NCBI RefSeq assembly: GCF_002302635.1
Contig: NZ_CP022387.1
Span: forward strand, 434,001-498,000
Length of the DNA: 64,000 nt
Direction: 5' to 3'
Source of the DNA: Capnocytophaga stomatis
GTDB lineage: Bacteria > Bacteroidota > Bacteroidia > Flavobacteriales > Flavobacteriaceae
The position numbers and the translations under genes are program-made. Each line of letters opens with the position of its first letter. Positions within the stretch are counted from its first letter, which is position 1. The notes beneath the pieces were generated by a model. That model had not been told where the DNA came from. It saw only the letters and a list, made by a program, of their open reading frames with translations, and did not search any database. Below are positions 1 to 64,000 of the stretch, one piece after another.

Positions 1-1139
1 TTCAAATAAAAGACGTAGGATTCCCTATACAAAATCTTTTCTTCGGTTTGTGTGTTCCTGATTATTGGATGCAAGAAATGATTGATGGCGATATTGAAAA
101 ACGTAAACTTTGGGCGAGGGTTCTGGAAAGTCGTCAGCAAAAAGGATTACCTTATATTTTCTTTACCGATAACGTAAATCGCAAGCGTCCGCAAGTATAT
201 AAAGACAAAAATATGGTGATTCGTTCAAGCAATTTATGTAGCGAGATTATGCTTCCGTCAGGAATTGATGAATCATTCATTTGTTGCTTGTCTTCTATGA
301 ATTTGGAGTTATTTGATGAGTGGAAAGATACAAAAGCCGTGAAATTGGCTATTTTCTTCTTAGATGCGGTTCTTTCCGAATTTATTGAAAAAACCAAAGA
401 TAATTACTATTTGCAATCGGCTCGTAATTTTGCTATTCGTCATAGAGCTTTAGGTTTGGGAGTTTTAGGATATCATTCTTATTTACAGAAAAATATGATT
501 CCGTTTGAGAGCTTCGAAGCAACGCAGTTCAACGCGAGAGCCTTCAAGCATATCCGCGAAGAAGCCGACAAAGCTACTCAGGAATTAGCACACATCTACG
601 GTGAACCTGAGCTTTTAAAAGGTTACGGACGAAGAAATACCACCACAATGGCTATTGCTCCAACTACTTCAAGTTCAGCTATTTTAGGACAAGTTTCCCC
701 AGGAATTGAGCCGTATTCAAGCAATTATTACAAAGTTGGTTTGGCAAAAGGAAACTTTATGCGTAAGAATAAATATTTAACACAATTGTTAGAAGAAAAA
801 GGCATAAACAATGAAGATACTTGGCGTAGCATCCGATTAAATGACGGTTCGGTGCAACATCTGGCAGAGCTTACGCAGGAAGAAAAAAATGTATTTAAGA
901 CATTCAAAGAAATTTCCCCAATGGAAATTATAACACAAGCTGCACAGCGTCAGGCTTATATCGACCAAACACAAAGTTTAAATTTGAATATTCCGTCAAT
1001 AATGCCTATCAAAGATGTTAATAAAGTAATGATTGAGGCTTGGAAATTGGGAGTAAAAACTTTGTACTACCAACGTAGTCAATCCGTTGCAAAAGAAATG
1101 ATAATGAATTTCGTAAATTGTAGCAGTTGCGAAGCTTAA
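1..1139 (+). CDS. nrdA: Ribonucleoside-diphosphate reductase, alpha subunit (5' truncated by window edge)
   Basis: Catalytic subunit of class I ribonucleotide reductase, which reduces NDPs to dNDPs with a radical-bearing beta subunit (not in the window). The frame is open from base 3 with no start, so roughly the C-terminal half is present. Visible landmarks are the S-N-L-C-S-E-I segment (Cys codon at 237-239), which carries the family's Asn/Cys/Glu radical-site triad; a second Cys in F-I-C-C-L-S-S-M-N; the Tyr-Tyr radical-relay pair in L-Y-Y-Q-R-S; and the terminal C-S-S-C-E-A swinging-arm cysteines re-reduced by thioredoxin or glutaredoxin. The first ATG-like codon (TTG at 48) is internal and not a start. 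It is convergent with der and shares a terminator with it. The ATP-cone region lies outside, so allosteric type cannot be judged. Confidence 0.95.
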   Translation, partial: QIKDVGFPIQNLFFGLCVPDYWMQEMIDGDIEKRKLWARVLESRQQKGLPYIFFTDNVNRKRPQVYKDKNMVIRSSNLCSEIMLPSGIDESFICCLSSMNLELFDEWKDTKAVKLAIFFLDAVLSEFIEKTKDNYYLQSARNFAIRHRALGLGVLGYHSYLQKNMIPFESFEATQFNARAFKHIREEADKATQELAHIYGEPELLKGYGRRNTTTMAIAPTTSSSAILGQVSPGIEPYSSNYYKVGLAKGNFMRKNKYLTQLLEEKGINNEDTWRSIRLNDGSVQHLAELTQEEKNVFKTFKEISPMEIITQAAQRQAYIDQTQSLNLNIPSIMPIKDVNKVMIEAWKLGVKTLYYQRSQSVAKEMIMNFVNCSSCEA

Positions 1140-1140
1140 T

Positions 1141-1181
1141 AAAAAAACAGAGATTTGAAAAATCAAATCTCTGTTTTTTTC
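1141..1181. terminator. Bidirectional terminator between nrdA and der
   Basis: A perfect hairpin with arms AACAGAGATTTGA and TCAAATCTCTGTT and a short A-rich loop. A-run and T-run flanks let it act for both convergent genes. Confidence 0.9.
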
Positions 1182-1188
1182 GTTTATT

Positions 1189-2493
1189 TTACTTCTGTCG
1201 GAAATACACATCTATCGGAACTCCGTTAAAATTAAAATTTTCTCTCAATTTATTTTCAATAAATCGCTTATAAGGTTCTTTAACATATTGAGGCAAGTTA
1301 GCAAAAAACACAAACTGAGGCATTGGCGTAGGCAACTGCATACAGTACTTGATTTTGATATACTTACCTTTTATTGCCGGTGGCGGATAATTCTCTATAA
1401 TAGGCAACATAACCTCATTAAGTTTGTGTGTGGCAACACGTTTTGAACGATTTTTGTAAACCTCAACAGCGGTTTCTATGGCTTTGTAAATACGTTGCTT
1501 ATTGAGTGCCGACACAAATATAATTGGGACATCGGTAAAGGGAGCTATCTCCTTGCGAATCAAGGCTTCGTATTCTTTGGTAGTGTTGTTTCCCTTTTCC
1601 ACCAAATCCCATTTATTAACCAAAATTACAATTCCCTTTCGGTTTCTTTCAGCAAGCCAAAATATATTACTGTCTTGTCCTTCAAATCCACGAGTTGCAT
1701 CAATCATTAAAATACAAACATCAGAATGTTCAATAGCTCGGATTGAACGCATTACGGAATAAAACTCTAAATCTTCTTTAACTTTTGATTTTCTGCGAAT
1801 TCCTGCCGTATCAACCAGATTAAACTCAAATCCGAAACGATTGTATTTAGTATCAATAGCATCACGTGTTGTTCCCGCAATATCCGTCACAATGTATCGG
1901 TCTTCTCCTATCAAAGCATTTATAAATGAGGACTTTCCGGCATTTGGGCGACCTACCACAGCAAAGCGAGGAAGTTCCTCTTCTTGCTTGCTTTCACGCT
2001 CGGGCAATACTTTAACCAAATCGTCCAGAAGTTCACCACTTCCGCTTCCGTTGATGCTCGAAAGCGTATAAAGATTTTCAAATCCGAAAACGTAAAATTC
2101 CTGTGCATCAGCAATACGATTATTGCTATCCACCTTATTTACAGCAAGAAATATTGGCTTTTTGGAGCGTCGGAGTAAATCAGCTACAGTTTCGTCCATA
2201 CCTGTCACTCCATCTTCAACATTCACCATAAAGATGATGGCATCAGCTTCTTCAATGGCTAAATTAACCTGATTATCTATTTCTTTTTCAAAAATATCGT
2301 CACTCCCTACAACATAACCTCCCGTATCAATAACCGAAAATTCAACTCCATTCCAGTCCGTTTTTCCGTAGTGACGATCACGAGTAACTCCGCTTACGGC
2401 ATCAACAATCGCCTCACGGCGTTTTATAAGTCGATTAAAAAAGGTCGATTTTCCAACATTGGGACGACCCACAATAGCTACAATAGCACTCAT
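1189..2493 (-). CDS. der: Ribosome assembly GTPase Der (EngA)
   Basis: Essential double GTPase of large ribosomal subunit assembly. At 434 aa it has the normal family length and layout. G domain 1 has GRPNVGKS at residues 9-16, DTGG at 56-59 and NKVD at 119-122. G domain 2 has GRPNAGKS at 181-188, DTAG at 228-231 and NKWD near 293. The last ~85 residues form the KH-like domain. All nucleotide-binding motifs are intact. The ATG start lies 20 nt downstream of a TATCTTTG box, and the gene appears monocistronic. Confidence 0.98.
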
Positions 2494-2512
2494 AGTTTCT
2501 TAATTTTGTGGG

Positions 2513-2520
2513 CAAAGATA
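2513..2520 (-). promoter_or_regulatory. -7 box of der
   Basis: TATCTTTG on the minus strand, 20 nt before the der ATG, an exact TAnnTTTG match. No convincing -33 element was found. Confidence 0.6.
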
Positions 2521-2562
2521 ATTATTTTTAAATGAATACCGAAACGTTTTACCAAATACACA

Positions 2563-4812
2563 TTAATAAACCGTATTAACTTCCGGTAATTCGTACTTTC
2601 CTAAAACTTCATCATTAGGCACATCACTCATTTCAAAGGTTAATGTTCCCCCTTCGACGATATCTTTATGCCTGATATAAAGCTTTTTATAAGGTTCTCC
2701 ATTCAAATATATTGCCTTTATATATTTATTTTGCTCAGAAAAGTTATTGGCTTTAATTTCAAATGTTTTACCCTCTGCCAATTGAATTTCAGCTTGCTTA
2801 AAATACGGATTTCCAAATAAATACACTCCTTGAGCAGGGTTTACAGGATAAAATCCTAAGGAAGAGAAAATAAACCAAGCCGACATCTGTCCGCAGTCCT
2901 CATTGCCACAATGTCCGTCAGGCTTATTCTTGTACTGGCTTTTCAAAATTCGTTGCGTAATTTCTTGCGTTTTTGATGGTTTTGCCACATAATTGTACAA
3001 AAATCCAACGTGGTGACTTGGTTCATTTCCGTGTGCATATTGCCCTATCATTCCGGTACTGAAAATCGGGAGTTTATCTTCAGGAAACGGATAATATGTA
3101 AACATCGAATCCAATTTTTGTTCAAAACGCTCCTTCCCTCCTATTCTCCTTACCAATGCAGGAATATTTTGAGGCACAAACCAGAAATAATGCCACGCAT
3201 TACTTTCACAAAAATAAGGAGTATATTCCTTTGGAATAAAAGGACTTACGAACTTACCTTCACTATCTTTCGGACGAAGAAAAGTTGATTTTTCATCATA
3301 ATGATTTCCCCAACTTTCAGAGCGTTTTAAAAAATATTCATAATCAGAAGTTTTTCCTAAAGCCTTGGCAAACATCGCAATGCACCAATCTCCGTAGGCA
3401 TATTCTACCGTTTTGGAAACCGACCAATTTTCGTGATGCCCATCGGTGGGGACATAACCTAATTTTTTGTACAAATCTATCTGACGTTCATCAACCATTG
3501 CACTTTCCTTACAAGCTTTATATGCTAATTCCGGATTCATAGAAAAACCTTTAAAATACGCATCAACCACCACAGGAACAGCGTGATAGCCTATCATCAT
3601 ATTGGTTTCGTTTCCTTGCATTGACCAAACGGGAAGCCTGCCTGTTTCTTGATAATGTGCCAAAAGCGATTGAATGAAATCATTTGTGCGTTCAGGTTGT
3701 GTGATGGTAAAAAGCGGATGTGTGGCACGAAATGTATCCCAGAGTGAAAAAGTATCATAACGTCGGAAGCCTTCTGCTTTTCTTATTTGATTATCAGCAC
3801 CTTTATAGTTTCCGTTAGGGTCGCTCAAAAGGGTAGGACATAGCATTGATTGATACAGCATTGTATAGAAAATCGTCTTCTTGTCGCGGTCATCGGATAC
3901 GATTCGCACTTTTTGTAATTCTTTTTCCCAAGCTTCGTTGGCTTGCTTACGATATTTATCAAAGTCAAAATCAGTCGCTTCGGTTTGCATTGAAGCATAC
4001 GCTCCTTCCAGATTAGCGGTGGAAAGTGCTGTTTTTATGATTATTTGCTCATTCTCTTCCGTATTGTATAACAACTCCACTCGCGTGTTCTTTCCCGTTG
4101 TGGGATTGGTAGTTTCTTTTTCGTCATTAAAAAGAACATACCCCGAAAAAGGCTTCGAAAATTCCATTACGAAATAAATCCGCTGGTCTTTTGCCCAACC
4201 TGTGGACTTGCGATACCCTTCAATGGTAGTATTATTCACCACATTAATATATGTATCAGTGGGAGCGTCCCAATTCATCGCAAATCCTAAATCAACGGTT
4301 ACTTTTGTATGTTCATCTTTTGGAAATGTATATCGGTGAATACCAACGCGTTCAGTAGCTGTTAATTCAGCTTTGATTCCGTAACTGAGCAAATCCACTG
4401 TGTAATATCCTGCTGTGGCTGCCTCCCTGTCGTGGCTAAACTTTGAAAAAGGTTTATATGAATTTTCTTTAATCCGTTCGCTAAATCGGCTGTTAGTAGG
4501 CATCACTAAAATGTCATACAAATCACCTGCTCCTGTACCCGAGAGATGTGTATGCGAAAAACCCGAAATAATACTATCTTGATAGAAATAACCCGCAATT
4601 CTGTCCCAACCAGGTATCCCGATATCCGGACTTAGTTGTACCATTCCGAAAGGAACCGTAGCCCCTGGATATGTATTTCCCGGACCATCTGTACCTATAA
4701 ACGGATTAACAAAATTGGTTAGTTTCTCATTAGGTTTGATTTCAGAATACTGATTCTCTGTACGTTGACAGGAAATAAATACAATTACAAAAAGAAAGAA
4801 AATAGCTCTCAT
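2563..4812 (-). CDS. GH92-family alpha-mannosidase lipoprotein
   Basis: Exo-acting alpha-mannosidase of glycoside hydrolase family 92, Ca-dependent enzymes that trim mannose from N-glycans or mannans. An earlier in-frame codon at 4845 exists, but the ATG at 4812 starts a clean lipoprotein signal (M-R-A-I-F-F-L-F then lipobox F-I-S-C), giving 749 aa. The N-terminal domain opens with the family signature N-P-F-I-G-T-D-G and P-G-A-T-V-P-F-G. The catalytic domain has E-S-N-A-W near residue 535 (probable general acid by family position) and H-C-G-N-E-D-C-G-Q-M-S-A-W near 637. Linkage specificity cannot be read from this. No SusC/SusD pair is adjacent and no own promoter was seen; it follows the LRR gene on the same strand behind a hairpin. 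Confidence 0.92.
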   Translation of the reverse strand: MRAIFFLFVIVFISCQRTENQYSEIKPNEKLTNFVNPFIGTDGPGNTYPGATVPFGMVQLSPDIGIPGWDRIAGYFYQDSIISGFSHTHLSGTGAGDLYDILVMPTNSRFSERIKENSYKPFSKFSHDREAATAGYYTVDLLSYGIKAELTATERVGIHRYTFPKDEHTKVTVDLGFAMNWDAPTDTYINVVNNTTIEGYRKSTGWAKDQRIYFVMEFSKPFSGYVLFNDEKETTNPTTGKNTRVELLYNTEENEQIIIKTALSTANLEGAYASMQTEATDFDFDKYRKQANEAWEKELQKVRIVSDDRDKKTIFYTMLYQSMLCPTLLSDPNGNYKGADNQIRKAEGFRRYDTFSLWDTFRATHPLFTITQPERTNDFIQSLLAHYQETGRLPVWSMQGNETNMMIGYHAVPVVVDAYFKGFSMNPELAYKACKESAMVDERQIDLYKKLGYVPTDGHHENWSVSKTVEYAYGDWCIAMFAKALGKTSDYEYFLKRSESWGNHYDEKSTFLRPKDSEGKFVSPFIPKEYTPYFCESNAWHYFWFVPQNIPALVRRIGGKERFEQKLDSMFTYYPFPEDKLPIFSTGMIGQYAHGNEPSHHVGFLYNYVAKPSKTQEITQRILKSQYKNKPDGHCGNEDCGQMSAWFIFSSLGFYPVNPAQGVYLFGNPYFKQAEIQLAEGKTFEIKANNFSEQNKYIKAIYLNGEPYKKLYIRHKDIVEGGTLTFEMSDVPNDEVLGKYELPEVNTVY

Positions 4813-4843
4813 AGAATTTAAAAATTTAAAACACAAAAAAAGC

Positions 4844-4878
4844 AAAAAACCTTGAAAAATTCAAGGTTTTTTGTTTAT
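4844..4878 (-). terminator. Terminator after the LRR lipoprotein gene
   Basis: Hairpin AAAAAACCTTGAA / TTCAAGGTTTTTT with a 3-nt loop, between the LRR gene and the GH92 gene. Read-through would be needed if the two genes share a promoter. Confidence 0.8.
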
Positions 4879-4895
4879 AAAATTGATAACAATTA

Positions 4896-6182
4896 CTAAT
4901 ATTCTTTGAATTTACCGTTATCGGTGTGGTCAGTCCAGCCTACTTTCCACTGTTTCTTTTTCAAAGCAGCAATATTTTCTGGCGTAATTTGATTTTTTTC
5001 AGTAGGTGAATTGGAATTGGTGATGATAATATTTTGTATGGGATATAGAAGTCCATCCAATCCAACCCTTTCATACTCAATTTTTCCAAAAGGTAAACTA
5101 TTAACCAAATTAGCCATAGCTTCTGCATTTATTCTATTTTCAGTGCAATCTAAATATTCAATAGAACCGCCTTTGAAAGCCAAAGTCGTCAATTGATTGT
5201 TTGCACATAACAGCCTTTTTACCAATTCTAAATTGCCTAAATCGGCTAACTGATTATTTTCACAATTAAGTCTTTCTACATAGCCTAACTTTAAAGACGT
5301 CAATTGGTTATCAGAACAACGTAAAACAGAAATACTTGAACCTCCAACATCTAATGATTTTAGGTTGTTTTTCGAACAATCTAATAGCGACAATCTCATT
5401 CCTCTTACATCTAATGTTGAAATCCCTGTTAGACCACATCGGAGTACTTCAAGTTTTTTATTCTTTTTAACTTCTAATGAAGTAAGTTTCGTAGGATTTT
5501 TTTTATACTCGGAGCCAGAATGCATATTAGGATAATCTTTTTCATAATAAGGCTTCGTAACTTCTCCTAAATTTAAAAAATCTAAATGAGCCACATCTCC
5601 ATAAATAGTAACCGTTTGTGAGAGTAATTTAAAGGCATAAATATGAGTTCTGGGGTAGTTTACGAGAACATATCCTAAGTTGTGTTCATATTCCCTTTGA
5701 ATTTCAGATAAGTCTTCCCCCTTTTCTTTCATACCATTATTATTAATGTCAATCCATACATTGTTAGGCAATTCCCCTCCATTGTATTCAGAACCCAAAA
5801 GTCCTAATGTAAACATCTTTCCTATGGATTCAGTAGTTGTAAAAGTCATTCTCGGAATTAGTTTAGTTATATTAATTTCAACAACTGCCCGTTCATCAGT
5901 ATTTTTGTCAAATACTATTATTGAACTTTTGCCCTCCTTAATGCCTTTAATAACAACGGTAGTCCCCGACAAAGTAGCAACTCCTATCCTCGTATCTACA
6001 ACAGTTATCAAATAATCTCCACTTCCTGATATAATTTCAAAGGCAGCTTTATCTCCTTCCTCAACAGTTACTTCCGAAGCACTCAACTTTAAATTATCAT
6101 ACACCGGATTTAACAATACGCAACTCGTAGTGATTGTTACCACCAACAAAAACACTACATAAAAAAATGTTTTTTTCATCAC
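4896..6182 (-). CDS. Leucine-rich-repeat surface lipoprotein
   Basis: 428 aa, function unknown. A lipoprotein signal is visible (hydrophobic run ending T-T-S-C at residue 21). Residues ~30-110 resemble a bacterial Ig-like domain (V-E-E-G-D-K-A-A-F-E-I then V-V-I-K-G-I-K-E-G-K-S). Residues ~220-390 hold degenerate Bacteroidota-type LRRs with pattern L-x-x-L-x-C-x-x-N-x-L, e.g. L-D-C-S-K-N-N-L and L-R-C-S-D-N-Q-L, with a Cys at the same place in most repeats. Such proteins usually sit on the cell surface and bind proteins or glycans; that role is inference here. The divergent repeats and the AT-rich region upstream suggest a fast-evolving accessory gene. Confidence 0.85.
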   Translation of the reverse strand: MMKKTFFYVVFLLVVTITTSCVLLNPVYDNLKLSASEVTVEEGDKAAFEIISGSGDYLITVVDTRIGVATLSGTTVVIKGIKEGKSSIIVFDKNTDERAVVEINITKLIPRMTFTTTESIGKMFTLGLLGSEYNGGELPNNVWIDINNNGMKEKGEDLSEIQREYEHNLGYVLVNYPRTHIYAFKLLSQTVTIYGDVAHLDFLNLGEVTKPYYEKDYPNMHSGSEYKKNPTKLTSLEVKKNKKLEVLRCGLTGISTLDVRGMRLSLLDCSKNNLKSLDVGGSSISVLRCSDNQLTSLKLGYVERLNCENNQLADLGNLELVKRLLCANNQLTTLAFKGGSIEYLDCTENRINAEAMANLVNSLPFGKIEYERVGLDGLLYPIQNIIITNSNSPTEKNQITPENIAALKKKQWKVGWTDHTDNGKFKEY

Positions 6183-6205
6183 TTTTATAGTTTTAATTTC
6201 TGAGG

Positions 6206-6213
6206 TAAAGGTA
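6206..6213 (-). promoter_or_regulatory. Putative -7 box of the LRR lipoprotein gene
   Basis: TACCTTTA on the minus strand, 24 nt upstream of the ATG; one base away from TAnnTTTG. Confidence 0.4.
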
Positions 6214-6450
6214 TATATAATTGTTTTACTATCCTATTAAATGTTTAGCTTTAACTATTTTATAACAATAAAAAAAGACAAACAACTAATAATAAATCAT
6301 TTATGAGTATCAAAATCTTTATTTTAGCATTAAACACTAAAAATCAAAAACATACAAAACAAAAATGTTAATTTCGTTGATATAATTTATCCGATTAGTA
6401 CCAACATCAAATATAGAGAAACAATATTCTTAATATTATACAATTAATAC

Positions 6451-6484
6451 AAAAAGAGGTTGCTCAAAAAATGAACAACCTCCG
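6451..6484 (-). terminator. Terminator after the deoxyhypusine-synthase-like gene
   Basis: On the minus strand an 11-bp stem GAGGTTGTTCA / TGAGCAACCTC followed by TTTTT, 43 nt after the stop codon. Confidence 0.85.
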
Positions 6485-6526
6485 AATTAAATATTTAAAT
6501 TTAAATTAATATGAAAACACAACAAT

Positions 6527-7501
6527 TTATTGCCCCAAGATGTAGGCAAAAATCAGCGGAGCAACGATGGTAGCGTCCGACTCCACGATGAATTTCGGGG
6601 TGTTAATGTCCAATTTCCCCCACGTGATTTTTTCGTTCGGAACCGCTCCTGAGTACGAACCATAACTTGTTGTAGAGTCCGAAATTTGGCAAAAATACGC
6701 CCAAAAAGGTACGTCCGTCCATTCCAAATCTTGGTACATCATCGGAACCACACAAATCGGGAAGTCGCCCGCAATACCGCCTCCTATTTGGAAGAAACCT
6801 ACGCCTTTTCCGCCAGAATTAGCTCTGTACCACTCCGTTAAGTACACCATATATTCAATCCCCGATTTCACGGTCGAGGCTTTTAACTTACCTTTTATCA
6901 CGTTGGAAGCAAAAATGTTACCTGTGGTGGAATCTTCCCAACCTGGGCATACTATCGGAAGATTCTTTTCCGCTGCGGCTACAATCCAAGAATTTTTGGG
7001 GTCGATTTCATAATACTGTTCCAACACTCCCGAATTTACCACCTGATACAAAAATTCGTGTGGGAAGTAACGCTCTCCTTTCTTTTCGGCTTTGTGCCAA
7101 ACTTCTTCCAAATGTTTTTGCAAACGGCGGAAAGCCTCCTCTTCTGGAATACACGTATCTGTTACACGATTGTAATGATTTTCAAGCAATTCCCACTCAT
7201 CTTGCGGGGTAAGGTCGCGATAATTGGGGACGCGTTTGTAGTGCGAATGTGCCACGAGGTTCATCACGTCTTCTTCAAGGTTTGCCCCCGTACACGAGAT
7301 AATATCCACTTTCCCCTGACGAATCATTTCTGCCAATGAAATACCCAACTCGGCAGTACTCATCGCCCCAGCAAGCGAAACCAACATTTTTCCGCCTTCC
7401 AAAAGGTGCGTTTCATACCCCTTCGCCGCATCTACCAACGCTGCTGCATTGAAATGCAAAAAATTCTTCTCTATAAATTGTGAAATAGGTCCTTTATTCA
7501 T
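6527..7501 (-). CDS. Deoxyhypusine synthase-like protein (probable polyamine enzyme)
   Basis: 324 aa, clearly of the deoxyhypusine synthase / plant homospermidine synthase family, which move an aminobutyl group from spermidine with NAD. The Rossmann-type core includes C-T-G-A-N and Q-I-G-G-G-I-A-G-D-F-P. The C terminus carries W-G-K at 294-296, where Lys296 aligns with the catalytic lysine of human DHS (W-G-K-I). Bacteria generally lack eIF5A, so protein hypusination is unlikely; an aminobutyl transfer making homospermidine or spermidine is inference. An arginine decarboxylase (speA) lies 6.8 kb away on the same strand. The start follows a TATCTTTG box by 33 nt, and the gene has its own terminator. 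Confidence 0.9.
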   Translation of the reverse strand: MNKGPISQFIEKNFLHFNAAALVDAAKGYETHLLEGGKMLVSLAGAMSTAELGISLAEMIRQGKVDIISCTGANLEEDVMNLVAHSHYKRVPNYRDLTPQDEWELLENHYNRVTDTCIPEEEAFRRLQKHLEEVWHKAEKKGERYFPHEFLYQVVNSGVLEQYYEIDPKNSWIVAAAEKNLPIVCPGWEDSTTGNIFASNVIKGKLKASTVKSGIEYMVYLTEWYRANSGGKGVGFFQIGGGIAGDFPICVVPMMYQDLEWTDVPFWAYFCQISDSTTSYGSYSGAVPNEKITWGKLDINTPKFIVESDATIVAPLIFAYILGQ

Positions 7502-7533
7502 TTCTTATCTATTTTAACTATTTAATTTTGATG

Positions 7534-7541
7534 CAAAGATA
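7534..7541 (-). promoter_or_regulatory. -7 box of the deoxyhypusine-synthase-like gene
   Basis: TATCTTTG on the minus strand, 33 nt upstream of the ATG; exact consensus. Confidence 0.6.
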
Positions 7542-7632
7542 CACTTTTTTACATATAACATTGCATATCTTCCATACAAAAAGACTCTGAAAAACATTTG
7601 TTTATTGCCTGTTTAGCCAAATGATGCATATT

Positions 7633-8025
7633 TTACTTCACTTTTCTATATATGTGTACTACAGGGTCAATACCTCTTTTAGTTGTTGTTCGGGTTGTGA
7701 GCTTATCTCCTTCTACCGAAATTGATAAATACTGGTCATCATTGATATAAACCTGATTATCTTCTACCCTATATGAGCTATTTTTACTTTTAATCGTTTC
7801 GCAATTTCCTTCTTTTATAAAAGAATGAGACAAAAAAACGGAATCATCATCAAACTTATAAAATGTTTTCTTTTCACAATCTGATAAATTTACATTAGGT
7901 TCAAATTGATTAGAAGAACTCTCCAGCATCCAAACGCCTTTAACCTTTTTAGTATCATTGAATTTACTTTTAGCACAACTAAAAGATAAAAATACCATAA
8001 CTAATAATGTCAATATTTTTTTCAT
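7633..8025 (-). CDS. Small lipocalin-like lipoprotein
   Basis: 130 aa. A lipoprotein signal peptide ends in F-L-S-F-S-C. The mature part begins with K-V-K-G-V-W-M-L-E-S, the G-x-W motif that opens the first strand of lipocalin-like folds in Bacteroidota, and continues with alternating strands (F-Y-K-F-D-D-D-S-V; Q-V-Y-I-N-D-D; L-S-I-S-V-E-G-D-K-L). It is shorter than a full lipocalin barrel. The ligand is unknown. No clear promoter was found; it may be read with or independently of the neighbouring DUF6261 gene. Confidence 0.75.
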   Translation of the reverse strand: MKKILTLLVMVFLSFSCAKSKFNDTKKVKGVWMLESSSNQFEPNVNLSDCEKKTFYKFDDDSVFLSHSFIKEGNCETIKSKNSSYRVEDNQVYINDDQYLSISVEGDKLTTRTTTKRGIDPVVHIYRKVK

Positions 8026-8104
8026 AACCGATTAAAATTTTATTTACTCTCAATTATCAAAAGACTTTCTTGCATATTGTACAATTCAATTCTTTTTCAG
8101 AATG

Positions 8105-8827
8105 TTATTGCTCTTCTTTGGTGTCTTTTTTACGCTTTTTGCGGATATTGCTCAACGCCTGTGCTATTTCGGTATTGATTTTATCGGCAAGACTTTTATA
8201 AGGAGCTTCCCCACGAACGAAAGCATACGCACCGATTGCCTTAGCAAAATGCTCAAAACTTTCCTGTGCTTCGGCTCTGGCAATTTTAGATTTACCAGTT
8301 TCCTCTTCCGACATTTTTTCAGTACGAGCGTTGTAAATCTTTTCAAATTCCTCATTTTGCTTGCCCAAAAGCGTAAGCCATTCTTCCAGATGCAATTCAG
8401 AAATAGTCCCTTTTAGCTTTTCGGACTGATTAATATCGTTAATAATATTCCGAATGGAAGTAGTCTCGGACTTAAAAGACTGTTTTGTAATCTTTTTGCC
8501 GTATTTTTCAATCTCATCAATAAGTTTTCTGGCTCTTCCTGCTTGAGCATCATCGGGCGAAAGAAAATAAGCACGTATTACACTTGTTATTGCCGTGAAA
8601 GTTCTATCTCTTGCCAAATCAGTTTCTTCTACTATTTTTGTTTCCTCTTTGGTAGTTTCTTTGGAAGTGGAACTATCAAGCACTTTCACTTTTTGTTCAA
8701 ATACGTCAAAAATTGTCTTCAACTGCAACGTCTCCAAGTCTTCTTGTTTGGCAAAAGTGCAAATATTAAGCAATACTTGTGTATAATCCTTCTGCCGTAA
8801 TTCTTTAAGGTAGGTTGTTTTTATCAT
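8105..8827 (-). CDS. DUF6261-family protein
   Basis: 240 aa, soluble, almost wholly alpha-helical, with no signal peptide. It matches from memory the Bacteroidota-restricted DUF6261 family: N-terminal Y-L-K-E-L-R-Q-K-D-Y, a low-complexity Ser/Thr/Lys/Glu linker at ~50-70, a helical core (A-I-T-S-V-I-R-A-Y-F; I-I-N-D-I-N) and a Lys-rich tail. Function is unknown. It sits directly beside the repeat island (first 41-bp copy about 145 bp upstream of the ATG), and no TAnnTTTG box was found in front of it. The opposite-strand reading frames are shadows. Confidence 0.75.
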   Translation of the reverse strand: MIKTTYLKELRQKDYTQVLLNICTFAKQEDLETLQLKTIFDVFEQKVKVLDSSTSKETTKEETKIVEETDLARDRTFTAITSVIRAYFLSPDDAQAGRARKLIDEIEKYGKKITKQSFKSETTSIRNIINDINQSEKLKGTISELHLEEWLTLLGKQNEEFEKIYNARTEKMSEEETGKSKIARAEAQESFEHFAKAIGAYAFVRGEAPYKSLADKINTEIAQALSNIRKKRKKDTKEEQ

Positions 8828-8971
8828 TTCTTGTATTTTTAAAAGATTACTGCCGGCAAGATAGTTATTATTTTCTGATTTTCAAAAGAAAAGAATATTT
8901 TTCTATTTTATTTATCATTGTGAAGATTATTTCCGCAGACATTTTTTTCACAATCCGAATTAGGAAATATT

Positions 8972-9238
8972 TTTCCTATTACGGAATTTTACTAATCCCA
9001 AAGTGCTGATATTTTCCTGTTGCAGAATTTTGCTAACCCCAAAGTGCTGATGATTTCCTGTTGCAGAATTTTGCTAACCTCAAAGTGCTGATGATTTCCT
9101 GTTGCAGAATTTTACTAATCTCAAAGTGCTATCATTATTCCTATAACAGATTTTAACTATTCTTGAGGTGCTGATGTTTTCCTGTTAAATATTTTAACAA
9201 TTATTGAGGTGCTATTACTGTTCTGTTAAAATTTTTAT
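8972..9238. repeat. Degenerate 41-bp tandem repeat, six copies plus a partial seventh
   Basis: The anchor TTCCT recurs at 8973, 9014, 9055, 9096, 9138 and 9179, with a variant near 9221, i.e. period 41 (once 42). Each unit contains versions of GCAGAATTTTGCTAAC and CAAAGTGCTGAT. The middle copies are nearly identical; the right-hand copies decay (CTTGAGGTGCT). There are no unique spacers, so this is a minisatellite, not CRISPR. Confidence 0.92.
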
Positions 9239-9260
9239 TTATTTCAGAAAGATAAAGTAC

Positions 9261-9600
9261 AAAACCAAAACAGAACAACACTTGTCAAGCTGAGCAAAGT
9301 CGAAGCCCCTCCTCTTTTCCCCTCGACTACGCTCGGGGTGACACTAAAACTAAAACAGAATAACGCTTGTCAGGCTGAGCGAAGTCGAAGAACCTTCCCT
9401 TTTCCCCTCGACTACGCTCGGGGTGACATTAAAACCAAAACAGAACAACACTTGTCAGGCTGAGCGAAGTCGAAGCCCCTCCTCTTTTCCCCTCGACTAC
9501 GCTCGGGGTGACACTAAAACCAAAACAGAACACCATCTGTCAGGCTGAGCGAAGTCGAAGCCCATTACCTTTTCCCCTCGACTACGCTCGGAGTGACATT
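9261..9600. repeat. Four tandem 85-bp REP-like palindrome units
   Basis: Units start at 9261, 9346, 9431 and 9516 with no length variation. Each carries arms GTCAGGCTGAGCGAAGTCGA and TCGACTACGCTCGGGGTGAC, which pair imperfectly through GTCA, GAGCG and AGTCGA into a ~22-bp hairpin, joined by AAAACCAAAACAGAA-type linkers. This is the layout of extragenic palindromes dispersed in many flavobacterial genomes. Confidence 0.92.
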
Positions 9601-9649
9601 TCCTGCTATAGATTTTTATTTATAACTAACTTACAATCATTTGTCGCTA

Positions 9650-9737
9650 CGATTCCCCCTTTCAAGGGGGCAGGGGGATGTATTTGTCAGTACAACATCC
9701 TCCGTCCTTCGGACACCTCCTTCAAAGGAGGATTTTA
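9650..9737. repeat. C/G-rich short palindrome cluster
   Basis: Three adjacent small hairpins: CCCCCTTTCAAGGGGG, GTCCTTCGGAC and CCTCCTTCAAAGGAGG. They stand out in AT-rich DNA and resemble another dispersed Bacteroidota repeat class. They are unlike the 85-bp unit in sequence. Confidence 0.8.
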
Positions 9738-9770
9738 AAGCCCTACAATTTGAGGAGAATTGACTATTAC

Positions 9771-9803
9771 AAAAAAACCGACTGCTTTTCAGTCGGTTTT
9801 AAG
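9771..9803 (-). terminator. Terminator of the lipoprotein gene at 9866-10870
   Basis: Perfect 11-bp stem AAAACCGACTG / CAGTCGGTTTT with a 5-nt loop and, on the minus strand, a following T run. Confidence 0.85.
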
Positions 9804-9865
9804 ATTTTTTATCGTTCATATCGTTGCAAAAATACACAAACTAACAGTGACGACAATCAATTTCT

Positions 9866-10870
9866 TTAATAAGTACTCACTCTTTGAGCCATTCCGTCCT
9901 TATCGCCACTCACCCGATGTGCTCCCACAGGCATTAGTATGGTGTTGGAGCTGTCGCCCTGCTTCCAAATAAGCACATATGAAGAGGTGAAATTCTTAAT
10001 CCCCTCGGGAGTAACTTCTCCTGAAAGCACAACGATATTAGCATTTTTTACGTTTTTCTCCTGCCCGTACATTCGTGCATATAGCGTAAACCGATTACCG
10101 CTTCCGGTGATGTAAACACCTGCACCACTGAGGTTAGCATCTGCCGCCTTATAATCCAAAGTAGCGTGCCCATTTTTCTGAGTTGAAATTCGGTACGTGT
10201 AATCATTCCATTGGTGTCCTTTTTTGTAATTGTCACCCGGGTAAGGTTGCATCAAAATGTGAGGCGATGACAGATAGATGCCCTCAATATTCGGCGGATT
10301 GTTTCCTTCGTGAATCGCCATTCCTCCTTCTTTAAGTCGCTCAAGGTCTTCAGGTTTTATTTCGGAAAGAATGCTTTTTATTTCCACATCTATTTCCGGA
10401 GTGTTTACGGTTCCTACATTCAGCAGAGGAAGATAAAATTCTCCTTCTGTGATAGTTGCATCTCCCGAAGTAAATTCAAATGTTCCTTTGATGGTGTTAT
10501 CAGTAATACTTTCAATCATAAGTTTTCCCTGCGAAGAATTAAATAATTCTTCATTGGTTCGGTACGATGCTTTCACCATTTCGGCTTTATTATCAATGGT
10601 ATAGCTTCCTGCGGCTCTCGGGAAACCAAAATGCTTGATGTCTATCCCGTGAACAAGTTTTTCGCCCCATCTGCCATACAAAAACAAAATTGCTTTTCCG
10701 TTCGCCTCGCCAATAGCTGCGTGATGCAAGATGGCTTGCGTTTTAGTACCATTAATTTTTGCCTTGAAATAGTACCCTTCCTCCGAATTGTTGTTATCTT
10801 TCGTACAAGAAAACGCCGTCAGAATTACTGCCAGAACAATAACCAACCTAAAGTAATGTAATCTTTTCAT
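9866..10870 (-). CDS. Uncharacterised lipoprotein
   Basis: 334 aa from the ATG at 10870. A longer frame reaches 10975, but the TACATTTG promoter box lies inside that extension and the 10870 start gives a proper lipoprotein signal (L-A-V-I-L-T-A-F-S-C). The N-terminal half (G-Y-Y-F-K-A-K-I-N-G-T then G-T-F-E-F-T-S-G-D) resembles the DUF6252-like beta folds common in flavobacterial lipoproteins. The C-terminal half is a second beta-rich region (Y-T-Y-R-I-S; S-G-A-G-V-Y-I-T-G-S-G). No enzyme motif is visible; function is not recognised. It has its own promoter and terminator. Confidence 0.8.
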   Translation of the reverse strand: MKRLHYFRLVIVLAVILTAFSCTKDNNNSEEGYYFKAKINGTKTQAILHHAAIGEANGKAILFLYGRWGEKLVHGIDIKHFGFPRAAGSYTIDNKAEMVKASYRTNEELFNSSQGKLMIESITDNTIKGTFEFTSGDATITEGEFYLPLLNVGTVNTPEIDVEIKSILSEIKPEDLERLKEGGMAIHEGNNPPNIEGIYLSSPHILMQPYPGDNYKKGHQWNDYTYRISTQKNGHATLDYKAADANLSGAGVYITGSGNRFTLYARMYGQEKNVKNANIVVLSGEVTPEGIKNFTSSYVLIWKQGDSSNTILMPVGAHRVSGDKDGMAQRVSTY

Positions 10871-10894
10871 ATCCTTAATTATATTTTGTTTAGG

Positions 10895-10902
10895 CAAATG
10901 TA
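10895..10902 (-). promoter_or_regulatory. -7 box of the lipoprotein gene
   Basis: TACATTTG on the minus strand, 25 nt before the ATG at 10870. It supports that start over the longer frame. Confidence 0.55.
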
Positions 10903-10950
10903 CGCTTTTAGAAACAAAAAAGCTACTCTTTTTGGTTTTATTTAAGATAT

Positions 10951-10990
10951 AAAAAAATAAGCCCTGATGCTTCACATCAAGACTTATTGC
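10951..10990 (-). terminator. Terminator after the Omp28-like gene
   Basis: On the minus strand, arms AATAAGTCTTGATG and CATCAGGGCTTATT pair with one G-U and one mismatch, followed by TTTTTT. Confidence 0.7.
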
Positions 10991-11011
10991 TAATTTATGT
11001 TTTGTATTTTA

Positions 11012-11905
11012 TTACTCTGCGTACTGATAATCCTTAGTTTCATTGGCTTTGGCTTCCTGAACGTTAACTACAGCTTTATTTTTGTTGGTAACAAAAACTA
11101 CAACTTTTACGTTAGCTAACTTCTCTCTACTCATTAAATTATATGAAAAATTTAAGTCGGCTTTCGTAACTTCCTTTCCTACAGTTAATGTTTCCAACGC
11201 ATTACCCGATCCATCTCCATAAAAAGCTCTCAACACATCGTCGTGTCTGAAATTATAGTCTCCTGAGCCAGCTTGATAGTATGTAATATTATCTTCTGTT
11301 ATAAAGACGTTATATTTCAAATCTTTTAGTCCGTTTTCTGCTGTTTTAAAACTAACCGAAACTGTACCACCTGTTTCTGTTAACTTAGAGGATATTTTTA
11401 TTCCTATAGGCGAAGTTAGATTTTTTTCTAAGCGTTCAAAAATATGCTGAGCTGCATTACTTTTAAACAACTCTTGATCTCTATTTAACCTAAGCCACGG
11501 ATAACTCCAATGAAAAGGAAATTCAGAATCATTACTTGGTAGAGTGGTAAGATGCCTTAATATTGCATCACTTCCTCTAATTTCCATAGGATCATACCTT
11601 CCACCTGAATCGTGGATTGCAACAACTGCAAATCTTTCCTTAAGCGGTGTGGTTGAGTTTTTTGCTTCGCGGATAGCCTCAATCATATATAAACAAGGAG
11701 GACACCAACTACCCGTAACATCTTCTACTAAAGCCTTATAAACAAAAGGACGTTTATCCTCTGCTGAAGGGTTGTTTTCCTCATTTTCTTTTGTTTCATT
11801 TCTTTCCTCTACCTCATTTGAAGAAGAGTTGTCATCTTTGCTACAAGAAACCACTAAAAAAGAAGCCAATACTACGGCTAAACCTGATAAAAAACTTTTT
11901 CTCAT
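11012..11905 (-). CDS. Omp28-like lipoprotein with a CxxC thioredoxin-type motif
   Basis: 297 aa. Lipoprotein signal ends V-V-S-C (Cys21), followed by an acidic Asn/Glu-rich tether (~23-50). Residues ~55-190 form a thioredoxin-like domain with V-T-G-S-W-C-P-P-C (Cys68 and Cys71), as in Omp28-related outer-membrane proteins of Porphyromonas and relatives. Residues ~200-297 are beta-rich. The CPPC pair suggests thiol chemistry outside the inner membrane, but the substrate is unknown. The gene is divergent from a soluble thioredoxin and a DUF6029 barrel; the two -7 boxes lie ~43 bp apart, so the three genes probably form one functional module. Confidence 0.85.
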   Translation of the reverse strand: MRKSFLSGLAVVLASFLVVSCSKDDNSSSNEVEERNETKENEENNPSAEDKRPFVYKALVEDVTGSWCPPCLYMIEAIREAKNSTTPLKERFAVVAIHDSGGRYDPMEIRGSDAILRHLTTLPSNDSEFPFHWSYPWLRLNRDQELFKSNAAQHIFERLEKNLTSPIGIKISSKLTETGGTVSVSFKTAENGLKDLKYNVFITEDNITYYQAGSGDYNFRHDDVLRAFYGDGSGNALETLTVGKEVTKADLNFSYNLMSREKLANVKVVVFVTNKNKAVVNVQEAKANETKDYQYAE

Positions 11906-11931
11906 TGTTATTATAATATTTAAATGCGGTG

Positions 11932-11939
11932 CAAAGATA
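11932..11939 (-). promoter_or_regulatory. -7 box of the Omp28-like gene
   Basis: TATCTTTG on the minus strand, 26 nt upstream of the ATG; back-to-back with the promoter at 11982-11989. Confidence 0.6.
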
Positions 11940-11981
11940 AAAATTAAAAGTAAACTTTAATGTATTTTCTCCATTTTTATA

Positions 11982-11989
11982 TACCTTTG
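11982..11989 (+). promoter_or_regulatory. -7 box of the thioredoxin/DUF6029 operon
   Basis: TACCTTTG, 31 nt upstream of the ATG at 12021; exact consensus. Confidence 0.6.
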
Positions 11990-12020
11990 CGGGCTTTTTA
12001 TTAGAAAAAATATAATAACA

Positions 12021-12503
12021 ATGAAAATCTTAACTACACTCACAGTGGTACTTTTTAGTACTCTTGGCTTCGCACAAGCGTCGCTACCCAATGTTCAACT
12101 GAAAGATTTACAAGGAAAAACAGTAAACCTTTCCGAGTACAATTCCAAACAAAATCCCGTTATCGTGAGCTTTTGGGCTACGTGGTGTGCTCCGTGCATC
12201 AAAGAACTGAAAACATTCAGCAAACACTACAAACAGTGGCAAAATGAGTTCGGTGCGGAGCTAATCGCCGTTTCCACAGACGATGCCAAAACCAAAAATC
12301 GCGTAAAATCACAAGTGAAAGGAGCCGGATGGCAATACACCATACTTATGGACGACAACCACGAGCTGAAAAGAGCCTTAAACGTTGCCAACATTCCATA
12401 CACACTTATTTTGCACAAAGGCAAAGTGGTATTCGTACATTCGGGTTACACGCCGGGTATCGAAACTGAAATTTATAAGAAATTACAATCTTTATCAAAA
12501 TAA
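12021..12503 (+). CDS. Exported TlpA-like thioredoxin
   Basis: 160 aa. A cleavable signal peptide (about 1-18, ending G-F-A-Q-A) directs it to the periplasm. The rest is a single TlpA/ResA-type thioredoxin fold with F-W-A-T-W-C-A-P-C (Cys56, Cys59) and the cis-Pro loop A-N-I-P-Y-T-L-I-L. Such proteins reduce disulfides of specific envelope clients. Its stop is 2 nt from the start of the DUF6029 gene, so the two are co-translated, and the client may be that protein or the divergent Omp28-like lipoprotein (inference). No cytochrome c maturation genes are nearby. Confidence 0.92.
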   Translation: MKILTTLTVVLFSTLGFAQASLPNVQLKDLQGKTVNLSEYNSKQNPVIVSFWATWCAPCIKELKTFSKHYKQWQNEFGAELIAVSTDDAKTKNRVKSQVKGAGWQYTILMDDNHELKRALNVANIPYTLILHKGKVVFVHSGYTPGIETEIYKKLQSLSK

Positions 12504-12505
12504 TT

Positions 12506-14197
12506 ATGCGTAAATATTTACTAACCTGCGGATTTTGTTTGGTTTCGGCAATGGGTTTTTCGCAACTCCGCGTCGGTTTTGAATCAAATTCACAATACTA
12601 CATCGATGACAACCAAATTAAATTAGATGAATTTGAAGCCGAAAATCGATTCCGTTCCAATAACTATCTGAAAATCGATTATCGTATCAAAAATTTTGAA
12701 TTTGGGCTACAAGGCGAGTCGTACGCTCCAAAAGCATTACTTCATTATAATCCGCAACTCAAAGATTATCACATCGGTACGGCTTTCGCTCGTTATAACA
12801 ATCTTCAAAAAGGAATTGACATCACCGCAGGACATTTCTACGAGCAATTCGGGAGCGGACTGGCACTTCGTTTTTGGGAAGACCGAGCTCTTGGCATCAA
12901 TAACGCTCTTTTCGGCGGACGTATCAAATGGAATTTACAAGATATTTTTCAGTTGAAAGTTCTTGGTGGAAGGCAACGCATTGGTATGGGATTCGACTTT
13001 TCCAAAGGATTTATTTTAGGAAGTGATGCCGAATTAGATATAAGCCAATTACTTAAAAAAGAAGAATATACGCTAAAAATCGGAGGCTTGTTCACAATAC
13101 GAAACGAAGATATTTCCAAAAAACAACCTCAGTCAGAAAAAAATACTTCCATTTTTGGTTTCCGAACCGATTACAGCGGAGAAAAATTCAATTTCAGCGG
13201 AGAATATTTGTATAAAACCAAAGACATTCACTACGAATTGCAGGAATTCTACCCCAAAATCAATCGTGCCGGTAATGCGCTGTTACTCAATATGGGATAC
13301 AACAACGGAGACAATGTTGCTTTCAACCTAAACCTCCGCCGATTGGAAAATTTCAGATTTTTCTCACAACGAAATTTAGTGGATAATGTTTACAATTACG
13401 GAATGATAAATTACATTCCCGCACTAACCAAACAGTACGAACACAGCCTGCAAAACATATATGTATATCAGGCTCAACCGCAAATGGCTTACTATAGTTA
13501 TTTTAAAAAGCAGGGAGAAATCGGTGGGCAGTTTGACCTCTTTTACGAAGCTCCGTCCGGTTCATTTTTAGGTGGTTCAACGGGTGCAAGTTTTGCTATA
13601 AATGGTTCGTATTGGGCGGGACTTAAAAACAACGTGAAAACCACCATAGTAACCGACAAATACGGCATCAAAAATGAAGAAGTGGAACTAAGCAGCCCTA
13701 TTATCGGGTTTGGGGAGAAATACTATCACGATATCGCTATCGAATACCGAAAACCTTTCTCTGACCATTTCACCACTATTTTTTCGTACTTGAATCAATA
13801 TTACAACAGTTCTTTGATTATTCAAAAACCGTATCAGGTAAAAGCTCATACCATTTCTGCCGAAGGAACTTATTTTCTCTCTGATACACAATCCATTCGA
13901 TTGGAAATGCAACATCAGTGGGCTAATGAAGATTTGAAAAATTGGATAGGCAATACTTTGGAATACATTCCCAATGCACGATGGTCGTTTTTTGTAAGTG
14001 ATTTGTACAATTACGGAAACGATGACAAAGCCAAAAGAATTCATTATTACAACGTTGGGACATCCTTCTCCTACAAAGCTACGCGAGTGGCTCTAAGCTA
14101 CGGAAGACAACGTGGAGGTGTGCTGTGCGTGGGTGGCGTTTGCCGTATCGTGCCGGAATCAGCTGGGCTTACGCTTAATATCACTACCAATTTTTAA
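12506..14197 (+). CDS. DUF6029-family outer-membrane beta-barrel protein
   Basis: 563 aa with a signal peptide (1-19, ending G-F-S-Q). From ~25 to the end it shows alternating aromatic beta-strands typical of a large outer-membrane barrel, ending in a terminal Phe (N-I-T-T-N-F). I recognise the Bacteroidota DUF6029 family; its function is unknown. A notable feature is the C-x4-C pair C-V-G-G-V-C (Cys541, Cys546) followed by R-I-V-P, in the last hairpin of the barrel. I recall similar C-x-G-G-V-C-R-x-V-P tails in other family members. Co-expression with an exported thioredoxin suggests this pair is redox-controlled or must be correctly oxidised. Confidence 0.85.
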   Translation: MRKYLLTCGFCLVSAMGFSQLRVGFESNSQYYIDDNQIKLDEFEAENRFRSNNYLKIDYRIKNFEFGLQGESYAPKALLHYNPQLKDYHIGTAFARYNNLQKGIDITAGHFYEQFGSGLALRFWEDRALGINNALFGGRIKWNLQDIFQLKVLGGRQRIGMGFDFSKGFILGSDAELDISQLLKKEEYTLKIGGLFTIRNEDISKKQPQSEKNTSIFGFRTDYSGEKFNFSGEYLYKTKDIHYELQEFYPKINRAGNALLLNMGYNNGDNVAFNLNLRRLENFRFFSQRNLVDNVYNYGMINYIPALTKQYEHSLQNIYVYQAQPQMAYYSYFKKQGEIGGQFDLFYEAPSGSFLGGSTGASFAINGSYWAGLKNNVKTTIVTDKYGIKNEEVELSSPIIGFGEKYYHDIAIEYRKPFSDHFTTIFSYLNQYYNSSLIIQKPYQVKAHTISAEGTYFLSDTQSIRLEMQHQWANEDLKNWIGNTLEYIPNARWSFFVSDLYNYGNDDKAKRIHYYNVGTSFSYKATRVALSYGRQRGGVLCVGGVCRIVPESAGLTLNITTNF

Positions 14198-14213
14198 GAA
14201 AAATATTGCAAAC

Positions 14214-14248
14214 AAAAAGTGGAAGTTTAAAACTTCCACTTTTTTTTA
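14214..14248. terminator. Bidirectional terminator between the DUF6029 gene and speA
   Basis: Arms AAGTGGAAGTTT / AAACTTCCACTT flanked by an A run and an eight-T run. Serves both convergent genes. Confidence 0.9.
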
Positions 14249-14258
14249 TTTCATATAC

Positions 14259-15650
14259 TTAGTATCCTAATATTTTCAGCATTTCTTCAACTTTTTGCTG
14301 TTCCATAAATAAATGCGTACTTATTTTTCCTTCTTCGTCCTTGTCAATCAAAATGATTTTTGGCTGCGGAATCAAACAGTGTTGCAACCCACCTACTCCA
14401 CCAATAGTATCCTGATAAGCTCCTGTATTGAAAAATCCGATATATAAAGGCTTGTTTTTGTTATATTTAGGCAAGTAAATCGCGTTCATATTCTGTTCAC
14501 TGTTGTAATAATCGTCTCCATCACAAGTAAGCCCGCCAAGCAATACACGCTCGTATTCATCATACCAACGATTGATTGGAAGCAACACAAACCTTTTGTT
14601 AATAGCCCAAGAATCAGGCAATGTAGTAATGAAAGATGAATTAATCATATTCCATTTTTCGCGGTCATTTTGTTGCTTTTGGTACATAATCTCATAAATC
14701 GCACCACCGGCTTCTCCAACCGTAAAGCTTCCAAATTCTGTAAAAATGTTAGGCACAGGAACTTTTTCTTGCTCACAAGCGATTTTTATCTGACGGATAA
14801 TTTCATCAACCATATAAGCATAATCGTATTCAAACGCCAAAGAACTCTTAATCGGGAATCCTCCTCCAATGTTTAAGCTATCAAGCTCAGGAGCTACTTT
14901 TTTGAGCTGAATATATACTTTCAAACATTTTAAAAGCTCATTCCAATAGTAAGCATTATCTTTAATCCCTGTGTTGATAAAAAAGTGTAACATTTTAAGA
15001 GTCACCTTTTTATTATCCTTGATTTCCCTGTTGTAAAACGGAACGATGTTTTTATAACCAATTCCCAAACGACTGGTATAAAACTCTGAACGAGGGTCTT
15101 CTTCCGAAGCAATTCGGATACCTATATTGTACTGTCCTTCAATCTTTTTATCAAAAAGGTTGATTTCCTCATAGTTATCAATAATTGGCATACATTTATC
15201 AAATCCGCGATTTACCAAATCCGCGATGCCATCAATGTAACCATTACGCTTGAATCCGTTGCAAATGATGTAGTTATCTTTTGTAATTCGTCCTTCTTTT
15301 ATTAAATTATTGATAATATCAATATCAAAGGCAGATGAGGTTTCCAAATGAATATCATTTTTCAAAGCCTCCACCATAACGTGCTTAAAATGAGAACTTT
15401 TAGTACAATAGCAATAATTGTAAGTTCCTTTGTATCTGTGTTTTTTGATGGCTTTTTCAAACCAGCGTTTTGCTCGTTGAATATTATCAGAAATTCTTGG
15501 GAGATACATAAATTTGAGCGGTGCCCCGTACTGGCGTACAAGTTCCATCAAATCAATGTCGTGAAAACGAAGCTCATCTCCTTCTAATCTGAACTCTTCT
15601 TGCGGAAAATAATAAGTTTGGTCTATTAAGTCTATGTATTTGTTTTTCAT
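14259..15650 (-). CDS. speA: Arginine decarboxylase-like PLP enzyme, short flavobacterial type
   Basis: 463 aa, alanine-racemase-fold (fold type III) decarboxylase. The PLP lysine is Lys84 in Y-C-Y-C-T-K-S-S-H-F. The phosphate-binding glycine loop is L-N-I-G-G-G-F-P, and the catalytic Cys/Asp segment is L-T-C-D-G-D-D-Y-Y near 396. It is shorter than E. coli SpeA (658 aa) and matches the form annotated as arginine decarboxylase in flavobacteria; carboxynorspermidine decarboxylase is a less likely reading. It would supply agmatine for polyamines and logically pairs with the deoxyhypusine-synthase-like gene at 6527. No agmatinase gene is in the window. The only good promoter box is ~300 nt upstream, leaving a long leader. 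Confidence 0.88.
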   Translation of the reverse strand: MKNKYIDLIDQTYYFPQEEFRLEGDELRFHDIDLMELVRQYGAPLKFMYLPRISDNIQRAKRWFEKAIKKHRYKGTYNYCYCTKSSHFKHVMVEALKNDIHLETSSAFDIDIINNLIKEGRITKDNYIICNGFKRNGYIDGIADLVNRGFDKCMPIIDNYEEINLFDKKIEGQYNIGIRIASEEDPRSEFYTSRLGIGYKNIVPFYNREIKDNKKVTLKMLHFFINTGIKDNAYYWNELLKCLKVYIQLKKVAPELDSLNIGGGFPIKSSLAFEYDYAYMVDEIIRQIKIACEQEKVPVPNIFTEFGSFTVGEAGGAIYEIMYQKQQNDREKWNMINSSFITTLPDSWAINKRFVLLPINRWYDEYERVLLGGLTCDGDDYYNSEQNMNAIYLPKYNKNKPLYIGFFNTGAYQDTIGGVGGLQHCLIPQPKIILIDKDEEGKISTHLFMEQQKVEEMLKILGY

Positions 15651-15772
15651 TGTTTTAAATATAATTTGAAGAATAAAATAAACAACTGTTTTTCAATCAT
15701 TTTTGTAAAAGAAATCAATCTTTTAAAATGCTGAAAAACATTCAAATACGCAAAGGAGACAAACCTTTCACT

Positions 15773-15813
15773 CGGGCTTGATTTCGTTGATTTTCAACCA
15801 AGTCCGAACGAAA
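15773..15813 (-). promoter_or_regulatory. Overlapping inverted repeats in the speA leader (possible switch)
   Basis: Plus-strand segments CGGGCTTG (15773-15780) and CAAGTCCG (15799-15806) can pair. So can TTTCGTT (15782-15788) and AACGAAA (15807-15813). The pairings interleave, so both full stems cannot form together with 0-1 nt connectors; they would be alternatives. In the speA transcript the first stem has an A-C mismatch, which weakens it. Confidence 0.3.
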
Positions 15814-15952
15814 ATAGTCAAATGAGCAATCTATTTTAAAAACAGTGTCAGATATGCTTATTTTTTCAAAAAATACAACGTTCATTTTAAGCTATTATTC
15901 AATTGATTGTCAGTTTTCTACATAAAATAGTGATATAACAACACACACGAGG

Positions 15953-15960
15953 CAAAGTTA
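15953..15960 (-). promoter_or_regulatory. -7 box of speA
   Basis: TAACTTTG on the minus strand, about 300 nt upstream of the ATG; the closest exact consensus found. Confidence 0.5.
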
Positions 15961-16279
15961 AATATTTTCTTCAAAAAATAAAATAAAACCCATATAAATT
16001 TTATTATCATTGAGTTACTTGCTTTTGAACATAAGTAAATTTTGAAGTTCTTTCAATTTTACACTTATAAAAAAGCATCTTTTTAACGAGATAATCGATA
16101 TAATTCAATACATCTAAACATTATAAACAAGCTTTGTTTTATCTAAAACTTATTTAAGCTCTTTCATCATACTAACTTTTAAAATTGCTGTAATTCATTT
16201 TTACAAGTGATTCTTCTAAGTTATTTCTTTAACTCATTATTTTACAGATAGATTTAACTTTGTATTTTTTGGAAACAGA

Positions 16280-16322
16280 AAGAAAAAAGACAAAAGTATG
16301 AACCTTTGCCTTTCTCTTTTTT
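16280..16322 (-). terminator. Possible terminator of acs
   Basis: On the minus strand GAAAAAAGA pairs with TCTTTTTTC, with an inner CAAAGG/CTTTTG pairing. The stem is AU-only apart from its ends and so is weak. Confidence 0.4.
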
Positions 16323-16330
16323 CATTAAAA

Positions 16331-18319
16331 TTAAAGTGCTTCTTGAATGATTCCTTCTATAATTTCCGGATTCACTAACGTGCTGGTATCTCCTAAGTTA
16401 GATATATCGTTTGAGGCTATTTTTCTCAAAATCCGACGCATAATTTTTCCGCTTCGAGTACGAGGCAACCCTTTCACAAACTGAATTTTATCCAACTTGG
16501 CGATTGCTCCTATCTTGTCGGTTATCAGCTTGTTAATCTCACGTCGCACATTATCCTGAACGCGAGTTTCGTCCTTCAGAATAACAAATCCGTAGAGGGC
16601 GTTTCCTTTAACATCGTGAGGAAAACCAACAATTGCTGACTCTGCCACCGCAGGATGCTCATTTATAGCATCTTCAATGGGAGCTGTTCCCAGATTATGC
16701 CCTGAAACGATGATAACGTCATCTACACGTCCCGTTATTCGGTAATATCCCACCTCGTCACGAAATGCTCCGTCGCCCGTAAAATATTTCCCTTCGTAGG
16801 CAGAAAAATACGTGTCGATATAACGCTGGTGGTCTCCGTAAATCGTTCGAGCCATTCCAGGCCAAGGAAATTCGATACATAAATGTCCGTCTCTTGAATT
16901 TTCAGTGATTTCTTCTTTATTTTCCTGCATCAGCACAGGGAAAATTCCCGGTAAGGGAAAAGTGGCATAGGTTGGTTTTGTGGGAGTTGCAAACGGAATG
17001 GGTGCAATCATAATTCCGCCGGTTTCTGTTTGCCACCAAGTATCGGTAATGGGGCAGGATTTTTTCCCGATGTGGTCGTTGTACCAGTGCCAAGCCTCCT
17101 CATTGATAGGCTCACCCACCGAACCCAGAATTTTCAGTGAAGACAAATCGTATTTGGCAGGAAATTCCAATGATTGTTTTGCCAACGAACGAATAGCCGT
17201 AGGTGCCGTATAAAACTGAGTAACTTTGTATTTTTCAACAATTTCCCAAAATCTTCCGTAATCAGGATATGACGGAGTTCCTTCAAATATAACGGTTGTA
17301 GCTCCATTTAGCAAAGGTCCGTACACGATGTAACTATGTCCTGTTATCCAGCCAATATCCGCAGTACACCAATAAACATCTCCTTGCGAATACTGAAAAA
17401 TATTCTTGAACGTAAAAGCACTATAAACCATATAACCTGCCGTTGTATGTACGATGCCTTTGGGCTTTCCTGTTGAACCTGAAGTATATAGAATAAACAA
17501 CATATCTTCGGCTTCCATATTTTCAGCCGGACAGAATTCTGATGCTTCATTAAACAAAGTTTCCAGCCAAATATCTCTGCCTTCTTTCATTTGTACCTCC
17601 AAATTAGAATGCTTCACAACCAATACTTTTTCAACAGTTTCTGCTGACAGTAAGGCTTCATCAACAATACTTTTCAAAGCATTTGTTTTTTCTCCACGGC
17701 TACCTCCGTCGGCTGTGATGACCATCTTGCAACCGGCGTCATTAATCCGAGAGGCGAGTGATGCGGAGGAAAAGCCTGCAAACACCACCGAATGCACCGC
17801 CCCTATTCTGGCACAAGCCAAAATGGAAATAGCCAGCTCAGGAATCATCGGTAAATAAATACAAACGCGGTCGCCTTTTTTTATTCCTTGTGATTTAAGC
17901 ACATTTGCCATTCGGTACACGCTTCTTGCCAAATCATTGTATGTCAAATGTTTTGGAGGCGTTGAAGGGTCATTAGGCTCCCAAATGATAGCGGTTTGTT
18001 CGCCCTTATCCGCAAGATGCCTGTCAATGCAGTTTTCTGTAATGTTGAGTTTTGCTCCCGAAAACCATTTCACATCACATTTTTCCTTGTCCCATTCCAA
18101 AACACTATCCCATTTTTTTCTCCACTGGAAATTATTATTGGCGATAGTTTCCCAAAATTCAATAGGGTCGTTTTGTGAAAGTCGATAAATATCAATATAT
18201 CTTGCCAGAGAATTGATATTGTAATAACGTTCGTTCAAAGCTTTCAACGATTCGTGAATTTTCCTTGCCGAATCTTCCAAGCCTTGAAGATTTCCTGTTG
18301 CTTTTTTCTCGTACTTCAT
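16331..18319 (-). CDS. acs: Acetyl-CoA synthetase
   Basis: AMP-forming acetate:CoA ligase, 662 aa, close to the usual ~650. The adenylation core is Y-T-S-G-S-T-G-K-P-K-G with T-D-T-W-W-Q-T-E-T-G-G and the A8 hinge Y-R-I-T-G-R-V-D-D-V. The C-terminal P-R-T-R-S-G-K-I-M-R-R holds the catalytic lysine that protein acetyltransferases usually acetylate. It activates acetate for biosynthesis or the TCA cycle. Monocistronic, with a near-consensus -7 box 24 nt upstream. One small oddity is G-H-N-L-G-T-A-P where most family members have G-H-R-L-G-T-A-E. Confidence 0.97.
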   Translation of the reverse strand: MKYEKKATGNLQGLEDSARKIHESLKALNERYYNINSLARYIDIYRLSQNDPIEFWETIANNNFQWRKKWDSVLEWDKEKCDVKWFSGAKLNITENCIDRHLADKGEQTAIIWEPNDPSTPPKHLTYNDLARSVYRMANVLKSQGIKKGDRVCIYLPMIPELAISILACARIGAVHSVVFAGFSSASLASRINDAGCKMVITADGGSRGEKTNALKSIVDEALLSAETVEKVLVVKHSNLEVQMKEGRDIWLETLFNEASEFCPAENMEAEDMLFILYTSGSTGKPKGIVHTTAGYMVYSAFTFKNIFQYSQGDVYWCTADIGWITGHSYIVYGPLLNGATTVIFEGTPSYPDYGRFWEIVEKYKVTQFYTAPTAIRSLAKQSLEFPAKYDLSSLKILGSVGEPINEEAWHWYNDHIGKKSCPITDTWWQTETGGIMIAPIPFATPTKPTYATFPLPGIFPVLMQENKEEITENSRDGHLCIEFPWPGMARTIYGDHQRYIDTYFSAYEGKYFTGDGAFRDEVGYYRITGRVDDVIIVSGHNLGTAPIEDAINEHPAVAESAIVGFPHDVKGNALYGFVILKDETRVQDNVRREINKLITDKIGAIAKLDKIQFVKGLPRTRSGKIMRRILRKIASNDISNLGDTSTLVNPEIIEGIIQEAL

Positions 18320-18343
18320 AATGCTGAATCAATTTGTTTGCGA

Positions 18344-18351
18344 TAAAGGTA
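18344..18351 (-). promoter_or_regulatory. Putative -7 box of acs
   Basis: TACCTTTA on the minus strand, 24 nt before the ATG; one mismatch to consensus. Confidence 0.4.
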
Positions 18352-18531
18352 AGTATATTTTTCGTACGTTTGAATTTTAATTCTAAAAATATTTTAAATT
18401 ATTATATTTTAATCAATGAAAACAAATACAAATCTGGAAAAGAATTCTCAAAAAAAGTTTCAATTCTGTACATTTTTAAGAAAAATACATCTTCTAATGT
18501 AAAATTTTAAAACAAATCGTACTTAAAAAAA

Positions 18532-18563
18532 TTTTGTTTTTGCAATCATTTTTTGTATCTTCG
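18532..18563 (+). promoter_or_regulatory. Promoter of the patatin-barrel gene
   Basis: TTTTG (18532-18536), 19-nt spacer, TATCTTCG (18556-18563). The spacing is that of the Bacteroidota -33/-7 pair; the -7 box has one mismatch. Confidence 0.55.
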
Positions 18564-18579
18564 CCTAAATCTTTAAAAG

Positions 18580-20811
18580 ATGAGAAAATTTCTATTCATA
18601 TTAGTTTTTTTTATCTCCAATTTCGTTGTATCACAGAATGTTAAACCCGAAAAAGACTTAAAAGTAGGGCTTGTTCTCAGCGGTGGCGGTGCAAAGGGAT
18701 TGGCTCACGTTGGCGTTCTGAAGGTTTTGGAAGAAGCAGGCGTACGCATTGACTACATCGGAGGGACAAGTATGGGAGCCATCGTGGGGGCAATGTACTC
18801 CGCTGGTTACTCGGCACGAGAATTGGATTCTATTTTTCAGCAATTGGACTTTAAAAAACTATTGCAAGACCAAACCTCCAGACGAGCGAAATCTCTGCAC
18901 GAGAGATATTTACACGACAGATATGCTGTGGCTCTTCCGTTCAACAACTTCAAACTGGGCTTCCCTCGTTCCGTTTCAAAAGGGCAAAATTTATACAACG
19001 AATTTGTTAAATTATTGTATCCCGTGAGCGATATTTACGACTTTTCAAAGCTTCCCATTCCGTTTTTGTGTGTGGCAACGGATATCGAAACGGGCAAAGC
19101 AATGCATCTGGAAGGAGGTTTTCTGCCCAAAGCCATTATGGCAAGTGGTGCTTTTCCTTCATTGTTTGATTTGGTGGAAATTGACGGAAAATTTCTGACA
19201 GATGGCGGAATCGTAAATAATTATCCTATCGATGAAGTTAAAGCCAAAGGAATGGATATTATCATAGGAGTTGACGTCCAAAGTCCTTTATATACAAGGG
19301 AAGAACTCGCTTCCGTTTTCGGGATATTATCACAAATAAGCTCTTTCCCAATGGTAAACGATATGACCGAAAAAGCCGAGAAAACAGATATTTACATAAA
19401 ACCTGACATACACGGATTCAACGTAGTTTCTTTTGACAAAGGAAATACCATCATCAAAAACGGAGAGATTGCCGGAAGACAGTTTTTAGAACGCCTAAAG
19501 AAAATCGCTTCTCTTCAAAAAAAGGAAAATTACACGAGAGAAAAAGTTGAAAAAATAGATTCTTTTTACTTAAAAAATATTCATTTTCACGGAAATAAGC
19601 ACTATTCCCGAAGTTATCTAAGAGGAAAACTACACCTGAAAGAACTCGACAGGAAAATTTCTTTCAAAGAACTCGAAGAAGGAATCTCTAACCTGATGGC
19701 TACTCGAAATTTTCATTCCATAAATCACCAAATTCGGCATACGTACGAGGGCGAACACATTGATTTTGTGATAAAAGAAAATCCTGAACGCACTTTCTTG
19801 AAATTCGGATTACATTACGATAATCTGTTCAAAACAGGCTTTCTGTTCAATTATACAAAGCATTACGCTCTGCAAACCGATGATTTTCTGTCGTTAGATA
19901 TTGTTTTGGGAGATAATTTACGCTATCAGTTTGATTATTTTGTAGATAAGGGTTTTTATATCAGTTACGGAATTCGGTCAAAATTCAGTCAGTTTGGCAG
20001 AAAAATCAATCCCAGTTTGGTTGCTAATTATGATATTGAGGTTTCAAACATCAATAAATTGAACGTTGATGCAGCCGATTGGATTAACCAAGTTTATTTT
20101 CAGACACTTTTAGGCAACGGATTTGTTTTCGGATTAGGTTTGGAACATCGAAAAGTTAAAATCGAAACTGAAAACGTATTTTACTCAAAAACAAATTATA
20201 ACAACTCCTCCTATCGAGAAAATTCACACTTCGGAAGCACATACGCTTATCTGAAATATGACTCGTACAACAACGCTTTTTTCCCGACCAAAGGAATTTA
20301 TTTCAATTCGGTTTTTAATTTGTATTTATTAGGAAGTGCGTACGAGAACTTCAATCAATTTTCAATGGGAAAAACAGAATTAGGTTTCGCAATTCCTTTA
20401 TCTTCAAGGATTTCAACACGTTTGGATTTTAGCGGAGGGTTCACTCTCGGAGGAACAAATGTGTATTCCTTGGATTTCTTCTTCGGAGGATACAACAAAA
20501 ATGCTTTCAGTAATTACATTCCTTTTTACGGATATGACTTTTTAAGTTTTGGTGAAAAGAATTATTTAAAAGCTGATATTACGCTTGATATCAATCACTT
20601 CAAGCAACATCATATATTGCTTCACGCAAACTTTGCCAAAGTGGATAACAAACTCTTCGATAGCTTAAATTGGAAGTCCTACCCTGACTTTTCGGGCTAT
20701 GGAATCGGTTACAGTGTTGATAGCGTCTTAGGGCCTATTGAACTGAAATGTACCTATTCTCCTGAAATTAAGAAAGCTATCTGGTTTTTCAACGTAGGTT
20801 ATTGGTTTTAA
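18580..20811 (+). CDS. Patatin-like phospholipase fused to a POTRA/outer-membrane barrel (type Vd-like)
   Basis: 743 aa. Signal peptide 1-19. The patatin domain (~25-300) has the oxyanion loop G-G-G-A-K-G at 35-40, nucleophile G-T-S-M-G at 62-66 (Ser64) and the partner Asp in D-G-G-I-V-N-N-Y-P near 208, so Ser/Asp catalysis looks intact. Residues ~325-400 resemble one POTRA repeat (I-H-F-H-G-N-K-H-Y-S). Residues ~400-743 form a BamA/Omp85-type barrel ending in F-N-V-G-Y-W-F. This is the PlpD/FplA architecture of type Vd autotransporters, surface-exposed or secreted A1 phospholipases. Whether the lipase faces out or into the periplasm cannot be told from sequence. Own promoter; sdaA downstream has another. 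Confidence 0.92.
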   Translation: MRKFLFILVFFISNFVVSQNVKPEKDLKVGLVLSGGGAKGLAHVGVLKVLEEAGVRIDYIGGTSMGAIVGAMYSAGYSARELDSIFQQLDFKKLLQDQTSRRAKSLHERYLHDRYAVALPFNNFKLGFPRSVSKGQNLYNEFVKLLYPVSDIYDFSKLPIPFLCVATDIETGKAMHLEGGFLPKAIMASGAFPSLFDLVEIDGKFLTDGGIVNNYPIDEVKAKGMDIIIGVDVQSPLYTREELASVFGILSQISSFPMVNDMTEKAEKTDIYIKPDIHGFNVVSFDKGNTIIKNGEIAGRQFLERLKKIASLQKKENYTREKVEKIDSFYLKNIHFHGNKHYSRSYLRGKLHLKELDRKISFKELEEGISNLMATRNFHSINHQIRHTYEGEHIDFVIKENPERTFLKFGLHYDNLFKTGFLFNYTKHYALQTDDFLSLDIVLGDNLRYQFDYFVDKGFYISYGIRSKFSQFGRKINPSLVANYDIEVSNINKLNVDAADWINQVYFQTLLGNGFVFGLGLEHRKVKIETENVFYSKTNYNNSSYRENSHFGSTYAYLKYDSYNNAFFPTKGIYFNSVFNLYLLGSAYENFNQFSMGKTELGFAIPLSSRISTRLDFSGGFTLGGTNVYSLDFFFGGYNKNAFSNYIPFYGYDFLSFGEKNYLKADITLDINHFKQHHILLHANFAKVDNKLFDSLNWKSYPDFSGYGIGYSVDSVLGPIELKCTYSPEIKKAIWFFNVGYWF

Positions 20812-20877
20812 AAATAATAGATGGAAAATATTTTATATTCTTTTTATTTTTCACTTTTCAATTTTAACTTTTAACTT

Positions 20878-20885
20878 TATATTTG
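20878..20885 (+). promoter_or_regulatory. -7 box of sdaA and probably the folP-cdaA genes
   Basis: TATATTTG, 27 nt before the ATG at 20913. It also argues against the TTG at 20904 as start. Confidence 0.55.
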
Positions 20886-20912
20886 CCTCTTCGTAAATAA
20901 ACTTTGATTTTT

Positions 20913-22328
20913 ATGGAATGTATCAGCGTTTTTGATATGTTAAAAATAGGTGTTGGACCCTCAAGTTCACACACATTAGGACCTTGGCGAGCTGCCGAAG
21001 CCTTTCTGAAAGAATTAAAATCGGAAAAACTACTCGATAAAGCCCAAAAAGTACGTGTGGATTTGTACGGTTCTCTCTCCTTAACGGGAAAAGGGCACGC
21101 AACGGATTTGGCGGTAATGTTCGGGCTTAGCGGTGCTGACCCTGAGTATGTTCCTATTGAAAGTTTAGACGTGATTATCACAGCTATAAACAAAAATCAA
21201 GAAATTTGTTTGGGTAACGAATTCATTATCAAATTCAACCCCGCGGAAGACATCGTTTTTAATCGAAATTCTTTGCCTTTTCATTCCAACGGAATTTCTT
21301 TTACTGCTTGGGGTGAAGGTTTTGAATATCAATCTACTTTTTACTCCATTGGCGGAGGTTTTATTGTTAAGGAAGGAGAAGAAACTCCTGTAACTGAAAG
21401 CACTAAAAGATTTCCCTTCCCTATTGATAAAGCCACTGAACTTTTAGAATATTGCCATAAAGAAGGTAAAAAAATTTCTGAAATCGTTTATCAGAATGAG
21501 AGGTCATTGCGTTCAGATGAAGAAATCCATAACGAATTGCTTCGTATTTGGAATACAATGCTTGAATGTACCTACATCGGTTGCCACACCGAAGGAATTC
21601 TTCCGGGAGGGCTAAACGTGCGCCGACGTGCTTATGATATTCACAAAAACCTGATTGGGGTAGTTACCTACGACAGTCCTAAAAGTTGGCTCACTTCCAT
21701 CAAAAAAACGGAAATCAAATTTCGAGAAATTTTAAAATGGGTAAACTGCTTCTCTCTGGCTGTCAATGAAGTAAATGCTTCATTAGGGCGTGTGGTTACA
21801 GCTCCGACCAACGGAAGTGCAGGTGTAATTCCCGCCGTGCTTTTGTATTACTTAGTCATTGAGAATCACAGTGCTACGGAGGAAGATGTAAAACAATTTT
21901 TGCTGGTTGCAGGCGAAATTGGCAGTCTGTTCAAAAAAGGAGCTACGATTTCCGCTGCAATGGGAGGATGCCAAGCCGAAATAGGCGTATCTTCGGCAAT
22001 GGCAGCAGCTGGATTGTGCGAACTAATGGGAGGCTCGCCCGAACAAGTTATGGTCGCTGCCGAAATTGCTATGGAACATCATTTGGGGCTAACGTGCGAC
22101 CCTATCGGAGGATTAGTGCAAGTACCTTGTATTGAGCGAAATGCGATGGGAGCTATCAAAGCTATTAACGCCGCTGAACTAGCAATCGAAACCGACCCAA
22201 AAAATGCAAAAGTGCCTCTTGATAAGGTAATAAACACTATGTGGGAAACCGCTAAAGATATGAATTCCAAGTACAAAGAAACCTCGGAAGGCGGTTTGGC
22301 TGTGGCTGTAAATATTGCGGATTGTTAA
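20913..22328 (+). CDS. sdaA: L-serine ammonia-lyase, single-chain iron-sulfur type
   Basis: Deaminates L-serine to pyruvate and ammonia with a [4Fe-4S] cluster. 471 aa from the ATG at 20913. The N-terminal beta domain has [10 protein letters not shown]. The alpha domain has the cysteine ligand region ([27 protein letters not shown] and V-P-C-I-E-R-N-A). The C terminus [11 protein letters not shown] is typical, with a tail Cys that can ligate the cluster. folP starts 23 nt downstream, so sdaA may lead that operon. Confidence 0.96.
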
Positions 22329-22351
22329 TTTCTTTCTGATTTTTTGAAAAA

Positions 22352-23176
22352 ATGTATATCAATTGTAACGGAGAACTGATTTCGCTGGAAACTCCCAAAG
22401 TAATGGGAATTCTGAACATAACACCTGATTCCTTTTTTCAAAGTAGTCGTGTTACTCAGGCTGATGTTTTAAATCGGACAGAAGAAATGCTCTTGCAAGG
22501 AGCTGATTTTATTGACCTTGGCGGATATAGTTCTCGACCCAATGCAAAAGAAGTATCGCAGGAAGAAGAATTGGAACGAGTAATTTCCGTTGTGAAATCA
22601 ATTGTTAAGCATTTCCCGAAAATCAAACTTTCTGTCGATACTTTTCGCAGTGAAGTGGCTCGGCAGTCCCTACTTGAAGGAGCTTGTATCGTGAATGATA
22701 TTTCTGGAGGAAACCTTGATAATCAAATGTTTGAAGTGGTAGCAGAATTTCAAGTGCCTTACATCGCTATGCATATGGTCGGGACACCTCAAACGATGCA
22801 AAGCCACACAAATTACACAAACATTATCACCGAAATGATTTATTATTTTTCAAAAATTAAAGCAAAAACTCAAAGTTTCGGTATCAATGATGTTATTATC
22901 GACCCCGGTTTCGGATTTTCCAAAACATTAGACCAAAACTACGAAATATTACAAAAATTAAATCTTTTCAAAGAATTAGACACTCCTATTTTGGTTGGAA
23001 TTTCCCGTAAATCAATGCTTTATAATTTACTGGAAATCAATTCAAATGAAGCCTTGAACGCTACTTCGGTTGTAAATACAATCTCTTTAATGAAAGGAGC
23101 TAACATTCTTCGAGTACACGATGTAAAAGAAGCCAAAGAGTGCGTCAAAATTTTCAATAAAACCTTTAACAGATGA
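22352..23176 (+). CDS. folP: Dihydropteroate synthase
   Basis: Folate pathway: joins pABA to the pterin pyrophosphate; target of sulfonamides. 274 aa, TIM barrel. Signatures are M-G-I-L-N-I-T-P-D-S-F-F near residues 18-29, D-L-G-G-Y-S-S-R-P-N, V-N-D-I-S-G-G, D-P-G-F-G-F-S-K near 188 and G-I-S-R-K-S-M near 219. G-G-Y-S-S-R-P replaces the more common G-x-S-T-R-P. Its TGA overlaps the ATG of the next gene (ATGA), so the lipoprotein downstream is translationally coupled. Confidence 0.96.
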   Translation: MYINCNGELISLETPKVMGILNITPDSFFQSSRVTQADVLNRTEEMLLQGADFIDLGGYSSRPNAKEVSQEEELERVISVVKSIVKHFPKIKLSVDTFRSEVARQSLLEGACIVNDISGGNLDNQMFEVVAEFQVPYIAMHMVGTPQTMQSHTNYTNIITEMIYYFSKIKAKTQSFGINDVIIDPGFGFSKTLDQNYEILQKLNLFKELDTPILVGISRKSMLYNLLEINSNEALNATSVVNTISLMKGANILRVHDVKEAKECVKIFNKTFNR

Positions 23177-23748
23177 AAAAAATTACACTTATCATACTTA
23201 CGTTGTTTCTAATTTCCTGCAACAAACGTGACGTTTGGCTACCGCAAGTTCATCAATGCAATTTGATGACAGAAATCAACGATTATTCCGTGATTTATGT
23301 TTTTTTTGATGAAACTACACAAAAAGCGGATTTGAACAGAAATAATTTGATAACCTCAACGCATTGGGTTTTCAATATAGACAGACGTTTATCGCTCACC
23401 GAAGCAGGAAAAAACATTGTTGAGCTTCAAGAAAAGAAAGATGCTCCTAACATTCACAAAAATCCCGATTCCCGAAACTTTTTCTCTGTAGCTGATATGG
23501 GTGACAAAAAACTCAAATTTCTTGAGTTTACCAAAACACATTTTTATATATCAAAAGAAAAGAGTGATACAGATAACATTCTGAAAAAAAAGGATTTATC
23601 CGATTTTTCGGATAATATTAAAAATAAAAAATCAGATGTTCCTGACACAATTTCAGTAAGCGGAGATATTTCCTTTCAAGATTTTATTGTATTTTTACAG
23701 AAAATTCAAGATGAAGGTATCTTCTTCAAAAATATAATTATCATTTAA
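23173..23748 (+). CDS. Unknown lipoprotein between folP and cdaA
   Basis: 191 aa. Signal L-F-L-I-S-C gives a lipidated Cys at residue 16. It has no enzyme motif I recognise. The C-terminal ~35 residues (I-S-V-S-G-D-I-S-F-Q-D-F-I-V-F-L, then G-I-F-F-K-N-I-I-I-I) look like the beta-alpha-beta ending of ExbD/TolR-type periplasmic domains, a weak impression only. A Lys/Asp-rich low-complexity stretch covers ~135-155. ATGA overlap with folP and a 13-nt gap to cdaA place it in a c-di-AMP synthase operon, the position occupied by the regulator CdaR in Firmicutes; a regulatory role is inference. Confidence 0.8.
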   Translation: MKKITLIILTLFLISCNKRDVWLPQVHQCNLMTEINDYSVIYVFFDETTQKADLNRNNLITSTHWVFNIDRRLSLTEAGKNIVELQEKKDAPNIHKNPDSRNFFSVADMGDKKLKFLEFTKTHFYISKEKSDTDNILKKKDLSDFSDNIKNKKSDVPDTISVSGDISFQDFIVFLQKIQDEGIFFKNIIII

Positions 23749-23761
23749 AAACATAAGTCCT

Positions 23762-24547
23762 TTGAAAATATTTGATATTTTAGATTTTACCGTAGTAGAT
23801 GTAATTGATATTCTTTTAGTTGCGTTGTTACTTTACTACGTTTACAAATTGGCTCGAGGTACGGTTGCCGTTAATATTTTTTTGGGAATCGTGATTATTT
23901 ATCTTATCTGGAAAATTACCGAAGCCTTGCAAATGCAATTACTTAGTAGCATTTTAGGGCAATTTATCGGTGTGGGTGTTTTTGCTCTGATTGTGGTTTT
24001 TCAGGAAGAAATACGAAAATTTTTACTTACGATTGGCTCTACAAATATCGCTGCCCGAAACAAATTTTTCAAAGTTTTCCAATCGTTAAAAACTGCCAAA
24101 AACAAATCAAATTTAGATGTAAGAAGCTTAATTTCAGTATGTAAAAAGCTTGGTTCTACAAATACGGGGGCATTAATCGTACTGGAAAGAAACATCCCTT
24201 TAAATTTTGTAAAAGAAACCGGTGATGATGTTAACATACAAGTTTCAGAACCAATAATAGAAAGTATATTCTTCAAAAACAGTCCTTTACACGATGGTGC
24301 TATTGTAATTAGCGGTAATTATATTGTAGCAACTCGTGTAATTTTACCTGTTGCCGGAGAAAACAGACTCCCAAAACATTACGGATTACGGCATCGGGCG
24401 GCGACCTCAATTTCGGAAAAAACAGATGCAAGTGCTCTTGTTGTTTCGGAAGAAACAGGGAAAATCTCATATATCAAAAATGGTAATTTCGTTGCTTTTA
24501 AAACCGACGAAGAACTTATCAATATTATCGAAAACGATTTGAATTAG
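23762..24547 (+). CDS. cdaA: Diadenylate cyclase CdaA (c-di-AMP synthase)
   Basis: Makes cyclic di-AMP from two ATP. 261 aa with three N-terminal membrane segments (~13-30, 36-55, 61-80) and a cytoplasmic DAC domain (~85-250). Catalytic motifs are H-D-G-A-I-V-I with Asp near 177 and R-H-R-A-A near 208. The start is TTG at 23762; this gives the expected N terminus (M-K-I-F-D-I-L-D-F) just before the first membrane helix, and no ATG fits. c-di-AMP controls potassium and turgor in other bacteria. Co-transcription with folP, the unknown lipoprotein and a DUF2851 gene is likely. Confidence 0.95.
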   Translation: MKIFDILDFTVVDVIDILLVALLLYYVYKLARGTVAVNIFLGIVIIYLIWKITEALQMQLLSSILGQFIGVGVFALIVVFQEEIRKFLLTIGSTNIAARNKFFKVFQSLKTAKNKSNLDVRSLISVCKKLGSTNTGALIVLERNIPLNFVKETGDDVNIQVSEPIIESIFFKNSPLHDGAIVISGNYIVATRVILPVAGENRLPKHYGLRHRAATSISEKTDASALVVSEETGKISYIKNGNFVAFKTDEELINIIENDLN

Positions 24548-24555
24548 AGATTTTT

Positions 24556-25833
24556 ATGAAAGAAGATTTCCTGCAATATCTCTGGAAATACGGAAAAATT
24601 CCGCAAAACTCTGTCCTAACTTCCGGGGAAAACCTCTTTATTCAATCAATTGGTGAACATAATCTTCTTTCGGGTCCTGATTTTTTCAATGCACAGCTAA
24701 AAATCGGGGAGCAATTATGGGCTGGAAATGTAGAAATTCACTTAAAATCATCACATTGGTATGCTCATCGTCACGAACAAGACAAAGCCTATAACAATGT
24801 CATTTTACACGTGGTTTGGGAACACGACGTGGAAGTTTTCAATAGCAATCAACAAATAATCCCGACGTTAGAGCTTAAAAATCAAATTGATACAGAAATA
24901 GTAAATAACTACAAGAAACTTTTACTATCAAAAAATGATTTTATCAGTTGCGAAAAATTCTATCCGAAAGCCGAAAAAATGATTTCCTCATCTTGGAATG
25001 ATTTCTTATTTACGGAACGACTGAAACAAAAATCTGATTACGTTGAAAATCTCCTAAAACAAACTCAATCGGATTGGGAAAAAGTACTTTTTTTGATGCT
25101 TTTAAAAAATTTTGGAGGAGCCGTAAATGGTGAAATTTTCCTTGAAATGGGCAAAACCATTGATTTTTCAATCATTCGTAAAGAAAGAAATGTTCCTCTT
25201 CATCTGGAAGCTCTATTTTTTGGTCAATCAAACTTATTATCAGATACATACGAAGAATTCTATTTCAAAAGCTTATCCAAAGAATATGAATATCTAAAAA
25301 GCAAATATAACCTAAAACCTTCTGTAACAAATGTATATTTTTCAAAACTAAGACCGCAAGGATTCCCTACTATTAGGCTTTCACAATTAGCACAATTGTA
25401 CGAAAAAACGGAAAGTTTATTCTCAAAAATCATTGAAATTCAAGAAGTAAACGAATTGAAAAAGATTTTTTGCGTAGGCACTTCTGAATTTTGGGACACT
25501 CATTACACTTTTGGAAAAACTTCCCCAAAAACGAAAAAGAAAATTTCTAACTCCCTCATTGAACTAATTTGGATAAACACAATCATCCCCATTAAATACC
25601 TGTATTTCAAATCATTGAATAAAGATATAACTTCATCATTAATACTAAGCTTGCAAAGTATTGCTCCGGAAAAAAATGCTATCACCGAAAAATTTGAAAA
25701 CTTAGGAAAGCACTCAGAATCAGCATTTGACACTCAAGTTATATTACAACAATACAAAAATTATTGTCAGCCAAAACGCTGCTTGGATTGCTCTATCGGG
25801 GTTTTTCTACTGAGAAACAAATTAACAATTTAA
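24556..25833 (+). CDS. DUF2851-family protein
   Basis: 425 aa, cytoplasmic by lack of a signal. It matches the Bacteroidota DUF2851 family: N-terminal E-D-F-L-Q-Y-L-W-K-Y-G, then G-P-D-F-F-N-A-Q-L and G-N-V-E-I-H-L-K-S-S-H-W, which recall nuclease-like folds; I cannot prove activity. The C terminus carries a cysteine cluster Y-C-Q-P-K-R-C-L-D-C-S-I-G that could bind a metal. It starts 8 nt after cdaA, so it is in that operon. No terminator is visible after it. Confidence 0.8.
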   Translation: MKEDFLQYLWKYGKIPQNSVLTSGENLFIQSIGEHNLLSGPDFFNAQLKIGEQLWAGNVEIHLKSSHWYAHRHEQDKAYNNVILHVVWEHDVEVFNSNQQIIPTLELKNQIDTEIVNNYKKLLLSKNDFISCEKFYPKAEKMISSSWNDFLFTERLKQKSDYVENLLKQTQSDWEKVLFLMLLKNFGGAVNGEIFLEMGKTIDFSIIRKERNVPLHLEALFFGQSNLLSDTYEEFYFKSLSKEYEYLKSKYNLKPSVTNVYFSKLRPQGFPTIRLSQLAQLYEKTESLFSKIIEIQEVNELKKIFCVGTSEFWDTHYTFGKTSPKTKKKISNSLIELIWINTIIPIKYLYFKSLNKDITSSLILSLQSIAPEKNAITEKFENLGKHSESAFDTQVILQQYKNYCQPKRCLDCSIGVFLLRNKLTI

Positions 25834-25917
25834 TTTTTGAATTCTTATAAACAGATTGTTAATAAGTTATTTTCACAAAATCTGTAATTCTTTTCTGTTT
25901 GTAATAAAAAATTATCG

Positions 25918-25925
25918 TATCTTCG
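25918..25925 (+). promoter_or_regulatory. Putative -7 box of the TlpA/DUF4369 lipoprotein gene
   Basis: TATCTTCG, 32 nt upstream of the ATG; one mismatch to TAnnTTTG and the same variant as at 18556. Confidence 0.45.
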
Positions 25926-25957
25926 CCTGAAATTTACATATACATTATATTATTCTT

Positions 25958-27298
25958 ATGAAGAAACTATTTATTCTATCGCTTGCGACATTGAGCTTTG
26001 TTGCTTGTGAAAAAAAAGAAGCAAACATCATTATCTCCGGAAAAATTAAAAATCATAATGGAGGTAATTTTCATTTAATCGGAGGAAATGATGAGAAAAA
26101 CCTGAAAATTAATCCTGATGGCAGTTTCTCTGATACCCTCAGTAAATCAAGCTATTACACAATTTTCAGCGAAACAGGATTCTACGTTCCTTTATATTTG
26201 GAACAAGGGGATAGACTAAACATTGAAGTCGATTTTTCACAAGTGCCTGCCGAGGTTAAATTTTCAGGAAAAGACACCATTGCAAGTGCTTATTTGCGAG
26301 ATAAAACAAAGCTTGACGGAGATATGCAAGCAGAGTTTTCCGATTTATTTTCAAAAAATCTTGATGAATTCAAAACTTCATTAGCTGATGTTAATAACAA
26401 GTATGCCAATTTCTTAGCTAACTATAAAGGTCTGTCGGACAATTTCGTTTCAGCAGAGAAAAAGTCTATCGAGTACTTCAATTTGCATTTGAAATCTGCC
26501 TATTCACGAGTTCATCAAAGTTTGACGGGAAATAACATTGAAAGCCCAGCTGAATTTGAGGAAGAACTTGCAAAAATAAACTACGATAATGCCGAAGATT
26601 TTGAGCTTTATTCCGGATATGTACGATTGTTAACCGATAATTTCTATTCAAAACTTGATTCAAACGATTCAAATTGGGGTGATTTGGCTGATTATGTACG
26701 TAGTTTAAAATCTGAAAATATCAAAAAACACCTTTCTGAAATTCTGGCTCAAGGGTTATCTGCCGGAAATTCTTCTGAGGTAAATGAAAAAATATTAAGC
26801 GTTGTTAAAGAATTTTCAAAAAAAGAAGATTTGATAAAAGAATCTGAAGCAAAAATTTCACTTTTCCAAAATATAGCTCCGGGAAAACCTTCTCCTACTT
26901 TCGATTTTGAAAATTTTGCAGGCGGCAAAACTTCTCTTGAAAAACTAAAAGGAAAGTTAGTTTATATTGACATTTGGGCAACTTGGTGCATTCCTTGTAT
27001 GAATGAAATGCCTGCTCTTCAAGAACTTGAGAAAGAGTACCACGGAAAAGATGTTGCGTTTGTTAGTATTTCAATTGACCAAGACAAACAAAAATGGATT
27101 GACTTTCAATCAACTAAAAAACCTTCCGGAATTCAATTATATGCTGAATCCGAGGCAGAGCGTGCTTTCTCTGACGCATACGGAATTAAATCTATTCCGC
27201 GTTTTATATTGATTGACAAAAACGGAAATATCATCAGTGCCGATGCTCCAAGACCTTCTAATCCTTCCATTAAAGAACTTATAAATAAGAACTTATAA
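25958..27298 (+). CDS. TlpA-family thiol:disulfide lipoprotein with an N-terminal DUF4369-like domain
   Basis: 446 aa. Lipoprotein signal ends S-F-V-A-C (Cys17). Residues ~22-115 form the beta-rich DUF4369-like domain (I-I-S-G-K-I-K-N-H; Y-L-E-Q-G-D-R-L-N-I-E-V). A helical middle covers ~130-310. Residues ~315-446 are a thioredoxin fold with I-W-A-T-W-C-I-P-C (Cys344, Cys347) and the cis-Pro segment I-K-S-I-P-R-F-I-L. The domain order is a common Bacteroidota one for membrane-anchored disulfide reductases. The redox partner is unknown. Compare the gene at 47760, which has the same plan without cysteines. Confidence 0.92.
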   Translation: MKKLFILSLATLSFVACEKKEANIIISGKIKNHNGGNFHLIGGNDEKNLKINPDGSFSDTLSKSSYYTIFSETGFYVPLYLEQGDRLNIEVDFSQVPAEVKFSGKDTIASAYLRDKTKLDGDMQAEFSDLFSKNLDEFKTSLADVNNKYANFLANYKGLSDNFVSAEKKSIEYFNLHLKSAYSRVHQSLTGNNIESPAEFEEELAKINYDNAEDFELYSGYVRLLTDNFYSKLDSNDSNWGDLADYVRSLKSENIKKHLSEILAQGLSAGNSSEVNEKILSVVKEFSKKEDLIKESEAKISLFQNIAPGKPSPTFDFENFAGGKTSLEKLKGKLVYIDIWATWCIPCMNEMPALQELEKEYHGKDVAFVSISIDQDKQKWIDFQSTKKPSGIQLYAESEAERAFSDAYGIKSIPRFILIDKNGNIISADAPRPSNPSIKELINKNL

Positions 27299-27340
27299 AT
27301 AAAAAAAGGCTATCTGAATTCAGATGGCCTTTTTTTTATT
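27299..27340. terminator. Bidirectional terminator between the TlpA-family gene and the Gfo/Idh gene
   Basis: AAAAAGGC and GCCTTTTT flank the palindrome ATCTGAATTCAGAT, with T and A runs on the two sides. Confidence 0.85.
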
Positions 27341-27345
27341 TCATT

Positions 27346-28308
27346 TCACAATTTTTCAGTAATTTGTTTGGCAATTCGCAATGCTTCTGTGCCTTGTTCC
27401 AATGTAACGATGGGCGTGGTATCGTTATTTATGGCATTAGCGAACTCTTCTAACTCGTCCAAAATGGCATTATTTGCACTTATTTCAGGATTTTCAAAAT
27501 AGATTTGTTTTTTCTGTCCTTCTGCATTTTGCAAAATCATATCAAAATCACCCGGATTTTCAGGAGCATCCTTCATCCGAACGACTTCTACTTTTTTCTC
27601 TAAAAAATCAACGGAAATGTACGCATCTTTCTGAAAAAATCGTGATTTTCGCATATTTTTCAGTGAAATTCTGCTTGCCGTCAAGTTTGCTACACAGCCG
27701 TTTTCAAATTCAATCCGTGCGTTGGCTATATCAGGAGACTGACTGATAACCAAAGCTCCACTGGCAGAAATATGCTTCACTTTTGATTTTACCACACTCA
27801 AAATCACATCTATATCGTGAATCATCAAATCCAACACCACAGGAACGTCCGTACCTCGCGGATTGAATTCAGCCAAACGATGAGCTTCAATGAACATAGG
27901 ATTGGTAATTGTCTCTTTCACAGCAAGAAACGCAGGATTGAAGCGTTCCACGTGACCAACTTGCCCTTTTACATTATGTTTTTTTGCCAAAGCGATGATT
28001 TTCTCGGCTTCTTCAACTGTATTGGCAATGGGTTTTTCTATAAACAGATGTTTTCCTTTTGAAATAATTTTCTCGGCACACTCAAAATGATTCAAAGTTG
28101 GAGTAACAACATCCACTACATCGCAAACCGAAATCAATTCTTCTACGGAATTAAAACTCTGATATCCAAATTCTTCACAAACTTTCTTCGCATTCTCTTG
28201 GTTAGGGTCATAAAAACCCATTAGCTCATATTTTTCCGATTGATTCAATAATCGCAAGTGAATCTTTCCTAAGTGACCTGCACCTAAAACCCCTACTTTC
28301 AGTTTCAT
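27346..28308 (-). CDS. Gfo/Idh/MocA-family NAD(P)-dependent oxidoreductase
   Basis: 320 aa. N-terminal Rossmann domain with G-V-L-G-A-G-H-L-G near residues 6-14, D-V-V-T-P-T-L-N-H and the family E-K-P-I-A-N-T near 95. The C-terminal alpha/beta domain contains D-L-M-I-H-D-I-D, the usual substrate/catalytic segment. Members oxidise or reduce sugars and sugar derivatives; the substrate cannot be named. It stands alone, with its own promoter. Confidence 0.93.
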   Translation of the reverse strand: MKLKVGVLGAGHLGKIHLRLLNQSEKYELMGFYDPNQENAKKVCEEFGYQSFNSVEELISVCDVVDVVTPTLNHFECAEKIISKGKHLFIEKPIANTVEEAEKIIALAKKHNVKGQVGHVERFNPAFLAVKETITNPMFIEAHRLAEFNPRGTDVPVVLDLMIHDIDVILSVVKSKVKHISASGALVISQSPDIANARIEFENGCVANLTASRISLKNMRKSRFFQKDAYISVDFLEKKVEVVRMKDAPENPGDFDMILQNAEGQKKQIYFENPEISANNAILDELEEFANAINNDTTPIVTLEQGTEALRIAKQITEKL

Positions 28309-28329
28309 TATTTTCTATTTTTATAAGGA

Positions 28330-28337
28330 CAAAGATA
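28330..28337 (-). promoter_or_regulatory. -7 box of the Gfo/Idh gene
   Basis: TATCTTTG on the minus strand, 21 nt before the ATG; exact consensus. Confidence 0.6.
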
Positions 28338-28385
28338 TGAAAAATCATAGATATCTAAAAAAATTAAATTATTTTCAAAAAAATG

Positions 28386-28415
28386 TTGTTACATAGCTTT
28401 ATTTTTGTACCTTTG
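28386..28415 (+). promoter_or_regulatory. Promoter of the PatB-type aminotransferase gene
   Basis: TTG (28386-28388), 19-nt spacer, TACCTTTG (28408-28415). It overlaps a TTG at 28405 that would otherwise extend the frame. Confidence 0.65.
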
Positions 28416-28452
28416 GAAACTATTCACAATAATTAATAGCTTTATTACATTT

Positions 28453-29625
28453 ATGACATATAATTTCGATCAAATTAATGACCGTAGTAAAAGTGATGCT
28501 CTAAAATTAGAAGCACTTGAACCTCGTTGGGGAAGAACCGATTTACTTCCTATGTGGATTGCCGATATGGATTTCAAAACGCCTCCTTTTATCATTAATG
28601 CCTTGAAAAAGCGTATGGAATGTGAAATTTTTGGCTATACGGCAAAACCAAAAGCTTGGTATGATTCAATCGTAAATTGGCAAAAACGCCGTTTTGGTTG
28701 GGAAATTACACCTGAGATGATTTCTTTTTCGCCCGGAGTAGTTCCCGCTTTGGCTATGGCGGTGCAAGCTTTTACCAACAAGGGAGATAAAGTATTAATT
28801 CAACAACCTGTTTATCAGCCTTTTTCTCTTGTGATAGAAAATAACGAACGTATTTTGGTAAACAGCCCACTTGAGCTTATCGACGGAAAATATCAAATCA
28901 ATTTCGATAAATTAGAAAAAGACATAAAAGGTTGCAAATTGTTCCTATTCTGCCACCCACACAATCCCGGTGGTCGCGTTTGGACACGTGAAGAACTTGA
29001 AAAAGTAGCACATATCTGCCACAAAAACAACGTTGTAATCGTTTCTGACGAAATTCACGCCGACCTAACTCTACCTCCACACAAACATATTCCTTTTGCA
29101 AGTGTAAGTGAAGAGGCACGAATGAGTACCATTATGTTTGGCTCCCCAAGTAAAGCTTTTAACTTGGCTGGTTTTTCTACTTCGTATGCGGTTATTGAAA
29201 ATCCTGAATTGCGTAAGAAATTTCAAGGTTATGTAGATGGAAATATGCTTGGAGACGGAAATGTATTTGCTTTTCAGACTGTTATCGCTGCATATACGGA
29301 AGGAGAAGAATGGCTGAAACAATTATTAGCTTATATACAAGGAAATATTGATTTTCTTGTGGATTATGTACAAAAACACATTCCAAAAGTAAAAACAATC
29401 GTACCTGAAGCCTCTTATTTGGTATTTTTGGATTTCCGAGAACTGAATCTGTGTCACGAAAGCGTTGTTAGTTTATGTACTGAAAAAGCTTTTCTTGCCC
29501 TAAATGATGGTGCTATGTACGGAAAAGAAGGACAAGGCTTTATGCGTATTAATCTGGCTTGCCCAAGAAGTGTAATTGAAAAAGCACTGAGTCAACTTAA
29601 AAAAGCTGTTGATGATTGTGCATAA
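28453..29625 (+). CDS. PatB/MalY-type PLP enzyme, putative C-S lyase
   Basis: 390 aa from the ATG at 28453. The N terminus M-T-Y-N-F-D-Q and R-W-G-R-T-D-L-L-P-M-W-I-A-D-M-D-F is diagnostic of the MalY/PatB group of class I/II aminotransferase-fold cystathionine beta-lyases. The PLP lysine is Lys234 in S-P-S-K-A-F-N-L-A-G; D-E-I-H-A-D-L holds the pyridine-contact Asp. The likely reaction is alpha,beta-elimination of cystathionine or cysteine conjugates. Upstream in-frame codons back to 28405 lie in the promoter and are rejected. Confidence 0.93.
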   Translation: MTYNFDQINDRSKSDALKLEALEPRWGRTDLLPMWIADMDFKTPPFIINALKKRMECEIFGYTAKPKAWYDSIVNWQKRRFGWEITPEMISFSPGVVPALAMAVQAFTNKGDKVLIQQPVYQPFSLVIENNERILVNSPLELIDGKYQINFDKLEKDIKGCKLFLFCHPHNPGGRVWTREELEKVAHICHKNNVVIVSDEIHADLTLPPHKHIPFASVSEEARMSTIMFGSPSKAFNLAGFSTSYAVIENPELRKKFQGYVDGNMLGDGNVFAFQTVIAAYTEGEEWLKQLLAYIQGNIDFLVDYVQKHIPKVKTIVPEASYLVFLDFRELNLCHESVVSLCTEKAFLALNDGAMYGKEGQGFMRINLACPRSVIEKALSQLKKAVDDCA

Positions 29626-29651
29626 AATTTCTGTAATACAAAATTTAAACG

Positions 29652-29683
29652 AAGCCAAAGACATAAAATCTTTGGCTTTTTTA
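29652..29683 (+). terminator. Terminator after the PatB-type gene
   Basis: Perfect 10-bp stem AAGCCAAAGA / TCTTTGGCTT followed by TTTT. Confidence 0.85.
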
Positions 29684-29702
29684 ATCCTTTTTAAAAATAA
29701 CC

Positions 29703-29710
29703 TATCTTTG
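29703..29710 (+). promoter_or_regulatory. -7 box of the MATE gene
   Basis: TATCTTTG, 20 nt before the GTG start at 29731. Confidence 0.6.
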
Positions 29711-29730
29711 TCCCTTAAAAACCTCATATT

Positions 29731-31116
29731 GTGATTTTAGAAAAGCTTTCAAACTACACAAAAGAATTCAAAAATAACTTCAAAATTGCTTATCCTGTCA
29801 TTTTTGGAATGCTGGGTCACGCCTTCGTGGGATTCATTGACAATATTATGGTGGGAAAAGTAGGTGTTACGGAACTCGCAGCCGTGGCATTGGGAAATAG
29901 TGCTGTTTTTATTGCAATGTCATTCGGAATTGGTTTTTCCACTGCACTTACTCCCCTAATTGCAAAAGCCGACGGAGAAAAAAACAATAAAGAAGCAAAA
30001 GCGTATTTAAAACACGGAATCCTTCTGAATGTTGTTTTGTCACTTATTCTTTTTCTGTTATTATTGTTTGCAAAACCATTGATGTACCTTACGGGGCAGC
30101 CTGAAAACGTGATAAAACTCGCCATTCCCTATACAAATTTAGTTGCGTTTTCATTGATTCCTTTGGGATTTTACGTTGCATTGAAGCAATTTGCTGATGG
30201 TCTTTCCCTTACGAAACAATCAATGTATGTAACTTTAATAGGAAACGTCATCAATGTGGTTCTCAACTATTTATTCATATACGGAAGTTTCGGTTTTCCC
30301 AAGCTGGGGATTATTGGAGCAGGAGTCGGGACTTTAGTTTCTCGTTTTGCAATGCCAATACTTATGTGGTGGATGCTAAAAAATTTAAATAAAACTCGAG
30401 ATTTGGTCACCGGTTTTAATTGGCATGTTTTTGAAATGTCAAAATTTAAAAGAATAACAGCCTTGGGCATACCATCAGCATTACAGATGATTTTCGAAGT
30501 AGGAATTTTCACAACTGCCATCTGGATGAGCGGAATTTTGGGTAAAAACCACCTGTCTGCCAACCAAATAGCGTTAAATTTAGCCACAATGACTTTTATG
30601 GTTGCCAACGGATTAGGTGTAACGGCAATGATTAGAGTTGGAAATCAATTAGGAGCAAGAAATTACTTGAATTTAAGAAGAATTGGTTTTTCTGTATTTT
30701 TATTGGTGCTATTCACACAATCTTTCTTTGCGATTTTATTAGCGATTTTCAGATTTTGGCTGCCTTCCTTATATTTAGATATGGATGATTTCAGCAAATT
30801 AAATAGTAATACTTTAGTTGTTGCCGAAGCTGCTCAATTGCTACTCATCGCGGCTATTTTCCAAATCTCAGACGGATTGCAAGTCAGTGCTTTAGGAGCT
30901 TTAAGAGGCGTACAAGATGTGAAAGCACCGATGTATATTACTTTCGTAGCTTATTGGGTTGTAAGTTTCCCCATTTCCTACTTTTTAGGACTTAAAACCG
31001 AATTAGGAACAATGGGAATTTGGATAGGGCTTCTCGCTGGGCTTACCGTTGCTGCCGTTTGGCTTTTATGGCGTTTTAACCTGATTTCCAAAAGATTAAT
31101 CCTTCAAAATAATTAA
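29731..31116 (+). CDS. MATE-family multidrug/toxin exporter
   Basis: 461 aa integral membrane protein with about 12 hydrophobic helices in two MatE halves. G-M-L-G-H-A-F-V-G-F-I-D-N-I-M-V-G is the conserved first helix; the second half repeats the pattern around S-A-L-Q-M-I-F-E-V-G-I-F. Members export cationic drugs or metabolites using Na or proton gradients. The start is GTG at 29731: the first helix requires this N terminus, and the next Met would delete it. Confidence 0.93.
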   Translation: MILEKLSNYTKEFKNNFKIAYPVIFGMLGHAFVGFIDNIMVGKVGVTELAAVALGNSAVFIAMSFGIGFSTALTPLIAKADGEKNNKEAKAYLKHGILLNVVLSLILFLLLLFAKPLMYLTGQPENVIKLAIPYTNLVAFSLIPLGFYVALKQFADGLSLTKQSMYVTLIGNVINVVLNYLFIYGSFGFPKLGIIGAGVGTLVSRFAMPILMWWMLKNLNKTRDLVTGFNWHVFEMSKFKRITALGIPSALQMIFEVGIFTTAIWMSGILGKNHLSANQIALNLATMTFMVANGLGVTAMIRVGNQLGARNYLNLRRIGFSVFLLVLFTQSFFAILLAIFRFWLPSLYLDMDDFSKLNSNTLVVAEAAQLLLIAAIFQISDGLQVSALGALRGVQDVKAPMYITFVAYWVVSFPISYFLGLKTELGTMGIWIGLLAGLTVAAVWLLWRFNLISKRLILQNN

Positions 31117-31130
31117 AAAACTACAAAAAA

Positions 31131-31167
31131 GAAAAGTTGAGAATTTTGAAAAACTCTCAACTTTTTC
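31131..31167. terminator. Bidirectional terminator between the MATE gene and nagB
   Basis: GAAAAGTTGAGA / TCTCAACTTTTTC around a 12-nt loop, between the two convergent stop codons. Confidence 0.85.
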
Positions 31168-31190
31168 ATTTTATGATTATTTACAACAGA

Positions 31191-33134
31191 TTAAAAAATC
31201 CATCTTTTAAATGCCTCAATTGCAGCATAATCCGCCATACCTAAATCTCTGTAACGTTTGGCAGTTTCGCTGTTTCTTGCTTCGGCACGTTGCCAGAACT
31301 CACGCAAGTCATCTCCTTGGAACATAACTCCATCTTTTTGAGATTGGTGGAAGAAAATAGCTTGACGTTTTTTCAATACCTGTGCAGGGCTCATCGGAAC
31401 AGCCATCTCAATTTCGTGGATATCCCACTCGTGCCAAGCTCCGCGATATAACCAAACCCAGCAATCTTTCATATAATCTTTTGATTTCATTCGTTTTAAT
31501 GCTTCAAAAATAGCATCCAAACAAACTTTATGCGTTCCGTGTGGGTCTGCAAGGTCACCCGCAGCATAAATTTGATGTGGTTTTACTTTCTCAATCAAAT
31601 CCATAATAATTTGAATATCAGCTTCTCCTAACGGACTTTTCTTAATAGCTCCCGTTTCGTAGAAAGGCATATTCAAGAAATGTACTTGATTATCAGGAAC
31701 TCCCTCATAGCGTGTTGCAGCCAATGACTCGTGACGGCGGATATTTCCTTTTAGCATACGCACCGGAAGAGCATCCATCTCGTTGGATTTCTTGTTGTTA
31801 AGTGCATCAATAATTTCTTGAATAACTTTTACATCTCCTCCATTTTCTTTCACAACGTCTTTGAATACTTCTGCAAATTTCAAAGCTTCGTGGTCAGAAA
31901 CGGCGATATTTCCTGATGTTTGGTAAGCAATGTGTACTTCGTGACCTTGCGATACAAGTCGGTCAAACGTTCCTCCCATTGAAATTACGTCATCATCAGG
32001 GTGCGGACTGAAAATAATAACACGTTTTTTGTGAGGATACTCACGCTCAGGACGATGTGAATCATCTGCATTTGGTTTTCCTCCCGGCCATCCTGTAATC
32101 GTATGTTGCAAACGGTTGAACATAGCAATGTTCAAATCGTAAGCAGGTCCTGATTCAGCCAATAATTTTGACATACCATTTTCGTTGTAATCTTTGTCGG
32201 TAAGTTTCAAAATTGTTTTTCCGAGATGCTCGCATAACCAAACGATGGCTTTAGCTTTCAAATCTTCGTTCCACTCGCAATCTGTTACTAACCAAGGAGT
32301 TTTGATACGTGTAAGTTGAGCAGAAGCCTCTGTATCCATCACGAATGTAGCATTTTCGTGTTCTTGCAAATAAGTTGCAGGAACCTCAGAAGAAACTTCT
32401 CCTTCAATGGCTGTTTTTACAATATCTGCCTTGTTGCTTCCCCAAGCCAATAGCACGATTCTTCGAGCTTTCATTACCGTTCTTACCCCCATTGTAACGG
32501 CTTGTTCCGGAACGTTTGCAATTCCGTGGAAAGCTCCTGAGGCATCGGCACGTGTGATGTGGTCTAAGGTGATGATACGAGTTCCTGAATTTCGGTGTGA
32601 ACCCGGCTCATTAAAGCCTATATGCCCGGTTCTGCCAATTCCCAAAAGCTGGAAGTCAATCCCTCCGCACTCTTTGATTTTTTTGTCATAATTTAAACAA
32701 TATTCAACCAACTTTTCTCTTGGCACCATTCCGTCAGGAATATTGATATTTTCCTTCGGAATATCAATGTGATTGAATAAATGTTCGTGCATAAAATACC
32801 AATAACTTTGTACATCATCCTTCTTCATAGGATAATATTCATCCAAGTTAAAGGTAACTACATTTTTGAAGCTAAGCCCTTCTTCCTGATGCAGACGTAC
32901 TAATTCATCATACACCCTAACAGGAGATGACCCCGTAGCTAAACCCAATACACAAGTTTTTCCCTCTGCTTGCTTACTCCTTATCAAATCCGCTATTTCG
33001 TGAGCAACGGCAACAGAAGCCTTTACCGAGTCAGAAAAAATAACATTATGGATTTTCTCAAAACGTGTGTCTTCAAACAATCCTGCTGGTTGATGTTGAA
33101 TGGATTGTTCATTTTTTTGGATAGTTGTACTCAT
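31191..33134 (-). CDS. nagB: Glucosamine-6-phosphate deaminase fused to a PIG-L/LmbE-type domain
   Basis: 647 aa, more than twice E. coli NagB (266). Residues ~30-300 are the deaminase: G-L-A-T-G-S-S-P near 62, F-N-L-D-E-Y-Y with the proton-transfer Asp near 99, and G-R-T-G-H-I-G-F-N-E-P near 168. E. coli NagB has D-G-H in that last motif, so its Asp141 is Thr here, as I recall for other Bacteroidota members. Residues ~370-647 are a PIG-L/LmbE deacetylase-like domain with S-P-H-P-D-D-D near 377, the zinc motif of GlcNAc deacetylases. The reaction is GlcN6P to Fru6P plus ammonia; the second domain may add a deacetylation step (inference). Own promoter. Confidence 0.92.
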   Translation of the reverse strand: MSTTIQKNEQSIQHQPAGLFEDTRFEKIHNVIFSDSVKASVAVAHEIADLIRSKQAEGKTCVLGLATGSSPVRVYDELVRLHQEEGLSFKNVVTFNLDEYYPMKKDDVQSYWYFMHEHLFNHIDIPKENINIPDGMVPREKLVEYCLNYDKKIKECGGIDFQLLGIGRTGHIGFNEPGSHRNSGTRIITLDHITRADASGAFHGIANVPEQAVTMGVRTVMKARRIVLLAWGSNKADIVKTAIEGEVSSEVPATYLQEHENATFVMDTEASAQLTRIKTPWLVTDCEWNEDLKAKAIVWLCEHLGKTILKLTDKDYNENGMSKLLAESGPAYDLNIAMFNRLQHTITGWPGGKPNADDSHRPEREYPHKKRVIIFSPHPDDDVISMGGTFDRLVSQGHEVHIAYQTSGNIAVSDHEALKFAEVFKDVVKENGGDVKVIQEIIDALNNKKSNEMDALPVRMLKGNIRRHESLAATRYEGVPDNQVHFLNMPFYETGAIKKSPLGEADIQIIMDLIEKVKPHQIYAAGDLADPHGTHKVCLDAIFEALKRMKSKDYMKDCWVWLYRGAWHEWDIHEIEMAVPMSPAQVLKKRQAIFFHQSQKDGVMFQGDDLREFWQRAEARNSETAKRYRDLGMADYAAIEAFKRWIF

Positions 33135-33177
33135 TTTTATTTTTTTTGGTTGTATATATCTTGTCTTAAAACGAGGT

Positions 33178-33185
33178 CAAAGGTA
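33178..33185 (-). promoter_or_regulatory. -7 box of nagB
   Basis: TACCTTTG on the minus strand, 43 nt upstream of the ATG. Confidence 0.55.
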
Positions 33186-33356
33186 CAAAATTATTTACAG
33201 ATATGAATAATGAAAAACCATTTATTTTTACAAAATATTAGGAATAACGCTAAAAAAACGTAACTCTGTTAATTAGAGAACATCTCTTTTTCAGCAATCA
33301 ACACTTAATTTTGAATAAATTATCCCCAAAACTCTTTTTTTACAACTATTTTTCCG

Positions 33357-33364
33357 TATATTTG
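33357..33364 (+). promoter_or_regulatory. -7 box of the OmpA-like gene
   Basis: TATATTTG, 29 nt before the ATG at 33394. Confidence 0.55.
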
Positions 33365-33393
33365 CAAAAAAATTTAATTGTAACAATTTATTT

Positions 33394-34539
33394 ATGAAAA
33401 AAATTATTTTATCGGCAATGATAGCTGGAATTGCTATGACTGCCTCTGCACAGGAAAAAGGGCTCAGCCAAAGTAAATTTTTTGACAATTGGCAAATAGG
33501 AGCAAATGTGGGTGGATATGTGCCTACTAAGGGTTATGACTTAATTGAAGATGTTCGTTTGAATTTCGGAGCCGAGTTGAGCAAACAAATCTCTCCCGTA
33601 TTCCGATTGGGTTTTGATGCAAATGCTTACCTAAATGGAAATTGGGAAGAAAGAAATCCTCTTGTTATTGAACACACAAATGTAGCTGTAATTGGTGCAT
33701 TCAATTTAAACAATCTTTTTGCAGGCTACAAAGGCGAACCCCGTAAGTTTGAAGTGGAAGCCTTTGCCGGACCAGGTTGGATGCATCACTTCTTCCAAGG
33801 AGACAATAACAATTACAACACGATGACAACCAAATTTGGAGCTAACTTTATGTACAATTTTGGAGCTAACAAAGCTTGGGCTGTAAAACTCACTCCGTCG
33901 ATTTTATATTTTATTGACACGCCAAGTTCAGACGCAGCTAACAGCCTCAACATCAACCATTCATTATCACAAGTAAACGTTGGTATCGTGTATCGTTTTA
34001 AAGGAAGTAATGGAGCACATCACTTTACCGAAATTGAAGGAAGAAATCAAGCTGAAATTGACCAGTTAAATAACAATATCAATAATTTACGCAATCAAGT
34101 AAGCAGTAAAGAAGGAGAGATTAACAGTGCTCAAGAACGTATCGCTCAACTTGAAAAAGAATTGGAAGAGGCTAAAAACAAAGAACCTGAAATACAAACA
34201 ATAACAAAAACAAAACAAACTTTGGAGTCTGTTGTTACTTTTGGTTTAGGAAAATCTACCGTTGATGCTTCTCAATTACCTAACGTTGAGCGTATTGCCA
34301 CTTATTTGAAAAAATATCCTAATAGCCGTGTGGTTATCAAAGGTTTTGCTTCTCCGGAAGGAAATGAGGAGAAAAACATAGCTTTGGCGAACGCTCGTGC
34401 CGAATCTGTGAAAAAAGTACTTATTGCTCGTTACAAAATTGATGCTAATCGTATTGTAGCACAAGGAAATGGTATCGGTGATATGTTCTCAGAACCAGAA
34501 TGGAACCGAGTAAGTATCGCTACGATAGAAGAAAAGTAA
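33394..34539 (+). CDS. OmpA-family outer-membrane protein with coiled-coil linker
   Basis: 381 aa. Signal peptide 1-19 (ends A-S-A-Q). Residues ~25-205 form a small barrel (aromatic alternating strands, F-E-V-E-A-F-A-G-P-G-W). Residues ~215-265 are a heptad coiled coil rich in Gln/Glu/Asn (I-D-Q-L-N-N-N-I-N-N-L). Residues ~280-381 are the OmpA peptidoglycan-binding domain with V-I-K-G-F-A-S-P-E-G and N-A-R-A-E-S-V-K-K-V. It tethers the outer membrane to murein, possibly as a trimer through the coiled coil (inference). Own promoter and terminator. Confidence 0.92.
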   Translation: MKKIILSAMIAGIAMTASAQEKGLSQSKFFDNWQIGANVGGYVPTKGYDLIEDVRLNFGAELSKQISPVFRLGFDANAYLNGNWEERNPLVIEHTNVAVIGAFNLNNLFAGYKGEPRKFEVEAFAGPGWMHHFFQGDNNNYNTMTTKFGANFMYNFGANKAWAVKLTPSILYFIDTPSSDAANSLNINHSLSQVNVGIVYRFKGSNGAHHFTEIEGRNQAEIDQLNNNINNLRNQVSSKEGEINSAQERIAQLEKELEEAKNKEPEIQTITKTKQTLESVVTFGLGKSTVDASQLPNVERIATYLKKYPNSRVVIKGFASPEGNEEKNIALANARAESVKKVLIARYKIDANRIVAQGNGIGDMFSEPEWNRVSIATIEEK

Positions 34540-34572
34540 CATATTATCTATCATTAAGTTAAAGTAAATATC

Positions 34573-34610
34573 AAGCCATCGGAAAAATAAATTTTCTGAT
34601 GGCTTTTTTG
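34573..34610 (+). terminator. Terminator after the OmpA-like gene
   Basis: Arms AAGCCATCGGAAAA / TTTTCTGATGGCTT with one G-U pair and a following T run. Confidence 0.85.
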
Positions 34611-34706
34611 GTTCTTGATTTCCATCAATCTTCTTTCTCTTCTTTTGAATTTCCTAAAGCAAAAATCTCTATAAAAATGAATTTTCTAAATTATTTCATA
34701 GAAAAA

Positions 34707-34738
34707 TTTGTATTTAATAAATTTTTAAAATAGGTTTG
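34707..34738 (+). promoter_or_regulatory. Promoter of fabD
   Basis: TTTG (34707-34710), 20-nt spacer, TAGGTTTG (34731-34738), 22 nt before the ATG at 34761. Confidence 0.6.
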
Positions 34739-34760
34739 TAAAAATAAAATTTAATTGAAT

Positions 34761-35639
34761 ATGAAAGCATATATTTTCCCTGGTCAAGGGGCTCAATTTG
34801 TAGGAATGGGACGCGATTTGTATGAAAAATCAAATAAAGCAAAAGATTTATTTGAGCAAGCAAATCAAATTTTAGGATTTTCCATTACGGAAATTATGTT
34901 TGGTGGCACTGATGAGGATTTGAAACAGACAAAAGTTACACAACCTGCCATTTTTCTTCATTCAGTGATTTTGAGTAAAGTTTTGGGAGAATCTTTTCAG
35001 CCTCAAATGGTTGCGGGACATTCATTAGGTGAATTTTCTGCATTGGTTGCTAATAAAACTCTTTCTTTTGAAGACGGATTACAATTGGTGTACAAACGAG
35101 CAATGGCAATGCAAAAGGCTTGTGAATCACAACCGGGAACGATGGCTGCCGTTTTAGGCTTGGAAGATGCTGTTGTTGAAGATGTTTGTAAAAAAATCGA
35201 AGGAATTGTTACTCCTGCAAATTACAATTGTCCTGGGCAATTAGTAATTTCTGGTGAACTTAATGCCGTTGAAAAAGCTTGTGAAGCAATGAAAGAAGCC
35301 GGTGCCAAACGTGCTTTAATTTTGCCAGTAGGCGGAGCTTTTCACTCAGTTTTGATGAAACCTGCAGAGGAAGAATTAGCAAAAGCCATTGAAAGTACAC
35401 ACTTTAACAAACCTATTTGTCCTGTATATCAAAATGTTACTACAACGGCTGTTAATAATCCTGATGAAATCAAGAAAAATTTAATAAATCAGCTAACTGC
35501 ACCTGTAAAATGGACGCAAAGTGTACAGCAAATGATTCAAGACGGGGCCTCGGAATTTATCGAAGTAGGACCAGGAAAAGTACTACAAGGTTTGGTTAAA
35601 AAAATTAATAAAGAAGCGGTTGTAAGTTCTGCGGAATAG
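34761..35639 (+). CDS. fabD: Malonyl-CoA:ACP transacylase
   Basis: Loads malonate on ACP for fatty acid synthesis. 292 aa. F-P-G-Q-G-A-Q at residues 5-11, nucleophile G-H-S-L-G-E (Ser near 89), the catalytic His in A-F-H-S and the C-terminal V-G-P-G-K-V-L. The ATG at 34761 is preferred over a TTG two codons upstream. It has its own promoter and terminator rather than lying in a fab cluster. Confidence 0.97.
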   Translation: MKAYIFPGQGAQFVGMGRDLYEKSNKAKDLFEQANQILGFSITEIMFGGTDEDLKQTKVTQPAIFLHSVILSKVLGESFQPQMVAGHSLGEFSALVANKTLSFEDGLQLVYKRAMAMQKACESQPGTMAAVLGLEDAVVEDVCKKIEGIVTPANYNCPGQLVISGELNAVEKACEAMKEAGAKRALILPVGGAFHSVLMKPAEEELAKAIESTHFNKPICPVYQNVTTTAVNNPDEIKKNLINQLTAPVKWTQSVQQMIQDGASEFIEVGPGKVLQGLVKKINKEAVVSSAE

Positions 35640-35654
35640 ACTCATTTTCAAAAT

Positions 35655-35705
35655 AAAATCAAAGTTAAAGTTACTCTTTTTCAGGAGCTTTGACTTTGAT
35701 TTTTT
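35655..35705 (+). terminator. Terminator after fabD
   Basis: AAAATCAAAGTTAAAG pairs with CTTTGACTTTGATTTT (one G-U) across a ~17-nt loop, followed by Ts. Confidence 0.75.
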
Positions 35706-35731
35706 AACTTTTTATCAACTGCAAAACTCAT

Positions 35732-36631
35732 ATGGAAACAATTTTAGAAATTAACAATTTATCCAAAAACTTTGGCAAGTTCAGAGCTGTGGATAATATT
35801 TCTTTTCGGATTGAAAAAGGCAATGTATATGGCTTGTTAGGTCCTAACGGAAGCGGAAAATCAACTACTTTGGGAATGATTCTTAATGTAGTAAATAAAA
35901 CCTCAGGAACGTATCAATGGTTCGGCGGAAATACTTCTAACCAACAGGCTCTCAAAAGGATAGGAGCTATTATTGAGCGACCTAATTTCTATCCGTATAT
36001 GTCAGCCTACGACAACCTGAAGTTGGTTTGTAAAATCAAAGAAATTTCTACCGACAAAATCCAAAGCAAACTAAAACTGGTAGGTTTATGGGAATATAAA
36101 GACCGTAAATTCAAGGCTTTTTCATTGGGAATGAAGCAGCGTTTGGCGATAGCTTCGGCTTTGTTAAATGACCCTGAAATATTAATTTTGGACGAACCCA
36201 CAAACGGTCTTGACCCTCAAGGGATACACAAAATCAGAGAGTTAATACAATACATTGCTTCACAAGGAGTTACTGTACTTTTGGCTTCACATTTATTAGA
36301 TGAAGTCGAAAAAGTATGCTCACACGTGATTGTTTTGCAACAAGGAAAAATGCTTTACAACGGACGTGTTGATGAGATGGTAACCAGCAACGGTTTTATT
36401 GAATTATCTTCTGAAAATAACGAAGAATTGCTTCATTTTTTGAGAAATAGTTCTGATTTTGATAGAATTATTTCCGAAAACGGAATTATCAAAGCCTTTC
36501 CGAAAACGGATATGAATGCTTCAGACCTAAATAAATTACTCTTTGAAAAAGGATTTTCCCTTTCACATTTAGTAAAACGAAAAGAAAGCCTTGAAAATCA
36601 ATTCCTAAAATTAACCAACAACCAAAATTAA
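35732..36631 (+). CDS. ABC transporter ATP-binding protein (ABC-2/BcrA-like)
   Basis: 299 aa. Walker A G-P-N-G-S-G-K-S-T at 37-45, signature F-S-L-G-M-K-Q-R, Walker B I-L-I-L-D-E-P-T and switch His in L-A-S-H-L-L-D-E. The ~90-residue C-terminal extension is as in BcrA-type ATPases of ABC-2 exporters (drug or bacteriocin immunity in other bacteria). Its partner permease is at 37534. An IS now lies between them; removing it leaves only 5 nt between this TAA and the permease ATG, so the two were a tight operon. Confidence 0.93.
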   Translation: METILEINNLSKNFGKFRAVDNISFRIEKGNVYGLLGPNGSGKSTTLGMILNVVNKTSGTYQWFGGNTSNQQALKRIGAIIERPNFYPYMSAYDNLKLVCKIKEISTDKIQSKLKLVGLWEYKDRKFKAFSLGMKQRLAIASALLNDPEILILDEPTNGLDPQGIHKIRELIQYIASQGVTVLLASHLLDEVEKVCSHVIVLQQGKMLYNGRVDEMVTSNGFIELSSENNEELLHFLRNSSDFDRIISENGIIKAFPKTDMNASDLNKLLFEKGFSLSHLVKRKESLENQFLKLTNNQN

Positions 36632-36636
36632 ACATT

Positions 36637-36654
36637 AAACCTGTCTAAACTTTT
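36637..36654 (+). repeat. Left terminal inverted repeat of the IS
   Basis: AAACCTGTCTAAACTTTT, 16 of 18 bases matching the right end. Confidence 0.85.
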
Positions 36655-36727
36655 TAAGAGGAAAATTAAAAGTTCCAAGAATTTTTAGCATTTTTGTTTT
36701 GCATAACAAAATGAAAATCAAGGAACT

Positions 36728-37522
36728 TTGAGCAAAGATATAATAAAAAAATGGATTATTTCCCATTTGAGTATTGGAAAAAGAGGATTTAAAACAAAAT
36801 TTGATTTATCATTAATTTTTCTTCTGATAGTCAAACGATTAAAAACAGGTTGCCAGTGGAGGGAACTTCCGGTAGAAGTGTATTTTAAAGACCAAAAAAT
36901 AAGCTATCAAACAGTCTATTATTATTTCAATAAATGGAGTAAAGATGGTAGTTTTAAGCGAATTTGGCTTAATTTGTTGCTTGAGAATCGGAGAAAATTA
37001 GATTTATCAAGCGTCCAACTTGATGGTAGTCATACTCGATGTCGAATGGGAGGGCAATCTGTTGGTTATCAGTTAAGAAAAAAGTCAAAGACCACGAATT
37101 CTATCTTTCTGTGTGATAATTTGGGGCAAATTTTAGCAATGGGTAGTCCAAAATCCGGTAATCATCACGATTTGAATGATATAGACTTTGTTTTAAAAGA
37201 GATTTTGAATCTTTTGGAGGAAGCGAAAATAGAGCATAAAGGCTTGTTTGTCAATGCAGATGCAGGTTTTGATAGCCGAGACTTAAAAAGTTTTTTACAG
37301 GAAAAAGAAATAATACCTAATATCAAACAAAATCCCAGAAATGGACAAAATGAAAATATTTATTTTGACGAAGAATTATATAAAAATCGGTTTAAAATAG
37401 AGAGAAGTTTTGCGTGGCTTGATGGTTTTAAAGGATTGATTATAAGATATGAAACCCTAAACACAACTTGGATGGCTATGTTGTATCTAGGGATTATACT
37501 AACATTTATTCGAAAAGTTTAA
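36728..37522 (+). CDS. IS5-family DDE transposase
   Basis: 264 aa, apparently intact. N-terminal helix-turn-helix-like region (Q-W-R-E-L-P-V; I-S-Y-Q-T-V-Y-Y-Y-F-N-K-W). DDE triad: Asp in V-Q-L-D-G-S-H-T, Asp in N-A-D-A-G-F-D and Glu in the signature Y-K-N-R-F-K-I-E-R-S-F-A-W. The start is TTG at 36728, sharing bases with the TGA of a six-codon leader (36711-36731), with AAGGA just before; translational coupling is plausible. No frameshift is needed. Confidence 0.92.
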   Translation: MSKDIIKKWIISHLSIGKRGFKTKFDLSLIFLLIVKRLKTGCQWRELPVEVYFKDQKISYQTVYYYFNKWSKDGSFKRIWLNLLLENRRKLDLSSVQLDGSHTRCRMGGQSVGYQLRKKSKTTNSIFLCDNLGQILAMGSPKSGNHHDLNDIDFVLKEILNLLEEAKIEHKGLFVNADAGFDSRDLKSFLQEKEIIPNIKQNPRNGQNENIYFDEELYKNRFKIERSFAWLDGFKGLIIRYETLNTTWMAMLYLGIILTFIRKV

Positions 37523-37530
37523 ACAAGTTT
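37513..37530 (-). repeat. Right terminal inverted repeat of the IS
   Basis: Minus strand AAACTTGTTTAAACTTTT; ends 3 nt before the permease ATG. Confidence 0.85.
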
Positions 37531-37533
37531 ATT

Positions 37534-38358
37534 ATGTTACGATTATTACAAATTGAACTTATCAAAATATGGAGCAATAAAAGCAGCCGATTTTTAATAA
37601 TTTCCTACTTTGGATTGCTAACGTTACTTTTCTTGCTTTCAATGGTTAAAATTGATTTTGGTAGTTTTGAATTTCATTTAGCAAAACAAGGAATTTTTGA
37701 CTTTCCGTACATTTGGCATTTTAACACTTACATTGCCGATTATTTTAAACTATTTCTCGCGATTGTCATCGTATCGATGGTTGCTAATGAGTATAGTAAT
37801 AAAACACTGAAACAGAATCTTATAGACGGATTAAGCAAAAAAGAATTCATTCTTTCAAAATTCCTTACTACTGTCCTATTTGCTTTAATTTCAACCTTTA
37901 TGGTTTTTGTAATTTCAATGATTTTGGGACTGATATATTCAAGTTTCGATGAAACGGGAATTATTTTCTCACAAATGGAATTTCTGCCTGCTTATTTTCT
38001 AAAATTAGTCGGTTTTTTCAGTATTTGCTTATTTTTTGCGGTTTTAACTCAAAAATCTGCCTTTTCTTTAGGATTTTTGGTTCTTTGGAGCATTGTGGAA
38101 ACTATTATCTCAGGTATTTCCTCGTATAATGATAATAAATTGGATTTCATCGTTCGTTTTCTTCCTTTAAAATCTATGGGTAATCTCATTAAAGAGCCTT
38201 TTACCAGAATGTCAGGCGTGAGAACGGCGGCAAATCAAGTTGGTGTGGAACTAAGTAGCGAATATGGCGTAGGTTTGATTGATGTTACGATAACTTCTGT
38301 TTGGATAGGAATTTTTATTTATTTTTCCTACTTTTTGATAAAACGAAGAGATTTATAA
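37534..38358 (+). CDS. ABC-2 type transporter permease
   Basis: 274 aa from the ATG at 37534 (M-L-R-L-L-Q-I-E-L-I-K-I-W). The longer frame from 37468 lies inside the IS and is rejected. About six membrane helices (~20-40, 65-85, 105-130, 150-175, 180-200, 245-265) in the ABC-2 pattern. It pairs with the ATPase at 35732. Its translation-start region is now IS sequence, and I found no outward TAnnTTTG box in the IS end, so expression may be lowered or depend on read-through. Confidence 0.88.
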   Translation: MLRLLQIELIKIWSNKSSRFLIISYFGLLTLLFLLSMVKIDFGSFEFHLAKQGIFDFPYIWHFNTYIADYFKLFLAIVIVSMVANEYSNKTLKQNLIDGLSKKEFILSKFLTTVLFALISTFMVFVISMILGLIYSSFDETGIIFSQMEFLPAYFLKLVGFFSICLFFAVLTQKSAFSLGFLVLWSIVETIISGISSYNDNKLDFIVRFLPLKSMGNLIKEPFTRMSGVRTAANQVGVELSSEYGVGLIDVTITSVWIGIFIYFSYFLIKRRDL

Positions 38359-38359
38359 G

Positions 38360-38400
38360 AAAAAAGGTCGGAAATTTGATAAATTTCCGACCTTTTTTAA
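38360..38400. terminator. Bidirectional terminator between the permease gene and lipA
   Basis: Perfect 18-bp stem AAAAAAGGTCGGAAATTT and its complement around a 3-nt loop; very strong. Confidence 0.92.
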
Positions 38401-39285
38401 TTACAAAACGTGCTTGTGGGCTCGGTAAGATGAACGAACCAAAGCTCCACTTTCAACGTGTCGGAAGCCTAACGACTCCCCTATTTCTTTATACTTAGCG
38501 AACTGGTCAGGTGTAATAAATTGTTTAACAGGCAAATGCCTTTTTGATGGCTGTAAATATTGCCCAATGGTAAGAACATCCAAATTCACCGATTTCAGGT
38601 CGTGAAGTGTTTCGATAACTTCCTCTTCTGTTTCCCCCAGACCGAGCATAATCCCTGATTTTGTGCGTTTTGCTCCATTGTCTTTCAAATATTTCAAAAC
38701 TCCCAAACTGCGGTCATACTTTGCTTGAATACGAACCTCTCTTGTCAAACGCCGAACAGTTTCCATATTATGTGAAATCACTTCCGGAGAAACTTCCAAC
38801 ATACGGTCTAAATGCCTCTCTATCCCTTGAAAATCAGGAATAAGCGTTTCTAATGTGGTTTCAGGATTCATTCGGCGGATGGCTTTCACTGTTTCAGCCC
38901 ACATTATGCTTCCCATATCCTTCAAGTCATCACGGTCAACCGAGGTTATAACGGCGTGTTTGATATTCATCAACTTGATGGAACGAGCCACCTTTTCAGG
39001 TTCTTCCCAATCCAAACTCTCAGGACGACCCGTTTTAACTCCGCAAAATCCGCAAGAGCGTGTACAAATATTTCCTAAAATCATAAACGTAGCCGTTCCT
39101 TCTCCCCAACATTCACCCATATTTGGGCAACTTCCTGATGTACAGATTGTATGAAGGTTATATTTATCAACTACATTTCTAAGTTCCGTATATTTTTTCC
39201 CTGTGGGTAATTTTACTCGAATCCATTTCGGTTTGCCTTTCGGAGGAAAAACATTCTTCTCCATTGTAGCACTATCTATACTCAT
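38401..39285 (-). CDS. lipA: Lipoyl synthase
   Basis: Radical-SAM enzyme that inserts two sulfurs into octanoyl groups of lipoate-dependent enzymes. 294 aa. Auxiliary cluster [12 protein letters not shown], radical-SAM C-T-R-S-C-G-F-C and the C-terminal R-S-S-Y-R that ligates the auxiliary cluster by Ser. Normal length. lipB is not adjacent. Confidence 0.97.
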
Positions 39286-39311
39286 AATTTATTACTCTTG
39301 TAAACAATCCC

Positions 39312-39341
39312 CAAAAGTACAGCTTTTTTCTGAAATAACAA
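39312..39341 (-). promoter_or_regulatory. Promoter of lipA
   Basis: Minus strand TTG (39341-39339), 19-nt spacer, TACTTTTG (39319-39312), 26 nt before the ATG. Confidence 0.6.
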
Positions 39342-39348
39342 TTATTAC

Positions 39349-41778
39349 TTACTTAACTATGTATTTAGCTCCTTTAACTGTCTTAAATTCAGCTTCTCTG
39401 TCCTTTTTTTGTTTTTTAGCAATACATTTGCCTTTGTAGTAAACGCTTTTTCCAGCAGGAAGAAATACTTTACATTTTTGTCCGTTTAGAGAAATGATTT
39501 CAGCTTGTTCCAAAGAATGATTTTTCCATAAGAAACTCACTTCAAATCCGTTACGTGCTTTCATTCCTTTCATTTCCCCTTCTTTCCAATCAGGATGCGT
39601 AGGCAATGCCGGTAAGAAGCGAATTGTGTTATTTTTTCCGTGACTTTGCAATAACATTTCTGAAATTCCGGCAACTCCTCCGAAATTTCCATCAATTTGG
39701 AACGGCGGATGTGCACAGAACAAATTTGGATATGTTCCGCCAAGCTGACCGCCTTTAACTTCAGGGCTAACCGGCTTCAGTAATTGTCTTATCAATGTAA
39801 GAGCGTGATTTCCGTCTTGCAATCTTGCCCAGAAATTGATTTTCCAAGCTCTTGACCAGCCTGTTCCTCCATCGCCTCTCATTTCCAAGGTCTTTTGTGC
39901 GGCTTTGGCAAGTTCGGGCGTGTCCCAAGGAGTAATTTCATCATAAGGATACAATCCGTACAAATGCGAAACGTGACGATGTGTAGGCTCTGCATCATCC
40001 CAATCATCGAGCCACTCGTTCAAATCTCCATTTTTACCGATGGTGTTTGGTGCCGTGTTTTCTATGATATTCTTCCATTTTTTGCGTTTATCTGCATCAA
40101 CATTTAAAGCTTCTGAAGACTTCAACACACTGGAAAATAACTCTCTAATGATTTGCATATCCATTGTTGGTCCCATACAAGTAAAGCCAGTTTGTTTTTT
40201 GCCATCTTTAAGTTCAGGCAAAATATAGGCATTTTCAGGAGAGTTTGAAGGTGCTGTTACCCAGTAACCTGTTTTAGTATCTTTGATTAAAATATCCTCA
40301 AAAAACTGTGCAGCTCCTTTCAAAACAGGATAATATTCTTTCAAGAAATTGATATCTTGCGTAAATTTATAATGTTCCCAAATATGTTCGCAAAGCCAAG
40401 CTCCTCCCGTAAGCGTGGAACCCCAACCCGCACCTTCTCCCGGGGAAGTGAAAAACCAAGGATTACTAACCACGTGAGCTACCCAACCATTGGCATTATA
40501 GTATGCTTTCGCTGTCTTTTTTCCGTTAGGAACTAAATTTTTTGTAAAACGGTGCAAAGGCTCAGTTAAGTCAGATAAATTTGTGGATTCTGCTAACCAA
40601 TAATTCATTTGTACATTGATATTCAAATGATAATCTCCATTCCAAGGAGTTTGGTATTCTTCTGCCCACAAACCTTGCAAATTAGCAGGCAATAACCCTT
40701 TTCGTGATGAGGATATCAACAAATATCTACCAAAATTATAGTACAAAACAGGCAATAAAGCATCTTTTTCCCCTTTGTAAAATCTTTCTAATCGTTGTAA
40801 AGTAGTCAAACCTTCCACTTCTGCATTATTAGGCATTGTCCAACGATTGCGGTTGAATATCTTTTGATATTCATTTTGACTTTCTACCAAAGACTGACTA
40901 AAATTTTTCGCTGTTTTTTCAAGATATTTATTTGCTTTAGCCAAAACGTCTTCATTGTTGAGTTGTCCGCTTTCGTTATTGTAATTAGTTGAAGCACTTA
41001 TCTTTAAAACTACTTCTTTTGCAGAAATAACTCCTATGTGTGAAGTTTGAGTTTGCAAAGTTCCGTCAGTGTGTACCTCAACAATAGTTCCAAACTGCAT
41101 TCCTTTTTCCTCTTCATTAGGAAGCGTTCCCTTCATAATTATTTTACCGCTTTCGTAAGACACGGTAGCGTTTTCTTTCCTGAAAAGTGATATATCCAAA
41201 TTCAGTGGCTTTGTTCCTGAAAATTTAATCCAAACCAAATCATTTGCAAAATCAGCAAAAGCCTCCTGCTGAATTTGATTTCCGTCACGTTCAAAAGAAG
41301 TTCTGGCAACTGCTTTTTCCACATCAAGAACTCGTCTGTAATTTGTTACAGAAGCATCTGATTTCCAATCAATTTTCAGCTCTCCTAAAATTTGGTAACA
41401 ACCATAGTGGCAATTCGCTCCTCTGCCGAAGCAAGTTCCTTTTCCTTTAGCCACAAAATACTTTTGTAGTATTTGCTGAGCTTCCAAATTTTTGCCTTCC
41501 AGAAGCAAATCTTGAATTTCTTTTAGGTAAGAATGTGCCTGATGGTCATCCCCATCTTGATGCCCTCCTGACCAAAGAGAAATTTCGTTAAGTACAATTT
41601 TTTCAACATCAGTTTTGCCGAAAATCATTGCTCCCAAACGTCCATTCCCGATAGGAAGACTTTCAGTAAAATAATTTGCAGGCTTATCAAACACGACAGA
41701 AACGTCTTGTTTTTGAGCTTTCATACTTGTTGTAAAGCAACACAACAACAAAAAAATAAGTAAGGTTGGTTTTTCCAT
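39349..41778 (-). CDS. GH95-family alpha-L-fucosidase (or alpha-L-galactosidase)
   Basis: 809 aa from the ATG at 41778, which gives a signal peptide (L-L-I-F-L-L-L-C-C-F-T-T-S-M-K-A-Q). The upstream extension to 41910 crosses the terminator of the next gene. The N-terminal GH95 domain has S-L-P-I-G-N-G-R-L-G-A-M-I-F-G and L-N-E-I-S-L-W-S-G-G. The (alpha/alpha)6 core has N-L-Q-G-L-W, W-N-G-D-Y-H-L-N-I-N-V-Q-M-N-Y-W, a T-H-R-H-V-S-H-L-Y-G segment and I-D-G-N-F-G-G near the C terminus, where the family's catalytic Asn/Asp residues lie. It is probably periplasmic, removing fucose from host glycans (inference). No SusCD partners nearby. Confidence 0.93.
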   Translation of the reverse strand: MEKPTLLIFLLLCCFTTSMKAQKQDVSVVFDKPANYFTESLPIGNGRLGAMIFGKTDVEKIVLNEISLWSGGHQDGDDHQAHSYLKEIQDLLLEGKNLEAQQILQKYFVAKGKGTCFGRGANCHYGCYQILGELKIDWKSDASVTNYRRVLDVEKAVARTSFERDGNQIQQEAFADFANDLVWIKFSGTKPLNLDISLFRKENATVSYESGKIIMKGTLPNEEEKGMQFGTIVEVHTDGTLQTQTSHIGVISAKEVVLKISASTNYNNESGQLNNEDVLAKANKYLEKTAKNFSQSLVESQNEYQKIFNRNRWTMPNNAEVEGLTTLQRLERFYKGEKDALLPVLYYNFGRYLLISSSRKGLLPANLQGLWAEEYQTPWNGDYHLNINVQMNYWLAESTNLSDLTEPLHRFTKNLVPNGKKTAKAYYNANGWVAHVVSNPWFFTSPGEGAGWGSTLTGGAWLCEHIWEHYKFTQDINFLKEYYPVLKGAAQFFEDILIKDTKTGYWVTAPSNSPENAYILPELKDGKKQTGFTCMGPTMDMQIIRELFSSVLKSSEALNVDADKRKKWKNIIENTAPNTIGKNGDLNEWLDDWDDAEPTHRHVSHLYGLYPYDEITPWDTPELAKAAQKTLEMRGDGGTGWSRAWKINFWARLQDGNHALTLIRQLLKPVSPEVKGGQLGGTYPNLFCAHPPFQIDGNFGGVAGISEMLLQSHGKNNTIRFLPALPTHPDWKEGEMKGMKARNGFEVSFLWKNHSLEQAEIISLNGQKCKVFLPAGKSVYYKGKCIAKKQKKDREAEFKTVKGAKYIVK

Positions 41779-41864
41779 AGATAAAATAATTTTATAGTTT
41801 CTAAAATAATTTATTCCTAAGTAAAATCCGTTAAAGACTAATTTTTCACAAAATAAATAATGAA

Positions 41865-41901
41865 ACAAAAATCCTAAGAAACAATTTCTTAGGATTTTTG
41901 C
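41865..41901 (-). terminator. Terminator of the OmpA-like gene at 41931
   Basis: Perfect 16-bp arms CAAAAATCCTAAGAAA and complement, 30 nt after the stop on the minus strand. Confidence 0.88.
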
Positions 41902-41930
41902 AACTGACATATAGTCTATTATTTTTTTAT

Positions 41931-43109
41931 TTATTTCAACTCGAAAGTTGCTCTACGTGCAATCTGACGTGCTCTTGGAGAAGTTTTATTAACAGATGTG
42001 TCCTCTCCTCTTCCTTCAGTAGAAATTCTTGAAGCTTCAACACCTGCATCAATTAACAATTTCTTAACTGCTTCCGCTCTCTTGTTAGAAAGTGATTGGT
42101 TGTAATCAGTTCCACCAAGCTCATCTGCAAATCCTACAATGTTGATATTTGCATTAGAGTTAGATTTCAAGAACTTAGAAACAAAATCAACTGCCCAAGT
42201 AGAAGACATTTGTGGTTTTGATGAATTAAAGTCAAAATACGTACTTATATAACCTTTTCTGATTAAGTCCGCAGCCATATCTCCGTCTTCAGTCAAAGAT
42301 TTTACGCTTTCTTTAGTTGCATAATTATCGTTTACATAGTTTTCAACCTCATCAGGAACACCATTTCCGTTTGCATCGTTCATTTTATTTTGCTTATTAG
42401 CAACTTCTTGCTGCAATCCTGAAACATCTCCTTCCAATGAAGCTAAACGTTCTTCAATTTTCTCGAATTTGCTTCCTTCGTGATGCCAATCAGCGTGTTT
42501 TCCGTGTTTTCCTAAAGCGATTTGCAACCCGATAGTTGCTGCAACATTAACTCCTTGAATACCTCTTCTGTCTGATTGTGAGAAAGTATCGAATGTTCTT
42601 TGTTGTCTTGCATTGAAGAAGATAGATGCATCTGCCAATAAAGTTACTCTGTTAGAGATTCGTAACTGAGGTGTCAAACCTGCTACGATGAAAGCAACTT
42701 GGTCCGCACTTGAAAGTGCGTCGCTGTTAAGCTGTCCGTATCCAACCCCTGCGTGAGCAAGCAATCCCAAATCGCTTGTCCATTCTTCAAAAGACAGAAC
42801 ACGCCCCACGTTCGCAACTCCTTGCAAATTAACATTCCAGAAATTCGACTCAAATTTATTGCTATTATCTCCTTCTTTGAAAGAATCATATCCTCCTCCC
42901 AAACGAAGCCCGAATTTGTTATTGAACATATAACGAACTCCCGCGTTTGCTCCCCACAAACTTGGTGTAGAAGCCGAATGCTGTGCTGAAAAAGGAGCTA
43001 TAGGCTTGTTTATTCCTCCGTTGAAGTCAATTGACCACTTATTGTAATTCTCTTGAGCTTGTGCCCCAACAAAAACCAGTGAAGCCAAAGCAAAAATGTG
43101 TTTTTTCAT
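41931..43109 (-). CDS. OmpA-family protein with barrel and calcium-type linker
   Basis: 392 aa. Signal peptide 1-19 (F-V-G-A-Q-A-Q). Residues ~22-205 are an eight-strand-type barrel. A His-rich turn (G-K-H-G-K-H-A-D-W-H-H-E-G) sits at ~205-217, then a short coiled coil ~220-245, then D-A-N-G-N-G-V-P-D-E, a thrombospondin-type-3-like Ca loop. The C-terminal OmpA domain (~290-392) has I-N-I-V-G-F-A-D-E-L-G-G and N-K-R-A-E-A-V-K-K-L. Typical major porin-like protein of flavobacteria. It differs from the OmpA-like gene at 33394 in its linker. Confidence 0.93.
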   Translation of the reverse strand: MKKHIFALASLVFVGAQAQENYNKWSIDFNGGINKPIAPFSAQHSASTPSLWGANAGVRYMFNNKFGLRLGGGYDSFKEGDNSNKFESNFWNVNLQGVANVGRVLSFEEWTSDLGLLAHAGVGYGQLNSDALSSADQVAFIVAGLTPQLRISNRVTLLADASIFFNARQQRTFDTFSQSDRRGIQGVNVAATIGLQIALGKHGKHADWHHEGSKFEKIEERLASLEGDVSGLQQEVANKQNKMNDANGNGVPDEVENYVNDNYATKESVKSLTEDGDMAADLIRKGYISTYFDFNSSKPQMSSTWAVDFVSKFLKSNSNANINIVGFADELGGTDYNQSLSNKRAEAVKKLLIDAGVEASRISTEGRGEDTSVNKTSPRARQIARRATFELK

Positions 43110-43144
43110 ACTATTTTTAAATTACTTTAAATTATTGATTGGGG

Positions 43145-43152
43145 CAAATATA
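43145..43152 (-). promoter_or_regulatory. -7 box of the OmpA-like gene at 41931
   Basis: TATATTTG on the minus strand, 35 nt before the ATG. Confidence 0.55.
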
Positions 43153-43189
43153 CATTTTTTTAACTTAAAAAAAATGTTTTAACCGTTTT

Positions 43190-43480
43190 TTAACGTTTTT
43201 CTTTATATTTTAATAACATTCTTTCCAAAGGAGTTATTGAACTATCAACTCCCTCTTCAAATGTTTTGAATTGCTTTTTCACTACCAAACTTTCTCCTGG
43301 TACGTGTACTTTTATTTCTACAATTTTATTTTCTTTTGAACTTGTGTTTTCTAATTTTAAATGAACATCTGCCTCTATTATTCTATCATAAAAATGATCC
43401 AACTTATCCATTTTTTTCTGAATAAAATCAACCAATTTTTGATCTACCGTAAAATCTACTGGGTGTACATAAACTTTCAT
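43190..43480 (-). CDS. hpf: Ribosome hibernation-promoting factor, short form
   Basis: 96 aa, HPF/RaiA beta-alpha fold: M-K-V-Y-V-H-P-V-D-F then L-D-H-F-Y-D-R-I-I-E-A-D-V and the basic tail L-L-K-Y-K-E-K-R. It lacks the long C-terminal dimer domain, so it would act as short HPF in 100S ribosome formation. It lies 41 nt downstream of xerC and is likely co-transcribed. In many flavobacteria tRNA genes and tuf follow hpf; here an OmpA-like gene follows instead. Confidence 0.93.
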   Translation of the reverse strand: MKVYVHPVDFTVDQKLVDFIQKKMDKLDHFYDRIIEADVHLKLENTSSKENKIVEIKVHVPGESLVVKKQFKTFEEGVDSSITPLERMLLKYKEKR

Positions 43481-43521
43481 AAACTAAACTTTTTAAAAGG
43501 TTTAACAATCTACTTTATTTT

Positions 43522-44433
43522 TCATATTTTTCCACCACTTGCCCTGGGATGTGCCTTTCCATACTGTTTTTTGAGTTCGGCTAAGCTTGTATTGGTATAA
43601 ACCTGAGTCGCTGCCAAACTCGAATGCCCCAACAATTCCTTAACTGTATTCAAATCGGCACCATTATCGAGCAAATGATTTGCAAATGAATGTCTTAACA
43701 CGTGCGGACTAACATCTTGCTTTGTAGTCACCGCACTAAAGTACAAATTAATTATTCTATAAACAAGCGTTGGATATATTTTTTTACCATTTTTGGCTAA
43801 AAATAAGAAATCTTCACTGTTTTCATTAGCCACTTCCTCTCTTATTTTAAGATATTCTTCCAAAATATTTTCAATTTGAGGAAGCATTGGTATCAATCTT
43901 TCTTTGTTACGCTTGCCCAGAACTTTAATTTGCTTCTGACTGAAATCCAAATCATTAACTTTCAGCAAAATTAATTCAGAACGCCGCATTCCCGTTGCGT
44001 AAAGAACTTCTATAATAGCCTTATCCCGAATTTCTTCAAATTTATTTTTATTTGAAAAACAAGATAACACTTTTTCTATCTCTTTTTCCGAAAAAGGAAG
44101 TTTTATCTTTTTTTCCATCTTCAAAGGCATTATTCCTCTTTCAAACGGACTAACTTCAATCTGGTTTGTCTTTTTCAAAAACGAATAATAAGCCTTTAAC
44201 GCCGATAACTTCCGGTTGATACTCCTAAACGCAATCGATTGATTTGAGAGTTCAACAATCCAACTTCTAACATCATCATAGGAAACGCTTTCCAAGCTAC
44301 GTTCCTTTTCACTCTCACCATAAACATTCTTCACAAACTTTTCAAAAGCCTTAAGGTCATTCTTGTAAGCCTCTGTCGTATGCTTTGAATATTTTTTCTC
44401 GATGGAGAGGTAATCCATAAATTCAACAAACAT
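43522..44433 (-). CDS. xerC: Tyrosine recombinase XerC/XerD type
   Basis: 303 aa, chromosome-dimer-resolution recombinase length. N-terminal SAM-like domain ~1-90. Catalytic residues: Arg in A-T-G-M-R-R-S-E-L (~150), Lys in V-L-G-K-R-N-K-E-R (~175), H-V-L-R-H (~245), His in L-G-H-S-S (~268) and Tyr in T-Q-V-Y-T-N (~277). XerC versus XerD is decided by the hpf linkage only. No phage or island genes are beside it. Confidence 0.93.
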   Translation of the reverse strand: MFVEFMDYLSIEKKYSKHTTEAYKNDLKAFEKFVKNVYGESEKERSLESVSYDDVRSWIVELSNQSIAFRSINRKLSALKAYYSFLKKTNQIEVSPFERGIMPLKMEKKIKLPFSEKEIEKVLSCFSNKNKFEEIRDKAIIEVLYATGMRRSELILLKVNDLDFSQKQIKVLGKRNKERLIPMLPQIENILEEYLKIREEVANENSEDFLFLAKNGKKIYPTLVYRIINLYFSAVTTKQDVSPHVLRHSFANHLLDNGADLNTVKELLGHSSLAATQVYTNTSLAELKKQYGKAHPRASGGKI

Positions 44434-44492
44434 TACTCAACTACTTTTTATACGATTAAATACTATCCTCCCTCACTTGGATTTTTCTGCTA

Positions 44493-44500
44493 CGAAGATA
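44493..44500 (-). promoter_or_regulatory. Putative -7 box of xerC-hpf
   Basis: TATCTTCG on the minus strand, 59 nt before the ATG; one mismatch. Confidence 0.4.
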
Positions 44501-44672
44501 TAAAATAGAAAAGTAATTATGCGTTAATAAATCGTTAATTTTTAGGATTTATAATTAATTTTTAAATTACATTAACGCTTTGTAATTGAATATTGAAATT
44601 ACCGATAGAACTTGACGTTTTAATGATTTGACTGAAAAAGAAAACTATATTTTTGGCAAAAAGATAAATATT

Positions 44673-45671
44673 TCAATACTTGTCATTTGCTAATTTCCAG
44701 AAAATCAAGTAAGATGCCTTTGTGATTTCCACAATTTTCTCCCAATTAAGTTTATCACTATGGTCGGTAGGTTTGTGATAATCAGGATGTCCGTCGGTGT
44801 GGAACCATACAATCGGGATTTTATGAATTGCAAAAGAACCGTTATCACTTCCTCCTACGGGATTATCCCAAGCCCTATAATCCGGCTGTAAATCAAGTTT
44901 ATATTTCTGAATATCTGATTTTAACCAATCTCCAAAAACGGAATGTGAAGCCGTATAAAAATACACGAAGTAATTAGGCTGCTGCGGACGATTATCCCTG
45001 CCAATCATATCATAATTCAAATATGCTTTGATTTGGTTTCGGAAAGAACAATGATTCGTAAAATACTTAGAACCAAGCAATCCTCTTTCTTCTCCATCCC
45101 AAAAAGCAAATATAATCGTTCGCAAAGGTTGTTCGCCCGACGCCTTAAATGCCTTTGCAAGTTGCAACACCGCCGAAACACCTGAAGCGTTGTCATCTGC
45201 ACCATTATATATTTGGTCTCCTTCAAGATATTTATCCACTCCCAAATGGTCATAATGAGCACCGACAATAACGTATTCATCCGCTTTTTTACCTTTTATC
45301 ATTCCCAAAACATTAGCCATTTCAAGACGATAATGAGTATTGGTTTTCAATCGGTTAATAACAGAATCAACCACTGTGTATCTTTTCGAATCTTTAGACT
45401 GACTATCAGCCCTGTAAGCTGAAAAATGTTGCAAATATCCATCGGAGAAAAGAGGCTCAACCCCAATTTGTCGCAATTGTGAAACGATATAATTCCGAGC
45501 TATGCGTCCGCCTTGAAACCCTGACTCGCGTCCTTCCAAAGCGTCATCTGCCAGAAAATCAATATGTGCCTCTGCCGATTGCCTGTTGATGGTTTTCAAT
45601 CCCTCCTGAAGAGATTTTTGAGCATAACTAACAGAACAACAAAACATTAAAAACAAATAAATATATTTCAT
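44673..45671 (-). CDS. M28-family metallopeptidase, exported
   Basis: 332 aa. Signal peptide 1-17 (C-C-S-V-S-Y-A-Q). Zn ligands and catalytic residues of M28: G-A-H-Y-D-H-L-G, N-G-A-D-D-N-A-S-G, D-G-E-E-R-G-L-L-G-S, N-Y-D-M-I-G-R and H-T-D-G-H-P-D-Y-H. It is an aminopeptidase-like enzyme of the periplasm or surface; the substrate is not predictable. It starts 35 nt after fmt, so the two are probably one transcript. Confidence 0.92.
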   Translation of the reverse strand: MKYIYLFLMFCCSVSYAQKSLQEGLKTINRQSAEAHIDFLADDALEGRESGFQGGRIARNYIVSQLRQIGVEPLFSDGYLQHFSAYRADSQSKDSKRYTVVDSVINRLKTNTHYRLEMANVLGMIKGKKADEYVIVGAHYDHLGVDKYLEGDQIYNGADDNASGVSAVLQLAKAFKASGEQPLRTIIFAFWDGEERGLLGSKYFTNHCSFRNQIKAYLNYDMIGRDNRPQQPNYFVYFYTASHSVFGDWLKSDIQKYKLDLQPDYRAWDNPVGGSDNGSFAIHKIPIVWFHTDGHPDYHKPTDHSDKLNWEKIVEITKASYLIFWKLANDKY

Positions 45672-45706
45672 CTTTAAAACTAATTTTGGTTATTTACTTT
45701 TTCTTC

Positions 45707-46654
45707 TCAAATAAATTTCGCTTCTTCATCAAAAGAAAACCCATTCAGTAAGTCACTGGCTTTCATACGTTTCTTCCCTGGCATTTGCAATTCCAATAAG
45801 TTTACAAAACCTTCTTTGACAGCAACATATATTTGTCTGTTTTGTACTTTTATTTTTCCATTAGGAAGAGAATGGCCTTCTTTCTGAAAAACAGCATCAT
45901 ATATTTTTATATTCATTTCTTCTCCCTTTTGAAGCAAAATCGTCCAAGCGGTTGGATACGGACTCATTCCTCGTATTAACCTCTCAATGGCGATTCCCTC
46001 TTTCTCCCAATTAACTCTGCAAGTTTCTTTAAAAATTTTTGGAGCTTCCGCAAAAACCTCATTCATAGGCTGTTGTACCACTTTAAGAGTTCCTTTTTCT
46101 ATTTCGTCAACAGTTTTTAGCACTAACTCTGCTCCTTGCGTCATTAATTTATCGTGCAGAGTTCCAGCAGTTTCTCTTTCCGAAATCACCATTTCTGATT
46201 GCAAAATAATAGCTCCCGTATCTATCTTTTCATCAATAAAAAAAGTGGTAACTCCCGTTTTCTGTTCACCATTTATGATTGCCCAATTGATTGGTGCAGA
46301 ACCTCTGTAATTAGGTAATAATGAAGCGTGTAGATTAAATGTTCCGTACTTAGGTAACTGCCAAACTACTTTTGGTAACATCCGAAAAGCAACCACAATT
46401 TGCAAATCGGGGTTTAATTCTTTCAGTGAATTAACAAAATCTTCACTCTTCAAATTTGTTGGCTGAAATACAGGTATTTGATTCTTTTCAGCATATATTT
46501 TTACCGGTGAAGATTGTAATTTTTGTCCACGACCAACATTTTTATCAGGAATTGTGACAACTCCGACCACATTGTACTTATTTTCAACTAACTGTTTTAA
46601 ACTTTCCAAGGCAAAATCGGGAGTTCCCATAAAAATTATTCTAAGATTTTTCAT
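45707..46654 (-). CDS. fmt: Methionyl-tRNA formyltransferase
   Basis: Formylates initiator Met-tRNA. 315 aa. F-M-G-T-P-D-F-A at the N terminus, folate-binding/catalytic N-L-H-A-S-L-L-P-N-Y-R-G-S-A-P-I and F-F-I-D-E-K-I-D-T-G, with the C-terminal OB domain. Normal length. Its usual partner def is not adjacent; an M28 peptidase gene follows. Confidence 0.97.
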   Translation of the reverse strand: MKNLRIIFMGTPDFALESLKQLVENKYNVVGVVTIPDKNVGRGQKLQSSPVKIYAEKNQIPVFQPTNLKSEDFVNSLKELNPDLQIVVAFRMLPKVVWQLPKYGTFNLHASLLPNYRGSAPINWAIINGEQKTGVTTFFIDEKIDTGAIILQSEMVISERETAGTLHDKLMTQGAELVLKTVDEIEKGTLKVVQQPMNEVFAEAPKIFKETCRVNWEKEGIAIERLIRGMSPYPTAWTILLQKGEEMNIKIYDAVFQKEGHSLPNGKIKVQNRQIYVAVKEGFVNLLELQMPGKKRMKASDLLNGFSFDEEAKFI

Positions 46655-46706
46655 TAAATATTTCTTTTAAGAAGTTTAAATTGCAAAATTTATAATTAAC
46701 CTTCTG

Positions 46707-46714
46707 CAAAAATA
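46707..46714 (-). promoter_or_regulatory. -7 box of fmt
   Basis: TATTTTTG on the minus strand, 52 nt before the ATG; A/T-rich and so less specific. Confidence 0.4.
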
Positions 46715-46736
46715 CTATTTTTTATGAAACTTATTA

Positions 46737-46768
46737 TTTGTATAAGTGTTTATTTTTACTTATCTTTG
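46737..46768 (+). promoter_or_regulatory. Promoter of the purine nucleoside phosphorylase gene
   Basis: TTTG (46737-46740), 20-nt spacer, TATCTTTG (46761-46768), 28 nt before the ATG. Confidence 0.65.
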
Positions 46769-46796
46769 CGAATAGAATCGTATAAAAGTAAAGATT

Positions 46797-47621
46797 ATGG
46801 AAATCAATGAAAAAATAAACGAAACCGCACGTATTATACAATCTTACATTTCAGAACACACTCCCGAATTTGCAGTTATCTTAGGCTCAGGGCTTAGCAA
46901 ATTGCAAGATGAAGTGGAGGTTATCTCTGAAATAAAATATTCACATATCCCAAATTTCCCAAAATCAACAGTATCAGGACACACAGGAAAATTAATCTAC
47001 GGAAAGATTGAAAACCGCTATGTTTTGATGATGGCTGGTAGGGTTCATTACTATGAAGGATATTCTATGCAAGAAGTTACTTTCCCTATTCGTGTATTTC
47101 ATAAACTGGGTATCAAGCGATTAATCCTTTCAAATGCATCCGGAGGAGTAAATCCGAACTTCTCAATTGGTGATATTATGATTATTCGTGACCATATTAA
47201 TTTATTTCCGGAACATCCCCTAAGAGGAAAAAATTTAGATCAATTTGGCGTTCGATTCCCTGATATGAGCAAACCTTACAATCACAGAATGATTGCCGAA
47301 TTAGAGGAGATAGCAAAAAATAATAATATTAAGGTGCATAAAGGCGTTTATGTTGGGCTACAAGGTCCTTCGTTTGAAACTCCAGCCGAGTACGGAATGA
47401 TTCGGATTTTAGGCGGAGATGCCGTGGGAATGAGTACTGTACCTGAAACAATTGTAGCATGCCACCAAAATATGGATGTTTGTGCCGTTTCTATCATCAC
47501 TGACTTAGGAGGTCCTGAAATTTCACCAAATGTCTCTCACGAAGAAGTACTAAATGCGGCAAATAAGGCTATGCCTAACGTAATTTTATTAGTAAAGAAT
47601 CTTATAAAAAACTACAGATAA
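46797..47621 (+). CDS. Purine nucleoside phosphorylase, trimeric (PNP-I) type
   Basis: 274 aa. Phosphorolysis of inosine/guanosine in purine salvage. Phosphate-site G-S-G-L-S and G-H-T-G-K, the R-V-H-Y-Y-E-G-Y segment, S-N-A-S-G-G-V-N, G-P-S-F-E-T-P-A-E-Y and V-G-M-S-T-V-P-E-T are the family's hallmarks. The base-contact Asn of the human enzyme appears replaced in I-T-D-L-G-G-P-E. Own promoter and terminator. Confidence 0.95.
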   Translation: MEINEKINETARIIQSYISEHTPEFAVILGSGLSKLQDEVEVISEIKYSHIPNFPKSTVSGHTGKLIYGKIENRYVLMMAGRVHYYEGYSMQEVTFPIRVFHKLGIKRLILSNASGGVNPNFSIGDIMIIRDHINLFPEHPLRGKNLDQFGVRFPDMSKPYNHRMIAELEEIAKNNNIKVHKGVYVGLQGPSFETPAEYGMIRILGGDAVGMSTVPETIVACHQNMDVCAVSIITDLGGPEISPNVSHEEVLNAANKAMPNVILLVKNLIKNYR

Positions 47622-47636
47622 CATATATAAAATGTT

Positions 47637-47690
47637 AAAAAACTCTGATAAAAGATAAAATTTCACAATCTTTCATCAGAGTTTTCCTTT
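47637..47690 (+). terminator. Terminator after the purine nucleoside phosphorylase gene
   Basis: AAAACTCTGA / TCAGAGTTTT with an inner AGAT/ATCT pair; the T run is interrupted by CC. Confidence 0.7.
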
Positions 47691-47727
47691 TTAACTTTTT
47701 CATAACACAGGTTGAATAGCTTTTTTC

Positions 47728-47735
47728 TAATTTTG
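47728..47735 (+). promoter_or_regulatory. -7 box of the degenerate thioredoxin-like lipoprotein gene
   Basis: TAATTTTG, 24 nt before the ATG at 47760. Confidence 0.5.
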
Positions 47736-47759
47736 CACTTCAATTGACGAGATGATTAA

Positions 47760-49163
47760 ATGATGAACAGGCTACTACTTTTACTACTACTCCCCTCTTT
47801 TTTAATTTCTTGCAAAAATACTAAAGATGAAAATCGTGCATTTTTAAAAGGATTCTTCCCTAACGCAAAGGACTCATTAGTAGTATTGTATCATAACAAC
47901 AAACCTGTTGATACGGCATTCTTTGATGGAAATAAAAAATTCTCATTAAATTTAGATATCAATAAGGCTAAATTATATCATTTTGAGATAGATAACAACT
48001 ACCAATATGTTTTTCTTGAGCCAAAGGACAGCTTGATTATTTCTGCCAATGCACTAAACTTTCACCAAACCATATCTTTCTCTGGAAAAGGTTCGGCTAT
48101 TAATAGCTTTATATCACAGCAAATCAATGATTTTGAGAAGGAAAATCTTACCTTAAAGAAGTACAATTTGTTACAGCCGGATGATTACAAGAAGAAAATG
48201 GACTCTGTACACAAAGCTAAAGTACAAATGTATGATAACTTTCTGAAAGACAATCCTAATCTGTCTGAAAAGGCAAAAAATATAGCTTTGGTAAGTTCCA
48301 CTTTTCCTCTGTACAAAGAAATAGAGACTTATGCCTTTGTATTTCAGAAAGATAACCAAAATCCTGTTACAAGTTTTCTTCTACCCAAAAACTTCTATGA
48401 CCATAGAAAGAAGATTAATTATAATGACCAATTTTTGGAATATTTTCGCCCGTACTACGGATATATGGTTATGTTTACCAATAACTTAGCTTTAAAAAAA
48501 TTAGGATTAAAGCCAGGTCGTACCGACGTAAATAGAGAAGAAGATTTTCATTTGAAGAAAATTAAAGTAATCGACAGCATTTTCCCTTCCGGAAGTATGA
48601 GAGATAATCTGTACAGAAATGCTGCTTACTCCTATGTATTTAATATTCAGCACAATGGAGAATGTCAATGCTATGTTGATGAATTCAATAAATACAATCA
48701 GAATAACATACATAAATCAGAATTAGAATCCTTCTTTAAAAGTACAATAGCTTTACAAATAGGAAGCATTCCCCCTGATTTTGAGATTATTAATCTTAAA
48801 AAAAATCCTACAACTTTATCCAAAATAGTAAAACCTGAAGTTACTATTTATTACTTTTGGTCTGTAAATCAACCCGAAATGTCAAGCTTGATTTTCAACA
48901 GAGTTTTACAACTAAGAACATTATTCCCCGAAGTGCAATTTACCGGAATTGATGTAGGGCAAAATGTTGAGCAATGGCTTGAAAAAGCTCCTTCAGTTCA
49001 AGGAATTGACCAGTTTCACGCAACGGATTTTACGGATTTATCTCGCAAATTTCTCATCAATAACATCAGCCAATGTTTTATTCTTGGCAGAGATGCTCGG
49101 ATTATTACAGCCTTCGAAAGTATCTTTAGCCCTAACATAGAAAAAATTCTTCTGAATAATTAA
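47760..49163 (+). CDS. Thioredoxin-fold lipoprotein lacking the CxxC motif
   Basis: 467 aa. Lipoprotein signal L-P-S-F-L-I-S-C. Residues ~25-110 resemble a DUF4369-like beta domain (Y-H-N-N-K-P-V-D-T-A-F; Y-V-F-L-E-P-K-D-S-L-I-I). A helical middle precedes a C-terminal thioredoxin-like domain (~330-467) with E-V-T-I-Y-Y-F-W-S-V-N-Q-P-E-M near 366 where the active site W-C-x-x-C would be; both Cys are absent. It has the same plan as the gene at 25958 but is redox-dead at that site. Cysteines in G-E-C-Q-C-Y (~300) and S-Q-C-F (~445) are elsewhere. It may be a structural or binding protein. Confidence 0.8.
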   Translation: MMNRLLLLLLLPSFLISCKNTKDENRAFLKGFFPNAKDSLVVLYHNNKPVDTAFFDGNKKFSLNLDINKAKLYHFEIDNNYQYVFLEPKDSLIISANALNFHQTISFSGKGSAINSFISQQINDFEKENLTLKKYNLLQPDDYKKKMDSVHKAKVQMYDNFLKDNPNLSEKAKNIALVSSTFPLYKEIETYAFVFQKDNQNPVTSFLLPKNFYDHRKKINYNDQFLEYFRPYYGYMVMFTNNLALKKLGLKPGRTDVNREEDFHLKKIKVIDSIFPSGSMRDNLYRNAAYSYVFNIQHNGECQCYVDEFNKYNQNNIHKSELESFFKSTIALQIGSIPPDFEIINLKKNPTTLSKIVKPEVTIYYFWSVNQPEMSSLIFNRVLQLRTLFPEVQFTGIDVGQNVEQWLEKAPSVQGIDQFHATDFTDLSRKFLINNISQCFILGRDARIITAFESIFSPNIEKILLNN

Positions 49164-49183
49164 ACGTCTTTCCATAAAAGAGC

Positions 49184-49214
49184 TTGTTTTTATGCATTCT
49201 TTTGAGTATTTTTG
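49184..49214 (+). promoter_or_regulatory. Promoter of comM
   Basis: TTG (49184-49186), 20-nt spacer, TATTTTTG (49207-49214). It supports the start at 49233 over an in-frame codon at 49212. Confidence 0.5.
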
Positions 49215-49232
49215 TGCTTAAATTCTCAATTT

Positions 49233-50768
49233 ATGCTTGTAAAAATATACGGAAGTGCCGTTTTTGGAGTAGAAGCCACCACCATCACCATTGAGGTAAA
49301 CATCGACAAAGGAGTTGGTTATCATTTGGTAGGCTTACCCGATGTTGCCATTAAGGAAAGTAGTTACCGCATTGGGGCAGCTTTGCAAAACAACGGCTAT
49401 AAAATTCCGGGCAAAAAAATCACCATCAATATGGCTCCTGCCGATATGCGTAAGGAAGGTTCGGCATACGATTTGAGCTTTGCTATCGGGATTTTAGCAG
49501 CTAACGGACAAGTTCAATCGGATGATTTAGAGAAGTATATCATTATGGGAGAACTCTCCTTGGACGGAAGTTTGCAACCTATAAAAGGAGCTCTACCCAT
49601 TGCCATACAAGCTCGAAAAGAGGGTTTTAAAGGCTTTATCCTGCCGGCTCAAAACGCAAAAGAAGCTGCCATAGTTGATAATTTGGAGGTTTATGGAGTT
49701 GAAAATATCAAAGACGTTATTGATTTTTTCAATGGAGAAAAAACACTTGAAAAAACGGAAATCGACACTCGAAAAGAATTCTTCAAGAATTTAGATTTCC
49801 CCGAATTTGACTTTGCCGATGTAAAGGGGCAAGAATCCATAAAACGATGTATGGAAATTGCGGCAGCAGGCGGGCATAACATTATTTTGATTGGTCCTCC
49901 GGGTTCTGGTAAAACAATGTTAGCCAAACGTTTACCCAGCATTCTTCCGCCAATGACCTTGCACGAAGCACTCGAAACTACAAAAATACACAGCGTTGTT
50001 GGGCGTATAAAAGACAGCGGACTGATGAGTCATCGTCCGTTTCGTAGTCCGCATCACACCATTTCGGACGTGGCATTAGTGGGTGGTGGAGCTTATCCGC
50101 AACCAGGCGAAATTTCATTGGCCCATAACGGAGTGCTTTTTCTTGATGAACTTCCTGAATTTAAGCGTTCCGTTTTGGAAGTGATGCGTCAGCCCTTGGA
50201 AGACAGAGAAGTAACCATATCACGAGCTAAATTTTCTGTTACGTATCCTGCTTCGTTTATGTTGGTGGCGAGTATGAATCCCAGTCCAAGTGGTTATTTT
50301 AACGACCCCGATGCTCCCGTAACTTCAACACCTGCCGAAATGCAACGTTATTTAAGTAAAATTTCAGGACCTTTATTAGACCGAATTGATATTCATATTG
50401 AAGTAAATCCTGTTCCTTTCGAAAAACTTTCGTGCGAGCAAAAAGCCGAAAGCAGTAACATTATCCGCCAGCGAGTGATTGAAGCAAGAAATATTCAGAC
50501 TGAGCGATTTAAAGAATACCCAAACATTCATTACAATGCCCAAATGAATACCAAACAAATCCGAAAGTATTGCAAATTAGACGAGGCTTCGTTGGAACTT
50601 CTCAAAAATGCAATGCAGCGGCTGAATCTTTCCGCACGTGCTTACGACCGAATTTTAAAAGTAGCCCGCACCATTGCCGACTTGGAAAAGTCTGAAAGCG
50701 TGAAGCAACACCATATCGGGGAGGCAATTCAATACCGAAGTTTGGACAGAGAAGGCTGGCTGGGATAA
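49233..50768 (+). CDS. comM: YifB/ComM-family Mg chelatase-like AAA+ ATPase
   Basis: 511 aa from the ATG at 49233. N-terminal ChlI-like domain (G-V-E-A-T-T-I-T-I-E-V; V-G-L-P-D-V-A-I-K-E-S), AAA+ core with Walker A G-P-P-G-S-G-K-T-M near 227, Walker B V-L-F-L-D-E-L-P-E-F and S-F-M-L-V-A-S-M-N-P, then the C-terminal Mg-chelatase domain. In Haemophilus and Vibrio ComM is a branch-migration helicase for natural transformation; here only homology supports that. Confidence 0.95.
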   Translation: MLVKIYGSAVFGVEATTITIEVNIDKGVGYHLVGLPDVAIKESSYRIGAALQNNGYKIPGKKITINMAPADMRKEGSAYDLSFAIGILAANGQVQSDDLEKYIIMGELSLDGSLQPIKGALPIAIQARKEGFKGFILPAQNAKEAAIVDNLEVYGVENIKDVIDFFNGEKTLEKTEIDTRKEFFKNLDFPEFDFADVKGQESIKRCMEIAAAGGHNIILIGPPGSGKTMLAKRLPSILPPMTLHEALETTKIHSVVGRIKDSGLMSHRPFRSPHHTISDVALVGGGAYPQPGEISLAHNGVLFLDELPEFKRSVLEVMRQPLEDREVTISRAKFSVTYPASFMLVASMNPSPSGYFNDPDAPVTSTPAEMQRYLSKISGPLLDRIDIHIEVNPVPFEKLSCEQKAESSNIIRQRVIEARNIQTERFKEYPNIHYNAQMNTKQIRKYCKLDEASLELLKNAMQRLNLSARAYDRILKVARTIADLEKSESVKQHHIGEAIQYRSLDREGWLG

Positions 50769-50809
50769 CAATTCAAATTTTGATACTATTCTAAACAAAT
50801 AAAAATATT

Positions 50810-51364
50810 ATGAAAACTTACCTTTCAATAATCATTCTGGCTTTATTTTCAATATCTTGCAAATCAGATAAAGAATTAAGCTCAAGCGACGCCGAATACC
50901 TGATTTCAGCATATTTGGAGGAAAAGCCCTTGTATGAAACAGGAAAATTCAGCACGGACAAGCAACGCCTTGAAGCAAAAAAAGACAAAGAGCTTATCAA
51001 AGCTATTGAAAATCTGGTTGATGATGGCTATGTTGAAATAAATAACGAAAAAATCAGAAAAAAATGGTTCTCAAAAGATAGCGTACACATCATTGAACCT
51101 ACGCTCACAAAACTGGCACTGCCTTACATTATAAGTCACAACAAAAAAACTTCAGTTGTTAAGACAATTATTTACAAGCTAAATGAAAAGCAGATAAATA
51201 TTGAGAAAAATAATGAAAAAACGGCTGTCTGTACGGTTATTTTGGACAAGGAAAAAACTCCTTTCTACCATTTCGGTAAAGACCCAAATCCCAAATTGAT
51301 GTTTATCAGTCGTAAATTCAAATTGAAATATGACGAAAATTCAGGCTGGAAAATTGTAAAGTAA
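50810..51364 (+). CDS. Unknown lipoprotein
   Basis: 184 aa. Signal ends L-F-S-I-S-C (Cys17). The mature part is Lys/Glu-rich mixed alpha/beta: D-A-E-Y-L-I-S-A-Y-L-E-E-K-P, then a helical K-A-I-E-N-L-V-D-D-G-Y-V, and a beta C terminus (L-M-F-I-S-R-K-F-K-L-K-Y). No known motif. The next gene, a small membrane protein, starts 2 nt after its stop, so the products probably act together. It lies 41 nt after comM and may ride on its transcript. Confidence 0.75.
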   Translation: MKTYLSIIILALFSISCKSDKELSSSDAEYLISAYLEEKPLYETGKFSTDKQRLEAKKDKELIKAIENLVDDGYVEINNEKIRKKWFSKDSVHIIEPTLTKLALPYIISHNKKTSVVKTIIYKLNEKQINIEKNNEKTAVCTVILDKEKTPFYHFGKDPNPKLMFISRKFKLKYDENSGWKIVK

Positions 51365-51366
51365 AT

Positions 51367-51828
51367 ATGAAAAATTTAATTATTCTGACTCTTTTTCAGG
51401 CTCTTTCAAGCGTAGTTTCGAGCATTTTAATTTCAAAAATGTCCTTCATTGGGCGTATTGGCATTAGCACAATGCATCGTGAGTATTTGATTTTCAAAAC
51501 GTGGTGGAAAACAGCTCTGTTATTTTTTGCCATTCAATTTATATTAATTCTGACAATACAATTTTCAAAAAAAATAAGTCGAAAATACCAATTTTTTACT
51601 TGTATTCTACTCATTCTCATAGGAATAGCAGGAACTTACCTCACATATATTGATTTTACAACCACCAGTCATAAAATGATGAAATTCAGTTTTCATTCCG
51701 GTTTCTATTTATTTTGGCTAAGTTGGTTTGTGACCTGTTTGTATTTTCTATTTTTCAATAGATACAAGAAAGAAGAAATCCCTCATAATCCTTTAAAAAA
51801 TTCAGAACAAGAATCCATTCAAGATTAA
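51367..51828 (+). CDS. Small four-helix membrane protein, unknown
   Basis: 153 aa with hydrophobic helices at about 5-25, 48-68, 78-96 and 113-133, and a charged C-terminal tail (N-R-Y-K-K-E-E-I-P). No recognised family. It sits 2 nt after the unknown lipoprotein and 15 nt before menD, so all three are likely on one transcript. A link to menaquinone or the respiratory membrane is only positional. Confidence 0.75.
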   Translation: MKNLIILTLFQALSSVVSSILISKMSFIGRIGISTMHREYLIFKTWWKTALLFFAIQFILILTIQFSKKISRKYQFFTCILLILIGIAGTYLTYIDFTTTSHKMMKFSFHSGFYLFWLSWFVTCLYFLFFNRYKKEEIPHNPLKNSEQESIQD

Positions 51829-51843
51829 ACATTTCAAAATATT

Positions 51844-53517
51844 ATGAAGCGACCCGCCATAGAACTTGCACAAATGGTAATTCTGGCTTGCAAAGCAAAA
51901 AATATAAAGCATATTGTAATATCACCAGGTTCAAGAAATGCTCCCTTAACCATCGGATTTTCAAACGATTCCTATTTCACGTGTTATAGCATTGTTGATG
52001 AGCGTTGTGCCGCATTTTTTGCATTGGGAATTGCACAACAGACAAAACATCCCGTGGCGGTAGTTTGCACTTCCGGTTCAGCTTTACTGAATTACTATCC
52101 TGCTGTGAGTGAGGCTTTTTACAGTGATATTCCCTTGATTGTGATTTCTGCTGATCGACCTTTGGACAAAATCGATATCGGAGATGGGCAAACTATCCGT
52201 CAGCAAAATGTTTTTGCCAATCATAGTGCTTATAATGCCAATCTGTCAGATAAGAAATTTAGCAGTAAAAGCAATGAATATGAACTAAATAGAGCTTTAA
52301 ATACAGCCATAGAACGCCAAGCTCCCGTGCATATAAACGTTCCTTTTGAAGAACCTTTGTATTTAACCACAGAAGAATCATTTTCTTTTGAAAATCAGCC
52401 TATTGAAAAACAAAAGCCTTACATAAATCCGAACCAAAAAGCAGATTTTATTAAAAATTGGAATCAATCATCGAAGAAAATGGTTTTGGTCGGGGTTTTA
52501 GCTCCTAACAGTCTGGAAGAGAAATATGTAAATCTTTTAGCTGATGACCCTTCTGTTTTGGTTTTAACTGAAACAACTTCAAATCTTCATAACGAAAATT
52601 TCATTCCTTATATCGATAAGTTATTGACTTTCACAGAAAAAGATGAAAAACTAAAAGAAGAACTACGTCCTGAGTTGTTACTTACTTTTGGAGGTTTGGT
52701 TGTCTCAAAAAAAATAAAACAATTTTTGCGGAAATTTCAGCCTAAATTCCACTATCATATTGATTTACAGAAGGGATATGATTCATATTTTTGCTTGACA
52801 AACCATTTTCAAACAGATATGAATTTCTTTTTTGACGACTTGAGTTTTGAATTACGAAAAAATAATTCAGAATATAAAAGTAAATGGCTCAAAATCAATG
52901 AAGAAATCCATAAAAAACATTTGGAATATATTTCCGAAATCCCGTATTCTGACTTAAAAATATACAAACTAATTTTTAGTAAAATCCCTAAAAATCAATT
53001 AGTTCAATTGAGTAACAGCTCCACAGTTCGTTATGCACAACTTTTTAAATTAGACCCTTCTTGGAAGATTTTTTGTAACCGAGGAACAAGCGGAATTGAC
53101 GGAAGCGTATCTACCGCCATTGGTGCCGCAGTAGGAAGCGAATCCCCTACTCTACTGATTACCGGAGACTTAAGTTTCTTTTATGACAGCAACGGACTTT
53201 GGAACAAATACATTCCGAAAAATTTTCGTATTATACTGATTAACAACCAAGGAGGAGGGATTTTTAGAATTTTACCAGGCGATAAATCCGACAAAAATTT
53301 TGAAATATATTTTGAAACGCCTCACCAACTCACTGCGGAACATCTCTGCAAAATGTACGGATGGAACTACTCTCAAACGAATGATTTAGCATCGCTTGAA
53401 GTTGAATTACAAGCCTTTTTTGACAATTCTGAACGTCCGAAATTATTGGAAATCAGCACACCTCGCTTGGAAAACGATAAAGTTTTGTTAAACTACTTTC
53501 ATTTCTTGAAAAATTGA
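51844..53517 (+). CDS. menD: SEPHCHC synthase (menaquinone biosynthesis)
   Basis: ThDP-dependent enzyme joining isochorismate and 2-oxoglutarate. 557 aa, normal length. The N-terminal PYR domain has S-P-G-S-R-N-A-P-L and D-E-R-C-A-A-F-F-A-L-G, with the activating Glu in that region. The C-terminal PP domain has F-C-N-R-G-T-S-G-I-D-G and the ThDP motif G-D-L-S-F-F-Y-D-S-N-G then N-N-Q-G-G-G-I-F. No other men genes are in the window. Confidence 0.97.
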   Translation: MKRPAIELAQMVILACKAKNIKHIVISPGSRNAPLTIGFSNDSYFTCYSIVDERCAAFFALGIAQQTKHPVAVVCTSGSALLNYYPAVSEAFYSDIPLIVISADRPLDKIDIGDGQTIRQQNVFANHSAYNANLSDKKFSSKSNEYELNRALNTAIERQAPVHINVPFEEPLYLTTEESFSFENQPIEKQKPYINPNQKADFIKNWNQSSKKMVLVGVLAPNSLEEKYVNLLADDPSVLVLTETTSNLHNENFIPYIDKLLTFTEKDEKLKEELRPELLLTFGGLVVSKKIKQFLRKFQPKFHYHIDLQKGYDSYFCLTNHFQTDMNFFFDDLSFELRKNNSEYKSKWLKINEEIHKKHLEYISEIPYSDLKIYKLIFSKIPKNQLVQLSNSSTVRYAQLFKLDPSWKIFCNRGTSGIDGSVSTAIGAAVGSESPTLLITGDLSFFYDSNGLWNKYIPKNFRIILINNQGGGIFRILPGDKSDKNFEIYFETPHQLTAEHLCKMYGWNYSQTNDLASLEVELQAFFDNSERPKLLEISTPRLENDKVLLNYFHFLKN

Positions 53518-53556
53518 TTTAGTTTTACACTTTTAATTATTAAAACAAAAGTCAAT

Positions 53557-53901
53557 ATGAGTAAAAGAGACGAACTTATTGAATTGTATGCCAAAGACTT
53601 AAAAGAGAAATGTGGAGTAACTCCCGATTTAGATTTCTTAAAAAAAGTAACAGTTGGTTTAGGTCCTTCAATCTACAACGCTGATGCTTCAACAGTTGCA
53701 GGTTCAGACAAAACGGAATTAGACCGTGTAAAACAAAATTTTTTGATTAAAAAACTTGGCTTAAAAGACGGTCCGGAATTGGATAGTGCTATTGAATCCG
53801 TAATCGAAACTTACGGAAAATCAAACAAGAGTAAATACCGTGCGGTTATTTACTACTTATTGGCAAAACATTTCAAAAAAGAAGGAGTTTACGAAAAGTA
53901 A
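53557..53901 (+). CDS. DUF2853-family protein
   Basis: 114 aa, cytoplasmic, helical. It matches the DUF2853 family by memory: M-S-K-R-D-E-L-I-E-L-Y-A-K-D-L-K, P-S-I-Y-N-A-D-A-S-T-V-A and K-Y-R-A-V-I-Y-Y-L-L-A-K-H-F. Structures in this family are helical bundles with no assigned function. It follows menD by 39 nt, with its own strong terminator. Confidence 0.85.
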   Translation: MSKRDELIELYAKDLKEKCGVTPDLDFLKKVTVGLGPSIYNADASTVAGSDKTELDRVKQNFLIKKLGLKDGPELDSAIESVIETYGKSNKSKYRAVIYYLLAKHFKKEGVYEK

Positions 53902-53916
53902 AACTTAAAAATTAGA

Positions 53917-55966
<2,050 letters not shown>

Positions 55967-55984
55967 TTGTCAAACCTTTCTATT

Positions 55985-56018
55985 TTAAATCGACCTCTTT
56001 TTTTGAGGTCGATTTTTT
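55985..56018. terminator. Bidirectional terminator between ligA and birA
   Basis: AAATCGACCTC / GAGGTCGATTT with a 7-T loop, between convergent stops. Confidence 0.88.
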
Positions 56019-56036
56019 AATATAAAACACTACAAA

Positions 56037-56771
56037 TCAATACAATAACTGTATTTCTTTTAAAGCAAATTGTTTGATTTCGTCGTTTTCTGTTTCAACA
56101 AGAAGTTCTCCTGAAGGCAACACACCTCGTATGATTCCCGAAAAATCTTTTCCTTCCTTTGGGCGAAAAGCAGAAATTTTATCTAACTGAAAAAGATATT
56201 TTTTGTAAATCGGGTAAATATCTGCAAATTGTAGCTCCTCCAAATTCAAAAATTCTTTCTGTAAATTACGAAGAATGGATTTCATAATTACCTCTATATC
56301 AAATTCTTTTTGAGTGATATTTTGAAGAGAAGAAGCCTTTGGCAAGTCCGAAAAATCTGTTTGATTAACATTCAAACCTATGCCTATGATACTTTTTTCT
56401 ACATTCGTGCCTCTAATCACATTTTCAATTAAAATTCCTCCTATTTTATGCTTTTCTAACAAAATATCATTAGGCCATTTTATTTTTACATTCGGAATTT
56501 GCATTTTTTCAATGGTTTGTGCAACCACAATTGCCGTGAGCATATTCAGCAAGAAATATCGCTCCAATTCAAATTTTTTGTGTAAAAATAAAACACTGAA
56601 AGTCAAATTCTTGTACGATTCCGTCACCCACTTAGCACCGTACTGCCCCACTCCATTGGTTTGATTTGGAGTCCAAACAGTTAAGAAATTCGGCAAATTT
56701 TCCTCCGAATTTGCTAATTTTTTTAGATAATTATTTGTAGAATCTATTGTCTCGAGCTTAATAATATTCAT
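56037..56771 (-). CDS. birA: Biotin--[acetyl-CoA-carboxylase] ligase
   Basis: 244 aa, group I type without the DNA-binding domain of E. coli BirA. S-T-N-N-Y-L opens the domain; catalytic K-W-P-N-D-I-L and K-I-G-G-I-L-I-E-N contain the conserved lysines. The biotinoyl-AMP loop reads T-N-G-V-G-Q-Y-G-A-K-W where the classical motif is G-R-G-R-R-G, so the first Arg is Val. Biotinylates the carrier protein of acetyl-CoA carboxylase. Its promoter lies in the gap to lpxK. Confidence 0.94.
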   Translation of the reverse strand: MNIIKLETIDSTNNYLKKLANSEENLPNFLTVWTPNQTNGVGQYGAKWVTESYKNLTFSVLFLHKKFELERYFLLNMLTAIVVAQTIEKMQIPNVKIKWPNDILLEKHKIGGILIENVIRGTNVEKSIIGIGLNVNQTDFSDLPKASSLQNITQKEFDIEVIMKSILRNLQKEFLNLEELQFADIYPIYKKYLFQLDKISAFRPKEGKDFSGIIRGVLPSGELLVETENDEIKQFALKEIQLLY

Positions 56772-56791
56772 ATTTAGTTACAAAATACGGG

Positions 56792-56799
56792 CAAAACTA
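56792..56799 (-). promoter_or_regulatory. -7 box of birA
   Basis: TAGTTTTG on the minus strand, 20 nt before the ATG, in the 41-bp gap after lpxK. Confidence 0.5.
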
Positions 56800-56812
56800 A
56801 CAAAAACTACAA

Positions 56813-57811
56813 TTAACTTTCCAATATTTCCCAAAAAATATCTTCATCTGATTTGGTTATAAATTCGGTTTCTATGGGAAGATAGTGAATCTCAGGAAGT
56901 TGATTTTGCAAACGTACAAAGTCTTTTTCTGTGGTTAATATTCGCGACTCTTTCTTAAGTTTTTCTATTTCCGAAGTGCTAAAATTATGATGATCAGGAA
57001 ATTCCAAATGCTTGTAATTAGCCTGATTATCATCTAAAAATTGAATTAACGGAAGAGGATTTGCAATTCCAGTAACAAGTACAAAAGGTGTTTTCAAAAA
57101 ATCCTGTAAATCAATTACTTCTTTTTGTGAATAAATTTTCTCAGAATAGGAAATAGTTGCAAAAACTACCTTTTGTTTTTCGTTTTTTTGTAATTTTTCC
57201 GTGATTTCTTTACGTTTTTTTTCTGAAATATCGGTCGGACATTTAGTAACAACAATTACATCCGCTTTTTTAGCTCTTGAAACGACATCTCTCAAATCTC
57301 CCGTTGGAAGAAGATAATCGTCTGAATATAAGCTGTTATAAGAAGTTAATAATACATTTTTTTGAGCCTTTATTTTCCTATGTTGAAAAGCATCATCAAG
57401 CAAAATAATTTCAGGAGCATTTTTCAATTTCAATAATTCCCCAACTCCTCTAACTCTATCAGAATCAACTGCTAAAACAATTTCAGGAAATTTTCTCCAA
57501 AACTGAAATGGCTCATCTCCCAAATCAAAAACTGTTGAATTTTTACTCGCCAATACAAAACCTTTTGTTTTACGTTTGTACCCACGACTAACAACTCCCA
57601 CTCTTTTTTCGGATTTGAGTTTACGTATCAAATATTCTACCATTGGGGTTTTCCCGGTGCCTCCAACGCTCAAATTTCCAACACAAATGGTTGGCACATT
57701 GAATGTTACAGAATCAAATATTCCGTAATCGAATGCTAAATGACGCAAACGGATTACCATTCCGTATAAAATGGAAATTGGAAAAAGTAAGTAGCGTAAA
57801 AATTGTATCAT
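56813..57811 (-). CDS. lpxK: Tetraacyldisaccharide 4'-kinase
   Basis: Phosphorylates the lipid A disaccharide at the inner membrane. 332 aa. One N-terminal membrane helix (~4-20), Walker A S-V-G-G-T-G-K-T-P near 48-56, the S-R-G-Y-K-R segment and L-L-D-D-A-F-Q-H-R near 140. The usual flavobacterial family length. It points to LPS synthesis. Own promoter, 13 nt before the start. Confidence 0.96.
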   Translation of the reverse strand: MIQFLRYLLFPISILYGMVIRLRHLAFDYGIFDSVTFNVPTICVGNLSVGGTGKTPMVEYLIRKLKSEKRVGVVSRGYKRKTKGFVLASKNSTVFDLGDEPFQFWRKFPEIVLAVDSDRVRGVGELLKLKNAPEIILLDDAFQHRKIKAQKNVLLTSYNSLYSDDYLLPTGDLRDVVSRAKKADVIVVTKCPTDISEKKRKEITEKLQKNEKQKVVFATISYSEKIYSQKEVIDLQDFLKTPFVLVTGIANPLPLIQFLDDNQANYKHLEFPDHHNFSTSEIEKLKKESRILTTEKDFVRLQNQLPEIHYLPIETEFITKSDEDIFWEILES

Positions 57812-57824
57812 TTTCGTTTTTGTG

Positions 57825-57832
57825 CAAAAGTA
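57825..57832 (-). promoter_or_regulatory. -7 box of lpxK
   Basis: TACTTTTG on the minus strand, 14 nt before the ATG; implies a very short leader. Confidence 0.5.
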
Positions 57833-57888
57833 AAATTATTTAGAACAATAAAAACGAAAAATTAACGATTTTTTCTCAATTAATTGAT

Positions 57889-57896
57889 TACCTTTG
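57889..57896 (+). promoter_or_regulatory. -7 box of the DEAD-box helicase gene
   Basis: TACCTTTG, 19 nt before the ATG; divergent from lpxK. Confidence 0.6.
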
Positions 57897-57915
57897 CCCC
57901 CGTAGAAAATTATAT

Positions 57916-59679
57916 ATGAATTCATTTAAACAATTGGGGCTTAATGAGCCTATAATCAAAGCCATAGATGATATGGGCTTTGAAAACCCTTCTGAAATAC
58001 AACAAAAAGCAATCCCTTCGCTACTTTCTGAAGACACTGATATGGTTGCTTTGGCACAAACAGGAACAGGAAAAACAGCAGCATTTGGTTTCCCTCTTTT
58101 ACAAAAAATAAATGCTGATAGCCGTGAAACACAAGGACTTATCCTTTCTCCCACTCGCGAATTATGTCTGCAAATAGCTTCAGAATTAAAACTTTACTCA
58201 AAGTATATTCCAAAAATAAATGTAGTTGCAATCTACGGTGGGGCAAGTATTGAGGAACAAGCTCGTAGCGTAAAAAAAGGAGCTCAAATTATCGTTGCTA
58301 CTCCCGGGCGTATGCAGGATATGATTCGCAGAAATTTTGTAGATATCTCAAACATAGACTTTTGCGTACTGGATGAAGCTGACGAAATGCTCAATATGGG
58401 CTTCTATGAGGATATTACATCAATTTTATCACATACTCCGGAAACAAAAAATACGTGGCTTTTTTCGGCAACAATGCCTAATGAAGTAGCAAAAATTGCT
58501 CGTCAATTTATGCATAAACCTTTGGAAATCACAGTAGGAACAAGAAATCAGGCTTCCAACAGTGTACGTCACGAGTTTTATATGGTCAATGGACGACACA
58601 GATACGAAGCTCTGAAACGATTGGCTGATGCAAATCCTGATATCTTTTCTGTGGTTTTTTGCAGAACAAAGAAAGATACTCAATCTGTTGCAGAAAAATT
58701 AATCGAAGATGGTTACAACGCAGCCGCATTACACGGTGATTTAAGTCAAAACCAACGCGATTTGGTAATGAAAGCCTTCCGTGCCAAGCAAATACAAATG
58801 TTAATTGCCACAGATGTTGCGGCACGAGGAATTGACGTTGATGATATTACTCACGTTATTCACTATCAACTTCCTGATGAAATAGAAACATATACTCACC
58901 GAAGCGGACGCACCGGAAGAGCCGGAAAATCAGGAGTTTCGATGGTTATCATACCTAAAAGTGAGGTTAAAAAAATCAAAGCCATTGAGAAAATCATTCA
59001 GCAACCTTTTGAACTGAAAAAACTGCCAAGCGGAATCGAAATCTGTGAAATACAGTTGTATCATTTAGCCAATAATATCAAAAATGTTACTGTAGATCAG
59101 GCTATTGAGGATTACTTGCCTGCTATAAATGACGTCCTTCAAGGAGTTGACAGAGAGGAACTTATCAAAAAAATGGTGGCTGTGGAATTCAACCGATTCT
59201 TCAATTATTACAAAAATTCAAAGGATTTGAACAGTTCGGAAGAAAAAGATTCCAGCTCCAACAATAACGAAGTTCGATTTTTTATAAATGTTGGTGAAAG
59301 AGATGGTTACGATTGGAAAACTTTGAAAGACTTCCTGAAAGCAACCCTTGATTTAGGAAAAGATGACGTTTTCAAAGTAGATGTAAAAAATAGTTTTTCT
59401 TTTTTCAATACTGAGGCAGAAAACACTGATTTAGTGATGAATACATTCAATGATTTTCAGATGGATGGTCGCTTTATCAATGTAGAAATTTCTTCAAAGC
59501 AAGAAGGAAAAGAACGAAACAGAAAAGGTCAAAGAGAGAAAAGCAGAGATTCAAAAAACAGAAAACGCAATGGAAAATCTCGTTCTTCTTTTGAAAAACA
59601 ATCTCCGAAAGGAAAAAGAGAACAAAAAACCTCTCAAGCCTTTGAAAAAGCATTCAATAAAAGGAAAAGACGAAAATAG
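57916..59679 (+). CDS. DEAD-box RNA helicase with DbpA-type RNA-binding domain
   Basis: 587 aa. Q motif F-E-N-P-S-E-I-Q-Q near 22-30, motif I A-Q-T-G-T-G-K-T at 47-54, P-T-R-E-L, T-P-G-R-M, D-E-A-D near 154, S-A-T, A-R-G-I-D-V and H-R-S-G-R-T-G-R-A-G. Residues ~455-530 form a DbpA/CsdA-like RNA-binding fold (V-R-F-F-I-N-V-G-E-R-D-G). The last ~60 residues are a Lys/Arg/Ser-rich disordered tail. Likely role in ribosome assembly or cold-adapted RNA remodelling (CsdA/DeaD-like), by homology. Monocistronic. Confidence 0.95.
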   Translation: MNSFKQLGLNEPIIKAIDDMGFENPSEIQQKAIPSLLSEDTDMVALAQTGTGKTAAFGFPLLQKINADSRETQGLILSPTRELCLQIASELKLYSKYIPKINVVAIYGGASIEEQARSVKKGAQIIVATPGRMQDMIRRNFVDISNIDFCVLDEADEMLNMGFYEDITSILSHTPETKNTWLFSATMPNEVAKIARQFMHKPLEITVGTRNQASNSVRHEFYMVNGRHRYEALKRLADANPDIFSVVFCRTKKDTQSVAEKLIEDGYNAAALHGDLSQNQRDLVMKAFRAKQIQMLIATDVAARGIDVDDITHVIHYQLPDEIETYTHRSGRTGRAGKSGVSMVIIPKSEVKKIKAIEKIIQQPFELKKLPSGIEICEIQLYHLANNIKNVTVDQAIEDYLPAINDVLQGVDREELIKKMVAVEFNRFFNYYKNSKDLNSSEEKDSSSNNNEVRFFINVGERDGYDWKTLKDFLKATLDLGKDDVFKVDVKNSFSFFNTEAENTDLVMNTFNDFQMDGRFINVEISSKQEGKERNRKGQREKSRDSKNRKRNGKSRSSFEKQSPKGKREQKTSQAFEKAFNKRKRRK

Positions 59680-59697
59680 TTACTCATAACTGAAATG

Positions 59698-59727
59698 GAG
59701 AGTGGAGAGAAATCTTCACTCTTTTTT
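59698..59727 (+). terminator. Terminator after the DEAD-box gene
   Basis: AGTGGAGA / TCTTCACT (one G-U) with a GAAA tetraloop, followed by TTTTTT. Confidence 0.8.
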
Positions 59728-59857
59728 AATACTCTACAAAATTTGTTAAATAAAAACAAAAAATAAAGCCTTTTCCTGATTTATTTCTTTTATTTTTATA
59801 TCTTTATCCTTTGATTATGTAATGAAATCATAAAACCTTAAAGTAAAAAAATATTAT

Positions 59858-60616
59858 ATGAAGAAAATACTATTTATACTAACAATTGTATTTGTTCATC
59901 TTGCAACCGCTCAAGAAACTGAAGTTCAAGGAAATGTATTTAGTGTGCATACAAATAAACCAATTCCTAACGTGCATATTTTAAACCTAAATAAGGTTAG
60001 AGGAACAACTACGGATAACGACGGAAATTTCAGCATTCGTGCTGCGATAAATGATACCTTGTATTTTTCTTTTTTAGGACACAAATCAATGAAAGTGCAA
60101 GTAACCAACGATATGCTTAAGTTTTCGGGTACAAAAATTGGAATGACAGAACTTGCGTACGCTTTGGAAGAAGTAGTCATAACTCCCTATAAATTAACTG
60201 GTTTCTTGGATATTGACGCAAAAAATGTTCCTATAAACGAGAATAAGCGTTATAGTATTTCAGGGTTAGAAATCGGTTACGAAAGCCGAGGAAGTTCGGG
60301 TGCTGTGGGGCGTGTTATTAGTTCCATCTTCAATCCTGTTGATTTGCTTTACCGAACATTCAGCTCGAAGGGAAGAGAAATGCGGAAACTCCAAAAAATG
60401 CGGGAAGACAACCAATTGAGCGACCTTCTTGCCACAAGATACGACCGAGAAACGCTTCTGGAACTTCTGCAAATAGACCGAAATGAGCTTGAAGAAGTTA
60501 TTCGTTCGTGCAACTATTCCAATGATTTCATAATGTCAGCCAATGATTTACAGATACTTGAGGCAATCAGTAGTTGCTATGAAGAATATCGGGTATTAAA
60601 CCGAAAAAAGAAATAA
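59858..60616 (+). CDS. Exported carboxypeptidase-regulatory-like domain protein
   Basis: 252 aa. Signal peptide 1-18 (H-L-A-T-A-Q). Residues ~20-105 are the seven-strand regulatory-like domain found before TonB-dependent barrels (V-Q-G-N-V-F; G-T-T-T-D-N-D-G-N-F-S-I-R), ending with E-E-V-V-I-T-P-Y as in such receptors, but no plug or barrel follows. The C-terminal ~145 residues are helical with R/E-rich stretches and are not recognised. 66 nt upstream of the AsmA-like gene; probably envelope-related. Confidence 0.82.
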   Translation: MKKILFILTIVFVHLATAQETEVQGNVFSVHTNKPIPNVHILNLNKVRGTTTDNDGNFSIRAAINDTLYFSFLGHKSMKVQVTNDMLKFSGTKIGMTELAYALEEVVITPYKLTGFLDIDAKNVPINENKRYSISGLEIGYESRGSSGAVGRVISSIFNPVDLLYRTFSSKGREMRKLQKMREDNQLSDLLATRYDRETLLELLQIDRNELEEVIRSCNYSNDFIMSANDLQILEAISSCYEEYRVLNRKKK

Positions 60617-60682
60617 TTCAAAAATAATTTTCCCTCTTTAAATTTAAAAATCACAAAAAAGCTTCAAAAAACGCAATCTTAA

Positions 60683-63370
60683 ATGAAAACAGTAAAAAAA
60701 ATCTTCAAAATTGGAGGTATAGTTCTGATTATTATCATTTTAGCGATGATAGCAATTCCTTATTTTTTTAAAGATACGATAAAGGAAAAAGCAATCGCTT
60801 CCGTAAACAAAAACATAAATGCGACGGCTTCTTTGGAAGATGTTTCCGTGAGTCTGTTCAAAAATTTTCCAAAAGCGTCTGTTTCCCTTACTAACTTTCA
60901 GATTATCAATAAAGAACCTTTCGCTGGAGATACATTGCTTTCAGCCAAAGAAATGAATTTGAAACTAAGTATAACCGATTTAATTTCAGGAAATTATAAC
61001 ATTCTTGGATTTGATTTGAAAAATGCCTCAGTTCTGATACATTTTAACGAAGAAGGAAAAGGGAATTACGATATTGCCATTCCTTCCGAAACCACAGATA
61101 AAAACAGTGAATCAAGTACTTTTGACCTGAAAATACAATCTTATACTGTTGAAAATATGAAGTTTACCTTCAAAGATGACGACGGGAACATACTTTTAAC
61201 CCTTGATGAAATCAACCATAAAGGAAAAGGAAATTTTTCCAACGAAATTTTGGATTTGGATACGGAAAGTACGGCAAATCTCTCTTTTTCAATGGATAAA
61301 AGCAACTTTATGAATAAAGTTCCTATTTCATTGGATGCTGTTTTGGGAATCGATTTAAACCAACAAAAATACACTTTCAAGGAAAACAAAGCTGTTATTA
61401 ACCGATTGGATTTGGTATTTGACGGATTTATTCAGCTATTGGAAAACGGACAACGATACGATTTAACTTTTAGCACGCCTTCTTCTTCCTTTCAGAACTT
61501 TTTGGCTTTAATTCCCGAAGAATATTCAAAAAGTATTGAAAATGTGAAAACTACGGGGAACTTTACTGTTAATGGAAATGTAAAAGGTGATTTTAATAAA
61601 GAGCGAATTCCCGCTTTTGGGATTGAAATGTTTTCGCAAAACGCATCGCTTAAATATCCTGATTTGCCCAAAGCAATCCAAAATATTAATATTGATTTAA
61701 AAGTAAATAACGAAACAGGAATTTTGAATGACACCAAAGTCAACCTGAATAAATTTACAATAACAATTGACCAAGACCATTTTTCTGCCAAAGCAAAAGT
61801 GAGTAATCTTGTTAAAAATCCTTATGTAGATACTGATTTAAAAGGAGTTATAAATCTGGCTAATCTTTCTCAAGCATATCCTATCTCTTTGGATAAAAAA
61901 TTGTCAGGAATATTGAAAATGGATGTTTCTGCTCAATTAGATATGAATTCTGTTGAAAAACAACAATATCAAAACATAAAAAGTCAAGGAAATGCTTCTC
62001 TGCAACAGTTTGTTTATGAGGGGGAAGAGTTTGTAAAACCTTTTCATATCAACGAAGCCGGATTGAATTTCAGTCCTTCACATATTGAATTGAGCAGTTT
62101 TTCAGCAAAAACGGGTGAATCGGACATCAATCTGAAGGGAAGATTTGATAATCTTTACGGATTTCTATTCAAAAAGGAGATTTTGAAAGGAAATTTTGAT
62201 ATGAAATCAGATAAATTAGCTGTAAATGACTTTTTACAACCTTCTTCAGGGTCAAAAAATACGGAATCTGAATCTAAAACGACAGAAAATACAACAAAAG
62301 AGACTTCTGACAAAACTTCATTAAAAGTGCCTTCTTTCTTGGATTGTACTTTTTCTGCCAGTGCCAATACCGTGATTTACGATAATTTACAGTTGAAAAG
62401 TGTAGCCGGAAAATTGATTATCAAAGATGAAAAAGTTTCGCTTGAAAACTTGAGAACAGATATTTTCGGAGGAGAAATCGCTATAAGCGGAAATGTTTCA
62501 ACTAAGGAAAATGTTCCTTCTTTTGATGTTAAGCTGTTAATGAGCAAATTGAATGTACCTGAGGCTTTTACGCATATTGATATGTTAAAGAAAATAGCTC
62601 CGATTGCCAATGTAGTTCAAGGTTTTGTAAATACAAATATCACTGTTAATGGAAAATTAAATGACGATTTAACTCCGAATTTGAATACCATTTCGGGAGA
62701 TTTGTTGGCTTCGCTCGTTAATTCCAGAATTAAAAGTGAAGAATCGCCTCTACTTTCTTCCTTGGATTCACATTTCTCGGGTTTGAATCTATCTAACTTA
62801 AATCTGAACGATTTGAAAGCTTCTTTACAATTTGAAAACGGCAGAGTAAAATTTAAGCCTTTCACTCTGAAATACAAAGATGTAGCTATTAATGTAGATG
62901 GCTCGCACGGTTTTGACCAAACAATGAATTATCAACTAACATTCAACGTTCCGCCTCAAATGTTAGGAAACGAAGCTAATTCTCTACTATCAAAACTAAC
63001 GCCTGAAAATCAGAAAAAAATCAGTAATATTCCTGTAATTGCTTCTGTTGAAGGTACTTTTAAATCTCCCAAGGTATCGACTGATATGAAACAAGCTGTC
63101 ACAAACTTAGTTTCTCAAATAGCAGAAGGTCAGATTAATAATCTAAAAGACAAGGGAACAGATGCGCTAAAAAGTTTAATTTCATCAAAAACAGACTCTA
63201 CAACGGCAGGAAAAGCAGGCAAAATGGTTGATGGATTAATCAACAATAAAGATAGCGTCATCACAAAAGCAAAAGAAGAAGTAAAAGAGAAGGCCAAAGA
63301 AGAGGTCAAAAAAGAAGCTAAAAAACAAATAGACAATTTTTTAAGAGGATTGGGAGGTAAAAAAGAATAG
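60683..63370 (+). CDS. AsmA-family envelope protein
   Basis: 895 aa. One N-terminal signal-anchor (I-V-L-I-I-I-I-L-A-M-I-A-I at ~15-29), then the AsmA start I-P-Y-F-F-K-D-T-I-K-E-K and D-V-S-V-S-L-F-K-N-F-P-K-A-S-V-S-L. A long repetitive beta-strand body, as in the AsmA/TamB/YhdP lipid-bridge proteins, runs to ~800. The C-terminal ~80 residues are Lys/Glu helices (A-K-E-E-V-K-E-K-A-K). A Ser/Thr/Glu low-complexity linker sits at ~520-545. Likely periplasm-spanning; a role in outer-membrane lipid homeostasis is by family. Confidence 0.9.
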   Translation: MKTVKKIFKIGGIVLIIIILAMIAIPYFFKDTIKEKAIASVNKNINATASLEDVSVSLFKNFPKASVSLTNFQIINKEPFAGDTLLSAKEMNLKLSITDLISGNYNILGFDLKNASVLIHFNEEGKGNYDIAIPSETTDKNSESSTFDLKIQSYTVENMKFTFKDDDGNILLTLDEINHKGKGNFSNEILDLDTESTANLSFSMDKSNFMNKVPISLDAVLGIDLNQQKYTFKENKAVINRLDLVFDGFIQLLENGQRYDLTFSTPSSSFQNFLALIPEEYSKSIENVKTTGNFTVNGNVKGDFNKERIPAFGIEMFSQNASLKYPDLPKAIQNINIDLKVNNETGILNDTKVNLNKFTITIDQDHFSAKAKVSNLVKNPYVDTDLKGVINLANLSQAYPISLDKKLSGILKMDVSAQLDMNSVEKQQYQNIKSQGNASLQQFVYEGEEFVKPFHINEAGLNFSPSHIELSSFSAKTGESDINLKGRFDNLYGFLFKKEILKGNFDMKSDKLAVNDFLQPSSGSKNTESESKTTENTTKETSDKTSLKVPSFLDCTFSASANTVIYDNLQLKSVAGKLIIKDEKVSLENLRTDIFGGEIAISGNVSTKENVPSFDVKLLMSKLNVPEAFTHIDMLKKIAPIANVVQGFVNTNITVNGKLNDDLTPNLNTISGDLLASLVNSRIKSEESPLLSSLDSHFSGLNLSNLNLNDLKASLQFENGRVKFKPFTLKYKDVAINVDGSHGFDQTMNYQLTFNVPPQMLGNEANSLLSKLTPENQKKISNIPVIASVEGTFKSPKVSTDMKQAVTNLVSQIAEGQINNLKDKGTDALKSLISSKTDSTTAGKAGKMVDGLINNKDSVITKAKEEVKEKAKEEVKKEAKKQIDNFLRGLGGKKE

Positions 63371-63387
63371 AATTTTCTTTTTACATA

Positions 63388-63422
63388 TAAAAAAGCTCGA
63401 AAATTAATTTCGAGCTTTTTTG
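63388..63422. terminator. Bidirectional terminator between the AsmA-like gene and the last gene
   Basis: AAAAAGCTCGAAA / TTTCGAGCTTTTT around a short AT loop, with T runs both ways. Confidence 0.88.
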
Positions 63423-63440
63423 TTATTAATAAATTAACTT

Positions 63441-64000
63441 CTATTTAATAGCCTCTATTGCGGCTTCAAATTCGGCTTGTGTAGCTTCTTTCAAGTCAGA
63501 TTTCAAAAACTCTACCTGATGGTCTTTCGTAATTTTTGCACTTTTTATAGCATAAGCCCATTTTCCATTACTTTCAGAAGCGAAAATTACGTGAACCTCT
63601 AAACCGATTGGTAAAGTATAGTTTCCTGTAGTAAAAATTTTCTTGTCAATGTGGTAATAAATTGTAGCAAGTCCTGGCACTTCTTTGTAAGACATATAGA
63701 CTGCAGAATTTTTTCCATCATATTCACTTGGCACTTTGACAGTAACAGGCGTTACTTCACGTAACTCATTATCATAGAAACGGTCTATATTTACCCAACC
63801 AAATTTATTAGCTATAACAAGGTATTTCTCATCTTGGAACATCAAGCCAGGCATCGGCACCTCAGGATTCCATCCCTCTCCAGTTTCAGGATTCCATCCC
63901 TCTCCGGTTTCAGGATTCCAATTTTCTGTTATAACCTCTTCCCAAATTAAATTTCCTTCCTCGTTAAAATTACCATACCATAATTTCATAGTATTATCAA
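63441..64000 (-). CDS. Unknown protein with NPETGEGW repeats, probably 5'-truncated
   Basis: The visible frame is at least 182 codons from an ATG at 63989 and stays open to the window edge (no stop in the three upstream codons), so the true start may lie outside. No signal peptide is visible from that ATG. It has N-P-E-T-G-E-G-W repeats (two full, one partial), then beta-rich segments (Y-L-V-I-A-N-K-F-G-W-V-N-I; V-H-V-I-F-A-S-E-S-N-G-K-W) and a C-terminal A-I-E-A-I-K. No family recognised. The repeat is coded by a 24-bp tandem at 63862-63921. Confidence 0.7.
   Translation of the reverse strand, partial: DNTMKLWYGNFNEEGNLIWEEVITENWNPETGEGWNPETGEGWNPEVPMPGLMFQDEKYLVIANKFGWVNIDRFYDNELREVTPVTVKVPSEYDGKNSAVYMSYKEVPGLATIYYHIDKKIFTTGNYTLPIGLEVHVIFASESNGKWAYAIKSAKITKDHQVEFLKSDLKEATQAEFEAAIEAIK
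63862..63921. repeat. In-frame 24-bp tandem repeat
   Basis: Units at 63862-63885 and 63886-63909 differ by one base; a partial third follows. Each encodes eight residues, so copy-number change keeps the frame. Confidence 0.9.

What the first reader, a model, noticed from the sequence alone, without database searches (positions are those of the whole stretch)
11012..14197. Divergent envelope redox module: Omp28-like CPPC lipoprotein, exported thioredoxin and DUF6029 barrel
Seen: two back-to-back TAnnTTTG boxes ~43 bp apart drive a CxxC lipoprotein one way and, 2 nt apart, an exported thioredoxin and a 563-aa outer-membrane barrel the other way. All three carry cysteine pairs, unusual for outer-membrane barrels. 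Known: TlpA-type thioredoxins serve dedicated clients; Omp28 and DUF6029 have no assigned role. Inference: a dedicated thiol relay, possibly activating or assembling the barrel.
Basis: partly seen in the sequence, partly recalled or inferred. Interest (0 to 1): 0.72.

Follow-up and report, generated by a model that had tools for sequence, protein, structure and literature searches.

The report
Conserved outer-membrane thiol-redox gene trio
Three neighbouring genes (an exported thioredoxin, a large outer-membrane barrel with two almost unchanging cysteines, and a thioredoxin-like lipoprotein probably on the cell surface) recur together in many Bacteroidota, and may handle thiol electrons at or across the outer membrane by a route I found no description of.

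Summary
DUF6029 is in 110 of 149 class genomes. The thioredoxin gene is directly upstream in 69/108 class, 39/41 family and 75/80 named loci; an Omp28 gene is adjacent in 85/108, 36/41 and 65/80. Of 20 genus genomes, the same six carry all three genes. Outside the class the thioredoxin is upstream in 16/18.

The barrel's last hairpin carries two near-invariant cysteines (146 and 145 of 147); 108 of 147 have no other between residue 26 and the last 60. AlphaFold gives a confident wide barrel (about 24 strands) with the pair at the tip of the last hairpin, extracellular by strand order. Omp28 is modelled as a thioredoxin-plus-Ig protein like HBP35, a surface protein with shown thioredoxin activity; in the window it fits a surface-export signal.

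Best reading (0.45): a dedicated thiol system acting at or across the outer membrane. Contact between the parts, direction and route of electrons are not shown; 15 of 108 class loci have neither partner nearby. Main rival: the thioredoxin only prepares the barrel for insertion.

The parts
11012..11905 (-). Omp28-family lipoprotein (O): lipobox VVSC-SKDDN (C21), predicted thioredoxin domain with C68-P-P-C71 and conserved P136 before a strand, then Ig-like Omp28 domain
11932..11939 (-). promoter-like box TATCTTTG for omp28
   Evidence: box count not above chance
11982..11989 (+). promoter-like box TACCTTTG for the thioredoxin-barrel pair
   Evidence: box count not above chance
12021..12503 (+). 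exported TlpA/ResA-like thioredoxin (T), WC56APC59; signal peptide without lipobox, judged by eye
   Evidence: PF00578 1.5e-23; best PDB relative 2m72 E 9.3e-38; C56, C59 and P126 each in 108 of 109 cassette thioredoxins; sequence shown
12506..14197 (+). DUF6029 outer-membrane barrel (D), 563 aa
14126..14143 (+). codons of C541-V-G-G-V-C546, the conserved CxGGxC tip of the last hairpin
   Evidence: C541 in 146 and C546 in 145 of 147 homologues of 450 aa or more; strands 538-542 and 545-549 around the GG turn

Best explanation
The three genes encode a dedicated thiol-disulfide system of the outer membrane. Shown: they are linked and co-inherited, and each carries a near-invariant cysteine pair. 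Predicted from sequence and models: T is a soluble periplasmic thioredoxin; D is a wide barrel of about 24 strands with a cross-strand cysteine pair at the tip of its last, extracellular hairpin; O is an HBP35-like thioredoxin-fold lipoprotein displayed on the surface. Inferred: electrons come from the inner-membrane DsbD-type protein to T; the cysteine hairpin of D is the relay or docking point at the outer face and exchanges disulfides with O and, in other species, with type IX-secreted Omp28-like surface proteins. The whole would keep surface thioredoxins (or their clients) in the right redox state, more likely by reduction than by oxidation. How the redox equivalents cross the membrane (T entering the barrel mouth, a small thiol passing through, or D being loaded before insertion) is not known.
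For: Linkage: T directly upstream of D in 69/108 class and 39/41 family loci, 75/80 named and 16/18 out-of-class loci; an O of any length adjacent in 85/108, 36/41 and 65/80. Co-occurrence in 149 class genomes: D and Omp28 together 109, D only 1, Omp28 only 6, neither 33 (Fisher p 8e-26). In the genus the same 6 of 20 genomes have D, O and a T at 68% identity or more; the other 14 show no D, no O at E 1e-5 and only thioredoxins of 37% identity or less; in G360 O lies on another contig than T-D. Cysteines; 108 of 147 barrels have no other cysteine between residue 26 and the last 60. The last hairpin is the most conserved segment of the barrel (0.77). O is HBP35-like; HBP35 reduces insulin through its two cysteines and is found on the surface (PMC2907840). 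The window O fits the minimal lipoprotein export signal. Of 61 scanned long neighbours (61 of 122 listed) 49 carry the type IX sorting tail and 36 an Omp28 domain. One DsbD-type protein is in the genome.
Against: No contact between any two of the proteins is shown; a coupling analysis was killed before it printed anything. T is not directly upstream in 39 of 108 class loci, and 15 of 108 have neither T there nor any Omp28-labelled ORF in the fetched stretch, yet nearly all barrels keep the motif. Periplasmic turns of D are short and mostly poorly conserved, with no obvious docking site for T; but apart from loop 112-134 and the last hairpin the extracellular loops are hardly better conserved. 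The extracellular place of the motif rests on strand order; coordinates could not be inspected and no S-S distance was measured. Direction is open: hbp35 is reported to complement an E. coli dsbA mutant, an oxidising role (PMC2907840 passage). The window genome has only one match to the type IX tail PF18962. The class-set lipobox context (CDx[IV][ED]xP) is not the export signal that I read about.
Confidence: 0.45

Rival explanations
1. Biogenesis factor: T is a dedicated oxidoreductase that sets the thiol state of the barrel (and perhaps of O) in the periplasm before the Bam machine inserts it, as Dsb proteins do for LptD (recalled). The finished disulfide is structural and O is simply a partner subunit.
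For: T and D are tightly coupled: 2 nt apart here, with several -4 overlaps elsewhere if the longest ORFs are taken. The cysteines lie next to the C-terminal strand that Bam is thought to read first (recalled). T looks periplasmic. Barrels otherwise have few cysteines. T-D is the part kept best outside the class.
Against: It does not by itself explain why the third partner is a thioredoxin-fold lipoprotein with a surface signal, why O is present in all six genus genomes that have D, or why 39 of 108 class loci have no T directly upstream while nearly all barrels keep the motif.
Confidence: 0.27
2. Dedicated export pore: D is a wide usher-like channel that carries O, or other surface proteins, outward, and T keeps the cargo thiols reduced on the way.
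Against: Usher and porin rows differ little in Z (16.8 for OccK3) and a shared barrel size shows no function. No D match in 154 of 199 own-family genomes, so it is no general exporter. The invariant cysteines of the barrel itself are left unexplained.
Confidence: 0.12
3. Redox-gated transporter: D takes up or secretes a small substrate (polysaccharide, heme or metal) and the thioredoxins switch its hairpin disulfide.
Against: Weak: among the 10 neighbour proteins from 6 loci that I annotated, none is a polysaccharide, heme or TonB gene; other neighbours were not annotated. The most constant neighbours are thioredoxin-like.
Confidence: 0.12
4. Coincidental gene order: the three are merely inherited together.
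For: Gene order can persist by descent; the barrel tree is mostly in line with taxonomy.
Against: Order and strand were reshuffled (O divergent in one family, co-directional in most of the class set) while adjacency stayed; in the genus the three are present or absent together; relatives outside the class keep T-D.
Confidence: 0.03

Closest known systems
HBP35 of Porphyromonas gingivalis (PDB 5y1a)
   Different: HBP35 has a C-terminal sorting domain and binds hemin; the window protein is a lipoprotein with an export signal and no such domain in the Pfam scan. The passages that I read name no barrel or periplasmic partner
Omp28 of P. gingivalis (PG2173; PDB 2r2c)
   Same: 2r2c is found by the profile (E 1.2e-20); PG2173 is called an Omp28 lipoprotein (PMC9722745 passage). 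PG_2174 is listed as an uncharacterised vesicle protein (PMC4335976 passage) and would be the barrel by gene order; this, and the link of 2m72 to PG_2175, are inference and recall
   Different: No role assigned in the passages seen
TlpA/ResA/CcmG-type thioredoxins
   Same: Domain, WCxPC, conserved proline
   Different: Below the ResA (78.7 of 170) and DsbE (36.7 of 123.15) cut-offs; the neighbour is an outer-membrane barrel
Usher pores FimD/PapC
   Same: Barrel of similar size; first rows in VIA-align
   Different: Pfam scan finds only DUF6029; Foldseek mixes ushers with TonB receptors and LptD, TM-scores under 0.6
LptD with Dsb-made disulfides; MtrB/PioB with an N-terminal CxxC (both recalled)
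   Same: Outer-membrane barrels whose cysteines matter
   Different: Here the pair is at the tip of the last extracellular hairpin and genes of two thioredoxin-fold proteins travel with it
DsbD, inner-membrane thiol relay (recalled)
   Same: Analogous logic: carries reducing power across a membrane to thioredoxin-fold proteins
   Different: DsbD is helical and uses cytoplasmic thioredoxin; I recall no outer-membrane counterpart

Membership tests
DUF6029 (PF19494) | score above curated cut-off over the whole model | tested here: met
   597.3 bits against 27, profile 25-538 of 538
DUF6029 (PF19494) | CxGGxC near the C terminus (feature noted here, not part of the Pfam definition) | tested here: met
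   C541 146/147, C546 145/147; C-x4-C in 80 of 80 named
Omp28 (PF11551) | Omp28 domain above cut-off | tested here: met
   81 bits against 34.9
Omp28 lipoprotein subfamily NF033782 | score above NCBIfam cut-off | tested here: not met
   54.4 bits against 150
Omp28 / HBP35 architecture | N-terminal thioredoxin fold with CxxC plus Ig-like domain | tested here: met
   AlphaFold model and VIA-align to 5y1a
TlpA-like thioredoxins (AhpC-TSA/Redoxin) | domain score, CxPC, conserved proline, export signal | tested here: met
   PF00578 83.5 bits; C56, C59, P126 each 108/109; signal peptide judged by eye
ResA (NF002854) | score above NCBIfam cut-off | tested here: not met
   78.7 bits against 170
Capnocytophaga surface lipoproteins (LES) | K-(D/E)2 at +3 to +5 after the lipobox cysteine | tested here: met
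   C-S-K-D-D-N; rule read in PMC5080379 section 8
Capnocytophaga surface lipoproteins (LES) | actual surface exposure | not testable with these tools
   needs labelling of whole cells
Chaperone-usher pore | usher sequence family | tested here: not met
   Pfam scan at E 0.01 returns only PF19494
Chaperone-usher pore | 24-strand barrel | tested here: inconclusive
   FimD/PapC rank first but porins are about 1 Z lower; strand count from predicted secondary structure only
Type IX cargo | C-terminal sorting domain on the window Omp28 | tested here: not met
   Pfam scan at E 0.01 finds only PF11551
Trans-membrane thiol relay (DsbD-like logic) | electron transfer between the parts | not testable with these tools
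   needs thiol trapping

The most novel reading that the evidence does not exclude
An outer-membrane counterpart of DsbD: a phylum-wide thiol relay in which a wide barrel with a redox-active hairpin disulfide hands reducing power from the periplasm to thioredoxins on the cell surface. This would answer how surface-anchored thioredoxins such as HBP35 and Omp28 are re-reduced.
Probability: 0.3. Interest if true: 0.9.

Novelty: new variant of a known kind. Interest (0 to 1): 0.76.

Why it matters
Bacteroidota put thioredoxin-fold proteins on their surface, and one (HBP35) has shown disulfide reductase activity, yet I recall no described source of electrons outside the outer membrane. This cassette is a concrete, gene-level candidate, and it puts a testable function on DUF6029, a barrel family found in 110 of 149 sampled class genomes and named in only one paper of the library searched. 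It is also an example, rare as far as I recall, of an outer-membrane barrel with a conserved, possibly redox-active cysteine pair.

Tried and rejected
Viral contigs: no relative of DUF6029. Type IX secretion as the explanation for presence or absence: SprA is in 143 of 149 class genomes, so it does not separate carriers from non-carriers. Closeness to sprA (19 of 29 same-contig genomes within 15 kb) is not seen in the window genome (1.04 Mb apart). Promoter boxes as evidence: count at chance. RecA hits of the barrel in the PDB: zero stretches pass, treated as an artefact. Coupling analysis D-O and D-T: script killed, nothing printed, not repeated. Colony-spreading tandem genes of Flavobacterium (PMC9950754, abstract and outline): pep25 and lbp26; not followed further. 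Selenoprotein review (PMC13188914, passages): Omp28 not mentioned. The label T on long ORFs (over 400 aa) is loose, because the profile was built from hits that took in other exported proteins; linkage counts use only T under 280 aa. One such T (L153, 252 aa) has no CxxC and is probably mislabelled. The chance model uses gene numbers that I assumed (3000 genes, 2.6 Omp28 and 15 thioredoxins a genome).

Rows dropped before counts: L124 and L211 gave no separate D ORF and are not in the 108 + 41; two weak family matches (G240, G338) were not fetched; 8 of 155 D ORFs were under 450 aa and left out of the 147-row alignment. The eight ORFs without C-x4-C come from six loci and are frameshifted, split, cut short or N-masked. 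The three named loci with neither T nor O (L241, L259, L280) begin within 25 bases of the barrel match. Set-2 misses: T pattern WCxPC 72 of 75, O CxxC 63 of 65.
Full report
What is there. The window lies in a 2.83 Mb one-contig genome whose nearest named relative for the barrel is Capnocytophaga catalasegens, 66% identity. At 11012-11905 (-) is an Omp28-family lipoprotein (O), at 12021-12503 (+) an exported thioredoxin of the TlpA/ResA kind (T), and 2 nt later at 12506-14197 (+) a DUF6029 protein (D). The 115-nt gap between O and T holds one promoter-like box each way; the number of such boxes is at chance.

Linkage. I searched DUF6029 in 149 genomes drawn evenly from the class: 110 have it, nearly always as one gene. 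Of 199 genomes drawn from the own family 45 have it. I fetched stretches of 4.6 to 12.3 kb around 151 of these genes, 109 from the class draw and 42 from the family draw, and labelled neighbours with profiles grown from the window proteins. In the 108 class loci with a separate D, T is the directly upstream gene in 69 and an O of any length the directly downstream gene in 85; 15 have neither T there nor any O in the stretch. In 41 family loci T is upstream in 39 and O adjacent in 36, of which 35 divergent as in the window. In 80 named loci from another collection T is upstream in 75 and O adjacent in 65. A rough chance model with assumed gene numbers expects about 0.2 O neighbours among 108.

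Co-inheritance. In the 149 class genomes D and Omp28 (PF11551) occur together in 109, D alone in 1, Omp28 alone in 6, neither in 33 (Fisher p 8e-26). The lone D genome (G015) does have an O beside D by my own profile (L102). PF11551 also counts type IX-secreted Omp28 proteins and related genomes are not independent, so the p-value is generous. The genus is sharper: of 20 genomes the same six have D, O and a T ortholog at 68% identity or more, while the other 14 have no D, no O at E 1e-5 and only thioredoxins of 37% identity or less. In one of the six (G360) O lies on another contig, and the stretch around T-D shows no O, so shared presence there is not just shared position. The tree of 62 barrels mostly follows taxonomy, with rows of other lineages (L231, L275) inside Flavobacteriaceae.

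Depth. Among 80 genomes drawn over the phylum 24 match, several weakly. I fetched all 18 from outside the class: T is directly upstream in 16, an O directly downstream in 9, and 17 show C-x4-C near the C terminus (often CxxGxC), the other being a broken gene. So the T-D pair with its cysteines is either older than the class or has been passed between classes.

Cysteines. In 147 barrels of 450 aa or more C541 is Cys in 146 and C546 in 145, with G543, G544 and R547 nearly as constant. All 80 named barrels have C-x4-C near the end; of 155 ORFs of the first set 147 have it and the other eight are pieces or broken. 108 of 147 have no other cysteine between residue 26 and the last 60. T keeps each active-site cysteine in 108 of 109; O keeps each of the CxxC pair in 121 of 122 and the lipobox cysteine in 119 of 122. 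In the named set WCxPC is found in 72 of 75 T and CxxC in 63 of 65 O.

Wider neighbourhood. There are 122 long (400 aa or more) Omp28- or thioredoxin-labelled neighbours in 88 of 149 loci. I scanned every second one, 61: 49 have the type IX sorting tail and 36 an Omp28 domain. In 19 of the 29 genomes where the listed rows put both genes on one contig, D is within 15 kb of sprA, the type IX translocon. The own genome has one match to that tail and sprA is 1.04 Mb away, so these links are not needed for the core trio. The genome has one DsbD-type membrane protein that could feed T.

How it most likely works. Linkage, co-inheritance and cysteine conservation are shown. T periplasmic, D in the outer membrane with an extracellular cysteine hairpin, and O on the surface are predictions. 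That T, D and O exchange disulfides, and that the net effect is to set the redox state of surface thioredoxins or their clients, is inference, at about 0.45. The main rival is that T merely prepares D for insertion (0.27). Against the relay: no docking face for T is visible on D, 15 of 108 class loci have neither partner nearby, and the way across the membrane is open.

What is known. One paper in the library names DUF6029: PMC9603273, three passages, suggests from HHpred hits a possible polysaccharide secretion role. None of the rows listed by my other searches describes this trio in its title or shown abstract: 9 of 10 papers listed; 20 of 611; 8 of 8; 15 of 250; 1 of 1; 8 of 9,071; 10 of 69; 15 of 25. 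Lists were capped and only open-licence papers are held, so this is not proof of absence. A 2026 preprint proposes that HBP35-like surface thioredoxins of Muribaculaceae protect surface proteins and aid iron transport (PMC13404670, passages); no barrel partner is named in what I saw. In P. gingivalis PG2173 is an Omp28 lipoprotein (PMC9722745 passage) and PG_2174 is listed as an uncharacterised vesicle protein (PMC4335976 passage). That 2m72, the best PDB relative of T, is PG_2175 is recalled; gene order T-D-O would fit. A T9SS-dependent Omp28-related protein of Paraprevotella binds trypsin (PMC9477747, passages), so some Omp28 relatives have other jobs.

Noticed in passing
11906-12020: Both start codons are preceded by the same leader ATAATAACA, which makes an inverted repeat at the two ends of the intergenic stretch.
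   Followed up: no
L317 (G350): One genome of the genus has two tandem omp28 copies beside the thioredoxin-barrel pair.
   Followed up: no
class genomes, e.g. G074, G046, G009, G051, G123: The DUF6029 locus sits 7.7-14.5 kb from sprA, the type IX translocon, in 19 of 29 genomes with both on one contig among the listed rows.
   Followed up: partly
9866-10975 and 7633-8025: Two further likely lipoproteins beside the cassette: one with a DUF6252 match below the cut-off, one lipocalin-like.
   Followed up: no
14259-15650: Arginine-decarboxylase-like protein of 463 aa, well below the equivalog cut-offs.
   Followed up: no
most of L143-L170: A lower-scoring DUF6029 branch usually keeps an Omp28 gene next door and a motif of the form C[TNS]GG[VI]CRxEPAFxG but mostly has no thioredoxin directly upstream; the gene there varies.
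   Followed up: partly
L062:5367-6573: A small outer-membrane barrel gene and a UbiX-type flavin prenyltransferase gene follow omp28; ORFs of similar length follow omp28 in many other class loci, not annotated.
   Followed up: no
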